Positions 1 to 37,754 of a DNA stretch of 37,754 nucleotides are shown in pieces. The position numbers and the translations under genes were made by a program. The stretch comes from a virus, in the IMG/VR virus record IMGVR_UViG_3300047284_000266, positions 1 through 37,754 of that record. One strand, written 5' to 3'. Every line of letters begins with the position of its first letter. Position 1 is the stretch's first letter. The notes beneath the pieces were generated by a model. That model was not told the DNA's origin and did no database searches. It worked only from the letters and a program-made list of their open reading frames with translations.

Positions 1-2
1 TT

Positions 3-26
3 AAAAAAGGAAAGATGCACTTTCCT
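3..26 (-). terminator. Rho-independent terminator after the 106-residue gene
   Basis: On the minus strand a 7-bp stem (AGGAAAG / CTTTCCT) with loop TGCAT is followed by a run of T. It lies just past the stop of the gene at 43-363 and would end the psbA-fibre-106 aa transcription stretch, if not blocked by something outside the window. Confidence 0.75.
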
Positions 27-42
27 CACACTATATATCTTA

Positions 43-363
43 CTACGGATCCAACCTCTTGTCAAGGGTCTTAACCTCATAGAGAGAAGACCTGAAGTAC
101 CGACTGGCTTTTTTGATTTTTTTCCAGTTCTCCTTTCTACTTGCATTGGAATCATAAAGAGACTTTAACGTTTTTAATTCATCCAACTTTTTTAAAAGTC
201 TTCTATCAAGTTTTTCATTTTTTTCTTCACTTTTTTGTTTTTGCTTCTCGATCATTTCATCTGTCAATTCTGGAGCTATTGGAGTGATGTTAACATCATC
301 ACCATCGATAAGTTCCTGAAGTTCTTCAGGTAGTTCATCTTTAGTAAACTGAGGAATTTCCAT
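43..363 (-). CDS. Hypothetical protein, 106 aa, charged and helical
   Basis: Starts at ATG 363, three bases after the stop of the large fibre-like gene, so the two are probably co-transcribed. The protein is rich in Lys and Glu with no hydrophobic segment. An acidic N-terminal part (PEELQEL, then several Asp) is followed from about residue 38 by a long charged stretch that should form helix or coiled coil (KQKSEEKNEKLDRRLLKK). I do not recognise a family. Its place after a fibre-like gene would fit a small virion or chaperone protein, but that is inference from position only. Confidence 0.7.
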   Translation of the reverse strand: MEIPQFTKDELPEELQELIDGDDVNITPIAPELTDEMIEKQKQKSEEKNEKLDRRLLKKLDELKTLKSLYDSNASRKENWKKIKKASRYFRSSLYEVKTLDKRLDP

Positions 364-366
364 AAA

Positions 367-3249
367 TTAATCTTCTCTAATTTGTGTATATGATGCAACT
401 ATAACTGCTGCACCTGTTGCTCCATCTTGAGGTTCATTGTTTGTTATTTCTGTAATTTTAATTTGAAATTCTATGTATGAGTCCCCTATAACTGGAGTGT
501 CTGCCCCATAGATTAAACTTCCTATTAAATACCTCCCTCTCGCCCAACCTGTTGGTAGATCATCATCTAAATATGGGACAGTTCCATCAGTATAAGCGTG
601 AGGGAACCTTGCTGTCAAGAGGTCATTAACTCTCCAACTAGTTCCCCTACCGTGAACTGGTCTGTGAGTTATCCTCAATTCTGTTGTCCAACTTCCTCCT
701 TGTTTTGTAGGTCTAATTCTAAATGGTAATTGAAGATATCTTGGATCCGATGGATTTGCTCTGGTAATATTTGGAATTGAATTTATCCCATCACTTTCTT
801 GTATAGGTGTTCCCCAAGCCCAATTTGTGGTGAAGGAAACTCCATCCATAGAATCATCCCATATACCCTGTCCAAATCCAGGAATATTTGCTGGTATAAA
901 ACTTCCTCTCGAATTAGTAAGAGGATATTCAGTACCATTAAAAACTATAGAATATCCTACGGGTTGACCTCCACCTGCACCGCCAAAAGATTTTCTACCA
1001 CTTTCATCAATAACACCTGGTTTATTCCACCCCTCAATATTTCCATTTTCAGAATGTATGAAATTCAATAGTTCTACAGATGGATGATCTAAAACCCAAC
1101 TTTTGCCGCCTGATCCACCTTGACATGTTGCATCCCTATCTGAACAACCTCCCCCACTATACCCAAGTTCTACAGAAGTCAATCCAGAAACTCCTTCATT
1201 ACCTCCACCTGCCCCAGAACCAGGACCATCACCACTATCAGTAATACTATGACCTTCTTCCCCATAAAATGTTCTTGTACTCCAAAGAGTAGATCCATTT
1301 GGTCTAAGTATTTGTAGGGCGATTCCACCTGGATTATTGTCCCAACTTGCTGCTCCCTCTCTAGCTTCATTAAAAAATACAATCTTAATAACATACCTAC
1401 CAGAAGTTGATATATTATATGTTGATTGATCTGGAGGATCTGCAATAAAATTAGTTGTCCATCCAACTAAAGTAAAATCATCAATAGTTGATGGTGGAGT
1501 TGGAACATTATCCCCAAAACCATTCCAGTTAGGAACACCTAAAGTTCCACCATTAAAAACTTCATCAAAAGGATCTACTATAAACTCTCCTGGTTCTTCT
1601 TCGGTATATGGTGAAATATAAACTGCAACGCCATTATCTGCTGCCATCTTAAAAGTATAAGTTCCAGAAACGTCAAAGTTTAAATTAATTCTACCCTCAA
1701 AAATTATACCTTCAGCAGGATCTTGCCCAAAACTAGGCCAAACTACATATTCTGCCATGAATGGAGACCACCTAGGATTCAATTCAACAATTTGAAGTGG
1801 TAAAGATAATATTGAAGGATATTTACTTATTGACAGTGCATTAGAATTTGCAATTGGATTATTAGCATCCCAACTATATTGATTCCAGTTTCCATAGGGT
1901 TTTCCTGGAGTTGATGGATTAAATGCTAAGCAACCTTGGCCGCCGCCTCCGCCTCCACCGCCGACGCTAGCGATCAATCTACCATTCAAGTATAGGTCTG
2001 TAGCACCTCCACCGCCTCCGCCGCCGCCAGAAAGACCACTACGACCTGGATATCCACCCCTACCTCCACGATTAAATGCAGGACGTGTTTTTACTGGTTG
2101 ATTTGTATGATTAACACCATGTCTTCCACCTTGACCGATAACTATTGTTAATAAATTCTGAACTGATGGATCGACCTGGACATTCATTCTTAAATAATCT
2201 CCAGATCCACCAGAATTATTGGCACTTCTCCCACCAGCAGTATCGCCGCGATCGGATCCACCAGCTCCTCCACCAGCACCCCAAAGGCTAGCTATAAATG
2301 AAGTGCATGTGGCAGGAAGTTCATAAATATAAACTCCCCAACTATCGAAAGATTCACGAATACTACAATACAAAGAAAATGTAAAAGTTGTATCTCTTTT
2401 TCTCAATCTATCTCGATCTATATTTCTTCTACTAAAAGTATCTGGGTCATACGAGGGCCAATTTATATCATCTACATCTGGGAAGTTTGGAAGTTCTGGA
2501 TAACATGTAGTCGCACCAGCAGCATTAGTAAAACATTTAATTTTTGGTAGTTTAAATGGAAATTCTGGGGGAAATTCAAAATCCCCGCCATCGGGGGTAA
2601 ATGTTTCAACTGGTGGAGTTGGAGGTGTATCGAGAAGTCCACCTTCGCCACCATCAGGACATTCATAAAATCCACCTAAAGTGCCATCATTGGAAAAAGA
2701 AACATCGCAAACTGGGCCCAAATCACCAGAAGAAATAATATTTGATGGTCTTACACTTCTACATAAATTTGGTCTAGTCCTATTATCAATTCGTACATTT
2801 GATGTTGCTTGAAAATCTGGAGGCAAAGAAAATACAATATTTGGTTGTGATAGATTATCAGATCTTGTACTGGCAGGAGTTTCTATACCTGTTGGAGTTC
2901 TATCACAAACTGGTCCAAATCCAGGTACACCTGATCCTCCACCAAGACCTCCAGAATTTGGTCCAGTAAACAAAAGTAATTCAGTTGGTGCTGTTAATTG
3001 AATATTTGGTTGGTCAGGAACGTTTGGATCTTGTTGATCTTCTTGCACATCAGATTCAGTTTCACCAGTGTCATAAGTAATTGATGCTAGATTGGATATG
3101 TTAGTTAGAACTAAATTAGTAAGATTAGTTAAATCTATACTTGGTCTCGATAAAATATCAACAGTTTGAATGGGCCCATCGGCACTAGAAGTTGGTGCAA
3201 TATAATCACATACTGGTCCCAATTCTCGTACTGGATATACAAGTGCCAT
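367..3249 (-). CDS. Large glycine-rich, PA14-like fibre or adhesin protein, 960 aa
   Basis: Probably a virion surface protein (tail fibre or adhesin). Residues 1-300 are Pro/Asn/Thr rich and carry the pentapeptide GPVCD three times (about 11-15, 112-116, 178-182). Residues about 320-440 form a glycine-rich domain opening with SLWGAGGGAGG and containing two runs of eight or more Gly. Residues about 490-680 resemble a PA14-type beta domain (TYTFKMAADNGVAVYIS, then a second YVIKIVFFNE strand), followed by a second Gly-rich stretch and a C-terminal beta-rich part. Polyglycine sandwiches are known from receptor-binding adhesins of T4-like phages; applying that here is inference. Starts at ATG 3249 after a TAAATA box at 3274-3281. 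Confidence 0.75.
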   Translation of the reverse strand: MALVYPVRELGPVCDYIAPTSSADGPIQTVDILSRPSIDLTNLTNLVLTNISNLASITYDTGETESDVQEDQQDPNVPDQPNIQLTAPTELLLFTGPNSGGLGGGSGVPGFGPVCDRTPTGIETPASTRSDNLSQPNIVFSLPPDFQATSNVRIDNRTRPNLCRSVRPSNIISSGDLGPVCDVSFSNDGTLGGFYECPDGGEGGLLDTPPTPPVETFTPDGGDFEFPPEFPFKLPKIKCFTNAAGATTCYPELPNFPDVDDINWPSYDPDTFSRRNIDRDRLRKRDTTFTFSLYCSIRESFDSWGVYIYELPATCTSFIASLWGAGGGAGGSDRGDTAGGRSANNSGGSGDYLRMNVQVDPSVQNLLTIVIGQGGRHGVNHTNQPVKTRPAFNRGGRGGYPGRSGLSGGGGGGGGATDLYLNGRLIASVGGGGGGGGQGCLAFNPSTPGKPYGNWNQYSWDANNPIANSNALSISKYPSILSLPLQIVELNPRWSPFMAEYVVWPSFGQDPAEGIIFEGRINLNFDVSGTYTFKMAADNGVAVYISPYTEEEPGEFIVDPFDEVFNGGTLGVPNWNGFGDNVPTPPSTIDDFTLVGWTTNFIADPPDQSTYNISTSGRYVIKIVFFNEAREGAASWDNNPGGIALQILRPNGSTLWSTRTFYGEEGHSITDSGDGPGSGAGGGNEGVSGLTSVELGYSGGGCSDRDATCQGGSGGKSWVLDHPSVELLNFIHSENGNIEGWNKPGVIDESGRKSFGGAGGGQPVGYSIVFNGTEYPLTNSRGSFIPANIPGFGQGIWDDSMDGVSFTTNWAWGTPIQESDGINSIPNITRANPSDPRYLQLPFRIRPTKQGGSWTTELRITHRPVHGRGTSWRVNDLLTARFPHAYTDGTVPYLDDDLPTGWARGRYLIGSLIYGADTPVIGDSYIEFQIKITEITNNEPQDGATGAAVIVASYTQIRED

Positions 3250-3273
3250 TTAGATAACAAATTACTAACATAC

Positions 3274-3281
3274 TATTTAAC
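3274..3281 (-). promoter_or_regulatory. Possible late promoter (GTTAAATA) before the fibre-like gene
   Basis: Minus-strand GTTAAATA lies 25 nt before ATG 3249 and just after the psbA terminator. It shares TAAATA with the T4 late box TATAAATA and with the ACTAAATA boxes elsewhere in the window. Weak on its own; position is the main support. Confidence 0.4.
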
Positions 3282-3284
3282 CAC

Positions 3285-3310
3285 AAAAAAAGAGACCCTT
3301 TCGGGTCTCT
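3285..3310 (-). terminator. Rho-independent terminator of psbA
   Basis: Minus strand AGAGACCC, loop GAAA (a GNRA tetraloop), GGGTCTCT, then six T. It starts 20 nt after the psbA stop codon and separates psbA from the fibre-like gene. Confidence 0.9.
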
Positions 3311-3330
3311 CAAAAACTATTGAGTTTTTA

Positions 3331-4413
3331 TCAACCGATTGCAGGTGCAGTCAGAGCAACAGGAGTTGCGCTAGCAGCAGCAAGGTCAAGAGGGAAGTTG
3401 TGAGCATTGCGCTCATGCATTACCTCAAAACCAAGGTTAGCACGGTTGAGGATGTCTGCCCAGGTGTTGATAACACGACCACTGTTGTCCAGCAGAGACT
3501 GGTTGAAGTTGAAACCGTTCAGGTTGAATGCCATGGTGCTAACACCAAGAGCAGCAAACCAGATACCAACTACAGGCCAAGCAGCAAGGAAGAAGTGAAG
3601 TGAGCGTGAGTTATTGAAGGACGCATATTGGAAAATAAGGCGACCGAAATAACCATGAGCAGCTACAATGTTGTAGGTCTCTTCTTCTTGTCCGAACTTG
3701 TATCCGTAGTTTTGAGATTCAGTTTCAGTTGTCTCACGAACGAGTGAAGACGTAACCAAACTTCCGTGCATAGCACTAAAGAGGCTGCCACCAAATACCC
3801 CAGCCACGCCGAGCATATGGAAAGGATGCATGAGAATGTTATGCTCTGCTTGGAAGACGAGCATGTAGTTAAACGTGCCCGAGATTCCGAGAGGCATTGC
3901 ATCACTGAAGGAACCTTGACCGAAAGGATAGACAAGGAACACTGCAGAAGCAGCGGCAACAGGAGCACTATAAGCAACGCAGATCCAAGGACGCATACCC
4001 AGACGGTAGGAAAGTTCCCACTCACGACCCATGTAGGCATAGATACCAATCAGAAAATGAAAGACGACCAATTGGAAAGGTCCACCATTATATAGCCACT
4101 CATCGAGTGACATTGCTTCCCAAATGGGGTAAAAGTGCAGTCCAATAGCATTAGACGATGGAACAACAGCACCAGAGATAATGTTGTTTCCGTACATTAG
4201 TGAACCAGCAACAGGTTCACGGATACCGTCGATATCGACAGGAGGAGCAGCAATGAAAGCAACAATGAAACAGATAGTAGCAGCAAGGAGGCAAGGAATC
4301 ATAAGGACTCCAAACCAACCGACATAAAGACGATTATCGGTTGATGTTACCCACTCACAGAACTGTTCCCATGTATTACTTCCACCGCGTTGTTGAGCGA
4401 TAGTAGCAGTCAT
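3331..4413 (-). CDS. psbA: Photosystem II reaction-centre protein D1
   Basis: D1 binds P680 chlorophyll, pheophytin, QB and the Mn cluster in the thylakoid membrane. The phage copy replaces photodamaged host D1 so that infection stays light-powered. All 360 residues align by eye with cyanobacterial D1 with a one-residue insertion near the N terminus. The donor tyrosine region ([14 protein letters not shown]), the ligands in MHPFHMLG, and the Mn ligands in [14 protein letters not shown] before the C-terminal processing site are all present. The residue at standard position 130 is Glu (MGREWELSY), as in high-light D1 forms. No intron or frameshift is visible. Start ATG 4413 has GGAG upstream. 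It has its own promoter region and terminator. Confidence 0.98.
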
Positions 4414-4446
4414 AGTTAATACTCCGAGTAATTGGGGGAATGTATT

Positions 4447-4482
4447 GTTAAGGAATGCGAAGTTTTGTTTCGATTCCCTAAC
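4447..4482 (-). ncRNA. 5'-leader hairpin of psbA mRNA (PhotoRC-like candidate)
   Basis: Right after the promoter boxes the minus strand reads GTTAGGGAAT, then CGAA-loop-TTCG, then ATTCCTTAAC. This gives a 10-bp lower stem with one G-U pair and a 4-bp upper stem around loop ACAAAAC. A transcript from the late box would begin at or next to the stem. PhotoRC-I and PhotoRC-II are known candidate cis-regulatory RNAs upstream of psbA in marine cyanobacteria and phages. I cannot confirm that this matches either consensus. Confidence 0.6.
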
Positions 4483-4485
4483 ATT

Positions 4486-4493
4486 TATTTATA
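4486..4493 (-). promoter_or_regulatory. T4-type late promoter of psbA (TATAAATA)
   Basis: A perfect match to the T4 late box on the minus strand, 73 nt before ATG 4413. It overlaps the -10 hexamer of the sigma70-type promoter at 4491-4519, so psbA may be transcribed both early and late. Confidence 0.8.
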
Positions 4494-4519
4494 ATACCAT
4501 GATCAGAAATCTCTGTCAA
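4491..4519 (-). promoter_or_regulatory. Sigma70-type promoter of psbA (TTGACA-17-TATTAT)
   Basis: Perfect -35 TTGACA (4514-4519), spacer of exactly 17 nt, and -10 TATTAT (4491-4496). Host RNA polymerase should read it early in infection. The last three bases of the -10 are also the first three of the late box TATAAATA. Confidence 0.8.
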
Positions 4520-4533
4520 GGGGTCTGGGCAAG

Positions 4534-4557
4534 AAAAAAGGAGTCTCACTGGACTCC
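4534..4557 (-). terminator. Rho-independent terminator after the hli / 56-aa pair
   Basis: Minus strand GGAGTC, loop CAGTGA, GACTCC, then six T. The stop codon TGA of the 56-aa gene (4546-4548) is inside the hairpin loop, so translation and termination signals are nested. Confidence 0.8.
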
Positions 4558-4716
4558 CCTTTTGGTTTTGTTCTGAATGACAATAAATTTGTCTTTCGGA
4601 AGTGTGCCTGCAACCTTAACTTCAAGTTCGTCGTCTCGATCCCAGGCACCAGATTCAATTAGTTCATGAAGGGCAATAGAAAATTGCCCCAGCATGTCAT
4701 TAGAATGATTCACCAT
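4546..4716 (-). CDS. Hypothetical protein, 56 aa
   Basis: Starts at ATG 4716, overlapping the end of hli by 7 nt (ATGGTGA), which suggests translational coupling. The first part looks helical (MLGQFSIALHELIESGAW), followed by a short beta-like part (DDELEVKVAGTLPKDKFIV). No family recognised. It is co-transcribed with hli from the promoter at 4951-4979 and ends inside the terminator hairpin. The overlap and clean reading frame support a real gene. Confidence 0.7.
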   Translation of the reverse strand: MVNHSNDMLGQFSIALHELIESGAWDRDDELEVKVAGTLPKDKFIVIQNKTKRGVQ

Positions 4717-4928
4717 ACGCCAGGAATCAGTTGCCCAGTAAGAGCATAAGCACCGATAGCTGCAATAACGCCAAGCATAGCCAGGCGACCATTGAGGCGT
4801 TCTGCTTTTTCATTGTGAGTTTCGTACATGTTGTTGTCCATAGCTTCTATAATCTCCTCAGAAATGTACATTTGTGGTTCTTTGGCAAACATATTCTGCT
4901 GGCCAAATTCATTTGTGGTTGTGGTCAT
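4710..4928 (-). CDS. hli: High-light-inducible protein (Hli), 72 aa
   Basis: Single-helix chlorophyll-binding-family protein of thylakoids that protects photosystems under excess light; phage copies accompany psbA. The family core is clear at the C terminus: an ExxNxR-type helix (EKAERLNGRLAMLG) followed by VIAAIGAYALTGQLIPGVW. The open frame extends upstream to 4979, but that extension overlaps the promoter at 4951-4979, so ATG 4928 (MTTTTNEF) is the start. No clear Shine-Dalgarno precedes it and the leader would be only about 16 nt. The first 30 residues are phage-specific and uncharacterised. Confidence 0.95.
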   Translation of the reverse strand: MTTTTNEFGQQNMFAKEPQMYISEEIIEAMDNNMYETHNEKAERLNGRLAMLGVIAAIGAYALTGQLIPGVW

Positions 4929-4950
4929 GTTAAATTTTATTACAGACCAT

Positions 4951-4979
4951 ATTATATAGGATTGCTTAAGATTTGTCAA
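4951..4979 (-). promoter_or_regulatory. Consensus sigma70-type promoter of hli (TTGACA-17-TATAAT)
   Basis: Perfect TTGACA (4974-4979), 17-nt spacer and perfect TATAAT (4951-4956), 22 nt before the hli start. The -35 lies in the last codons of the 84-aa gene. It should be strong and early and fixes the hli start at 4928. Confidence 0.9.
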
Positions 4980-5220
4980 GTGCCTCTTTGAGGACTTCAG
5001 TGACCAAATTCAGAACTGGTTGGTGCCTATCGTATCCTTTGATACTACCACGGCACATAACTGGATCTCCTGCAAGAGGATTGGGCTCTAGCATTTCATA
5101 TTCATAATTATGTTTGCTAGTAAAACCTTTACCCGTAGAATTCCAAATGCGAATCTCTGCAAGTTGTTTACCACCAATGGTCATACCATATGGTTCAAGT
5201 TCTACTTTGACACGAATCAT
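4966..5220 (-). CDS. Hypothetical protein, 84 aa
   Basis: Starts at ATG 5220, two bases after the stop of the zinc-finger frame. The composition is balanced and globular with alternating beta-like segments (MIRVKVELEPYG, LAEIRIWN) and a final amphipathic helix (LNLVTEVLKEAL). It has one Cys and no signal or membrane segment. No family recognised. Its last codons contain the hli -35 element. Likely real because of clean spacing on both sides. Confidence 0.7.
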   Translation of the reverse strand: MIRVKVELEPYGMTIGGKQLAEIRIWNSTGKGFTSKHNYEYEMLEPNPLAGDPVMCRGSIKGYDRHQPVLNLVTEVLKEALDKS

Positions 5221-5222
5221 AA

Positions 5223-5447
5223 TTAATCTCTGGGTTTAGGTTTGTTGCATTCATTACAGTAGTAGGAAAACCCACTACGGAATGATCTTACCACTTGGTA
5301 GTGGTCCGTGTCAAGTGGTTTTTCAATCTGACACTTGGCACACTGTCTAGTCGAAATCGAGTGGGTTATCTTTTTTTCGTTCTTGTTTACGAAACTTTTT
5401 AAGGTCTTCAAATAATCCTTTAATTTCTTTATAGGCATCGTTAGCAT
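5223..5447 (-). CDS. Zinc-finger frame (CxxC...CxxC), 74 aa, overlapping the 64-aa gene
   Basis: The C-terminal 40 residues read CAKC-x(23)-CNEC with EKPLDTDHYQ between. This is the small zinc finger often found in or next to HNH endonucleases. The ATG at 5447 has AGGA upstream but lies inside the 64-aa gene in another frame. Part of the finger lies beyond the 64-aa stop, with no ATG of its own after that stop. Alternatives: the finger is the true C terminus of the 64-aa gene, joined by slippage on the run of seven A in the mRNA (5371-5377 on the plus strand as T), or a one-base indel split a single gene. The finger is convincing; the start is not. Confidence 0.5.
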   Translation of the reverse strand: MLTMPIKKLKDYLKTLKSFVNKNEKKITHSISTRQCAKCQIEKPLDTDHYQVVRSFRSGFSYYCNECNKPKPRD

Positions 5448-5541
5448 CTTTCTTTCCTGCCATTTCTGCAGCAACAATATACTCGACTTTCTTTCCAAAG
5501 TCAAACAGATGTAGTTCAAAATTAGTTTGATGTTCGTACAT
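5347..5541 (-). CDS. Hypothetical protein, 64 aa
   Basis: Starts at ATG 5541 behind a strong AAAGGAGG. An upstream in-frame extension runs into the tRNA at 5565-5637 and is rejected. The protein is mostly helical (FDFGKKVEYIVAAEMAGKKDAND, then a Lys-rich helix) and ends NPLDFD. It contains an A7 run in the codons for RKK near the end. Deleting one A would continue it into the zinc finger encoded at 5223-5447. No function recognised. Confidence 0.7.
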   Translation of the reverse strand: MYEHQTNFELHLFDFGKKVEYIVAAEMAGKKDANDAYKEIKGLFEDLKKFRKQERKKDNPLDFD

Positions 5542-5564
5542 GCTGACCTCCTTTATTCTATCTA

Positions 5565-5637
5565 TGCTCCTTGAGGGGATCGAACCCACCTGAGGCGAAT
5601 TATGAGTTCGCTGCTTTCACCAGATAGCTAAAGGAGC
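5565..5637 (-). tRNA. tRNA with anticodon CAT (Met, or Ile2 if lysidine-modified)
   Basis: Seven-bp acceptor GCTCCTT/AAGGAGC, anticodon stem GCGAA/TTCGC with loop CTCATAA, and T-arm with GGTTCGATCC. Base pair 1-72 is G-C, so it is not the initiator. A CAT anticodon can be elongator Met or AUA-reading Ile; the sequence alone does not decide. CCA is not encoded. Confidence 0.9.
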
Positions 5638-5642
5638 AAAAG

Positions 5643-5735
5643 TAGGGGCGGAGGGACTCGAACCCCCAACCGCACGGTAATCTGCCGTATACGAAAGGTA
5701 TAAGCTTTCCGCTCTGCCAATTGAGCTACACCCCC
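5643..5735 (-). tRNA. Unusual 93-nt tRNA, apparent anticodon TAT
   Basis: The acceptor GGGGGTG/CGCCCCT, D-arm GCTC/GAGC and T-arm around TTCGAGT are all sound. After the D-arm, GAAAG/CTTTC encloses a 7-base loop CTTATAC, giving anticodon TAT with T33. A 25-nt stretch follows before the T-stem and contains its own hairpin (ACGG, loop CAGATTA, CCGT). Class I D-arm features combined with a class II-length variable region are odd. The second hairpin is also 7-looped but lacks T33. Identity is uncertain. Confidence 0.7.
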
Positions 5736-5738
5736 ATA

Positions 5739-5810
<72 letters not shown>

Positions 5811-5816
5811 TTAAAT

Positions 5817-5987
5817 TCATAACTCTTGAGAGTTTAACATATATTCTACGGTATTGGCAATGTCGTTCATTGCTATTCGTAAATCTGGTTGTTGACCAGA
5901 TTCCATTTTAACAATGGGACGATGATCATCAGTAAGAGTCCACCTCCACTGATTAAGTTCTTTACAATACCAAAGATTAATTTTCAT
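5817..5987 (-). CDS. Hypothetical protein, 56 aa
   Basis: Starts at ATG 5987, overlapping the end of the 51-aa gene by 11 nt. It begins MKINLWYCKELNQWRW and has a short Trp/Tyr-rich strand pair, then a helix (DLRIAMNDIANTVEYML). No family recognised. It sits between tRNA genes in a string of very small proteins; the overlap with its neighbour and intact frame support expression. Confidence 0.65.
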   Translation of the reverse strand: MKINLWYCKELNQWRWTLTDDHRPIVKMESGQQPDLRIAMNDIANTVEYMLNSQEL

Positions 5988-6132
5988 GTTTAAATTGTTC
6001 CAGTTTTAACCAGTTGATAAGTGCATTGACTTCCATCCTTTTATCTTCAGTAAAGTCATTACCCTTACTAAACATATAAAAGTCTAGTGCTTCAATAGCA
6101 ACTTCTCGGTCTCTCTGTGAAATAAGCGACAT
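5977..6132 (-). CDS. Hypothetical protein, 51 aa
   Basis: Begins MSLISQRDREVAIEALDFYM. The start ATG 6132 has GAGG six bases upstream. A longer open frame would run back into the tRNA-Gly gene and is rejected. The protein is helical and charged (DFTEDKRMEVNALINWLKLEQF). No family recognised. It is probably coupled to the following 56-aa gene, which starts inside it. Confidence 0.65.
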   Translation of the reverse strand: MSLISQRDREVAIEALDFYMFSKGNDFTEDKRMEVNALINWLKLEQFKHEN

Positions 6133-6150
6133 AATAACCTCATATGAGGA

Positions 6151-6222
6151 AGCGGAGTATCGGATTCGAACCGACGACATCTAACTTGGAAGGATAGCGT
6201 TCTACCACTGAACTAACTCCGC
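6151..6222 (-). tRNA. tRNA-Gly (anticodon TCC)
   Basis: Acceptor GCGGAGT/ACTCCGC, D-arm GTTC/GAAC, anticodon loop CTTCCAA, T-arm with GGTTCGAATCC; 72 nt. The anticodon stem CTATC/GTTAG has one T-T mismatch. The identity agrees with the Gly-typical TTCCAA loop and D-arm. Confidence 0.92.
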
Positions 6223-6228
6223 AAATTT

Positions 6229-6300
6229 ACCTCTGTCTAGGAATCGAACCTAGTTTCCATGTGTGTTGTCCACCCGTCCTTACCAATAGACTACCAGAGG
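6229..6300 (-). tRNA. tRNA-like gene without a normal anticodon loop (possible pseudo-tRNA)
   Basis: It has tRNA length (72 nt), a T-arm CTAGG/CCTAG with TTCGATT, a weak D-arm (GTCT/GGAC) and a 6-of-7 acceptor (CCTCTGG/ACAGAGG, G-A mismatch at the base). The anticodon arm is poor. The best fit is GGGTG/CACAT with loop GACAACA, which lacks the universal T33 and would put CAA at the anticodon. It may be a decayed tRNA, a tRNA-like processing element, or a tRNA that folds differently from what I see. Confidence 0.55.
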
Positions 6301-6469
6301 TTGTGGTAGGTGTTGAAGACTTTACCTATGTCTCCACTCTTTACATTCACTCACCCACAGAATACTAGGGATGAGGAGCGGTTTTGGCACCTACGTTTGG
6401 CAGGAAAACACCAATCAGGTGACTTTCCCCCTCGATCTCCTTCTAGGCTATCTGCCTAGCGAGTATCGA
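6301..6469 (-). other. Gene-free, structured gap between tRNA-like and tRNA-Leu genes
   Basis: No credible reading frame. On the minus strand two stem systems are visible. One is GCTAGGC/GCCTAG around 6443-6459, extended outward by ATCGA/TCGAT pairing. The other is GGAA..CACC/GGTG..TTCC near 6400-6430. The heptamer GTAGGTG pairs with CACCTAC about 80 nt away. It could be a small non-coding RNA released with the tRNAs; this is inference. Confidence 0.45.
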
Positions 6470-6551
6470 TGTCGGTAAGAGGACTTGAACCTCCACGAAT
6501 TACTTCACTGGAACCTAAACCCAGCGCGTCTACCAATTCCGCCATACCGAC
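6470..6551 (-). tRNA. tRNA-Leu (anticodon TAG)
   Basis: Class II tRNA of 82 nt. Acceptor GTCGGTA/TACCGAC; Leu-type D-arm (GGCGGAATTGGTAGACGC); anticodon stem CTGGG/TCCAG with loop TTTAGGT; a long variable arm; T-arm with GGTTCAAGTCC. Reads CUA. Confidence 0.95.
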
Positions 6552-6594
6552 ATGTTGGGAGGAGGTCAATCCTCCCGAGCACATGCACGCCACC

Positions 6595-6602
6595 TATTTA
6601 GT
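6595..6602 (-). promoter_or_regulatory. ACTAAATA box upstream of tRNA-Leu
   Basis: Minus-strand ACTAAATA 44 nt before the tRNA-Leu 5' end. The same octamer precedes several protein genes in the window and resembles the T4 late box in its TAAATA part. Confidence 0.35.
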
Positions 6603-6630
6603 TATCGAGGAAATAGGAAACTCGGCGGGA

Positions 6631-6719
6631 GTTAAAAACCCCATCCGCACCAGGGCACATTTAACGTCTGTCCGAGACTCGGGATTGAAGGGGATCCTTC
6701 ACCGACCAGGGTTTTTAAC
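6631..6719 (-). repeat. 11-bp perfect inverted repeat enclosing two small hairpins
   Basis: GTTAAAAACCC (6631-6641) and GGGTTTTTAAC (6709-6719) are perfect reverse complements 67 nt apart. Between them on the minus strand lie GAAGG-ATCC-CCTTC and CCGAG-T-CTCGG. Together they can fold into a closed multi-stem RNA of about 89 nt. No open reading frame uses it. Candidate phage non-coding RNA. Confidence 0.55.
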
Positions 6720-6785
6720 GTGTCTCCATCACGGGCATATCGGGGATGACTCCACCAGGTTAAGTTTTAAGTCATTCCAGGACTA

Positions 6786-7073
6786 TCAAAAGGTGATAAT
6801 ATCATCACCCATTCCACCACGAATACCGCTACTAATATAGTTATAATCACCAAAATCAGCAGCAACATACGACGATAAATCAAATCTGATACTATCACCT
6901 TCGGAAGTTTTAGTCAGATTATATCTAGAACTACCTCTCCAATTTTTAATTGTGCTAATAGTCTCAGAAATGTTTCGAAGAAGATATGGATCTTCAGTCT
7001 CCGCACCTAGTTTAAGTGCAGTACGAAGAGCATCTTCAGCACGTTCTAGTTGATACCTTACGGTGTCAGTCAT
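6786..7073 (-). CDS. Hypothetical protein, 95 aa
   Basis: Begins MTDTVRYQLERAEDALR. ATG 7073 has AAAGGAG at good spacing and overlaps the end of the 82-aa gene by 8 nt; the longer frame to 7118 starts inside that gene and is rejected. The N-terminal half is helical with tetratricopeptide-like spacing; the C-terminal half is Gly/Ser/Tyr rich (YNYISSGIRGGMGDD). No family recognised. Confidence 0.65.
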   Translation of the reverse strand: MTDTVRYQLERAEDALRTALKLGAETEDPYLLRNISETISTIKNWRGSSRYNLTKTSEGDSIRFDLSSYVAADFGDYNYISSGIRGGMGDDIITF

Positions 7074-7314
7074 CGTTATCGTCTCCTTTAATATAGCATG
7101 AAACTCGATCTGGGTCAAGCCATTTAGTATAATCGAAATCTTCTATTGCAAGAAAGAATTGATCCTCGTTATCACAAAGATACATGTCTCTGTATCTTCC
7201 AGTGTAGGAATCAACTTTTTGAATCCTACAATCGGGTCTCCCATTAATCTCTAGTGTTCCGACTTGAACATAGCGGTAGGGAAACCGCTCCATAACAACA
7301 GTAGGTTTTTTCAT
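7066..7314 (-). CDS. Hypothetical protein, 82 aa
   Basis: Starts at ATG 7314, 19 nt after the tRNA-Arg 3' end. The protein looks like a small beta-rich domain (YRYVQVGTLEINGRPDCRIQKV) followed by an acidic tail ending DDNDD. No family recognised. No strong Shine-Dalgarno is visible. Its end overlaps the start of the 95-aa gene, suggesting coupling. Confidence 0.65.
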   Translation of the reverse strand: MKKPTVVMERFPYRYVQVGTLEINGRPDCRIQKVDSYTGRYRDMYLCDNEDQFFLAIEDFDYTKWLDPDRVSCYIKGDDNDD

Positions 7315-7333
7315 AATGAATAGTTCAATAAGG

Positions 7334-7407
7334 CGTCTCAGGAGGGACTTGAACCCCCGACCAACTGCTTAGAAGGCAGATGCTCTATCCAACTGAGCTA
7401 CTGAGAC
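7334..7407 (-). tRNA. tRNA-Arg (anticodon TCT)
   Basis: Acceptor GTCTCAG/CTGAGAC, D-arm GCTC/GAGC, anticodon loop CTTCTAA, T-arm with GGTTCAAGTCC; 74 nt with all arms paired. It reads AGA, a codon used often in the AT-rich phage genes here. Confidence 0.96.
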
Positions 7408-7415
7408 ATTCTACA

Positions 7416-7571
7416 TCAAGCAGCAGTTTTTTTCAACTCCTTGATTTTTTGAGCGATTTCTTTTGCTTCACTCAAACGACCCTCACTCGCAAGTGAATGA
7501 AGTTGATCGATGAGTGCTTCAACAGTAAAGTCTACGATATGCGAATCATCGTAGGCATCGTAAGCGAACAT
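7416..7571 (-). CDS. Hypothetical protein, 51 aa
   Basis: Begins MFAYDAYDDSHIVDFTVEAL. Start ATG 7571 sits behind AAGGAGG, one of the strongest ribosome binding sites in the window, and has its own sigma70-type promoter at 7598-7626. The rest is one long amphipathic helix region (LSEAKEIAQKIKELKK). No family recognised. Being first in the transcript that carries tRNA-Arg, it is probably expressed early and well. Confidence 0.75.
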   Translation of the reverse strand: MFAYDAYDDSHIVDFTVEALIDQLHSLASEGRLSEAKEIAQKIKELKKTAA

Positions 7572-7592
7572 CGGAACCTCCTTGACTTGACT

Positions 7593-7600
7593 TATTTAGT
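7593..7600 (-). promoter_or_regulatory. ACTAAATA box overlapping a sigma70 -10
   Basis: ACTAAATA overlaps the TATACT -10 hexamer of the promoter at 7598-7626, giving TATACTAAATA. This is the same early/late superposition seen at psbA. It lies 22 nt before the start of the 51-aa gene. Confidence 0.45.
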
Positions 7601-7626
7601 ATAGCACGACGGACCTGCCCCGTCAA
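7598..7626 (-). promoter_or_regulatory. Sigma70-type promoter (TTGACG-17-TATACT)
   Basis: -35 TTGACG (7621-7626), 17-nt spacer, -10 TATACT (7598-7603). It should drive the 51-aa gene, tRNA-Arg and the genes beyond. The -35 overlaps the last codons of the nuclease gene. Confidence 0.8.
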
Positions 7627-7961
7627 CCCCCTTGAGAGTGTAATTTTATGTAGTACTCTGCGTCTATAACAACCAGAGGTTTTTTGCCATTCTTTTTCAT
7701 AACAACAATTGGTTCATAATCACCACAGTTTGCAGCTGCCTGTTCGTATGCATCCCATACATTTAGTTTTTCAACGTTTTTGCATTCTATACTATGTGGG
7801 AACTTTTGTCTAGCAGCACGGGCCATGATTAGATCTTCTCCTCCAGCACCCATGCTTCTACTTTCAATATCTTCAGGATGAACCTCAAGATGTTCGATAA
7901 GTTGATCCCTTACCCATTGCTGTAATCTACGACCTTTTGCTTTTGCTGATTGTGGACGCAT
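7623..7961 (-). CDS. Small PD-(D/E)xK-type nuclease candidate, 112 aa
   Basis: Probably a restriction-endonuclease-fold nuclease. After a basic N-terminal helix (KAKGRRLQQWVRDQL) the core reads SMGAGGEDLIMARAARQ and then FPHSIECKNVEKLNVWDAYEQA. The ED plus ECK spacing is the PD-(D/E)xK signature, and a Gln-bearing helix (YEQAAANC) follows as in Holliday-junction-resolvase or VRR-like enzymes. Beta strands PIVVMKKNGKKPLVVID close the domain. The role is open: recombination, repair or host DNA breakdown. ATG 7961 with GGAG upstream. Confidence 0.75.
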   Translation of the reverse strand: MRPQSAKAKGRRLQQWVRDQLIEHLEVHPEDIESRSMGAGGEDLIMARAARQKFPHSIECKNVEKLNVWDAYEQAAANCGDYEPIVVMKKNGKKPLVVIDAEYYIKLHSQGG

Positions 7962-7985
7962 AATAAAAAAGCTCCGTCATGGAGG

Positions 7986-7993
7986 TATTTAGT
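7986..7993 (-). promoter_or_regulatory. ACTAAATA box before the nuclease gene
   Basis: Minus-strand ACTAAATA 25 nt before ATG 7961, overlapping by one base the stop codon of the 52-aa gene. Same octamer as at 6595, 7593, 16582 and 19977. Confidence 0.4.
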
Positions 7994-8151
7994 TAATAAC
8001 TGGCATCCCTATAATTAGGCGGGTCTAAAGTAATAACCTCGTATTTTTCTTCAATCGGTTTAAGTATTTCTTCTAATTCTTCTGGTGTTAAACTATGTGC
8101 TAATACTTGATTTTTTGAGTTATATACATGATGAACTGGTTCGTTGAACAT
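7993..8151 (-). CDS. Hypothetical protein, 52 aa
   Basis: Begins MFNEPVHHVYNSKNQVLAHS, then a helix (LTPEELEEILKPIEEKYEVI) and a short tail. ATG 8151 is preceded by AAGGAGG at ideal spacing. No family recognised. The strong ribosome binding site and clean context argue for a real gene. Confidence 0.7.
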   Translation of the reverse strand: MFNEPVHHVYNSKNQVLAHSLTPEELEEILKPIEEKYEVITLDPPNYRDASY

Positions 8152-8172
8152 ATTCCTCCTTATGAACCGCTG

Positions 8173-8361
8173 TTATTTATCGAACCAAGGGTCTGGTATT
8201 TGCGTTTCATTGCTCCTAGGAACCATGCTTCCGTCAGACTTTTTGGGCCCTCTAGAAGAACTCTCTTGTACTTCTCGTTTAACTTCTCCCTCTCCAAACA
8301 AAGTTCTTTCCAATCTTCCATAAATCTTTTTCTTTAGTTTCTCAGTAATACTATAGAGCAT
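8173..8361 (-). CDS. Hypothetical protein, 62 aa
   Basis: Starts at ATG 8361 about 15 nt downstream of the predicted start of transcription from the promoter at 8383-8411, with GAGG upstream. The protein has a basic helix at the N terminus (ITEKLKKKIYGRLERTLFG) and then a low-complexity Ser/Lys/Pro part. No family recognised; possibly nucleic-acid or membrane-surface binding by charge, but that is speculative. Confidence 0.6.
   Translation of the reverse strand: MLYSITEKLKKKIYGRLERTLFGEGEVKREVQESSSRGPKKSDGSMVPRSNETQIPDPWFDK
8174..8181 (-). promoter_or_regulatory. Late-promoter-like GATAAATA before the 52-aa gene
   Basis: GATAAATA matches the T4 late box TATAAATA at seven of eight positions, 23 nt before ATG 8151. 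It lies across the stop codon of the 62-aa gene, so part of the match may be chance. Confidence 0.4.
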
Positions 8362-8382
8362 CTCTCAACCCCTCACAGAGTT

Positions 8383-8411
8383 ATTTTACAGATAAAAAAA
8401 GGGGTTGTCAA
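8383..8411 (-). promoter_or_regulatory. Sigma70-type promoter (TTGACA-17-TAAAAT)
   Basis: Perfect -35 TTGACA (8406-8411), 17-nt spacer, -10 TAAAAT (8383-8388). The -35 is part of the 3' arm of the preceding terminator and the T-run is in the spacer. Upstream transcripts therefore stop where new ones start. Confidence 0.82.
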
Positions 8412-8434
8412 GTGGTCTTTGTCACCCGACAACC
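8394..8434 (-). terminator. Rho-independent terminator after the lysozyme fusion gene
   Basis: Minus strand GGTTGTC...GACAACC (7 bp) with an inner GTG/CAC pairing in the loop, followed by CC and seven T. It ends the primase-nrdA-nrdB-lysozyme transcript. Confidence 0.88.
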
Positions 8435-8468
8435 TTTACCGACGATATTTGGGTTGCCCCGAATCTAT

Positions 8469-9662
8469 TTATGCGAAGATACGTCCCCATCCACTCTTAG
8501 GACCGTCAGGAAGCCACCTCTTCTGCAGGACGCTACGAGCATAGACAGCACCCTTCCCGTTGCTCACAGCACCCGTGTACCCATCGTTGAGGGATCCATA
8601 GGGATCATTGACCACATAATCGCCTGCAGGGGTCTTACCGATCACCACAACCATGTGCCCTCCTGTAGGGGCACTGAGGGATCCCCTGTGAAGGATTCCG
8701 ATCACCACAGGACGACCTGCAGCAAGTTCCCTATCGAGATCATCGAACCCTAGGGAATAGCTGAAGGATGACTTAACTCCATACGAAGCAAGCACTCTGG
8801 TTTGTACTAAGTGATCTGTAGTATCTCCAACAGCAAATACTTTTCTCACATATTCATCATCACCTTTAGGACCCTTAAGTGTTCCTGGTTTTAGATACTC
8901 AAGAACCATAGCACAAGCAGAACTATTGCAAGTTCTATTTGCATCTCTGTAGTTATCGGTCTGTGGGTAGAACGGAACATCAAGTACAGAGGACTTTGGT
9001 TTCTCTGGTTTGGTTCGATATATCTTCACCCATGCAGAAGTGTCTTCGTTTAAATCCAAAGTGGGGCAATGTGCTTTTGCTCTCTCTAAATCTTTTTCTA
9101 GTTGTTCTACAGCGGCAACGTGATTTGGATTCTTCTCATCGTAATACTTGAAGAAGTTATGTAAGTCTATAATTTTCATTGGTTTTTCTCCTACTAAAGG
9201 TTTTTTCCATAGATCTCCTTCTGCCTTTCTTCTACGAGCCAATCCTGCCTCTACTTTAGACCCAGGATTACGATATAAAAATAGAGCAGATGGAACTTGA
9301 TTCCATTCTTTATTTCTAAGTACTCTAGTTATAGTATCAAAATTTCTATTTCCATAGAAATGCGCCCCCAAGTTATACGCAAAACTTAGGAGCGCACCTT
9401 TTTGATTATCATTCATCTCACCCCAATAGGGAATCTTCTGAAGAGAAGGAAGAAATTTATTCTTCAAATCCGACACTAGAAGATTATCAGCATATTCTTG
9501 AGTGATAGTTTCACCAAGTTTAAAAGGTTTACCATCTTCTTTCCTGGTAGAACCCCAACCAATAGTGATCGGAAGTCCACCAGAAAGAGGATCGGGATAT
9601 GCTTTTAAATGGCATCCCTCAAATTCTTTAATTAATCTTACACCTTGTAATGGCAAAGTCAT
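8469..9662 (-). CDS. Endolysin: lysozyme fused to a C39-like peptidase, 397 aa
   Basis: Residues 1-155 are a phage-type lysozyme (GH24-like) that cleaves peptidoglycan glycan strands. IKEFEG carries the catalytic Glu15, and DPLSGGLPITIGWG supplies Asp24 and Thr33. A linker with coiled-coil character (about 160-200) leads to a papain-like C39-type domain. That domain has Cys245 in TCNSSACAMVLEYL, His336 in GGHMVVVIGKT and Asp353 in VVNDPYG. The second domain could cut peptide cross-links or a protein substrate. ATG 9662 overlaps the nrdB stop (ATGA), so it is coupled to nrdB. No signal peptide, so release would need a holin. Confidence 0.88.
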   Translation of the reverse strand: MTLPLQGVRLIKEFEGCHLKAYPDPLSGGLPITIGWGSTRKEDGKPFKLGETITQEYADNLLVSDLKNKFLPSLQKIPYWGEMNDNQKGALLSFAYNLGAHFYGNRNFDTITRVLRNKEWNQVPSALFLYRNPGSKVEAGLARRRKAEGDLWKKPLVGEKPMKIIDLHNFFKYYDEKNPNHVAAVEQLEKDLERAKAHCPTLDLNEDTSAWVKIYRTKPEKPKSSVLDVPFYPQTDNYRDANRTCNSSACAMVLEYLKPGTLKGPKGDDEYVRKVFAVGDTTDHLVQTRVLASYGVKSSFSYSLGFDDLDRELAAGRPVVIGILHRGSLSAPTGGHMVVVIGKTPAGDYVVNDPYGSLNDGYTGAVSNGKGAVYARSVLQKRWLPDGPKSGWGRIFA

Positions 9663-10801
9663 AACTGGAATCCAGCAAAAGTATTTTTATTTACATCCTG
9701 CTTAATACCACCAATAACATAGGATTCTATCTCAGTTTCCTGTGGCGCATTCTGCATGGACTTAGAATTAAGCCAATGCTCGGTCCAGGGTAGAGGATTG
9801 TTCTTAGCAGGCACATCATATATAGGACTCAACCCAATTGCCTTGAGACGGCGATTTGCTACCCACTCAACATACTGAGAAAGAAGTTTGGTATTCAAAC
9901 CAATCATCGATCCATCCTTAAAGAGATATTCTGCCCAACGTTTTTCCTGCTCCACACAATCTCTAAACATCTGAACAATATTTTCTTTCTCTTCATCAGC
10001 AATACGAACCATATCGGGATCATCACCAGCAGCCCATTTATTCAGAATCTTTTGAGTGAGAACTAGGTGTTGGGATTCGTCTCTTGCGATGAGGGAGATG
10101 ATTTTGGCACTTCCTTCCATGAGTTTAAGTTCACCAAAAGCGAAAGAGCAGGCAAACGATACGTAGAACCGAATTCCTTCGAGGATATTAACGTTCGCAA
10201 TCGCTCGATATAGTTTTCTTTTGAGTTCATATCGGTTTTCCTGTGCAGTAGATACACCTTCCTGAGCAAATTTCCAGTCATTAGAAGATCCATACAAATG
10301 TGCTGCTTCAAGAAATTCGTTGTAAGCAGAGGTCACACTTTCAGCACGTTCGAGAATCCTTTCATCATCTAGAATAGTATCAAAGACTTCAGAAGGATCA
10401 GAATATACATTCTTAATGATATAGGTATATGAACGTGAGTGAACCATCTCCATGAATCCCCATACTTCCATACATGCCTCTAGTTCAGGTAGAGAGCAGT
10501 ATGGAATGAATGCCATTCCAGGACCACGACCCTGAACAGAGTCAAGCAGAATCTGATACTTCAGATTAGAAGTGAAGATATGCTTCTGCTCAGGGCGAAG
10601 TTGTGCATAATCTGCACGATCCTTTTGAAGAGAGACCTCTTCAGGTCTCCAAAAGTATCCTAGTTGAGTTTGTGTAAGTTTATCGAAGTCTGGGTATTTG
10701 TATGAATCGTATCTTTGAACTCCTAGGGGAGCACCGAAAAACATCGGTTGCTTTTTAGTGTCTGTTTTAACTGGGTTAAAAACTGTCATACCGTCTACCA
10801 T
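9659..10801 (-). CDS. nrdB: Class Ia ribonucleotide reductase, beta subunit
   Basis: Carries the diiron centre and tyrosyl radical that start ribonucleotide reduction. Family motifs are intact: PELEACMEVWGFMEMVHSRS with iron-ligand Glu and His, the radical Tyr region SRSYTYI, and the second ligand set in LIARDESQHLVL. The C terminus ends TFAGFQL, the flexible tail that docks on NrdA. At 380 aa it is of normal size. ATG 10801 follows AAGGAG. It lies 11 nt after nrdA, as in most T4-like phages, and supplies dNTPs for replication. Confidence 0.97.
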   Translation of the reverse strand: MVDGMTVFNPVKTDTKKQPMFFGAPLGVQRYDSYKYPDFDKLTQTQLGYFWRPEEVSLQKDRADYAQLRPEQKHIFTSNLKYQILLDSVQGRGPGMAFIPYCSLPELEACMEVWGFMEMVHSRSYTYIIKNVYSDPSEVFDTILDDERILERAESVTSAYNEFLEAAHLYGSSNDWKFAQEGVSTAQENRYELKRKLYRAIANVNILEGIRFYVSFACSFAFGELKLMEGSAKIISLIARDESQHLVLTQKILNKWAAGDDPDMVRIADEEKENIVQMFRDCVEQEKRWAEYLFKDGSMIGLNTKLLSQYVEWVANRRLKAIGLSPIYDVPAKNNPLPWTEHWLNSKSMQNAPQETEIESYVIGGIKQDVNKNTFAGFQL

Positions 10802-10811
10802 TTACTTCTCC

Positions 10812-13118
10812 TTAAATTTTACAGGAATCACAATCCTCATCTTCATCCGATTGTAGCAGATCATTGATTAAATCGTCAACATTCTGCTTTACTTCTTCAT
10901 CGGGATCACGCTTAGCATCATAAGTGTTTTGATAATAACTGGTTTTCCAACCGTACTTATATGTATTGAGGAAGTCAGTTGCCATTACCGAAACAGGAAC
11001 CTCAGAGTTGTCATAGTTCTCTGGGTTATATGACCAGTTGCCGCTAATTGCCTGGTCAAAGAACTTCTGCATCACAGCAACAATGTTAATATAACCAGTG
11101 TTGCTAGGCATATCCCACAGAAGCGTATAGTTGTTCTTGAGAGATTGATACTGCGGAACAATCTGCTTAAGCGGACCCTTCTTGGACTTCTTAACGGACA
11201 AGTAATCTCTAGGTGGTTCGATTCCATTTGTTTCATTTGACACAACGGAACTGCTCTCCGATGGCATCTGTGCGGACAGTGTTGAGTTCCTGAGACCGAA
11301 CTGTTTAATAGATTCCCTGAGGCTATCCCAATCATAGTTTAGGTTGTTAGGTACAATTTCATCAACTTCTTTCTTGTAAGTATCGATGGGAAGAATACCA
11401 TCAGCATACTTAGTGCGGTCAAAATAACCACAAGGACCATACTCTTTTGCAAGTTGGTTAGATGCTTTCAGTAGATAATACTGGAATGCCTCAGTAAGGT
11501 CATGAACCAGTTTCCATGCACCAGGATCATCATAGTGCTCACCATGACGAGCAAGATAGTGTGCAAGACCAATATAACCTACGCCAAGTGAGCGGCGATT
11601 CATAGTTGATAGTTCTGCAGCCAGAACAGGATATTCCTGATAATCAATGAGAGCATCAAGGCCACGAACAGCAAGATCACATAGTTCTTCAAGTTCATCA
11701 AGATTCTTTAGTTTACCAACGTTGATAGCAGACAGAATACAAAGTGCAATCTCACCCATCGGATCATCAATATGTTGAATAGGTTTGGTGGGTAGAGTGA
11801 TCTCTTGGCAAAGATTACTCATCCAAACTTTATCCTTGAATGAAGAGTGAGAGTTGCAGTGGTCGATGTTCATGATATACAAACGACCAGTTTCAGCACG
11901 TTCTTTCAGGAGGTCCAGAATGAGTTCTTGAGCACCAATAGTTTTTCTTGGAATAGAGAGATCTCGTTCTGCAGCCAGATAAAGATCGTCAAATCCATCA
12001 AGCCCAAAATTAGCACTAAGCTGAGGAACGTCGTGGGGACTAAAGAGTGATATTTCTTCATTCTTGATGAATCGTTCATAGAACAACTTGCTGATTTGGA
12101 TGCTGTAGTCTAACTTGCGAACTCGGTTATCCTCGGTTCCCTTGTTATTTTTTAACACTAGGATGTCTTCGATCTCCTGGTGCCAGATGGGGAAGTGTAC
12201 TGTTGCTGATCCTCCACGGATTCCGTTTTGTGTACAGCATCGTACAGTTGATTCAAACTTTTTAAGGAAAGGAACAACGCCAGTGTGCGTAACTTCTCCA
12301 CCTCGAATTTTGCTGTTGAGACCACGGATTCGACCTGCGTTGATACCGATGCCAGCCCTTTGTGCGACATAACGACCAATGGCCATATCACTACTAAAAA
12401 TGCTATCCAGGGTGTCATCAGAATCAACCAGAACACAAGACGCAAACTGACGAAGGGTGGTTCTAACCCCTGCCATGATTGGCGTTGGGATGTTGATCTT
12501 GTGCTTGCTTGTTGCGTCGTAGTATCTCTTGACATAAGACAACCTAGTTTCAGCAGGATAATCTGCGAACAGAGTTGCAGCAATCAGCATATACATGTAT
12601 TGAGGAGTCTCAAAAATGTTTCCGTTGCTACGATCCTGTACCAGATATTTATCTACAACCTGACGAAGACCAGCATAAGTGAAAAGGAAATCGCGTTCAT
12701 GATCTACAAACGATTCAATCTTATCCCAGTCTTCCATGGAATACTTACCAAGGAGTTCCCCATCATAAATTCTTAGAGAAACACCACCAACAAGATGATC
12801 ATGGATATTTGGGAATGCTACTTTCCAATTCTGTCCAAAGACATGCTTGCGTAGACCGAAAAGGAGAAGACGAGCAGCGACAAACTGATAATTTGGATTA
12901 TCAAGAGAGATAAGATCGCTAGCCGATCGTACCAAAATCTCTTGGATCTCTGAGGTTTTAATTCCATCATAGAATTGGATGTTAGCATTCATTTCAACTT
13001 GAGATGCCGAGACACCACTCAGTCCATCACAAGCATGTTCTACCATCGTATGAATCTTTTCAATATCAATAAACTCGATAGAACCGTTTCTTTTTTCTAC
13101 TTTTAGACCGTTGCTCAT
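10812..13118 (-). CDS. nrdA: Class Ia ribonucleotide reductase, alpha subunit
   Basis: Catalytic subunit reducing NDPs to dNDPs. An N-terminal ATP-cone (LKVEKRNGSIEFIDIEKI, residues about 5-95) suggests allosteric activity control. The barrel contains CVLVDSDDTLDSIF and MSNLCQEITLP; the finger loop reads MPSESSSVVSNETNGIEPPR. The C terminus ends CDSCKI, the redox pair re-reduced by glutaredoxin or thioredoxin. I chose ATG 13118, which overlaps the primase stop (ATGA) and has AAAAAGG upstream, over the in-frame TTG at 13130. Length 768 aa. Complete, with no intein or intron seen. Confidence 0.97.
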   Translation of the reverse strand: MSNGLKVEKRNGSIEFIDIEKIHTMVEHACDGLSGVSASQVEMNANIQFYDGIKTSEIQEILVRSASDLISLDNPNYQFVAARLLLFGLRKHVFGQNWKVAFPNIHDHLVGGVSLRIYDGELLGKYSMEDWDKIESFVDHERDFLFTYAGLRQVVDKYLVQDRSNGNIFETPQYMYMLIAATLFADYPAETRLSYVKRYYDATSKHKINIPTPIMAGVRTTLRQFASCVLVDSDDTLDSIFSSDMAIGRYVAQRAGIGINAGRIRGLNSKIRGGEVTHTGVVPFLKKFESTVRCCTQNGIRGGSATVHFPIWHQEIEDILVLKNNKGTEDNRVRKLDYSIQISKLFYERFIKNEEISLFSPHDVPQLSANFGLDGFDDLYLAAERDLSIPRKTIGAQELILDLLKERAETGRLYIMNIDHCNSHSSFKDKVWMSNLCQEITLPTKPIQHIDDPMGEIALCILSAINVGKLKNLDELEELCDLAVRGLDALIDYQEYPVLAAELSTMNRRSLGVGYIGLAHYLARHGEHYDDPGAWKLVHDLTEAFQYYLLKASNQLAKEYGPCGYFDRTKYADGILPIDTYKKEVDEIVPNNLNYDWDSLRESIKQFGLRNSTLSAQMPSESSSVVSNETNGIEPPRDYLSVKKSKKGPLKQIVPQYQSLKNNYTLLWDMPSNTGYINIVAVMQKFFDQAISGNWSYNPENYDNSEVPVSVMATDFLNTYKYGWKTSYYQNTYDAKRDPDEEVKQNVDDLINDLLQSDEDEDCDSCKI

Positions 13119-14110
13119 ACCTTTTTCCAAGTGTTAAATTTAAGTTGTGCTTCTAAACCTTCGTAGATATTTGACTCTACGATTTTCTGAACATCATGTC
13201 CAGCGAGTACCATATCGTTTAAGTCTTTTTCATAAATGTCTGAAGGAAAGATAACGATTGGTAGTTTTCTATCTATTACCTTTTGCATCCTAGCAACAAT
13301 CTGTTGGTTTCGTGGTTCATTATCATAAACAAATACGAAATTGGTTTTGCCAGAAAGGAATTGCCAATCTACGTCAGCACCAACCATAGCAATCGCATTA
13401 GTTAGAAACAGACTATCAATAGGACCTTCGGTAATAAAGACATTTTTGTTGTAGTCCACTCCATCAAGATTATAGATCTTAGGATGGGAGTCATCTAGAA
13501 TCGTAGTAATATACCTCAGTGAAGTATTATTTGTCAATGATCGACCCTGGAATCCAAACCACTGACCGTTATAAATCAGAGGAATAATAATACGACCATG
13601 ATCGCCTTCTTCATTATCAAATGTTTCCTTTTGAGAATTTACCCACGCTTTATATTTGGGGCAATAGTAAAGTTTATTTAGTTTATCTTTGGGGATCTTT
13701 CGATCCAGTAAATACTTTTTTGCGGGGTGTGCCTCATCGAGAATGGAAATAGGAACCACACCTTTCTTATTACTTTGGAATTTCGGTTTGTCGAATTCTA
13801 GTTTTGGGTTGGGGGTGTTTGTTGCCTTTCCAGTGAGACCTTCTTTGTATCGTTTTAGAATGTATTCGTCATACAGATCAGATGCATTGTCCTTGAGAAA
13901 GTTAGCTAAAGTCCTTCCAACTCCACAGTTATGGCACTTGAAAAGGATGTCATTCTTCTTTTGATAGAAATACCCCCGTGTTTTGGACTGCTTCTTTTGA
14001 GAGTCTCCACAGTAGGGGCATCGGAAATTATAAAGATTTTCTTTTTTTCGGGAAAATTTGTCAAGTCTGGATGAGACCAGATTCACATACTCAAGATCAA
14101 TGTAGCTCAT
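13115..14110 (-). CDS. gp61: DNA primase (T4 gp61-like)
   Basis: Makes RNA primers for lagging-strand synthesis with helicase gp41. A zinc-binding domain is seen at residues 31-62 (CPYC ... CHNC), needed for template recognition. A TOPRIM domain follows, with NVFITEGPIDSLFLTNAI (catalytic Glu) and FVFVYDNEPRN (Asp). Length 331 aa is normal for gp61. ATG 14110 overlaps the stop of the 139-aa gene; nrdA follows with an ATGA overlap. A primase next to nrdA/nrdB is common in cyanomyoviruses. Confidence 0.93.
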   Translation of the reverse strand: MSYIDLEYVNLVSSRLDKFSRKKENLYNFRCPYCGDSQKKQSKTRGYFYQKKNDILFKCHNCGVGRTLANFLKDNASDLYDEYILKRYKEGLTGKATNTPNPKLEFDKPKFQSNKKGVVPISILDEAHPAKKYLLDRKIPKDKLNKLYYCPKYKAWVNSQKETFDNEEGDHGRIIIPLIYNGQWFGFQGRSLTNNTSLRYITTILDDSHPKIYNLDGVDYNKNVFITEGPIDSLFLTNAIAMVGADVDWQFLSGKTNFVFVYDNEPRNQQIVARMQKVIDRKLPIVIFPSDIYEKDLNDMVLAGHDVQKIVESNIYEGLEAQLKFNTWKKV

Positions 14111-14526
14111 CTAGACTGGGTTGGGTTGCTCCCTCCATTATAGTGGGATCCTAGCATGTTGTCAACAAAGGGGACTACCAATCCAACGATGAGCACGGCA
14201 GCACCGATAAGGGCAGCTGCCTGCCACTTAAATTTTGACAATTCAACAACATTTGATTCTACTGTTTCCAATCTTTTAATTACTGCTTTGTGTTCTTCTG
14301 AGTTTTGGTGTTTCACATCCTCAATCATTTTAACGAGCAGATCATCATTCTTGATGGTTTGCTCGATTCTCTCATCATGCTTAGTTAGAATGTTGGCAAT
14401 GCGTTGATTTGATTCTGAAATCTTATCTACTGCATTCTCCAACTTTTCTAACATCTCCTTTGATAGAGTTTCGTAGATGTTTAATTTAGATTCCAATACA
14501 TCTAGTTTCGAATTTGCGTTAAACAT
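14107..14526 (-). CDS. Coiled-coil protein with one C-terminal membrane helix, 139 aa
   Basis: Residues 1-100 are a long coiled coil (LESKLNIYETLSKEMLEKLE and onward, with regular Leu/Ile spacing). Residues about 103-122 form one membrane helix (WQAAALIGAAVLIVGLVV), then a short Gly/Asn tail. This plan resembles XhlA-type proteins that work with holins, or a membrane-tethered spacer, but homology is not established. The GTG at 14541 lies inside the upstream gene's end; ATG 14526 with AGGGAAAG before it is the better start. The downstream lysin on the same transcript makes a lysis role thinkable. Confidence 0.65.
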   Translation of the reverse strand: MFNANSKLDVLESKLNIYETLSKEMLEKLENAVDKISESNQRIANILTKHDERIEQTIKNDDLLVKMIEDVKHQNSEEHKAVIKRLETVESNVVELSKFKWQAAALIGAAVLIVGLVVPFVDNMLGSHYNGGSNPTQSR

Positions 14527-14537
14527 CTCTTTCCCTC

Positions 14538-15152
14538 TCACACTTGTGCGTTATCTAGAGATCCTGCCTTCGCTCTCTGCTGAAGAGTTTTTTGCTGGTT
14601 TGCAATACTCTTCTGCATTTCAATTTTCTTTTGTTGTAATTGCTTTTGTGCAGTTTGCTTTGCTAAAGCAATTCTTTTTTGGGCATCTTGTTTTGCAGCT
14701 TGTGCTCTTTTTGCTTGATCTTGTTTCGCTGCTTGCGGATCTTCCTGGGGTGTTTGATTTTCCATTTGTTCTAATACCACATCTGTTATTCTTTTCATTG
14801 CTTTAGATCTTTTATCAGTATAAAAATTTATCACATCCGTAGCAAATACTCTTTGAATATTTATAATTTGCCCCATATCACGAAAGTATTTTCGCAAAGT
14901 ATTCTTAACCTGAGTTTCTGTTTTGGCATATATGATCATATCACCAAGATCAGACATACTTACTTTAAAAGCATAAACAGTCGTTGCTTCATATATTTTA
15001 TGCCTTTTCTTCTTTTGCCATCTTTTAACTACTTTAGATCCCCTAGGAGTACCAGGTGGTTCTACAGCAGGAGGTAAAGACGTTTCAACCCCAGTACCAA
15101 CAGAATTGGTAGGTGGGGTTCCTGCAGATATATTAGTTTCTTCGTGAATCAT
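14538..15152 (-). CDS. Hypothetical protein, 204 aa, with Gln/Lys/Ala-rich C-terminal helix
   Basis: Three parts: a Pro/Thr-rich N terminus (residues 1-40), a compact domain at about 45-130 (RHKIYEATTVYAFKVSM, DLGDMIIYAKTETQVKNTLRKYF), and a long Gln/Lys/Ala helix from about 140 (KQDAQKRIALAKQTAQKQLQ). No family recognised. ATG 15152 overlaps the stop of the 120-aa gene by 4 nt. Its co-transcription with an Ig-like protein from the late box at 16182 would fit a virion or assembly protein. Confidence 0.7.
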   Translation of the reverse strand: MIHEETNISAGTPPTNSVGTGVETSLPPAVEPPGTPRGSKVVKRWQKKKRHKIYEATTVYAFKVSMSDLGDMIIYAKTETQVKNTLRKYFRDMGQIINIQRVFATDVINFYTDKRSKAMKRITDVVLEQMENQTPQEDPQAAKQDQAKRAQAAKQDAQKRIALAKQTAQKQLQQKKIEMQKSIANQQKTLQQRAKAGSLDNAQV

Positions 15153-15511
15153 ATATCCCTCAAAATTATTTCTATTTCTATATCTTGTTCCATATCATCC
15201 ATAAAACCTGGAGGCCATCTATCTAAAAACAAAAGAAATGCCTTTATACATGACCAATATTCAGTCTCCAATTTAAACAACAACAAAGGAGTTGCTGCCT
15301 CACCAAATACATTATACAGAATTATAATGTGATTTAAAATAAGATGAGTTCTCAGTTCTCCACCTTTCAAATACCGTTTGAGTAATCTTTTCAGATATTT
15401 AAATCTTTTAAGATCCTCTTCAAAGTCTTCGTAAGTGGAGAACTGAGGGTTGTCATAGTTCTTAATAGCGAAGAGAAGATAATTATCCTCAGTTAACTCA
15501 TCAAAATTCAT
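15149..15511 (-). CDS. Conserved-looking phage protein, 120 aa
   Basis: Starts MNFDELTEDNYLLFAIKNYD and has a basic helix (DLKRFKYLKRLLKRYLKGGEL) followed by HLILNHIIILYNVFGEAAT and an acidic end. From memory this pattern recurs widely in marine T4-like phages as a protein of unknown function; I cannot name a family with confidence. Soluble and helical. It lies between the Ig-like gene and the 204-aa gene, with a 4-nt overlap downstream. Confidence 0.75.
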   Translation of the reverse strand: MNFDELTEDNYLLFAIKNYDNPQFSTYEDFEEDLKRFKYLKRLLKRYLKGGELRTHLILNHIIILYNVFGEAATPLLLFKLETEYWSCIKAFLLFLDRWPPGFMDDMEQDIEIEIILRDI

Positions 15512-15524
15512 ACCTTATAACTCA

Positions 15525-16145
15525 TCAAGTTCCGAATGTTAGAGTTGCTGCTCCGTTTGAAATAACTTCTTCAGTACCACCAGCAGAGGTGATCTTCACA
15601 CGATATGCAGTTCCATCTAGTGAGTCATCAGTTACACCAGCAACAGATAGAGTTGCAGTTGTATAATCAGTGTAGATTGAACCATCAGTGGTAGCACCGA
15701 TATTAACCCAACGAGTTGCCCCAGGAGCAAGTCTCTGCCACTGATATGCAAGAGTTCCAGGTGTACCAGTTGTTGAAGTAGTTAGTGTGAAGGTTGCATC
15801 ACCATCAACAGTAGTTGCACTTGCTGGTTGAACAGTAATTGTAACTGCTGATGCTGCATCTGCTGCGATGGTGTCATCAGTTTGAGTTTCATCTGCGTTT
15901 GCTTCAGGGTTGCTGATGAATACTAGGTGCTCAGCTTTATGGCGAGTCTTACCAGAAGCATCAGTATAAGTACGATATGACCACCAACCAGGACCAGTAA
16001 TACCACGGGAAGCATTCTCGTTCAGTGCTGCTTCGGTGTTATCTACGAAAACAATTGTTTCTGTGGCAGTATTAGGAACTGCATTACGGAGATTCTCGAT
16101 AGCAGTTTTTGCTGCGTTAGAATCTACTCTATCATAGAGGGACAT
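15525..16145 (-). CDS. Ig-like domain virion protein candidate, 206 aa
   Basis: Residues 1-90 are a compact N-terminal domain (GPGWWSYRTYTDASGKTRHK). Residues about 97-205 form one immunoglobulin-like domain: VTITVQPASATTVDGDATFT, the core Trp in YQWQRL, and ATLSVAGVTDDSLDGTAYRVK with the conserved Tyr. Such domains decorate capsids or tails of many phages and may bind host surface sugars. A late box (TATAAATA, 16182-16189) lies 37 nt upstream and GGAG precedes ATG 16145, which supports a late structural gene. Confidence 0.8.
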   Translation of the reverse strand: MSLYDRVDSNAAKTAIENLRNAVPNTATETIVFVDNTEAALNENASRGITGPGWWSYRTYTDASGKTRHKAEHLVFISNPEANADETQTDDTIAADAASAVTITVQPASATTVDGDATFTLTTSTTGTPGTLAYQWQRLAPGATRWVNIGATTDGSIYTDYTTATLSVAGVTDDSLDGTAYRVKITSAGGTEEVISNGAATLTFGT

Positions 16146-16181
16146 GTGTATTCTCCAATAAACTTTGGTTATCCTGTATAT

Positions 16182-16189
16182 TATTTATA
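16182..16189 (-). promoter_or_regulatory. T4-type late promoter (TATAAATA) before the Ig-like gene
   Basis: Exact TATAAATA on the minus strand, placed directly after the T-run of the terminator at 16190-16215, so a new late transcript begins where the upstream one ends. Confidence 0.85.
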
Positions 16190-16215
16190 AAAAGGGGGGT
16201 CTCACTTAGACCCCC
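16190..16215 (-). terminator. Rho-independent terminator nested with the 54-aa gene's stop
   Basis: Minus strand GGGGGTCT, loop AAGTG, AGACCCCC, then C and five T. The stop codon of the 54-aa gene is at 16202-16204, within the loop/arm. Confidence 0.88.
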
Positions 16216-16366
16216 TACCATACAACAGTGCTCTGATTAGATGCCTGGTAAAATCTATGATACCATTTTCTTTAAATCGTTTTGTTTTAGCGAGGTATTC
16301 CGAAAATCCTAAAAGAATTCCTAGGACAACGGTAATACCCCAGTTAAGAACTAAACAACTGATCAC
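16202..16366 (-). CDS. Small membrane protein with GTG start, 54 aa
   Basis: The GTG at 16366 overlaps the TGA of the 57-aa gene (GTGA), a coupling arrangement also used at 32007. Residues 5-21 are hydrophobic (LVLNWGITVVLGILLGF), enough for one membrane helix, followed by a basic soluble tail (KTKRFKENG, HLIRALLYGRGSK). No family recognised. Single-helix basic proteins of this size include holins and small photosystem or membrane regulators; nothing here decides. The stop lies in the terminator hairpin. Confidence 0.6.
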   Translation of the reverse strand: MISCLVLNWGITVVLGILLGFSEYLAKTKRFKENGIIDFTRHLIRALLYGRGSK

Positions 16367-16536
16367 TGACAGTTCTTAAGAAGTGCAGTGCGAACAGTGC
16401 CAGCAATTAGATCGTCGATGTCGTTATCAGTAGTTTTTGCATAACGCTCAACTAGTTCAACAACGAGTCTCTTAGTGTGGCATGAACCGATAAGAGCAAA
16501 TAGAATTGGTTTAATAACCTCTACGATAGCACCCAT
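16363..16536 (-). CDS. Small protein, 57 aa, probably membrane-associated
   Basis: ATG 16536 behind AAAGGAG. The N-terminal 18 residues (GAIVEVIKPILFALIGSC) are hydrophobic and could form a short membrane or amphipathic helix; the rest is helical and charged (RLVVELVERYAKTTDNDIDDL). No family recognised. It lies in the late region with an ACTAAATA box 46 nt upstream, paired with the 54-aa membrane protein. A two-component lysis or membrane function is a guess. Confidence 0.65.
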   Translation of the reverse strand: MGAIVEVIKPILFALIGSCHTKRLVVELVERYAKTTDNDIDDLIAGTVRTALLKNCQ

Positions 16537-16581
16537 GATTAATCTCCTTTACTAATTTTTAATGTTAAGGGTTTCCCCATT

Positions 16582-16589
16582 TATTTAGT
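16582..16589 (-). promoter_or_regulatory. ACTAAATA box before the 57-aa gene
   Basis: Identical octamer to 6595, 7593, 7986 and 19977. It overlaps the stop codon of the 393-aa gene and lies 46 nt before ATG 16536. Confidence 0.45.
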
Positions 16590-17766
16590 CAAAACGAGAT
16601 GTGTGTTTTGACATTGCTTCGGCTTCTCTCTTCTCCTTAGAAGTATGCCCATGCTTGACAACTCTATCAACTTGACGATTAACTCTTCTATTGTGAGTTT
16701 GTAGTGGGGTTTCTTTTTCACCTTTTACTTTAGGTGCTTGACGAGAACCAGGATGAGCAGCAGCATGAGACTTATACTCTGGAGACTTAGAGCGATCTAC
16801 TGTACGACCAGATGATTTCTCATATTTGTCGATTGCAGTATCCCTCTTTGCTTTTGCTGCTAGAGATGCTTTTGCTTTTGCAGCACGTTGCTCACGACCA
16901 GCATCACCACGATCCACACCTTCTTTATCCATTCTACGTGCTTCCATGAAGTCTGAGAATGAAAGTGATTCATTTGCTTTTTTCATCTTAGGAGCACTTG
17001 CAGGATGAGTGTCTCTGTAGAAAGTTGATGATCTATTTGCTTTTGCTTTCTCTTGATCTGCTCTCTTTGTTTTATTATAAATGTGAGCCATCTTACTCAT
17101 CTGAGTAGTTGCTTTCCTTTCGGCTTCAGTTGTATTTGGAACTGGTGAATTATCAGTTTTAGCATAGACAGATCTGCTTAGTTTGTCTTTGATTTTAGCA
17201 GCAACTTTCTTGTATGGGAAAGTTTGCTTACCTTCCTCGATTTCAAACTCTTCCTTTACCTTCTCCATCTCTTTGCGTTTTGCAGCAGTCTTAGCAAGTA
17301 GTCTTGCCTTTGCAGCATCACGTTCAGACTGAGGAATATCAATATTGGTTAGAGCACCAACTCTTTCAGCTGGTTTACCAGGAACAGCAGATTCTAATAC
17401 TTCACCTTCTAGTTCATAAGAATTAGAAAGACCAACTTTCTTTAGAACTTTTCCAACTAAACTAGACTTTTTCTTTGGGGAAGAATAACTACCCTGTCTT
17501 TTTGCATAATCCATATATGACTCTCCTGGTTTTAGTTTTTTAGTAGATACGACTTTTGCTACTGGTTTTTTGCCATCCTCTCTTGCTCTGAGTTTAGCAC
17601 CACGATTAGACATTTTACGATCCTCATCTGGATCTGGATGCCAGTAATCACCTTCCTTTAACTCTTCACTATCGGGATTAATTTTTACTGTCGATTTACC
17701 AACAGAAATTTGCTTTCCCTTTTTAACCTTATCTTCCTCAGAAATAAATGAATTGAAAGATTCCAT
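16585..17766 (-). CDS. Lys-rich disordered protein with capsid-targeting-like N terminus, 393 aa
   Basis: Very basic and low-complexity throughout (repeated KAKASLAAKAKR, KKVAAKIKDKL segments), with little predicted globular structure. It begins MESFNSFISEE. T4 internal head proteins begin MKTYQEFIAEA and are cut by the prohead protease after (L/I)xE; here ISE fits that rule. A second similar motif, FSDFMEARR, lies near residue 270. A DNA-binding protein packed in the head is plausible (inference). ATG 17766 follows GAGGAGAGG, 11 nt after the 721-aa gene. Confidence 0.75.
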   Translation of the reverse strand: MESFNSFISEEDKVKKGKQISVGKSTVKINPDSEELKEGDYWHPDPDEDRKMSNRGAKLRAREDGKKPVAKVVSTKKLKPGESYMDYAKRQGSYSSPKKKSSLVGKVLKKVGLSNSYELEGEVLESAVPGKPAERVGALTNIDIPQSERDAAKARLLAKTAAKRKEMEKVKEEFEIEEGKQTFPYKKVAAKIKDKLSRSVYAKTDNSPVPNTTEAERKATTQMSKMAHIYNKTKRADQEKAKANRSSTFYRDTHPASAPKMKKANESLSFSDFMEARRMDKEGVDRGDAGREQRAAKAKASLAAKAKRDTAIDKYEKSSGRTVDRSKSPEYKSHAAAHPGSRQAPKVKGEKETPLQTHNRRVNRQVDRVVKHGHTSKEKREAEAMSKHTSRFD

Positions 17767-17777
17767 TCGTCCTCTCC

Positions 17778-19943
17778 TCAGCGAACGTTAGCGGCATACC
17801 ACTTCTCGAAATCTTCTCTACGCTTATCACCTCTAGGTGGCATAGGAGTTTTCTCTCCACGAACAGGAGCATACTTTTTCTTTTGTCCTGCTTCATACTT
17901 CTCAGGATTATTACGAGCCTCTTGTGCTTCATTTACTTCTTCCCAAGAGTAATTACGAACTTCAAGACCACCCTCCTCTAGAGAATTACCAATCATTTCA
18001 TATCCCATGTTGAGTTCCTTCTTCTCTTTAGGAGTTAAAGCACCTCTTTGTGCTCCTCTTGCTGCTTGCTTTGCCTTTACCTTAGGATCATCGGACTTGT
18101 GTTGTCCAACATGTAGTCCAGGATTCGATGAAGCAGTCTTACGGTAATCACCTCTTTGTGCTCTTGCATAATTTTGTCTTTGCTTTGCTTTATTAGCATC
18201 ACCGAATGTTGACTTCTTCTCAAGTGCAGTTGCTCTATCTGCTGCTTCACCACCGCCAGCACGTTGACGTAGTTTGGTTTCATCATAACCACGCTTTGCC
18301 ATGGCAGTTGCTTCAGAAACTACATCATAAAGTTCTTCAATCTCTTCCTCTGAAAGATCTTCCATGAGTTCGAAGAACTGATCTTCGTTCTCGATTACAC
18401 CCTCAGCATGAAGCCAGTCTGCAACCATCTCCACATCAGCAAGGAATTGAGTTTCTTCATCGAGTTGCTCAACTTCATCGTTGATTACTGCACCATTTTC
18501 TTCGAAGATAACTTCATAACCATCTTCCAAAGCACCGATAACTTCACGAACTTGATCCATATCATAACCTTCTTGGATCATATCCATTACTAGTTCTTCA
18601 TACTCTTCCTTAGGAACACAGTTAGGAACTTCACGACCACCCTTCTTCTTCATGCCAACCATTTCATATCCTTTCCAGCAAGGATCCTTACCACCACCTT
18701 GTAGTTTTCCTGCTTCATCTAGAAGATCACCTTCAGGTTCGTATCCTGCTGCTTGCATTGCTTTTTTGCGAATAGTTGCAAAATACACACTCTTACCCTT
18801 TTCTGCACCATACTGCTGTTGCATTGATGCCTTCATACCAGAAGGATCATACTTATCCTTAAGTTGTGCTTCCTTCTCTTTTTCTGCGGGAGTCATTTTC
18901 GCTTCATTGCGAATCTGATTAAGAAGATTATCTAGATTGCTCTTAGACTTTTTCTTGGCAGTTGCTTGCTTAGGAGCTGGTGTGGATGAGGGTTTTGCTG
19001 CTGGTTTTGCTTCTGGTTTCTTAGCAGCAGGTTTTGCTGCTGGAGCAGGAGCAGACTTACCTCTACCTTCATCGTATCCTGCCTTAGCAGTCTTTACAAC
19101 CTTACCAACTGCCTTACCTGCACCATGAATTGCTTTCTTAAGACCAGACTTAAGACCAGATGCAATTCTACCTAGAAGACCAGGACGCTTAGTTCCAGTT
19201 GCAGAAGAACCACCAGAAGAACTGCCTGAAGATCCTGAACCAGTTCTAGGTGAATCCGACTTAGAATCATTGCTGTCGGACTTAGTTGCGCTAGGAGCAT
19301 CCTTTGCAGCCGCAGATGCTTTCTTATAACCAGCAACTGCAGAACCAGCAACTTCGCCAGCACCATGAGCAACTTTCTTAGCAACTTCTTTTGCACCTGA
19401 AGCAACTTTCTTTACAGCATCCTTAACTTTTGCAAGTCTGCTGGATCTGCTTACTTCCGAACCAGAATCATGACCAACAGTTACCTTTGCCTCTTCGAGG
19501 TATGAGAGTTCAGACTCAACATGCTCGATTAGAAGAGTTTCTAGTTCTTCAATTTCAAAACCTTCTTCTAGAGTCTCGTAGAAAAACTCTTCAACAACTT
19601 CTTCAATAAGAGTATCAGAAAGGAAAAGAACTTCTTCATCAGTTAGTTCATCAAGAACAGATGAGAAATCTACAGACTCTTTTTTGGTCTCACACTCGCA
19701 AGGCTCTTTGCCACACTTAGAACACTTACCAGTTGCCTTTTTGATTGCGCGATCCTTTACACCAGCATACTCATCAGTTTCGTCTTCTACAGTTCCATCC
19801 CCATCAAAGTCCTTCGACTTCTTTCCCGACTTTTTGGTGTACTTATGCTCTTGATCTTCACCAGCACCTTTCATTTCATCAAGATAACCAATATCTCCTA
19901 GGATATTTTCAATCCCATCGAGTTTTAAGTTGTTAGTAAACAT
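17778..19943 (-). CDS. Large modular low-complexity virion-type protein, 721 aa
   Basis: Residues 45-58 fit an EF-hand-like calcium loop (DFDGDGTVEDETDE). Residues 74-84 hold a Cys knuckle (CSKCGKEPCEC). Residues 90-150 are an acidic helical region; 165-330 are Lys/Ala helical repeats like LEA or histone-H1 tails (VKDAVKKVASGAKEVAKKV), then Pro/Ala/Lys linkers. At about 420-450 lies KDPCWKGYEMVGMKKKGG, echoed near 660 by GYEMIG. Another acidic region and a basic tail follow. YLEEA after residue 145 is a possible prohead-protease site. No enzyme domain seen. Probably a late head or tail protein by context. Confidence 0.75.
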   Translation of the reverse strand: MFTNNLKLDGIENILGDIGYLDEMKGAGEDQEHKYTKKSGKKSKDFDGDGTVEDETDEYAGVKDRAIKKATGKCSKCGKEPCECETKKESVDFSSVLDELTDEEVLFLSDTLIEEVVEEFFYETLEEGFEIEELETLLIEHVESELSYLEEAKVTVGHDSGSEVSRSSRLAKVKDAVKKVASGAKEVAKKVAHGAGEVAGSAVAGYKKASAAAKDAPSATKSDSNDSKSDSPRTGSGSSGSSSGGSSATGTKRPGLLGRIASGLKSGLKKAIHGAGKAVGKVVKTAKAGYDEGRGKSAPAPAAKPAAKKPEAKPAAKPSSTPAPKQATAKKKSKSNLDNLLNQIRNEAKMTPAEKEKEAQLKDKYDPSGMKASMQQQYGAEKGKSVYFATIRKKAMQAAGYEPEGDLLDEAGKLQGGGKDPCWKGYEMVGMKKKGGREVPNCVPKEEYEELVMDMIQEGYDMDQVREVIGALEDGYEVIFEENGAVINDEVEQLDEETQFLADVEMVADWLHAEGVIENEDQFFELMEDLSEEEIEELYDVVSEATAMAKRGYDETKLRQRAGGGEAADRATALEKKSTFGDANKAKQRQNYARAQRGDYRKTASSNPGLHVGQHKSDDPKVKAKQAARGAQRGALTPKEKKELNMGYEMIGNSLEEGGLEVRNYSWEEVNEAQEARNNPEKYEAGQKKKYAPVRGEKTPMPPRGDKRREDFEKWYAANVR

Positions 19944-19975
19944 TTTAATTTCTTGCGAGTTTTCCTTTTCTTCTA

Positions 19976-21103
19976 TTATTTAGTGGTTTTTACTTTTTTC
20001 ATCCACCCACCAAATGTGACTTTTGGTTGTCCTGGAGTAAGTTGTTGAACATAATCACGATACTTATCGGTTCCAATCTCTAACTGAGTCGCTGGATCTG
20101 CACCTTCGCTGAGTTGTGTCAACCAACCACGATGAGTATTATCGTATTCATCAGCATAGATTACATAGTTAGGACCACGATGAATTACTTCACCAAGGAT
20201 ACCAGTATCTAAATTCTGAACGATTGCTCCCTCTTGGAAGATTTCATTATTGTAATATGCTTCTCTTAGAAATTCGTAATCTAACTCTGGTGCATACTGC
20301 CACATCTCTGCTTTAGTAGTTGTATGCATCGCATCCTGTAAAGTCTTGAAAAGTTCTTCTTTTTGCGAATCCTTTAATGTATTTGGAACTCCTTTCTTAA
20401 ATGATTCAAAGTCGTCATCCATAGCTGCCTTACGCATCTTAGAAGCAGACATTCCGCTAACGTCTTCGGCATCAGCATCTCTATCACCTGCCGAGATAAC
20501 TTGAATATTATTAAAGTTGTATAGAGAACCATTATATTTCTGAGCAAGATTTTGAAACTCGGAAACTCTATCAGAACCAACGACAATAGTAACTTCAGTG
20601 TATCCTTCTGATGCTACGTTTTTTAAAACATCAAAGATACTTCTCATGTTCTCATCACCGACAATAGCATCCGCATAATCAGGAAACATCTTCTTCATCC
20701 ATTCAATCTTAGTATTTGGATCAAGAGGATTCTTAGCAGGATCTTGAGAACGTGAAGGATAAATTCTAAAGTCTCCCTTTGCAGAATTAGCAACCTGTTG
20801 AATTAGTTTTTCATGACCAATTGTAGGGGGATTGAATCTACCAAAGGTTAGGGTAATATCCATTCCCTGATCTGCTGCCTTAGAAGCATCTTGCTCTGGA
20901 GCCGCAGGATGATCTGTAGGAAGTCCAGCATCTTTAGGTGAAACTTTTACTAGTTTCATTCCACCTTCAGATCTATATTCTACCTTTTTAGTTCTTGGAT
21001 TAGCATACTTTCCATAACCAACATGGACAAGTCCGAGTTTCTCTGCTTCTGCTGCAGCACCACTCTTTTTGCCTTCACTTAAAAAATCCTTATAACTTTT
21101 CAT
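19976..21103 (-). CDS. Nucleotidyltransferase with capsid-targeting-like leader, 375 aa
   Basis: Residues 81-240 are a HIGH-type nucleotidyltransferase: FGRFNPPTIGHEKL (TIGH at 94-97), GSDR at 176-179 and SGMSASKMRKAA at 216-227 in place of ISGTxxR. Relatives transfer AMP or CMP, for example nicotinamide-mononucleotide adenylyltransferase. Residues 1-11, MKSYKDFLSEG, match the T4 internal-protein leader (MKTYQEFIAEA) with an LSE cleavage site. The C-terminal 75 residues contain a small beta-barrel-like part (GILGEVIHRGPNYVIYADEY). Possibly packaged and injected. It is followed on the transcript by the two low-complexity proteins. Confidence 0.85.
   Translation of the reverse strand: MKSYKDFLSEGKKSGAAAEAEKLGLVHVGYGKYANPRTKKVEYRSEGGMKLVKVSPKDAGLPTDHPAAPEQDASKAADQGMDITLTFGRFNPPTIGHEKLIQQVANSAKGDFRIYPSRSQDPAKNPLDPNTKIEWMKKMFPDYADAIVGDENMRSIFDVLKNVASEGYTEVTIVVGSDRVSEFQNLAQKYNGSLYNFNNIQVISAGDRDADAEDVSGMSASKMRKAAMDDDFESFKKGVPNTLKDSQKEELFKTLQDAMHTTTKAEMWQYAPELDYEFLREAYYNNEIFQEGAIVQNLDTGILGEVIHRGPNYVIYADEYDNTHRGWLTQLSEGADPATQLEIGTDKYRDYVQQLTPGQPKVTFGGWMKKVKTTK
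19977..19984 (-). promoter_or_regulatory. ACTAAATA box before the 721-aa gene
   Basis: Octamer ACTAAATA 34 nt before ATG 19943, overlapping the last codons of the nucleotidyltransferase gene. Same octamer as four other sites in the window. Confidence 0.45.
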
Positions 21104-21129
21104 TTACCCTAGGTAATTTCCTACTTTAA

Positions 21130-21137
21130 TATTTATG
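21130..21137 (-). promoter_or_regulatory. Late-promoter-like CATAAATA before the nucleotidyltransferase
   Basis: Seven of eight match to TATAAATA, 27 nt before ATG 21103, across the stop codon of the 593-aa gene. Position relative to the next start agrees with other late boxes here. Confidence 0.55.
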
Positions 21138-22914
21138 CAGATGCTGCCCGCTGAAGAATTGCATGGATTCCCTTATCTTGAAGTTTTCTCTTTGCAGCAG
21201 CTAAGAATCCTTGGAATCTTCTGGTTATGAAAACTTGGAATTGTGGAGAAGATGTCATTGCTCCTTTATATCTAACTTCCAAATCGCAGATTGGCATCTT
21301 ATCAATCCATAAAGTATAAAATAATTTTGCAGCTCCAGCATTAGTTTCAAATGCTTGTTTCTTTCCCGCAGTAGTTCTAACTTCAAATTTAGGTTCTCCA
21401 GTTCTTCCTCTATTCTTCAAAACTTCCATGGGTCCGCCTTGAAACATGGTAGTAAAAACTTCCTTTAAAAATACAGAGTTTTTTTCGTTGCATTTATTTA
21501 CAACTAATTTCCCCTGCTTATCCAATCCTCCTGCGCCAGTAATTAAACTGAAATGGAAATGTTGCTGGCCAACATAACTATCAATATTAATTCTAAATGT
21601 AAGATCTAAAAACTGTTTGAAGTTTTCTTTATCTGCGAACACTTCTTTGAATACTTCGTCGATCTTTTCAAACCAAGTATTTTTAGGGTATTTTTTACCT
21701 CCATGCTCTTTTCCAGTCAAAGCAGCATTCTTCTCATTATCTGTTAACGCTTCATCCAATCTCTTCAACCAGGTTTTACGGTTGCTCTTCAGTTGTGAAA
21801 TAGACTCGTATGGTCTATTTCCAAATTTTACTTTATACACTTCAGCAAAGAAATTTAATTCTGCATTTTCAAGTTCTCCTTTCTTACTTGGAGCTTTCAT
21901 CACAAGATAACCACTAGTACTTTTACTTTCTCCAACTACAGGTTTATTCAATAATGTTGGATCTGGTTCTCTAATACCAATACCCTTCTTCTTAAGTGAT
22001 AATCCCCAAAAATGAGTTTGCTTACCCAAAGAAAATTTAACAATTAAATCGGATGAATTATAAGCTTTAATGATGGCATCCATCGTCTTATCTTTTCCTT
22101 TCAGGTGAGCAATGTCTCTAACCCACGACTTTCCAGTTTGATAAACTTTTTCTATATTTCCACCATTGTTTTTAATTATTGATACAACATAATTTGATAC
22201 TGATAGTGCTTTCGCTAAGTTGACAATATCACCCTTAATTGCTTCTCGTTCTTTCGCAACAATCCCATCTACCGCAGGTGCATTATCATAAACTTCTTGA
22301 AGTAGATTTTCAATAGCTTCATTTCTATCGGATGGTTTTTTATTATTGATGTTTGGGACATTTACTATCTTTTCCATTGCAATCAAAGAACCCGTCATCA
22401 ATTCATGAGGATCTGAAGTATCGTTCTTTAATCCTTTAGAAAATATAGTAAATGCATAATCAGGATTTGCTGCATATTTTGCCTCATTAGTTTTCTTATC
22501 TAATGTATACCTTTTAATTAATAGGCGTATAGTTTTCGATCCCTGCGAAAACCCTTTATCAACAGTAATTTCGAAATCTTCTGGAACATCTCCATGGAGA
22601 TCCAAATCTGCAAGAGCTTCAATATACAACTTACGTATTTCTTCTTTTTTATTCTCTAAAGCAGAATTTATTTTATCTATGATTACATTTCGTTTGGACT
22701 TAACAGCAACTGTCAATCTAGTGCCAAAAGCAGTTTTTGCTCCGAAAAGAGTTTTTAAATTTCCAACATCACTTGCATCGATAACTTCAGTAAATTCTGC
22801 GTCTCCTCCACTTTGGTTATGGGATATAATGATAGAAGGAACATCCAAGATTTCCATAATAACTTTTTTAGAAATCTCTTCATACTTTGCCTGTAATGGT
22901 CCTGGAATAGCCAT
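21133..22914 (-). CDS. Unknown large protein, 593 aa, in the late region
   Basis: A well-folded-looking soluble protein with mixed alpha/beta composition. Segments that stand out are VPSIIISHNQSGGDAEF (40), FEITVDKGFSQGSKTIRLLIKRY (about 115-137), LIVKFSLGKQTHFWGLSLKKKG (about 295) and QQHFHFSLITGAGGLD (about 450). The C terminus is basic and ends ILQRAASA. I do not recognise a family. The start ATG 22914 uses a GAGGGG ribosome binding site that is the 3' arm of a terminator hairpin (22923-22953). Context, before the nucleotidyltransferase and low-complexity proteins, suggests a virion or injected protein, not proven. Confidence 0.8.
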   Translation of the reverse strand: MAIPGPLQAKYEEISKKVIMEILDVPSIIISHNQSGGDAEFTEVIDASDVGNLKTLFGAKTAFGTRLTVAVKSKRNVIIDKINSALENKKEEIRKLYIEALADLDLHGDVPEDFEITVDKGFSQGSKTIRLLIKRYTLDKKTNEAKYAANPDYAFTIFSKGLKNDTSDPHELMTGSLIAMEKIVNVPNINNKKPSDRNEAIENLLQEVYDNAPAVDGIVAKEREAIKGDIVNLAKALSVSNYVVSIIKNNGGNIEKVYQTGKSWVRDIAHLKGKDKTMDAIIKAYNSSDLIVKFSLGKQTHFWGLSLKKKGIGIREPDPTLLNKPVVGESKSTSGYLVMKAPSKKGELENAELNFFAEVYKVKFGNRPYESISQLKSNRKTWLKRLDEALTDNEKNAALTGKEHGGKKYPKNTWFEKIDEVFKEVFADKENFKQFLDLTFRINIDSYVGQQHFHFSLITGAGGLDKQGKLVVNKCNEKNSVFLKEVFTTMFQGGPMEVLKNRGRTGEPKFEVRTTAGKKQAFETNAGAAKLFYTLWIDKMPICDLEVRYKGAMTSSPQFQVFITRRFQGFLAAAKRKLQDKGIHAILQRAASA

Positions 22915-22953
22915 AGAAAAAAACCCCTCTTCATTAATATTTAGAAGAGGGGT
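22915..22953 (-). terminator. Terminator hairpin that also hides a ribosome binding site
   Basis: Minus strand ACCCCTCTTC, 11-nt loop, GAAGAGGGGT, then a run of T ending just before ATG 22914. It ends the mazG transcript. Its 3' arm contains GAGGGG, the only Shine-Dalgarno of the 593-aa gene. Confidence 0.88.
22938..22945 (-). promoter_or_regulatory. Late-promoter-like TCTAAATA inside the terminator loop
   Basis: TCTAAATA matches TATAAATA at seven of eight positions and lies in the loop and first arm of the hairpin at 22923-22953. With T4 spacing, transcription would start near 22932, at the first base of the 3' arm. That gives an mRNA with a free GAGGGG and no hairpin. Confidence 0.6.
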
Positions 22954-23066
22954 GGGTTATTATTCTTTCCATCTACCCATGCATCCATGAGTTCCGAGAT
23001 ATGAAAGTATTCAATTATTATGTCATCATCGGTCGCCTTTTGCCCGATTTTCGGACTTAGAGACAT
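22941..23066 (-). CDS. Possible small protein, 41 aa
   Basis: ATG 23066 lies in the end of mazG in another frame (41-nt overlap), with AAGGTG upstream. The peptide reads as a folded acidic segment (DDDIIIEYFHISELMDAWVD) and a tail ending NNNPPLF. Its stop is in the loop of the following terminator, as for two other small genes here. Composition looks gene-like rather than random, but no homologue is known to me. Confidence 0.5.
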   Translation of the reverse strand: MSLSPKIGQKATDDDIIIEYFHISELMDAWVDGKNNNPPLF

Positions 23067-23499
23067 CAAATACACCTTCGGGATAACGCTTAAGTAGCTT
23101 AGTAACATTTCGCATTACCACTTCATCTATACTAATATTTAGTGCCAAGCACACTTGGGCAACATACCACATCACATCACCCAGTTCGATGATCAGATGA
23201 TCTCGATTATCTTCATTCCAAGGTTTGCCTTGGAAGATCATCTTCTTAACAATCTCCATCAATTCTCCACCTTCAGCATTGATACCGACTGCACCAGTAA
23301 GAAGACGTTGAATATCTACGTTTTGCTCATTAAGTTCATCTAGTCGTTCAGAGAACGCACTATAATCTTTACTTGCTGAGCTAGTGACAAAATCTACAAA
23401 CTCAAGATACTTCTCATAGTCTGCTTCATAAACTTCTGGTTCCTTTGTGGGATCTTCATTAGATTCTACATTAGGAGTGCTACCAAATCCTTCAGCCAT
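23026..23499 (-). CDS. mazG: MazG-like nucleotide pyrophosphohydrolase, 157 aa
   Basis: Hydrolyses (d)NTPs to monophosphates. Cyanophage MazG was proposed to lower host (p)ppGpp, but work on related enzymes points to dGTP/dCTP. The metal-binding helices show as GGELMEIVKKMIF (Glu79, Glu82) and IIELGDVMWYVAQVC (Glu105, Asp108), the ExxE...ExxD pattern. An N-terminal 40 residues and a C-terminal acidic/basic tail extend beyond the usual core. ATG 23499 with GAGG upstream, 8 nt after the gp41 stop. It could clean the nucleotide pool beside the replication genes. Confidence 0.92.
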   Translation of the reverse strand: MAEGFGSTPNVESNEDPTKEPEVYEADYEKYLEFVDFVTSSASKDYSAFSERLDELNEQNVDIQRLLTGAVGINAEGGELMEIVKKMIFQGKPWNEDNRDHLIIELGDVMWYVAQVCLALNISIDEVVMRNVTKLLKRYPEGVFDVSKSENRAKGDR

Positions 23500-23507
23500 A
23501 AATTACC

Positions 23508-24893
23508 TCAATACTTAAAGTCAGCGAAATTTTTGTGTGTTTTACCTTTAAACAAATCTTCGGGTTCATCATCTAGATCTTGCCCCGAATCTACAAGATC
23601 AGTTTGTGCTGATTGATCTACATCATACAGTCTCATCTTTGCCCTGTCAATACCAACGATAAAACGCTTGTTCATCGTAGGGTCATTATACCTGTTTTTA
23701 AGTTGTTTGACAAGGATCTGATTGAGTTGCTCCAGTTCTTCTGTACTGATAAGAGCAAACATAAGGTCTGCAGTAGCAGGGAGTCCAAAAGACTCACTGG
23801 TATCAGTAAGATCAACATCAGTGCTACCGTACCCTGAACGAGTAGTCTGAGTAGCACTAAAGATAGGCACATTAAACTCGACAGCAAGACCCCTAAGTTC
23901 TTCTGCAATTGATTTGACATAAGTGTAAGAATTGACAATGGATCCTTTATAACGCGAGGATGCACAGATATTAAGATAATCGATAAAAATAATATCTGGT
24001 TTAAATCCTTTCTTTAATGCAAGTTCATTGAGAAGAGATTTAAAGTGTCCTGCATGAGCAGAAGCAGTAGGATATTCTTTGATGATAAGTTTACCTACAG
24101 TCTTCTGAGCCAATTTAATGATCTTAGTCTCATACATTTGCTTTGGCAGATCGACAAGTTGTTGGATGTTAATGTTCAACAAGTTTGCATCGATTCGTTC
24201 TGCGATTCTTTCTTCGGCCATCTCCATAGTGATGTAAAGAACATTCTTACCCTGAAGAAGAGAAGATGCTGCAACATGGCACATGAATAAAGATTTACCA
24301 ACACCAGTGCCAGCAAGAGCAATATTCAGTGTCTTAGAAGGAAGACCACCTTTGGTAATCTTATTAAAGAATTCCAAGTCGAAGGGAATCTTCTCTTCCT
24401 TACGATGATAGAAATCATACCGAGTTTCAAAATCATCGATATAGTCATGTCCAACATGCTCATCAAAACAAACCCCTAGTGCCTCAGAAAGAATACTAGG
24501 AATTGCATCACGACTCTTGGTTTTATCCTTACCATCTGCAATCTTAATCGACTCCAGAAGAGAAAGATAAACTGCTCGATCTTTACACCATTTCTCAGAT
24601 GTATTAATCAACCAATCAAAATCAATCTTGTCTTCAGTGAAGGTTTTAAGAAGAGTCAGAACATTCTGAAACCCATCTTGACTTAGATCAGTTCTACGCT
24701 CACACTCAATAGCAATAGCATTGAGAGGAGGTTGAGTCTGATATTCCTGAACGTATTTGTTGATCTCTTCAAAGACCACACGTTCTTCATGCGTTTCAAA
24801 ATATTCTGGTTTGATAAATGGAAGTACTTTTCGACAATACTTCTCGTTGTATACAAGATTTTTGAGAACAATAACTTCCAGTTTATCCATCAT
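23508..24893 (-). CDS. gp41: Replicative DNA helicase (T4 gp41, DnaB-like)
   Basis: Hexameric 5'-3' helicase of the replication fork, partner of primase gp61. The RecA-like motor core includes the Walker A loop AGTGVGKS (194-201), Walker B IIFIDYLNIC, and GVNVPIF-like strand VEFNVPIFSATQTTRS, as in DnaB motif H3. The N-terminal 140 residues are the helical collar. 461 aa from ATG 24893, which overlaps the previous stop (ATGA); an in-frame TTG at 24905 is not needed. Directly followed by mazG. Confidence 0.95.
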   Translation of the reverse strand: MMDKLEVIVLKNLVYNEKYCRKVLPFIKPEYFETHEERVVFEEINKYVQEYQTQPPLNAIAIECERRTDLSQDGFQNVLTLLKTFTEDKIDFDWLINTSEKWCKDRAVYLSLLESIKIADGKDKTKSRDAIPSILSEALGVCFDEHVGHDYIDDFETRYDFYHRKEEKIPFDLEFFNKITKGGLPSKTLNIALAGTGVGKSLFMCHVAASSLLQGKNVLYITMEMAEERIAERIDANLLNINIQQLVDLPKQMYETKIIKLAQKTVGKLIIKEYPTASAHAGHFKSLLNELALKKGFKPDIIFIDYLNICASSRYKGSIVNSYTYVKSIAEELRGLAVEFNVPIFSATQTTRSGYGSTDVDLTDTSESFGLPATADLMFALISTEELEQLNQILVKQLKNRYNDPTMNKRFIVGIDRAKMRLYDVDQSAQTDLVDSGQDLDDEPEDLFKGKTHKNFADFKY

Positions 24894-25471
24894 AAGTAGT
24901 GGCAATAGGTTCCAACGATGTACTTTTCTTTAGTTTTTACTGGCATCCCAGCATGAGGGAACATCCATAGAGGGGGGAACACCAAGATTCTACCAGGTTT
25001 TGGATCCACTGACAAGCCCAAATTGGAAAATGTAGTTTGTCCTTCAAATTCATGATCTGTTAGATACAAGAAGACTGCAATAAATCTTCTAGAAGAATTG
25101 TGATTTCCGACATCAACATGCTCAGAAAATTGATCCGATCCATTTGCATCATACTTTTTAATTCTCAATTCTTCTAAGGCATATTGAGAGGGAAGTTCAT
25201 CTACAAGTGATAGATCAATATTATACAATCCAATTATATTCAAAAATGTTTTAGTTAAATTATCGTGCATCAATGCATGAGATGCTGTAGATTCTCCACT
25301 ATTAACAAATTGAGTTAAATTGAATTGTGTGAAACTGGGTCTCAGTTCCCTATCAACTCTCTCTTGCTTATCTTGATGATCTTCAAATAACTGAATAAGT
25401 TCTTTACAAGTAGACTCTGGAATAGAGTCATCATAAATTTTAATTAAATCAGTCAGTTTCTTCGCTAGCAT
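24890..25471 (-). CDS. 2OG-Fe(II) oxygenase, prolyl-hydroxylase type, 193 aa
   Basis: Non-haem iron dioxygenase using 2-oxoglutarate and O2. The iron triad is visible as HVD (His118, Asp120) and His173 in MFPHAGMPV, with Lys183 in the usual 2OG-binding place (KEKYIVGTY). Jelly-roll strands [20 protein letters not shown] and [11 protein letters not shown] fit P4H-like enzymes. The substrate is unknown; virion or host protein, or modified base, are all possible. ATG 25471 overlaps uvsX by 23 nt, and gp41 follows with ATGA. Placement between uvsX and gp41 ties it to the early replication operon. Confidence 0.9.
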
Positions 25472-26504
25472 AATCAGCCTCCGTAGTTATATTGCCTTGT
25501 CCATATAGATATTCTTTTCTCGCGCATTCATCCAACGCTTGCATAATGTCCTGACTAAAGTACTTTTCTGGATCCGCGAGAATTGTTTTCGGATAGACGG
25601 ACGTTCCATCGATTTTATATCGATTACCAACTCTCTCAAAGACTCCGTACTTCTCTCCAAGTTCAAGTAATCCGTAGTAAGGGTCGAGTCCCGTGTCGTA
25701 GTAAAGACGTGTTTCAGCAATGGAATTCTCTTTAGTAAATCGAGACTTCTGTGCTTTGCACTTGATAATATTTCCGACGATTTCTTTACCGTCTTTTTCC
25801 TTCGATTTTGAGAGGTAGATAATAGTAGAAGCGGCGTACTTAAGACCAGAACCGCCGCCCATTTCTTTAGTTGGAACATAAGCACCTACAACGTCATATG
25901 TGTGATTTGTGACCAGCATTGGAATATTTGCTTTACCAAGTTTCAGAGTAAGAACTCGGAATACCGATTTAGTCACCTGAGCCCTGGTCATGTCTCTGGT
26001 TTCTTTACCTTCGGAACTATCTTCAATCTCCTTAGTGGTAGAAAGATTACCCAGAGAATCAAGAACAAACATTAGGGGTTGGCGTTGATCTTGCTTCTGC
26101 TCAAGATACTTATCGATGATACGAAGCGATTGAGTACGAAACTCTTGAACAGTCACCACAGGAACAATAATCATTCGCTTGGAATCAATACCACGCTCCT
26201 CGATCATTGCTTTAGTAATTGCGGATTCTGACTCAAAATAGACAACACCCGCGTTAGGATTGCTATCGAGAAAATGTTTGACAACAGACAAACAAAAGAA
26301 AGTCTTACCTGTAGACGATTCTCCTGCAATAGCCGTAATTTTGTTTGACGGGATGCCGCCGAAAATCGACCCCGATACCAGAGCATTAAAAATATAACTA
26401 CCTGTATCGATGAAAGTATCACAATCACCAGCAGCAACACCATCAGAAACGAGACCAGCATACTCATTACCAATCTCCTTCACTACATCTTGTAAGAAAT
26501 TCAT
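25449..26504 (-). CDS. uvsX: UvsX RecA-like recombinase
   Basis: Forms filaments on single-stranded DNA and drives strand exchange for recombination-dependent replication. Walker A GESSTGKT (61-68), Walker B in [14 protein letters not shown], and the L2-like loop region [18 protein letters not shown] are present. The acidic C-terminal tail ([10 protein letters not shown] type) is typical of UvsX. 351 aa, normal length. ATG 26504 overlaps the gp43 stop (ATGA). Confidence 0.95.
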
Positions 26505-28990
26505 GCGAATAAAAACTCCAGTGTGTTAATTTTTTCGGTTTTCCAACCAATTGTATCTAGAATCGTCTTCAACGGTTCTAGAAATGACTTCTCAAATTGT
26601 AGGTCATGATCAATAGATTTGTCAAGACCCAACTCCTTTGGCAATTCCTGCAAAAAGGAAATCACATTTTCATTTATTTTATTGGGTGTTCTAAGGTAGA
26701 GAAACTTGATCTTCTCTCCTTCTTGGATAACAGGGTACTTATGAGTAAGTTTATGCTTGCGAATATAGTAATTGTACAATAATGAACCTCTGACATGAAT
26801 AGGCGTACCCTTTCCATAAATTGTTGCCGTACTACTGAACTTACCTAAGTTATTTACACCGCGAGGAAAAGCTATTTCCACAGGACTCATCTTCTTAAAC
26901 TCATCACGAAACTCTTCGATAAACTGAATTAGATCATCGTTAGTCTTAGTCATGATTACCTTGAGAGCATCCTTAATCTTTTGACGGCAAGGCGCAGGTG
27001 TAGAAGATTTTACTGCTTCAATACCCATGATCTTTAGTTTTGGTTCAGTGTATCTAACACCTTCAATGTCCCAAGCATTCAGGATGTAGCGTTTCTTTGC
27101 AGTCCAGATACCTTTATCTGCAATAGTTTCACGCTTCATGAACATCTTTTGATCATATGCCTTTACATATTCCGCCAGTTCTTTGTAAGAACTTTCAATA
27201 TATTTTTCGAGTTCCATTTTACACACCTTGTCAAGGAACGACACGATGCTTTCAGTAGTTTTCTCTCTTCCCTTGAATACCGCATCCACGAAAGGGCCAA
27301 GGTTAAGATAAATGCTATCGGTATCAGCAGCAATAACGTAATCATTGTTCTCAGTCTTCAAGATTTTATTTAGATACTGATTCATCTTCATTTCAATCCA
27401 ACGGATAGAAAGCTGTCCTGACAAAGTAATTGCCTCAGCATTCTGAAGATTATAGTATCTGAAGTATTGGTTTCCGATGGCACCATAAGCAGAGTTTAGT
27501 TGAATCTTTCGTGCCATCTGGATATTATTGAACTTGGAAATATCCTTCTCAAGTTTTTCACTTGGACTCTTCTCATACTCTTGCTTTGCGGCAAGCATCT
27601 TCTTTTTGTAGATAGTACGGTCATCGTAGATGCGCTGCATCATCTTGGGCAGGAACCCCTGAAGGTCCGTGCGGTACATGGCACCGTTAGAGCACACAGT
27701 AGCGCCCTGGAGGTCGCTCAGGTCGATCTGCTGCCCCAGGAAGCGGTCTACGGTGGCAGTGGGGTGCCGTGTGGGCAACAGGGTCTCAGGAGAGATGTTG
27801 TACTGCATGATCAGGTGAGGATACAGGGAGTTCAAGTCGAAACTCACCACCCAATTATACAAACCTGGCTTGGGTTCTTTTACAAAAGCACCAGCATATT
27901 TATCATCTTTCTTACTTCCTTTCTTCTGAGGAACAACGATGTTATCCTTTTTAAGGAAGTTGAAGATGAGAGTATCCCACATGCGAACCTGAGAATACAC
28001 ATCCTCAAAGTTTACTTTGGCGTCATATGCCATAGTGGCAGCAAGTTCAATCAGTTTCATCTTGTCTTCCAGACGATCAACAAGTTCCACGTCGAAGATG
28101 TTGTACTCAACAAACTTCTGCCAACCATTTGTGTAGAAATCTTTGAAGGTATCAAATTCACTGTGATCCAACTTACGCTGACCAAGTTCAACAAAAGCAA
28201 TGTGATCCAGTCGATAAGATTCCTGGTTTGTGTAAGTGAACTTTTTGTAAAGATCAAGATAATCAAGACAAGAAACACCCATGATGTCATAGGCAAGATT
28301 AGTTCTACCCATGATCACAATCTCACGTTCAGACACCTTCTCCCATGGAGAAAGAGATTTGACCCACTTCTCTCCCATGATACGATCCATCCTACGGCAG
28401 AGGTATGGAATATCGTACAGATAGCAGTTCCAACCAGTAATAATATCAGGAGTATTCTCTGCCCAGAAACTAACAAAGTCTTTGAGCATGGTGGACTCAT
28501 CCCACTGATAGTGAACGTTTACACCTTCAGGAACATTAAACTCCCGAGTAGCCCAAACATCCACACGTTTAGTGTTCAAGTTCTTCATCGTGATACAAAG
28601 AACTTCCTCTGCTGCACTTTGCACATCAGGGAATCCATTCTCAGATGCCACCTCGATGTCAATCGTGAAGATCTCAAGTTTCTTGAAATCATAATCAACT
28701 TCATCAGGATGCTGATCCGAAATGTATTGATATACGAAACGTTCGTATCCATAAACATCAAAGTTTTGAACACTCTCATACTTCTTCATAAAGTCTCGCG
28801 CATCACGAGGACCAGCAAACTTCATCGGTTTAACATTATGACCTTCCAGAGTTTTATACTTTGATTCTGTAGGGCAAGCAACAAAAAGAGTAGGTGAAAA
28901 TGATTCCTTATATTGAACCCGACGCCCTTGGTCGAATCCACGATAAAGAATATTATCACCTACTTGTTGAACGTTTGTATAAAATTTCAT
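26501..28990 (-). CDS. gp43: DNA polymerase, family B (T4 gp43)
   Basis: Replicative polymerase with 3'-5' exonuclease. Exo I is [13 protein letters not shown] (Asp111, Glu113), and Exo II is in [13 protein letters not shown]. Polymerase motif A is [10 protein letters not shown] (Asp385), motif B is [11 protein letters not shown] (493-503), and motif C is AADTDSIYL (Asp556, Asp558). The C terminus keeps the short clamp-binding tail (NTLEFLFA). 829 aa, somewhat shorter than the 898 of T4. ATG 28990 overlaps the previous stop as TGATG; an adjacent TTG is ignored. Intact, with no intein or split. Confidence 0.97.
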
Positions 28991-29394
28991 CAAGCAACTT
29001 TACGGTAAAGGTCCAGAACAGCTGGTTCAGGATCCAGTATAGTAAAAATCGCGTCGCTTGTCAAGAAGAGATCCCGCTGAGACGAGAACTTCGGATATGG
29101 TCTCAGAATAATATATTCATAAACGTACCAATCCTTTTCGCTAGCACCTTCATCAACTTTTCGAGCAGATGTTTTTAAGTGTTTGCCTTCCAATGAATAT
29201 GCACGCTTCTCCAAATTTTCTGGATCATCACCATATTCAGCACACTCAATAATTTCATAGCACTGTTCAACTAAGATAGAAGGTTCTTCATCGAGTTCAG
29301 TTACCCTCCCAATCAGGTACTGCTCCCGTTGCTTCAACAAAATCAATTTGGTCGGTGAATCCTGTGGAATCACTTCCATCATCTCCTCCTCCAT
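28990..29394 (-). CDS. Hypothetical protein, 134 aa
   Basis: Begins MEEEMMEVIPQD; ATG 29394 has AAGGAGG nine bases upstream, and ATG 29382 after GGAGGAGGAG is an alternative. The first 98 nt overlap the end of the previous gene out of frame. Contains beta-like LILLKQREQYLIGRVTELDE and YVYEYIILRPYPKF. It ends with the TGATG overlap into gp43, so it is probably expressed with the polymerase. No family recognised. Confidence 0.7.
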   Translation of the reverse strand: MEEEMMEVIPQDSPTKLILLKQREQYLIGRVTELDEEPSILVEQCYEIIECAEYGDDPENLEKRAYSLEGKHLKTSARKVDEGASEKDWYVYEYIILRPYPKFSSQRDLFLTSDAIFTILDPEPAVLDLYRKVA

Positions 29395-29713
29395 GTTCAA
29401 TAGCCTCCTTTAATTTTTCATACTGTTCTAAAACTTGTTTGTAAGGATCATAAATGCAAATAACTTCACTTGGATCTATGTACACACTATTATCCTTTGC
29501 TAATGGCATCCATGGAAAAAATCTAACTCTAGGAGAAGAAATTTTTGAAGTGCCAGTTTCTGAAAACATACTCTCGACAGACTCTTCAAGACCAACCATG
29601 TATGGAATTGTAAAATTTAGTGAAATAACTTTTTCCGTCTCTCGATGTATGATCTCTTTAATATCAGCAATGATATCTTCACCGCTTCTTAGTCTTGCGA
29701 TTTTTACGCTCAT
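29297..29713 (-). CDS. Small beta-barrel-like phage protein, 138 aa, paralogue of 34496-34783
   Basis: Begins MSVKIARLRSGEDIIADIKE and continues with short strands (KVISLNFTIPYMVG), a FFPWMPLA turn, VYIDPSEVICIYDPYKQVLE and a Gly/Asp-rich tail. The protein at 34496-34783 has the same order: VKLIRMTTGEDVVASIVED, FAPWSPIL, ITVEKKFIIFISDVKSEV. This points to a duplicated family with Sm/Hfq-like strand order (inference from pattern only). The last 98 nt overlap the next gene. Confidence 0.75.
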   Translation of the reverse strand: MSVKIARLRSGEDIIADIKEIIHRETEKVISLNFTIPYMVGLEESVESMFSETGTSKISSPRVRFFPWMPLAKDNSVYIDPSEVICIYDPYKQVLEQYEKLKEAIEHGGGDDGSDSTGFTDQIDFVEATGAVPDWEGN

Positions 29714-29909
29714 AGTTTTTACTCAAGATAATGTTTACTGATTCTTTAATAATTTCTTTAACCGCCCTGTCGTGATGGATATTTTTAGTATCAGTAATTT
29801 CTTTTGCATAAGTAAACAAAATATCCATTACATGTACTGGTGCTTCAATCGTCACCAGATCACTTTCTCCCTCATATCCAGAGGGATTAAGGTTATAATA
29901 AAACTGCAT
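29679..29909 (-). CDS. Hypothetical protein, 76 aa
   Basis: Begins MQFYYNLNPSGYEG, with GGAGG five bases upstream of ATG 29909; an in-frame ATG four codons earlier (29921) lies in the -10 region of the promoter. From the sigma70-type promoter at 29920-29948 the message would start only a few bases before this ATG, so it may be almost leaderless. The body is helical (HVMDILFTYAKEITD) with a basic tail (NYERKNRKTKKR). No family recognised. It overlaps the following gene by 35 nt. Confidence 0.65.
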   Translation of the reverse strand: MQFYYNLNPSGYEGESDLVTIEAPVHVMDILFTYAKEITDTKNIHHDRAVKEIIKESVNIILSKNYERKNRKTKKR

Positions 29910-29919
29910 AGTTTCCTCC

Positions 29920-29948
29920 ATTATACACACAAAAAAGGGAGGGGTCAA
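29920..29948 (-). promoter_or_regulatory. Sigma70-type promoter (TTGACC-17-TATAAT)
   Basis: -35 TTGACC (29943-29948), 17-nt spacer, perfect -10 TATAAT (29920-29925). The -35 lies in the hsp20 terminator hairpin and the spacer contains its T-run. It drives the 76-aa gene and probably the gp43-uvsX-gp41-mazG operon. Confidence 0.85.
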
Positions 29949-29961
29949 GCCCTTCTCCCTT
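29931..29961 (-). terminator. Rho-independent terminator of hsp20
   Basis: Minus strand AAGGGAG...CTCCCTT (7 bp) with inner GGG/CCC pairing, then a T-run. It ends hsp20 transcripts immediately before the start of the next transcript. Confidence 0.83.
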
Positions 29962-29981
29962 TATTCTGTTTCTTTTATTTA

Positions 29982-30437
29982 TCAACCTTCCGTTAATAGT
30001 TGTTTCTGTGGAGAGGCAATTTCATAAATTTTCTTCTTGTGCTTCTCTGGAACCATTCGTTGCAGGTTGATAGTTAGTAGTCCGTCCTTAAAGTCTACAT
30101 TCGATACTTCAACATCTTCGGACAACTGCCAAGTTCGTACAAATGAACGTTTTGATAATCCTTTGTGTAAGTAAGTTCTTCCAGTATCCTTCTCCTCATT
30201 TTTGGAGGTAACTCGGAGAATGTTTTGTTCAGTAGAGACTTCGATCTCATCTCGTTTAAATCCTGCAAGCGCAACTTCAATAGTGAAATTACTTGAGTCA
30301 TGTTTGATTAAGTTGTAGGGTGGGTAGTTGATGTTATGACCAGACATGGCATCTAGTCTATGAAAAACATCATCCAGACCTACAGCGTGAGGTGCGTATT
30401 CTTTCCAAAAAGTATCTAGCGTGTTGGTAGTAATCAT
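29982..30437 (-). CDS. hsp20: Small heat shock protein (Hsp20, alpha-crystallin)
   Basis: ATP-independent holdase chaperone, common in T4-like cyanophages. The alpha-crystallin domain spans residues 40-135: NFTIEVALAGFKRDEIEVST, then KGLSKRSFVRTWQLSEDVEV and the conserved DGLLTINLQR strand before the C-terminal extension. N-terminal region short (about 38 aa). Own sigma70-type promoter (30497-30525), AAGGAG before ATG 30437 and own terminator, so it is a single-gene unit. Confidence 0.95.
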   Translation of the reverse strand: MITTNTLDTFWKEYAPHAVGLDDVFHRLDAMSGHNINYPPYNLIKHDSSNFTIEVALAGFKRDEIEVSTEQNILRVTSKNEEKDTGRTYLHKGLSKRSFVRTWQLSEDVEVSNVDFKDGLLTINLQRMVPEKHKKKIYEIASPQKQLLTEG

Positions 30438-30496
30438 TTGAATTCTCCTTAAATAAGCGAGTTGTTTGTTATGGACCCATTAGGCATCCAACCAGT

Positions 30497-30525
30497 ATTA
30501 TATAGGGTAATAGCAGTATTTTCAA
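30497..30525 (-). promoter_or_regulatory. Sigma70-type promoter of hsp20 (TTGAAA-17-TATAAT)
   Basis: -35 TTGAAA (30520-30525), 17-nt spacer, perfect TATAAT (30497-30502), about 60 nt before ATG 30437. It lies in the divergent gap between the minus-strand and plus-strand genes. Confidence 0.82.
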
Positions 30526-30546
30526 ATGTTTGGATAACCCAACAAT

Positions 30547-30732
30547 ATGACTGGTATTCCGAACCACCATTCTCTAAATACATTTAAAGTCTTTAAGAAA
30601 GTGCGATACCTTACAATACTTTTATTACTTCCAGATGGGAGAACTGTTTGGAGAGATACATGTTGGGGTAAAAGATGCATCGATGAAATCAAAAAAGAAG
30701 GCACTATTGTAATGATGTTTGTAAATCAATAG
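30547..30732 (+). CDS. Hypothetical protein, 61 aa
   Basis: First gene of the plus-strand island. Begins MTGIPNHHSLNTFKVFKKVR; the middle (YLTILLLLPDGRTVWRDTCWG) looks like a beta pair with Trp and Cys. No clear Shine-Dalgarno or plus-strand promoter seen before ATG 30547. It is followed after 9 nt by the next small gene, whose GGAG overlaps this gene's end region. No family recognised; moderately likely to be real. Confidence 0.55.
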   Translation: MTGIPNHHSLNTFKVFKKVRYLTILLLLPDGRTVWRDTCWGKRCIDEIKKEGTIVMMFVNQ

Positions 30733-30741
30733 GAGTGCTTT

Positions 30742-30906
30742 ATGAAAGTACTATCGGAAACAGATATTAACAAACTGATTGTTGCTTGCAACAAAACTAT
30801 AATGGCGTCAACTTGTAGAATGACTCAACGAGAATATCAACATATCATTAATAGACTAGCAAGTTATAAACAACACCACTATAACCATGAAACACCTAAT
30901 AGTTGA
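30742..30906 (+). CDS. Hypothetical protein, 54 aa
   Basis: ATG 30742 with GGAG upstream. Helical, with three Met and two Cys in the first half (LIVACNKTIMASTCRMTQRE) and a His/Asn-rich end. The next gene starts 20 nt before its stop in another frame. No family recognised. Confidence 0.6.
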   Translation: MKVLSETDINKLIVACNKTIMASTCRMTQREYQHIINRLASYKQHHYNHETPNS

Positions 30907-31000
30907 TTTATTAAATAACACTTTATTTCTCGGTATTCTTGGGGGTGGATTAATTATTATACCTATAATAGGGATACAGATTATTCACTCAAAGAAATGA
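30887..31000 (+). CDS. Single-helix membrane micropeptide, 37 aa
   Basis: ATG 30887, inside the end of the 54-aa gene; the stop overlaps the next start (ATGA). Residues 12-33 are one continuous hydrophobic segment (LFLGILGGGLIIIPIIGIQ) with a short polar N terminus and a basic HSKK end. This size and shape match small thylakoid photosystem or cytochrome subunits as well as phage membrane peptides; I see no motif that decides. Confidence 0.55.
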   Translation: MKHLIVDLLNNTLFLGILGGGLIIIPIIGIQIIHSKK

Positions 31001-31113
31001 CGATTACCGAAGAAGACCTACAAGAACTACAAGAAAGAGTTTTACGTCAGAAAATGGACGAACTATTTGAAGAACCTTGCACATACGAAGACGATGTTGA
31101 AGACGATTATTAA
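30997..31113 (+). CDS. Acidic micropeptide, 38 aa
   Basis: ATG 30997 overlaps the stop of the membrane micropeptide. Helical and strongly acidic (TITEEDLQELQERVLRQKMD, tail DDVEDDY). No family recognised. It is supported by ATGA coupling rather than by similarity. Confidence 0.5.
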   Translation: MTITEEDLQELQERVLRQKMDELFEEPCTYEDDVEDDY

Positions 31114-31183
31114 TGCTATAATTCTATTCTCCTTAATTGCAGAATTTATCAATTGGGGATTGAACAATGCCTATCCCAACTAA
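31094..31183 (+). CDS. Possible hydrophobic micropeptide, 29 aa
   Basis: ATG 31094 lies inside the acidic micropeptide gene in another frame. The product is one short hydrophobic helix (TIINAIILFSLIAEFINWG) and a polar end NNAYPN. Its length and layout are like 29- to 35-residue photosystem subunits, but I cannot match one. No strong ribosome binding site; low confidence. Confidence 0.35.
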   Translation: MLKTIINAIILFSLIAEFINWGLNNAYPN

Positions 31184-31186
31184 ATA
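31179..31186 (+). promoter_or_regulatory. ACTAAATA box on the plus strand
   Basis: The same octamer seen on the minus strand occurs here in plus orientation, 25 nt before ATG 31211, a plus-strand gene. It overlaps the stop of the 29-aa frame. Confidence 0.4.
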
Positions 31187-31210
31187 AATTTAATTCTGAC
31201 AAATAATAAT

Positions 31211-31531
31211 ATGCTATCTACCCAGTATCGTTTACGTTTGGAGTTTATTTGTCAACGCATTGCAAAAGGAGAAGAAGTCAAACTTGAAGATATGATCTGG
31301 GCAGAGAAGCTTGCAAAGGCAAACAGGACTGCTGGAACGATGCTTCGCCAGGCAAGAAGAACTGCAGAAAATCCTGACATGCAGGAAGGAGATCTTGATG
31401 ACTTTCTCAACCAATTAGATATTGGTGGAACTGGGCACGAAAGATTTGGAATCTCAAGATTCAACAGTGTCGATGATATTGTTGACTTCTTCACAGAAGA
31501 TAAACCCGATGACTGGAGGCAACGTGACTGA
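31211..31531 (+). CDS. Hypothetical protein, 106 aa
   Basis: Soluble helical protein. Basic N-terminal helix (YRLRLEFICQRIAKGEEV), second helix (EDMIWAEKLAKANRTAGTML), then an acidic C terminus (DDIVDFFTEDKPDDW). Codon use and length are gene-like. The ATG has no strong Shine-Dalgarno, but an ACTAAATA box lies 25 nt upstream. No family recognised. Its end overlaps the GTG start of the next gene. Confidence 0.7.
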   Translation: MLSTQYRLRLEFICQRIAKGEEVKLEDMIWAEKLAKANRTAGTMLRQARRTAENPDMQEGDLDDFLNQLDIGGTGHERFGISRFNSVDDIVDFFTEDKPDDWRQRD

Positions 31532-31694
31532 AGACAATGATAAATGGAATAGAGGATTAGATCTTTTCATTGAGAGTGTACATAAACCAGATAACGAACT
31601 AAGGCAATGTGCCCACAATCAAAAGTGTTATCATGAGTTAATGTATATTAGAGCAGCGATGCTGGATTACCTACAAACATTAAGAAAACATTAA
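31524..31694 (+). CDS. Hypothetical protein, 56 aa, GTG start
   Basis: The GTG at 31524 has GGAGG five bases upstream and overlaps the stop of the 106-aa gene. The in-frame ATG at 31509 lacks that spacing. The peptide is helical with Cys and His (LRQCAHNQKCYHELMYIRAA), possibly a small metal site, unproven. No family recognised. Confidence 0.6.
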   Translation: MTEDNDKWNRGLDLFIESVHKPDNELRQCAHNQKCYHELMYIRAAMLDYLQTLRKH

Positions 31695-31727
31695 TTTGGT
31701 ATCACATTTTACAAAAGATTTTGAATA

Positions 31728-31735
31728 TATAAATT
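31728..31735 (+). promoter_or_regulatory. Late-promoter-like TATAAATT before the riboswitch
   Basis: Seven of eight match to TATAAATA on the plus strand. With T4 spacing, transcription would begin about at 31741, inside the 5' strand of the first aptamer. It might equally serve as a -10 element; no good -35 is visible. Confidence 0.45.
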
Positions 31736-31736
31736 A

Positions 31737-31776
31737 CGTTCATCTCTATGAGACGGAAGTAAGCCGACGCGGAACG
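31737..31776 (+). promoter_or_regulatory. Glutamine-riboswitch-like aptamer, copy 1
   Basis: CGTTC (31737-31741) pairs with GAACG (31772-31776). Inside is a TCTC/GAGA stem with loop TAT, then CGGAAGTAAG and GCCGAC. The CGTTCA ... GGAAGTA ... GGAACG order is the signature of the glutamine-binding glnA RNA family of cyanobacteria and of the related Downstream-peptide RNA. Copy 2 follows three bases later. Confidence 0.8.
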
Positions 31777-31779
31777 GAT

Positions 31780-31820
31780 CGTTCATCCCAATGGGACGCA
31801 AACGCCGACTGAAGGAACGC
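31780..31820 (+). promoter_or_regulatory. Glutamine-riboswitch-like aptamer, copy 2
   Basis: CGTTC (31780-31784) pairs with GAACG (31815-31819), with an inner TCCC/GGGA stem and loop AAT, then GACGCAAA, GCCGAC and GAAGGAACGC. It shares CGTTCATC, GGAACG, GCCGAC and overall 40-nt size with copy 1. The AAGGAG of the next gene is about 20 nt downstream, so the pair could control translation or transcription of the 52-aa gene. Confidence 0.82.
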
Positions 31821-31851
31821 TCTTTAACTTAAAAAACTAAGGAGAATCCCT

Positions 31852-32010
31852 ATGTCAATCGCAACCTATCGTGGGTGCAAGTACAATACTGACACCCCAA
31901 AAGAAGAATATCAGAAGTGGTATTCCCAAACACATGCACCAGCACATCCTAATAATGTTTATCGTGGTACTGCATATCGTCCTTGCAACAACTCGGAGGT
32001 ATCAAAGTGA
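31852..32010 (+). CDS. DUF4278-like small protein under the riboswitch pair, 52 aa
   Basis: Begins MSIATYRGCKYNTD and later has VYRGTAYRP, the two YRG boxes typical of the cyanobacterial DUF4278 family as I remember it. ATG 31852 follows AAGGAG. In marine picocyanobacteria, Downstream-peptide RNAs precede short genes such as this, so expression is probably tied to glutamine, that is, nitrogen state. The molecular role is unknown. The end overlaps the next start (GTGA) and has GGAGG for that gene. Confidence 0.8.
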   Translation: MSIATYRGCKYNTDTPKEEYQKWYSQTHAPAHPNNVYRGTAYRPCNNSEVSK

Positions 32011-32093
32011 ACTGGTTAAATGTTATCCGCAAACAAATTATCAAACAAAGAAAACTCCAAGAAGCACAATACTACATTGCTACACTTGGATAA
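32007..32093 (+). CDS. Basic micropeptide, 28 aa, GTG start
   Basis: The GTG at 32007 overlaps the TGA of the 52-aa gene, with GGAGG nine bases upstream. The peptide is one amphipathic basic helix (WLNVIRKQIIKQRKLQEAQY). The strong ribosome binding site and coupling support translation. Followed directly by a terminator. No family recognised. Confidence 0.6.
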   Translation: MNWLNVIRKQIIKQRKLQEAQYYIATLG

Positions 32094-32096
32094 AAC

Positions 32097-32123
32097 AAAG
32101 GGGGCATTACGCCCCCATTTTTT
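32097..32123. terminator. Convergent terminator between the plus island and regA
   Basis: GGGGGC, loop ATTAC, GCCCCC, then A and six T on the plus strand; the minus-strand side also ends in T-rich sequence. It can serve both the plus-strand island and the regA end. Confidence 0.88.
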
Positions 32124-32541
32124 ATGCTTCAGTTTTTTTCTTACCAATGTTATACTTGGATTCCAGAGTCCATTCTGCTTTATCCTTATACGCAATCACT
32201 TTAATCTGATTGAGGGGAGCAGCATCTTCAATCTGATCTGGTTTGACAAGAGTAATCAATCCCCAGTCAGAGAGAAGTTGCACAATACGATTGCGACGTT
32301 GAAAATCGTTCAGGGAAAAGTTTGTATCCTTACGATCAAGTGCAAACAGTTCCTTAAAATGAACAATATAATACTTACCTTTCTTATGAAGAATATGGCA
32401 AGACTGGTACAGTTTCTTCTCCTTTCGTGAAGCAACTCCGATACGAGTCAGTGTCTCACGAACTTTGAGAAAATCATCTGGTTCCTTTAGAAGGACTTCA
32501 ACCATGTCCTCTTCAGACCATTTCACTTCAATTTCACTCAT
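32122..32541 (-). CDS. regA: RegA translational repressor
   Basis: T4 RegA binds ribosome binding sites of early phage mRNAs and blocks translation. The family is clear from WSEEDMVEVLLKEPDDFLKVRETLTRIGVASRKEK, the block LYQSCHILHKKGKYYIVHFKELFALD, and LLSDWGLITLV (given here in parts of 20 or fewer: VRETLTRIGVASRK, YQSCHILHKKGKYYIVHFKE). Length 139 aa is slightly longer than T4 RegA (122). ATG overlaps the gp62 stop. Gene order 45-44-62-regA matches T4, with insertions between 44 and 62. Confidence 0.95.
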   Translation of the reverse strand: MSEIEVKWSEEDMVEVLLKEPDDFLKVRETLTRIGVASRKEKKLYQSCHILHKKGKYYIVHFKELFALDRKDTNFSLNDFQRRNRIVQLLSDWGLITLVKPDQIEDAAPLNQIKVIAYKDKAEWTLESKYNIGKKKTEA

Positions 32542-32924
32542 TTTTTTCCTCCAACATTAAGCTTAGACTCTATAAATTTTAGTTGTTCTTTGGTTAATAA
32601 CCCAAGAGCAGTCTTAGCTTTTTCATTACTATAACCATAGTATCGCTTAACCAACTCAAGGTCTTTGAGGGAATCCTTCTTTAACCAAGGCGAGAAACGC
32701 TTTCTCTTCCTCAGACTATTTATATAGAAATCGTATTGCATCTTACTGTCCAAATGAGATGCAATGTTCATCTCGTTGGCATACAATACTGTATCCATGA
32801 ACCCAGATAGGCAACGATTAATAATATATGGAGGATATTGTTTTACTGCTTCTTCATCCGAATCCATCAGATTGGTTTTATCAAAGTTGATGGAGTTTAG
32901 ATAATGCTTCAGTTCATACTTCAT
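32538..32924 (-). CDS. gp62: Clamp-loader small subunit (T4 gp62)
   Basis: Joins gp44 to load the gp45 clamp. Begins MKYELKHYLNSINFDKTNLM, with PPYIINRCLSGFMDTVLYAN, DSKMQYDFYINSLRKRKRFS and WLKKDSLKDLELVKRYYGYS, all as in gp62. I take ATG 32924, which overlaps the Dam stop by 11 nt, over the longer frame to 32978 that intrudes on dam. 128 aa, close to the cyanophage form and shorter than T4's 187. Confidence 0.92.
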   Translation of the reverse strand: MKYELKHYLNSINFDKTNLMDSDEEAVKQYPPYIINRCLSGFMDTVLYANEMNIASHLDSKMQYDFYINSLRKRKRFSPWLKKDSLKDLELVKRYYGYSNEKAKTALGLLTKEQLKFIESKLNVGGKK

Positions 32925-33735
32925 AATTAAATAGCAGCAGTTCAGCACGGTCTTTTTGATCATCCATGTAATCCCCAACAGATCGCATGGTATAAGTCAG
33001 TTCATAAGTAGATGCACCCCAATCCTCAAATCGACTCTTAACAAACAGAGAAGAATTATAACTGATCAGGGACTTGCATGGAGTAAAGTTCATGCGCTTT
33101 GCAAAGAGTTCATGATCAAACTTCTTGTGCATCTCTCCCTTCTTCCCATAGAGATTATCCTTAATATCATAAGGAGGATCCAGATAGATAAAGGTCTCTG
33201 GAGTTCCGTCTAGCATATGCTCATAGGAAAGATTTGTGATCTTCCAGTTTTTAATTAGTTCTCCGTACAAAGGTAGATTTTCAATGCCCTTCACTGAGAA
33301 ATTAGAGACTGATGCCTGCCTTGAAAAGGATGAGGATTCTGTGAGACCAGAAAAAGAGCACTTGTTAACAACATAAAAGCTAGCGGCACGATGAAGACTA
33401 TCTTGTTTTTCATCATTGATAATTTCTTTACATGTGTTAAACAGTTCTCTTGCTTTATCTTCAGTATCATGTCCCGACTTTAGTTCTATAAGAACATTCC
33501 TAAGTGCATCACCTTCGCCCTGAAGTTGCACCCAGAAGTTATAGAGTGGTTCGTACAGATCATTCACCCAAACAGAAGCATCTGGAAACTGTTTAGTGAA
33601 TTCAATTGCTACAGAACCACCACCAATAAAGGGTTCCCGATAGTCTTCAATTTCCTTCGGGAACTTAGGCAAAAGGAATTTCGTTGCTCGACTCTTCCCC
33701 CCTGGGTAGCGAAGTGGTGTCTTCAGACTTTTCAT
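32914..33735 (-). CDS. dam: DNA adenine-N6 methyltransferase (Dam, D12 class)
   Basis: Uses S-adenosylmethionine to methylate adenine in DNA, probably GATC, though specificity cannot be read here. Motif I is REPFIGGGSVAIEF and the N-terminal anchor TPLRYPGGKSR is typical of the D12 family. Catalytic motif IV is YLDPPYD (186-190). The C-terminal part has SLISYNSSLFVK. 273 aa from ATG 33735; a TTG six codons earlier is rejected. It may protect phage DNA from host nucleases or mark replication. Lying between gp44 and gp62 is a cyanophage-type insertion in the replication cluster. Confidence 0.93.
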   Translation of the reverse strand: MKSLKTPLRYPGGKSRATKFLLPKFPKEIEDYREPFIGGGSVAIEFTKQFPDASVWVNDLYEPLYNFWVQLQGEGDALRNVLIELKSGHDTEDKARELFNTCKEIINDEKQDSLHRAASFYVVNKCSFSGLTESSSFSRQASVSNFSVKGIENLPLYGELIKNWKITNLSYEHMLDGTPETFIYLDPPYDIKDNLYGKKGEMHKKFDHELFAKRMNFTPCKSLISYNSSLFVKSRFEDWGASTYELTYTMRSVGDYMDDQKDRAELLLFNYEV

Positions 33736-33877
33736 GATGATCAGAAATAGCAAGTGTATAAAGTAGAGATTTAATTTCTCTAAGTTCAGTCATAACTTTA
33801 TCGATTTCTTCATGAATATCTTGATGATGAAATCTTAGAGGACCCTGAATTAGTTTATTGAAGGTTTTCTTTTTCAT
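33665..33877 (-). CDS. Hypothetical protein, 70 aa
   Basis: ATG 33877 overlaps the end of the oxygenase gene by 23 nt; its own end overlaps dam by 71 nt in another frame. Helical core (DIHEEIDKVMTELREIKSLL) and a Ser/Glu-rich tail ending NEIPFA. No family recognised. The overlap on both sides suggests translational coupling. Confidence 0.6.
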   Translation of the reverse strand: MKKKTFNKLIQGPLRFHHQDIHEEIDKVMTELREIKSLLYTLAISDHHEKSEDTTSLPRGEESSNEIPFA

Positions 33878-34499
33878 AACGATTTAGAGTAATGTGTGCC
33901 ATTGGGAATCCATATATCCCAGAGTTCACTTTACCTGTCGGTAATGCATTAAAACTCATAGTATATCTAGGAAAGTTTTCCGTATGGGGTTTAGAACAGT
34001 GTGGAAGCCAGCTAGGAAATAATATTAAATTTCCAGGACCAGGATGTACTTCCCTTTCAATCTCCCTATTTCTTTTCCACATTACCTCATTTTGGTCTAC
34101 ACCTTTAGAATAAGTAGGATCAAAAAATACTGTTGGAGATCCATCAGTTATATAATACACTGCACTTATGTAAGATAAGTTGTGAGTATGTGTATGATGT
34201 GCTGCATTATCTCCAACTGCAGATTTATTTGCCCAACAAACAGCAATGTCTAGGGAATCGCAATCCAACTCATAGTAGTTTTTATATTCATCCAAGCATC
34301 CTTTAAACCATGAGATTAGAAAGTTAAATTCTGGATTTAAATGTAAGGTTCCGCTAGTTGTTTGAATTTTCATCTCATCCCAGTTCCCATATCTTTGGGT
34401 TGGTTTTTGGTTTTCTATTAGTGCAATAACCTCATTAGTTCTGGGATTTGGATTCTCGAACTTATGAAGATATACTGGGAAAAGACCTAATGTTTTCAT
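33855..34499 (-). CDS. 2OG-Fe(II) oxygenase family protein, 214 aa
   Basis: Matches the pattern of the putative 2OG-Fe(II) oxygenase family often seen in marine phages. Jelly-roll strands with HHTHTHNLSYISAVYYI (His104 or His106), then FFDPT, then PGPGNLILFPSWLPHCSKPH (His167) and RYTMSFN (Arg178), giving the His...His...Arg order of iron and 2OG binding. Unlike the enzyme at 24890-25471 it lacks a plain HxD. Substrate unknown. ATG 34499 overlaps the previous stop by 4 nt. Confidence 0.82.
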   Translation of the reverse strand: MKTLGLFPVYLHKFENPNPRTNEVIALIENQKPTQRYGNWDEMKIQTTSGTLHLNPEFNFLISWFKGCLDEYKNYYELDCDSLDIAVCWANKSAVGDNAAHHTHTHNLSYISAVYYITDGSPTVFFDPTYSKGVDQNEVMWKRNREIEREVHPGPGNLILFPSWLPHCSKPHTENFPRYTMSFNALPTGKVNSGIYGFPMAHITLNRYEKENLQ

Positions 34500-34783
34500 A
34501 CAATAATTTTACTATCAGGTACAATAACTCTACTAAACATTTTTGTATAGTGATCAATAACTTCAGATTTTACATCACTGATAAAGATAATAAACTTTTT
34601 CTCAACAGTAATTTTATCTACGTCATCACTTAAGATGGGAGACCAAGGAGCAAAACCAAGCTGATTATTACCAGCAGGAACTGCAACAATTGGATCCTTA
34701 ATAGAAATTGTATCAGAAGTGTCTTCTACAATAGAGGCGACCACATCTTCTCCAGTAGTCATACGAATTAGTTTTACAGTCAT
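34496..34783 (-). CDS. Small beta-barrel-like phage protein, 95 aa, paralogue of 29297-29713
   Basis: Begins MTVKLIRMTTGEDVVASIVE; next come FAPWSPILSDD and KFIIFISDVKSEVIDHYTKM. The order GED...PW.P...strand...helix matches the protein at 29297-29713, without its acidic tail. It sits directly after gp44 (4-nt overlap), so is probably made with the clamp loader. Possible RNA- or protein-binding adaptor; function not known. Confidence 0.75.
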   Translation of the reverse strand: MTVKLIRMTTGEDVVASIVEDTSDTISIKDPIVAVPAGNNQLGFAPWSPILSDDVDKITVEKKFIIFISDVKSEVIDHYTKMFSRVIVPDSKIIV

Positions 34784-35724
34784 ACAAATTTACATTCACA
34801 CATGATTTCAGTTAAAGCGGCAAGAAGATTAACTTCTTGGTCTGCTACAAATGCACTTTGATATTGATACTTGGCAATAATCAGCACTGCAGCAGGAATG
34901 GTTTGAGGTGTCAGACAGTCATAACAAGCATCATAGACACGTCTCAGAATTAGGTTTGGATCGTTATCCAAATTAGATACAACCCATTTACGGACTTCAG
35001 TATAATTCTTATCAGAAAGATGTTTAACCAAATCATTCAGTCGAACATCAGCAATCTGAGCAAGAATCCCAGTATCAATTTTACCCCCAGAAGAATACCT
35101 CTGCAACTCATTAAGAGTACGACGCCAATCGGGGAAGTGCTTATTGATTACCTCTGCAACAACCTTCGCATCATATTCGATACCCTCATCCGCAAGTACA
35201 GACCTGACACGGTTGAAGAACTCTGCTGCGATTGCAGGTTTCTCCTTTCCTGGGATTGTGAAGTCAATGCAGGAGCATCGGGAATGGAGAGGTTCAATGA
35301 TCTTGTTCTTGAAGTTTGCTGTGAAGATGAATCTACAGTTGCTATAGAACGCCTCAATATTAGCCCGTAGGAGGAGTTGAACGTCGTTGGTTGTGTTATC
35401 TGCCTCATCGATGATGATAACTTTGTGTTTACCAGTTGCTTGAAGTGATAGGGTCGAAGCAAAGTTCTTTGCTTGGTTCCGTACCGTGTCCAGAAATCGT
35501 CCTTCGTCAGATCCATTGATGACATAATAATCTACTCCTAGTTCTTCGCATATTGCTTTCGCTACAGTTGTTTTACCGATTCCAGGAGGACCAGAGAGAA
35601 GAAGATTAGGAATCTCCCCCTTCTCAATGAACTCCCTAAATGTCTGCTTGATGTTCAGTGGAAGAATGCAATCGTCGATCTTACGAGGACGATATTTCTC
35701 AACCCAAAGAAAATGTTCTTTCAT
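34780..35724 (-). CDS. gp44: Clamp-loader large subunit (T4 gp44, AAA+)
   Basis: ATPase that opens and loads the gp45 clamp. Begins FLWVEKYRPRKIDDCILP, then Walker A GPPGIGKT (45-52), Walker B IIIDEAD (103-109), sensor FTAN (134-137) and arginine finger SRC (148-150). 314 aa, as in T4 (319). ATG 35724 with GGAGG upstream. It forms a unit with gp45 before it and gp62 after. Confidence 0.97.
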   Translation of the reverse strand: MKEHFLWVEKYRPRKIDDCILPLNIKQTFREFIEKGEIPNLLLSGPPGIGKTTVAKAICEELGVDYYVINGSDEGRFLDTVRNQAKNFASTLSLQATGKHKVIIIDEADNTTNDVQLLLRANIEAFYSNCRFIFTANFKNKIIEPLHSRCSCIDFTIPGKEKPAIAAEFFNRVRSVLADEGIEYDAKVVAEVINKHFPDWRRTLNELQRYSSGGKIDTGILAQIADVRLNDLVKHLSDKNYTEVRKWVVSNLDNDPNLILRRVYDACYDCLTPQTIPAAVLIIAKYQYQSAFVADQEVNLLAALTEIMCECKFV

Positions 35725-35746
35725 AATAAATCCTCCACTTCAGTAA

Positions 35747-36424
35747 TCACTTAGACAGGTTGGGTTCAAGAGCAATCCAGTATTTAAGATTGCAACTAGT
35801 AGACTTAAACAGAGCTACTTTCCCCATGTGGATTGAGACTTGATAAGTATGATTCGGCATCAGTTTCAGATTCTCCATCTTGAAACAATAGCAGAATTCA
35901 TTATCAGAATCCCCAAGTTCGACCGAATATACGTTAGAAGTGTCATTCTTCTTGTCGGTCACGCACATATACATCTTACCTTCAGATCCATAAAGGCAAA
36001 GATCTTGCACACCATAAGTGCTAGAGGCACGTTGAAGACGCGAAAGATTCTCCCAAGACAGAGTGAAACTTACATCTTCAGAAGGCAGTTCCAACTCCTT
36101 TTCTGGAGCACTAGTGATCAAATCTGGATCTGAGTAATAAATCTTACTCCTAGATTTGGTCGTGCTATCTTTGATTACCAAACAGTTTGAGTTTGTGAAA
36201 TCAAGTTCAGGACTCTGACACAGACTCAGAGCACCAATAAAAACTGACAGATCGTAGATAGGAACTTCACATGGGAAAGTTTCTTCTACTTCGTACCGAC
36301 CCATGATTGTTTTGTTCACTGATACTGTGGACAGAACATTACCAGGTTGAATGTTGATTGACTTGTTGATGGAAAGAAAATTCTTCAGCGCATCAATCGT
36401 AGTGGTACTAATCGAAATACTCAT
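35747..36424 (-). CDS. gp45: Sliding clamp (T4 gp45)
   Basis: Trimeric processivity ring for gp43, also needed for T4-type late transcription, which fits the late boxes found here. Begins MSISISTTTIDALKNFLSIN; other gp45-like parts are LSTVSVNKTIMGRYEVEETF, YDLSVFIGALSLCQSPEL and VSFTLSWENLSRLQRASSTY. 225 aa, as in T4 (228). A GTG at 36430 overlapping the previous stop (GTGA) with AGGAG five bases before it is a real alternative start; ATG 36424 is the conventional choice. Confidence 0.95.
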   Translation of the reverse strand: MSISISTTTIDALKNFLSINKSINIQPGNVLSTVSVNKTIMGRYEVEETFPCEVPIYDLSVFIGALSLCQSPELDFTNSNCLVIKDSTTKSRSKIYYSDPDLITSAPEKELELPSEDVSFTLSWENLSRLQRASSTYGVQDLCLYGSEGKMYMCVTDKKNDTSNVYSVELGDSDNEFCYCFKMENLKLMPNHTYQVSIHMGKVALFKSTSCNLKYWIALEPNLSK

Positions 36425-36426
36425 AT

Positions 36427-36735
36427 TCACTTAAACTCCTGAAGACCATTTTGAGTGCGGGAATAATGCCCGTCAAAGTTAAGAAGAAGCATAGCATAGT
36501 GAATCACTTTCAGCAAATCCCGCTTGTTGCGACCTTCTTTATCACCATAGCGAGAACCATACTTAAGAATGTTTGCTTGACAAAAAGCACCTGCAAGTTT
36601 CTTAGCTGCCATTAGATCAATAGTCTGAATGTCAGCATAACCATCCTCATCACCACAGTAATGACCGTGATAAGTACTCACCACATATTCCTCAATATCT
36701 TTGAGGATTTTATCTTCATTGTACTTCCATTGCAT
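36427..36735 (-). CDS. Hypothetical protein, DUF3310-like, 102 aa
   Basis: The block KYGSRYGDKEGRNKRDLLKV followed by IHYAMLLLNF resembles the DUF3310 nucleotide-kinase-like family of phages. The upstream half has HGHYCGDEDGYADIQTID and GAFCQANIL. ATG 36735 with GGAG upstream. It is the first gene of the gp45-gp44 unit, about 40 nt after the promoter at 36781-36809. Function unknown; the link with the clamp genes is positional. Confidence 0.7.
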   Translation of the reverse strand: MQWKYNEDKILKDIEEYVVSTYHGHYCGDEDGYADIQTIDLMAAKKLAGAFCQANILKYGSRYGDKEGRNKRDLLKVIHYAMLLLNFDGHYSRTQNGLQEFK

Positions 36736-36750
36736 AATTAATTTCTCCAG

Positions 36751-36779
36751 AAAAAGAAGAAGGGAGGTTTCCCTCCCTT
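36751..36779 (-). terminator. Rho-independent terminator of cobS
   Basis: Minus strand AAGGGAGG, GAAA tetraloop, CCTCCCTT, then a T-rich tract. A new transcript from the promoter at 36781-36809 would start inside the first arm and so escape this hairpin. Confidence 0.86.
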
Positions 36780-36780
36780 G

Positions 36781-36809
36781 ATTGTATCAGAAAGGTGCTT
36801 GTTCGTCAA
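36781..36809 (-). promoter_or_regulatory. Sigma70-type promoter (TTGACG-17-TACAAT)
   Basis: -35 TTGACG (36804-36809), 17-nt spacer, -10 TACAAT (36781-36786). The promoter lies in the last codons of cobS and drives DUF3310-gp45-gp44 and beyond. Confidence 0.75.
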
Positions 36810-37754
36810 CAGTTTCAACCTTGTCATCCACCTTGGAATAGAGTTCCAAGAAAGATTGCTTGGTATCAGCATCAAAACGGTTGACACACACTTCGATTGC
36901 CTTATCACGTTTGCCGAAGATAGCAAATGCCTTGGCGATGTGAACCAGACGACGGGTGCTGATCACTTCATCCACACCACCATCATAGAAGGTCTTGCGG
37001 ATCACTTGTGCCCATCGGACGAGTTTCTCTGCAAAGTCATCATCAGTATTACCCATGACGTTAGAGAGAATCTTGATCTCCGTCTTTTCGGTGGGGTATT
37101 CTTGCTCAAATGTGATGGGGAATCGTTCGAGGAAAGCTTCATTGAGGACGTTAGTTCCGATGAATCGTCCATCGTCAGAACCTTTACCCTTAGTGTTAGC
37201 AGTAGCAACCACAGTGAAACCAGCAGCAGGACGGACATAACGACCAATCTTCTTCAGGAACACACCATTACCTTCCAGAACGGACTGCAGACAGAGAATC
37301 TTGTTAGAAGCAAGATCGATCTCATCAAGCAACAGAACAGCACCCCTTTCAAGTGCTTCGATTACAGGACCATTGTGCCACACAGTAGAACCATCCACCA
37401 GACGGAAACCACCAATCAGGTCATCCTCGTCGGTCTCAATGGTGATGTTGACACGAATCAGTTCACGCTTCAGTTGAGCACATGCCTGTTCAACAGAATG
37501 AGTCTTACCATTACCAGACAGACCAGTGATAAAAACAGGATAGAACTCTTTAGATTGAAGAACTTTCTTCAGATCTGCAAAGTTCCCGAACGGGACAAAA
37601 TTGCCATCCTTAGTAGGAACATAGGATTGAAGTTCCCGATCGGGATCAACTGCAGGAGCAGCAAAAGATTCTTCCAGTTTCTCCACTTCCAAGGTCCACA
37701 CTCCACGTCCAGTTTTATAGTTGAGCAGTTTCTTAGTAAGAGTTTGGTAGCTCA
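36787..37754 (-). CDS. cobS: CobS-like AAA+ ATPase, start cut by the window edge
   Basis: AAA+ protein close to CobS, the ATPase part of the aerobic cobaltochelatase. Its phage role is unproven, since phages lack CobN and CobT. Walker A GLSGNGKT, then TIETDEDDLIGGFRLVDGST, Walker B AVLLLDEIDLAS, and TVVATANTKGKG with FIGTNVLNEAFLERFPITFE; this is the MoxR/CobS-type layout. The GTG at 37701 gives 304 aa, but the frame stays open to the edge. Its outermost codons read AGC TAC CAA preceded by TG, so an ATG would lie exactly one base beyond the window (about 322 aa). Confidence 0.93.
   Translation of the reverse strand, partial: SYQTLTKKLLNYKTGRGVWTLEVEKLEESFAAPAVDPDRELQSYVPTKDGNFVPFGNFADLKKVLQSKEFYPVFITGLSGNGKTHSVEQACAQLKRELIRVNITIETDEDDLIGGFRLVDGSTVWHNGPVIEALERGAVLLLDEIDLASNKILCLQSVLEGNGVFLKKIGRYVRPAAGFTVVATANTKGKGSDDGRFIGTNVLNEAFLERFPITFEQEYPTEKTEIKILSNVMGNTDDDFAEKLVRWAQVIRKTFYDGGVDEVISTRRLVHIAKAFAIFGKRDKAIEVCVNRFDADTKQSFLELYSKVDDKVETVDEQAPF

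Follow-up and report, generated by a model that had tools for sequence, protein, structure and literature searches.

A leader resembling the T4 capsid-targeting sequence on a nucleotidyltransferase and a basic protein of a T4-like cyanophage

How an enzyme of metabolic appearance comes to be present in cyanophage particles is the question raised by the locus described here, as several groups have found such enzymes in the particles and could not separate cargo from carry-over. The locus is part of a 37,754-base virus record (IMG/VR IMGVR_UViG_3300047284_000266), in the following called the window, which is a fragment of a T4-like cyanophage (Kyanoviridae). Its genes follow the order DNA polymerase, UvsX, 2OG oxygenase, helicase, MazG, P593, NT, P721, P393 and head protein, which resembles the order in S-CREM1 and also that in S-SZBM1, where other genes surround NT. 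All window features given here are located on the minus strand. NT (19976..21103) is a nucleotidyltransferase of 375 aa with relatives annotated as cytidyltransferase, NMNAT or NadR-like, and its closest isolate homologue is that of S-CREM1 (Kyanoviridae) with 81% identity. P393 (16585..17766) is a basic protein of 393 aa with a pI of 9.85 and belongs to phrog_1784, a family without assigned function.

Both proteins begin with a leader that resembles MKTYQEFIAEA of T4 including the (L/I)xE site, NT with MKSYKDFLSE/G (residues 1-10, 21074..21103) and P393 with MESFNSFISE/E (residues 1-10, 17737..17766), exactly as a preliminary description of this DNA had placed them. The third FxxFMEA motif that it had named inside P393 was likewise found, as FSDFMEA at residues 270-276 (16939..16959). 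An in-frame stop stands directly before the ATG of NT, so that no longer start is possible and its N terminus is certain, and the ribosome-site-like GAGGAG is present upstream of the P393 start. Each leader falls within the first ten residues, with an aromatic residue or F at positions 4 and 7, I or L at 8 and E at 10, and the residue after the presumed cut site of P393 is Glu, not Ala. When every candidate start of the window was compared with the strict motif M..[FY]..[FYLIM][ILVM].E on both strands, the NT and P393 ORFs were the only matches. After widening to admit F at position 8 as well, the motif was present at 17 of the 3437 candidate gene starts of six gp21-positive cyanophages versus 4 of the 4911 internal Met codons (odds ratio 6.1, P = 2e-4), and in T4, which served as control, IPII, IPIII and also gp61.1 match.

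In T-even phages, capsid-targeting sequences are an established feature (PMC3012670, PMC12373910), and mutations in T4 IPIII have revealed that targeting requires residues 4 and 7, and processing residues 8 and 10 (PMC9026906). The leader of T4 IPII and IPIII and that of the cyanophages are alike in having ten residues with an aromatic residue at 4, F at 7, I or L at 8 and E at 10, and in being attached to otherwise unrelated proteins of phages with a gp21 protease. They differ in their carriers, as the T4 internal proteins are small, whereas the cyanophage leader is found on enzymes of 300-800 residues and is often followed by a second module. A packaging role has been shown for the T4 leader, whereas for the cyanophage leader it is deduced from this likeness.

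For the conservation of the leader, NT loci were collected by six peptide patterns, one of which was the leader itself, and 46 NT homologues aligning from their start were reduced to 32 at 90% identity; as this set was chosen for alignment from residue 1, it is to be read accordingly, and NTs found via the leader DNA pattern were excluded because their use would be circular. F7 and E10 are present in all 32 relatives, F or Y at position 4 also in all, K2 in 31 and L8 in 30, while positions 3, 5, 6 and 9 are variable. The conserved positions 4, 7, 8 and 10 are thus those mapped in T4 IPIII. Residues 1-11 carry a mean information of 3.5 bits, equal to the catalytic domain, compared to 1.85 for the linker. 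In the jumbo phages RaK2, 121Q and 30-3 the NTs have no leader and begin with the catalytic domain or close to it, and in HTVC008M gp21 is present and the NT is without the Glu. A lineage of short NTs, split in two genes and having no leader, occurs in part of the Kyanoviridae, with S-CAM1 (L265, 2474-3309, plus strand) and the uncultured phages L050-L055 as its members here, and these offer a natural comparison for the leader.

Seven of the eight complete P393 homologues begin leader-like, with MKSFKSFIAEE, MKTFQSFISEE, MKSFNNYIAEQ, MKAFKSYIQER and MLNFSDYLEEK as examples, and the internal motif is kept as SFS.F[MV]E[AS]R in seven of eight as well. In S-CREM1_220, leader position 7 is H (MKSFAKHLQER), and the internal motif reads MSFSQFMEAR. 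A hypothetical cut at the internal motif of P393, where FME/A is not a classical LxE site, would leave a 118-residue piece with a pI of 10.4.

If the leader is a substrate of the prohead protease, the same phages should hold gp21 and a similar site in their capsid protein. Homologues of gp21 are present in T4 and in all Kyanoviridae tested. The capsid-protein sites at the expected maturation position, for the cyanophages read from sequence and not from N-terminal data, are LLTE/A in S-CREM2, FLAE/A in S-SCSM1 and S-CRM01, FLSE/A in P-SSM2, MLTE/A in S-CREM1 and ILTE/A in S-SZBM1, with FLTE/A in T4, and the cyanophage sites correspond to the latter half of the leader. The protease and the LxE/A capsid site occur together in S-CREM1, S-CREM2, S-SZBM1 and others; the window ends short of both gp21 and gp23. 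S-TIM5 and S-CBWM1, for which virion kinases are reported, were considered as further tests and proved uninformative, as no gp21 homologue and no clear leader-bearing enzyme was found in them.

Orthologues of NT have been detected by mass spectrometry in purified particles of S-SM1 (PMC3037559), S-SZBM1 (PMC9146016), S-SCSM1 (PMC9602691; also in the GenBank note) and S-CREM2 (PMC10665884), albeit with few peptides (2 and 3). These proteins start with MKKFSAFLNEA, MRFRQFIIEA, MKSFLQFLKEA and MKNFSSFLTEA, respectively, the leader of S-SZBM1 being one residue shorter than the other three. The cytidyltransferase/NMNAT-like virion protein of cyanophages (T4-GC190; S-SCSM1 gp91; S-CREM2 gp154) is the orthologue of the window NT. 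Its presence in virions is already published, and neither leader nor packaging mechanism is described in these accounts; as a literature search of partial coverage returned no paper joining the virion NT to a capsid-targeting leader, the link appears to be new.

The preliminary description had suggested looking for the leader in other cyanophage proteins, and it was indeed found on unrelated enzymes detected in virions. In S-CREM2, the genes starting with the leader are gp6 (SAM lyase), gp14 (kinase), gp154 (NT) and, as a looser match, gp13, and all four are among the virion proteins (52 of 219 genes, P = 0.003); with the first motif the strict matches are three of three (P about 0.013, calculated by hand), gp13 again being the looser one. 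F at position 8 was added to the motif after S-CREM2 gp136 (MQTFSMFFSED) had been seen, which is itself a virion protein and is counted in the pooled result for three phages, where under the widened motif five of eight strict leader proteins were detected versus 18% of all genes (P = 0.006). S-SM1 was left out of the counts because its record marks virion proteins no further than the paper states. In S-CREM1 virions 14 proteins were detected and NT is not named, which is too few to count either way. The small leader proteins S-SZBM1_191, S-SZBM1_192 and S-SCSM1 gp30 are absent from the published virion lists. S-SZBM1_191 and S-SCSM1 gp30 belong to a small conserved family, also present in S-CREM1, which carries the leader and SESVNISGDFNG and is encoded between the terminase genes (L064, 22311-22628, minus strand; L084, 34215-34535, plus strand).

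The leader was also found beyond these isolates. A leader DNA pattern matched at least 120 stretches of IMG/VR, and among the matches listed there are at least 103 leader ORFs in at least 48 clusters, including at least 35 NTs, at least six proteins of the DUF6267 type (PF19782, 3e-89), GNAT acetyltransferases, a HAD phosphatase and an ADP-ribosyltransferase (PF18760, 1.5e-12), and many of the leader proteins are basic and of low complexity. Several unrelated proteins of one phage carry the same leader in the window (NT, P393), in S-CREM2, in S-CRM01 and in the uncultured phage contig L217. The latter has seven leader genes within 6 kb (3445-9422), including one for an ADP-ribosyltransferase (PF18760) and one for a GNAT-like protein, and judged by its gene content this cluster is likely a cargo island. 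In S-CRM01 the leader is carried by NT, by a kinase of 821 aa, by a GNAT and by a further protein, and a kinase has been reported in S-CRM01 virions according to a citation in PMC10665884. The kinases of S-CREM2 and S-CRM01 are 32% identical and align from residues 3 and 81, respectively, yet both begin with the leader, which is therefore kept apart from the protein body.

The GNAT-like acetyltransferase of S-CRM01 has 131 aa (L094, 19045-19440, plus strand) and starts with MKTFDEFLTEG; related GNATs with leader are present in L161 and L217. DUF6267 proteins with the leader occur in several contigs (L167, 953-2182, plus strand; L147, L201, L218) and contain the motif KWDGAP, which resembles one of polynucleotide ligases, and S-SZBM1_141 and S-SM1_189, which are similar to them in sequence, are without the leader.

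Behind the leader, NT residues about 14-53 (20945..21064) form a second N-terminal module of the form GLxxxGxGxWxDxxGxxxxxTxxGxL, which is modelled as a small unit of helix plus strands with a pLDDT of about 70. A search with an HMM made only of NTs recovers the module in S-CREM2 gp12 (1e-12) and gp14 (3e-8), in the S-CRM01 kinase (3e-5) and in a 191-aa ORF of S-CRM01 (2e-11). It is common to three unrelated types of proteins seen in virions, NT, kinases and a Cas9-like protein, and not present in all leader proteins. The Cas9-like protein is S-CREM2 gp12 (L066, 7704-10313, minus strand), a virion protein annotated as Cas9/Csn1 for which no Pfam match was found, and which has the leader-like LRFASFMAEA after a 16-residue extension, together with the second module. 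The 191-aa ORF of S-CRM01 (100704-101276) has the same N-terminal layout as gp12.

With regard to its enzymatic identity, NT scores above the Pfam cut-off for PF01467, and its T/HxGH motif is present with H97 invariant. The domain at residues 80-265 (20309..20866), which includes GRFNPPTIGH at residues 88-97 and SASKMR at 219-224, is, according to the structure model, clearly an adenylyltransferase fold of the HIGH superfamily of nucleotidyltransferases, and since T/HxGH and SASKMR are conserved, the protein is likely to be catalytically active. Compared with CoaD (PPAT), NMNAT and NadD structures, the model gives close to tied Z values of 13-14.6 with an rmsd near 3 over about 150 residues. 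NT has the fold and the T/HxGH motif in common with these enzymes, but is about 10-17% identical to them and adds the N-terminal leader, the module and a C-terminal extension. The nucleotidyltransferase fold that the preliminary description had predicted thus holds, whereas the NAD target that it had proposed is not established. Phosphopantetheine and NMN/NaMN enzymes score about equally, the scores for PPAT and NMNAT structures differing by no more than about 1-1.5 Z, NT stays far below the NCBIfam equivalog cut-offs for NadR/NadD (TIGR01526, 17.3 bits versus 341; TIGR00482, 17.9 versus 112), and a PDB sequence search gave no match. NAD synthesis was therefore rejected as a firm function, and a NAD-related substrate is only one option.

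We consider it very likely that the leader of NT and P393 is a T4-type capsid-targeting sequence that brings both into the prohead core, and that they then remain in the head. The packing of NT, as the preliminary description had proposed it, is well supported by the conserved T4-type positions, by the leader on unrelated virion-detected enzymes and by the NT orthologues in four virions; we infer that the phage of the window resembles its relatives in this respect. While the head assembles, NT and P393 would be bound to the scaffold core via the aromatic residues 4 and 7, and gp21 would then cut after Glu10, leaving the mature proteins in the DNA-filled head, a trimming that is probable by analogy with T4. 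At infection, both would exit together with the DNA and become active in the host ahead of phage gene expression, NT as nucleotidyltransferase and P393, or its C-terminal basic piece, as DNA-bound internal protein; such a delivery, again by analogy, is somewhat less assured but still fairly likely. A close parallel is T4 Alt, an ADP-ribosyltransferase that is packaged in the head, bears at its N terminus a propeptide whose end is a site of the LxE/IxE type and is delivered at infection, although its leader MELITELFDED differs in form from that of NT and NT is a nucleotidyltransferase.

It could also be that the leader targets the prohead core, but that its proteins serve head assembly or DNA condensation in the particle without acting in the host. 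The strongly basic character of P393 and of its C-terminal piece, the many basic low-complexity proteins with leader and the effect of T4 IPIII on head assembly (PMC9026906) would agree with such a role, which we nevertheless regard as unlikely, as the conserved catalytic motifs of NT and the leaders on SAM lyase, kinases, GNATs and ADP-ribosyltransferase suggest enzymes that are meant to act, like T4 Alt. Much less probable is that the N-terminal segment represents nothing more than a helix conserved in the NT family and that NT, as an abundant protein, was carried over into the virion preparations. Carry-over was named as possible by the authors of two cyanophage proteome studies and would fit the low peptide numbers, but NT was found independently in four phages, the same leader is present on proteins unrelated to NT and marks virion-detected enzymes in S-CREM2, and the three jumbo-phage NTs lack it. 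That the leader is an inhibitory or masking propeptide cleaved by gp21, switching enzymes on without any targeting role, is highly improbable despite its LxE site like that of the capsid protein, because T4 gp21 acts inside proheads, so that a substrate must get there first, and because the positions 4 and 7 conserved here serve targeting and not cleavage in T4.

Starting from the leader as a capsid-targeting sequence, we tentatively suggest as a possible extension that T4-like cyanophages use a portable N-terminal address, made of the ten-residue leader and often a module of ~40 residues, for loading a variable assortment of enzymes into the head, comprising nucleotidyltransferase, kinase, Cas9-like protein, SAM lyase, acetyltransferase and ADP-ribosyltransferase. 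If this is true, the leader predicts which effectors are injected by uncultured marine phages. That the leader matches the packaging signal of T4 by position offers a mechanism and a cheap test for cargo, and may make it possible to predict from sequence alone the proteins brought into their hosts by abundant marine phages. The conserved cyanophage "cytidyltransferase" would no longer count as auxiliary metabolism but as probable head cargo that acts when infection begins.

Some minor observations concern the surroundings of the two genes and T4 itself. P721 (17778..19943), an acidic low-complexity protein of 721 aa encoded between NT and P393, has no leader and has a short segment in common with the virion proteins S-SZBM1_139 and S-CREM2 gp160. 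The head protein H206 (15525..16145) belongs to the family phrog_613, and its orthologue S-SZBM1_136 was detected in virions. The T4 late-promoter core TATAAATA is located at 16182-16189 of the window, 37 bases upstream of the head protein start; it occurs four times in the window versus 2.1 expected, which is not a significant enrichment. In T4, the 54-aa gp61.1 (L069, 18966-19130, minus strand) starts with MKTFKEFIKED, a good capsid-targeting sequence, and may therefore be an overlooked internal protein of this phage.

Follow-up and report, generated by a model that had tools for sequence, protein, structure and literature searches.

In cyanobacteria, glutamine riboswitches of types I and II switch DUF4278-type genes ON (PMC6316151), and a further ON-switch precedent has been described there (PMC6698751); in the structure of the glutamine-II RNA a long-range pair, C19:G41, adjoins the ligand site (PMC6698751). 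Earlier work has noted glutamine riboswitches in phages, both cyanophages (PMC9964418, PMC9602691) and marine myophages (PMC9004378), and Weinberg 2010 (PMC2864571) described tandem glnA RNAs. In S-CREM1 a glnA element, annotated as one glnA match (99 nt, 44 bits), lies between an hsp20 gene and regA (PMC9964418).

The stretch analysed here (the window, 37,754 nt of an IMG/VR viral record) carries T4-like cyanophage genes. One region is syntenic with S-CREM1 in the order hsp20 gene, glnA element, small DUF4278-like gene, RegA and clamp loader; the alignment to the S-CREM1 homologue covers 95% of the query (E 1e-28). Here positions 31737–31820 read CGTTCATCTCTATGAGACGGAAGTAAGCCGACGCGGAACG GAT CGTTCATCCCAATGGGACGCAAACGCCGACTGAAGGAACG C. 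A sequence-only reading had taken this for two adjacent glutamine-type aptamers in a phage. The repeat it described is accurate in its blocks and their positions (shared blocks, two 4-bp hairpins with 3-base loops, GCCGAC and GGAACG), as is the gap of three bases (GAT) between the copies, and the family assignment is borne out by the RF01739 scores and by related phage elements. Comparison with the Rfam covariance models agrees with it in part. RF01739 (Glutamine) matches both copies, at 35.0 bits for copy 2 (31778–31823, E 5e-6), exactly equal to the gathering score of 35, and at 23.0 bits for copy 1 (31737–31776, E 0.01), below that score; RF01704 (Glutamine-II) gives 17.3 bits on copy 2 vs a cut-off of 33, too low, which rules out Glutamine-II membership of the window element. 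A chance repeat was likewise ruled out, by homologues and by covariation. Related sequence is present in 456 phage-genome records, mostly of Synechococcus and Prochlorococcus phages. Many of these match as two pieces with a span of more than 200 nt, and we therefore followed up the composite architecture. The parts of the window element and its operon are:

31728–31734, plus strand: TATAAAT box, T4-late or −10-like promoter candidate, read from the sequence
31737–31741, plus strand: C1 (CGTTC), 5′ strand of outer P1, partner G2 at 31815–31819, from compensatory changes and pairing probability
31743–31753, plus strand: P2 hairpin TCTCTATGAGA, slot 1, with covariation at all five pairs
31754–31761, plus strand: CGGAAGTA, junction strand with ligand-site G31756 (pairs with C31820) and the AGUA half of loop E
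31762–31769, plus strand: P3 5′ strand AGCCGACG, partner 31803–31810, six of eight pairs standard and two A.C
31772–31776, plus strand: G1 (GAACG), 5′ strand of the joining helix P1′, partner C2, from compensatory CAACG:CGTTG
31777–31779, plus strand: GAT, loop of the joining hairpin
31780–31784, plus strand: C2 (CGTTC), 3′ strand of the joining helix P1′, on the same basis as G1
31786–31796, plus strand: P2′ hairpin TCCCAATGGGA, slot 2
31797–31802, plus strand: CGCAAA, inner junction strand, in which C31799 pairs with G31777 after G1
31803–31810, plus strand: P3 3′ strand CGCCGACT
31810–31814, plus strand: TGAAG, with the GAA half of loop E
31815–31820, plus strand: G2 (GAACG), which closes outer P1, plus C31820 of the ligand-site pair
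31820–31844, plus strand: candidate expression platform, CTCTTTA (31820–31826) with TAAGGAG (31838–31844), from the minimum-energy fold of 31737–31855
31852–32010, plus strand: downstream gene, 52 aa, DUF4278-like, from Pfam and PHROG
32007–32093, plus strand: second small ORF, GTG start, 28 aa, VNWLNVIRKQIIKQ..., overlapping the DUF4278 stop, from PHROG 545
32100–32116, plus strand: intrinsic terminator GGGGGCATTACGCCCCC with T-run, end of the unit

With the TATAAAT box directly upstream, transcription would begin at roughly the first aptamer base. A consensus promoter scan gave TTTACA-16-TAAATT at 31708–31735 (9/12), which is not above chance, and TATAAT occurs at most 20 nt upstream in 151 of 350 relatives. 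Elsewhere in the window, all on the minus strand, we note a wcaG RNA (RF01761, 59.5 bits) at 6579–6681 within a cluster of six tRNA matches (5565–7407) and, on inspection of the translations by eye, photosystem II D1 (psbA) at 3331–4413 and a high-light-inducible-like protein at 4710–4979; psbA and high-light-inducible-like genes are auxiliary genes typical of cyanophages.

We parsed 350 distinct related elements and asked which strands pair. The strands follow in the order C1, G1, C2, G2 and could pair crosswise (C1:G2 with G1:C2) or within copies (C1:G1 with C2:G2). These P1 strands are nearly invariant, and the strand test consists of 11 of the 350 elements, perhaps three events; all 11 variants restore crossed pairing and break within-copy pairing. 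The combination G1 CAACG with C2 CGTTG is seen by itself in eight and together with C1 CGTTT and G2 AAACG in two; one (L285) has C1 CGTTT with G2 AAACG alone. The compensatory C1:G2 form CGTTT:AAACG is thus found in L285, L374 and L413, and the G1:C2 form CAACG:CGTTG in ten parsed elements. We aligned 40 cores with their ORFs excised. Under the crossed model 97.9% of cells are paired; covariation is 0.264, vs 0.073 ± 0.008 in shuffled alignments (0/500) and no more than 0.051 after sliding. Both P1 helices of the within-copy model are missing their last pair in 10 of the 40 rows, whereas the crossed model drops none. A second alignment (34 rows, long-P3 class) gives 92.1% paired under the crossed model and a covariation of 0.396 vs 0.107 shuffled. 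Permutation and Fisher values throughout count related phages as independent, and p-values are indicative only.

The ligand site points the same way. The long-range pair after GAACG, a feature of RF01739, is present in the crossed fold of 349 of 350 elements, where the third base of CG[C/G]AAGTA and the base after G2 are C:G in 249, G:C in 100 and CA in one. At the inner junction the equivalent pair (third base of CG[C/G]AAA with the base after G1) is C:G in 341 and G:C in four (n=350). Taken within copies, the bases match in 72% and 71% of elements only. The window has crossed pairs G31756:C31820 and C31799:G31777, where within-copy pairs would be G.G (copy 1) and C.C (copy 2). Its predicted pairing probabilities are 0.78 for C1:G2, 0.67 for G1:C2 and 0.02 for C1:G1. 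Folding over the 102 hairpin-type elements gives 0.87 for C1:G2 vs 0.03 for C1:G1, and over 60 gene-type elements with ORF1 present 0.84 (C1:G2), 0.67 (G1:C2) and 0.05 (C1:G1).

P3 and loop E are divided between the copies. AGUA is in copy 1 only and GAA in copy 2 only, so either copy alone is without loop E; the RF01739 arrangement, AGUA opposite GAA adjoining P3, appears when the copies are combined, and the P1/P2/P3 junction of that family forms only with strands from both. In nearly all inserted forms the strands following AGUA (copy 1) and preceding GAA (copy 2) are in-register complements, and P3 covariation spans inserts of 44–281 nt. P3 is either 5 bp long (AGTCG/CGACT) or 8 bp long (AGCCGACx/x′GCCGACT), and in the longer version x:x′ is TA in 150, GC in 27, AT in 22 and TG in two (n=201); L671 has AATCG/CGATT, a compensated double change. 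Over 37 unique haplotypes P3 pairing is 5.59/8 vs 4.91 with shuffled partners (0/5000), and part of the conservation of P2′ and of the P3 3′ strand could be coding (C-terminal W-D-A-N-D or D-A-K-A-D). The putative window P3, with its two A.C mismatches, rests on comparison: nearest-neighbour folding gives it a probability of about 0.002, that is, does not predict it.

Sequence comparison thus establishes the crossed pairing and the division of P3 and loop E, and we consider it very improbable that the locus holds two independent tandem glutamine aptamers, each self-closing, that make a steep digital switch, as had been suggested. Each copy does match part of RF01739 (35.0 and 23.0 bits), true tandems exist in other viruses (L071, L051), and tandem glnA RNAs are on record (Weinberg 2010, PMC2864571). 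However, a tandem unit has its own P1, P3 and loop E, and neither copy in the window has a P3 hairpin or complete loop E of its own. All informative P1 variants break the within-copy pairs, C1:G1 has a probability of 0.02, the within-copy ligand-site pairs at 72% and 71% are found in neither copy of the window, and in gene-bearing relatives the copies are about 150–200 nt apart and still complementary. The claim of two adjacent aptamers accordingly does not stand. The joining helix GAACG-GAT-CGTTC, proposed with it as a competitor of each aptamer, is real; because crossed pairing holds and neither copy is complete, it is instead part of the conserved fold.

We consider it likely that the locus encodes one composite glutamine-riboswitch RNA, with crossed strands, a shared P3, slots for genes and, as proposed below, switching by glutamine. 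With C1:G2 and G1:C2 paired crosswise and P3 linking copy 1 to copy 2, the RNA would form two glutamine-type three-way junctions at opposite ends of a single shared P3, in a pseudo-symmetric arrangement: an outer junction with loop E and an inner one, closed by the joining hairpin, without it. The P2-type hairpin of each junction is a slot, filled by a short loop (both slots of the window) or by a whole gene (relatives).

Among the 350 elements neither slot is occupied in 102 (the window type), slot 2 only in 163, slot 1 only in 29 and both in 54; in two the slot-2 insert is unparsed. ORF0 (slot 1) is found in 84 of the 350 and ORF1 (slot 2) in 217, and these embedded genes are complete, with about 50–70 codons. 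Both window slots are 4-bp hairpins with 3-base loops and no gene, and the loop-E TGA is still kept. The stems that enclose the genes covary (for example UCUCAUG:CAUGAGA, UCUUAUG:CAUAAGA and UCCUAUG:CAUAGGA), with 4.78/5 pairs in P2′ around ORF1 vs 3.85 shuffled and 4.43 pairs in P2 around ORF0 vs 4.13 shuffled (0/3000 as high in each). The start codons lie 3–5 nt past the conserved CGTTCA, within or at the edge of the P2-type stem, and the stop codons in loop E or in the P2 3′ strand. The ORF1 stop is exactly the loop-E T(G/A)A in 211 of 217, and that of ORF0 is often in the opposite loop-E strand, AAGUAA. A joining-hairpin loop GAG, which creates GGAG, occurs in 92 of 217 gene-type vs none of 131 hairpin-type elements; since it is seen only in gene-type elements, GGAG is probably the ribosome site (Shine-Dalgarno) of ORF1. 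In L152 a three-unit chain of the same module (hairpin, gene, hairpin) runs from 6504 on the plus strand, which suggests that the scaffold is extendable.

Substitution patterns in the embedded genes indicate that ORF0 and ORF1 are real proteins under purifying selection (ORF0 pN/pS 0.24, pN<pS in 32/32 independent pairs; ORF1 pN/pS 0.28, pN<pS in 78/78). They belong to PHROG families 504, 6471 and 13397, all of unknown function, and two cysteines are invariant in each of the two main families. A PHROG-13397-type sequence (MLSLALIFFSH...) occupies slot 1 in L128 and slot 2 in L006 and L023. Pfam and NCBIfam searches of the embedded proteins gave no usable function, and an AlphaFold2 model of ORF1 (three helices, pLDDT 79, pTM 0.56) was uninformative on this point. 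Relatives of ORF1 occur in 312 phage records and those of ORF0 in 62. ORF1 is annotated as an ordinary gene (T4-GC 430) in GenBank phages, namely PSSM7_205 of P-SSM7, SSSM7_289 of S-SSM7 and SSM1_203 of S-SM1; Syn9 has both embedded genes (gp196 and gp197, the latter an ORF1 relative), followed by gp198.

Downstream of the element, the 52-aa ORF had been called DUF4278-like, which is fair: PF14105 matches at E 0.0019 (19.0 bits, below the gathering score of 25.3) and PHROG 5049 at E 1.5e-9. Such a gene is the usual neighbour of related elements. The 28-aa ORF matches PHROG 545 (E 5e-5, with its first residue entered as M), and a start related to it lies directly downstream of the riboswitch in 86 of 350 elements. 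By eye this ORF (VNWLNVIRKQIIKQRKLQEAQYYIATLG) resembles the GS-inactivating factor IF7, and it could form with the DUF4278 protein a split IF17-like pair. In the minimum-energy fold of the window the predicted CTCTTTA:TAAGGAG hairpin can hide the Shine-Dalgarno sequence of the DUF4278-like gene; it overlaps the aptamer by one base only (C31820). A hairpin ACGGATCC..CGAAAG..GAGAAGGTTAA recurs between G2 and the gene behind it in at least seven elements (L296, L300, L375, L398, L439, L458 and L085), and also in Syn9 (L686). Many relatives have a Shine-Dalgarno region, CTT(T/C)AGG, that is able to pair with the loop-E strand T(A/G)AAG; CTTCAGG accompanies a loop-E TGA in 22 of 74 cases and a TAA in 0 of 56.

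This pairing potential, together with short ORFs whose stop is fixed in loop E, would suit embedded genes that are leader peptides, such that their translation and not glutamine binding controls the downstream gene in an attenuation-like manner. We regard this as quite unlikely, since ORF0 and ORF1 are under protein-level purifying selection along their length, carry two conserved cysteines and fall into several PHROG families (504, 6471, 13397), and the window and 101 other elements have a plain hairpin in place of a gene.

Most elements were retrieved by sequence patterns, and two protein-selected sets served as a control: 80 loci that lie upstream of DUF4278-like genes picked on protein similarity alone, and 80 ORF1-selected viral loci. 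In the latter, ORF1 lies between the two halves of the element in 80 of 80. Three architectures are found at one place upstream of DUF4278-like genes: a canonical single glnA aptamer (12 of the 80 DUF4278-selected loci, for example L224), the window type, and the ORF-inserted type, in which a complete small ORF separates the two apparent copies. A host origin of the composite was also considered. A loose pattern run over genome contigs gave 117 stretches, almost all of them chance, with one full element (L560), a two-gene form on a metagenome-assembled contig of an uncultured Prochlorococcus. A search of 300 host-family genomes gave one element (L674, on genome G001 contig 36, the same site as L560) and one chance match. 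The L560 contig may itself be viral, perhaps a phage contig binned with its host.

The same architectures bear on whether the RNA could be a structural mRNA clamp, for 5′-end protection or translational coupling, derived from a glutamine aptamer that no longer binds its ligand. Transcripts probably begin at C1, the helices bracket whole genes, and an ORF1 stop in loop E is ideally placed for translational coupling. Against this, the aptamer core and ligand-site pair are kept (349/350), sister phages have canonical glutamine aptamers at this position ahead of the same gene family, and the downstream gene is of a class under riboswitch control in the hosts (PMC6316151). We thus think a clamp unlikely, if less so than leader peptides.

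Returning to the composite riboswitch, we infer that it binds glutamine and controls inner and downstream genes reciprocally. High glutamine would stabilise the crossed fold, which would bury the Shine-Dalgarno sequence and start codon of any embedded gene and free the Shine-Dalgarno sequence of the DUF4278-like gene downstream; the element would then be an ON switch, like those of cyanobacteria. Ribosomes on an embedded gene would pass through P3 into loop E and keep the aptamer open. Since the fold would bury the nested start and ribosome site, and translation would keep that fold open, opposite responses are expected for the nested and the downstream genes. In the window phage the switch would act on the DUF4278-like operon only, since both slots are empty. 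Cooperativity between the two junctions is possible because they share P3, a modified form of the cooperative switch first suggested; a second binding site at the inner junction is a guess, as that junction is without loop E. In its full form the proposal is a class of phage riboswitches in which two glutamine sites share one helix pseudo-symmetrically and the hairpin loops are slots for entire genes; the ligand would turn nested genes off and the downstream gene on, and nested translation would hold the aptamer open. This form is tentative, and our doubts slightly outweigh our confidence.

Riboswitches are usually described as leaders before genes. In hundreds of T4-like cyanophages, among them the laboratory phage Syn9, this aptamer encloses entire genes whose start and stop codons form part of its helices; the genes in the slots, their coding status and these codon positions are shown by comparative analysis. 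The arrangement could let one RNA switch control inner and downstream genes oppositely. If glutamine binding is confirmed, phage nitrogen sensing would become directly testable, the RNA would offer a split aptamer of natural origin whose long-range core covaries, and several conserved orphan phage proteins (T4-GC 430, phrog_504, phrog_6471) could be explained as belonging to glutamine-controlled operons.

Although the riboswitch family is known, we did not find the crossed double junction or genes within its loops reported: the searchable literature, which omitted most subscription journals, held no gene-split glutamine riboswitch or crossed double junction. The S-CREM1 element has the same locus and architecture (hairpin type) as the window, and the accessible part of its report describes a glnA cis-regulatory RNA only, with composite structure and gene-bearing forms unmentioned (PMC9964418). 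Some of the tandem glnA RNAs of Weinberg 2010 may be composite elements. At its cut-offs Rfam misses most examples tested, among them seven phage isolates (S-SM1, P-SSM7, S-SSM7, S-TIM5, DSL-LC03, S-SRM01 and Bellamy), yet finds true tandems and single aptamers. Genuine tandem glnA RNAs, each unit with its own P3 and loop E, lie at 8945–9060 on the minus strand of L071 (63 and 58 bits) and at 3413–3524 on the plus strand of L051 (61 and 48 bits), the latter with a freshwater-2 RNA match at 3748–3835.

The window element resembles such tandem glnA, or glycine, riboswitches in its adjacent binding-site-like units; unlike them, it has crossed strands, a shared P3 and no autonomous unit. With RF01704 (Downstream-peptide) it shares the CGUUCA...CGCA...GGAACG core, a C19:G41-type pair and small downstream ORFs, but its third helix is the P3 common to both junctions, whereas that of RF01704 is a pseudoknotted P2 3′ of GAACG (PMC6698751). 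With RF01739 (glnA, type I) it shares the CGUUCA / ACGGAAGUA / GAAGGAACG core, the P1-P2-P3 junction with loop E, the long-range pair at the ligand site and a DUF4278-type gene downstream. In contrast to RF01739, an insert opens the P3 loop and makes a second junction (joining hairpin, P2′ and inner core), so that each apparent copy gives half of each junction, and P2 and P2′ are able to hold whole genes.
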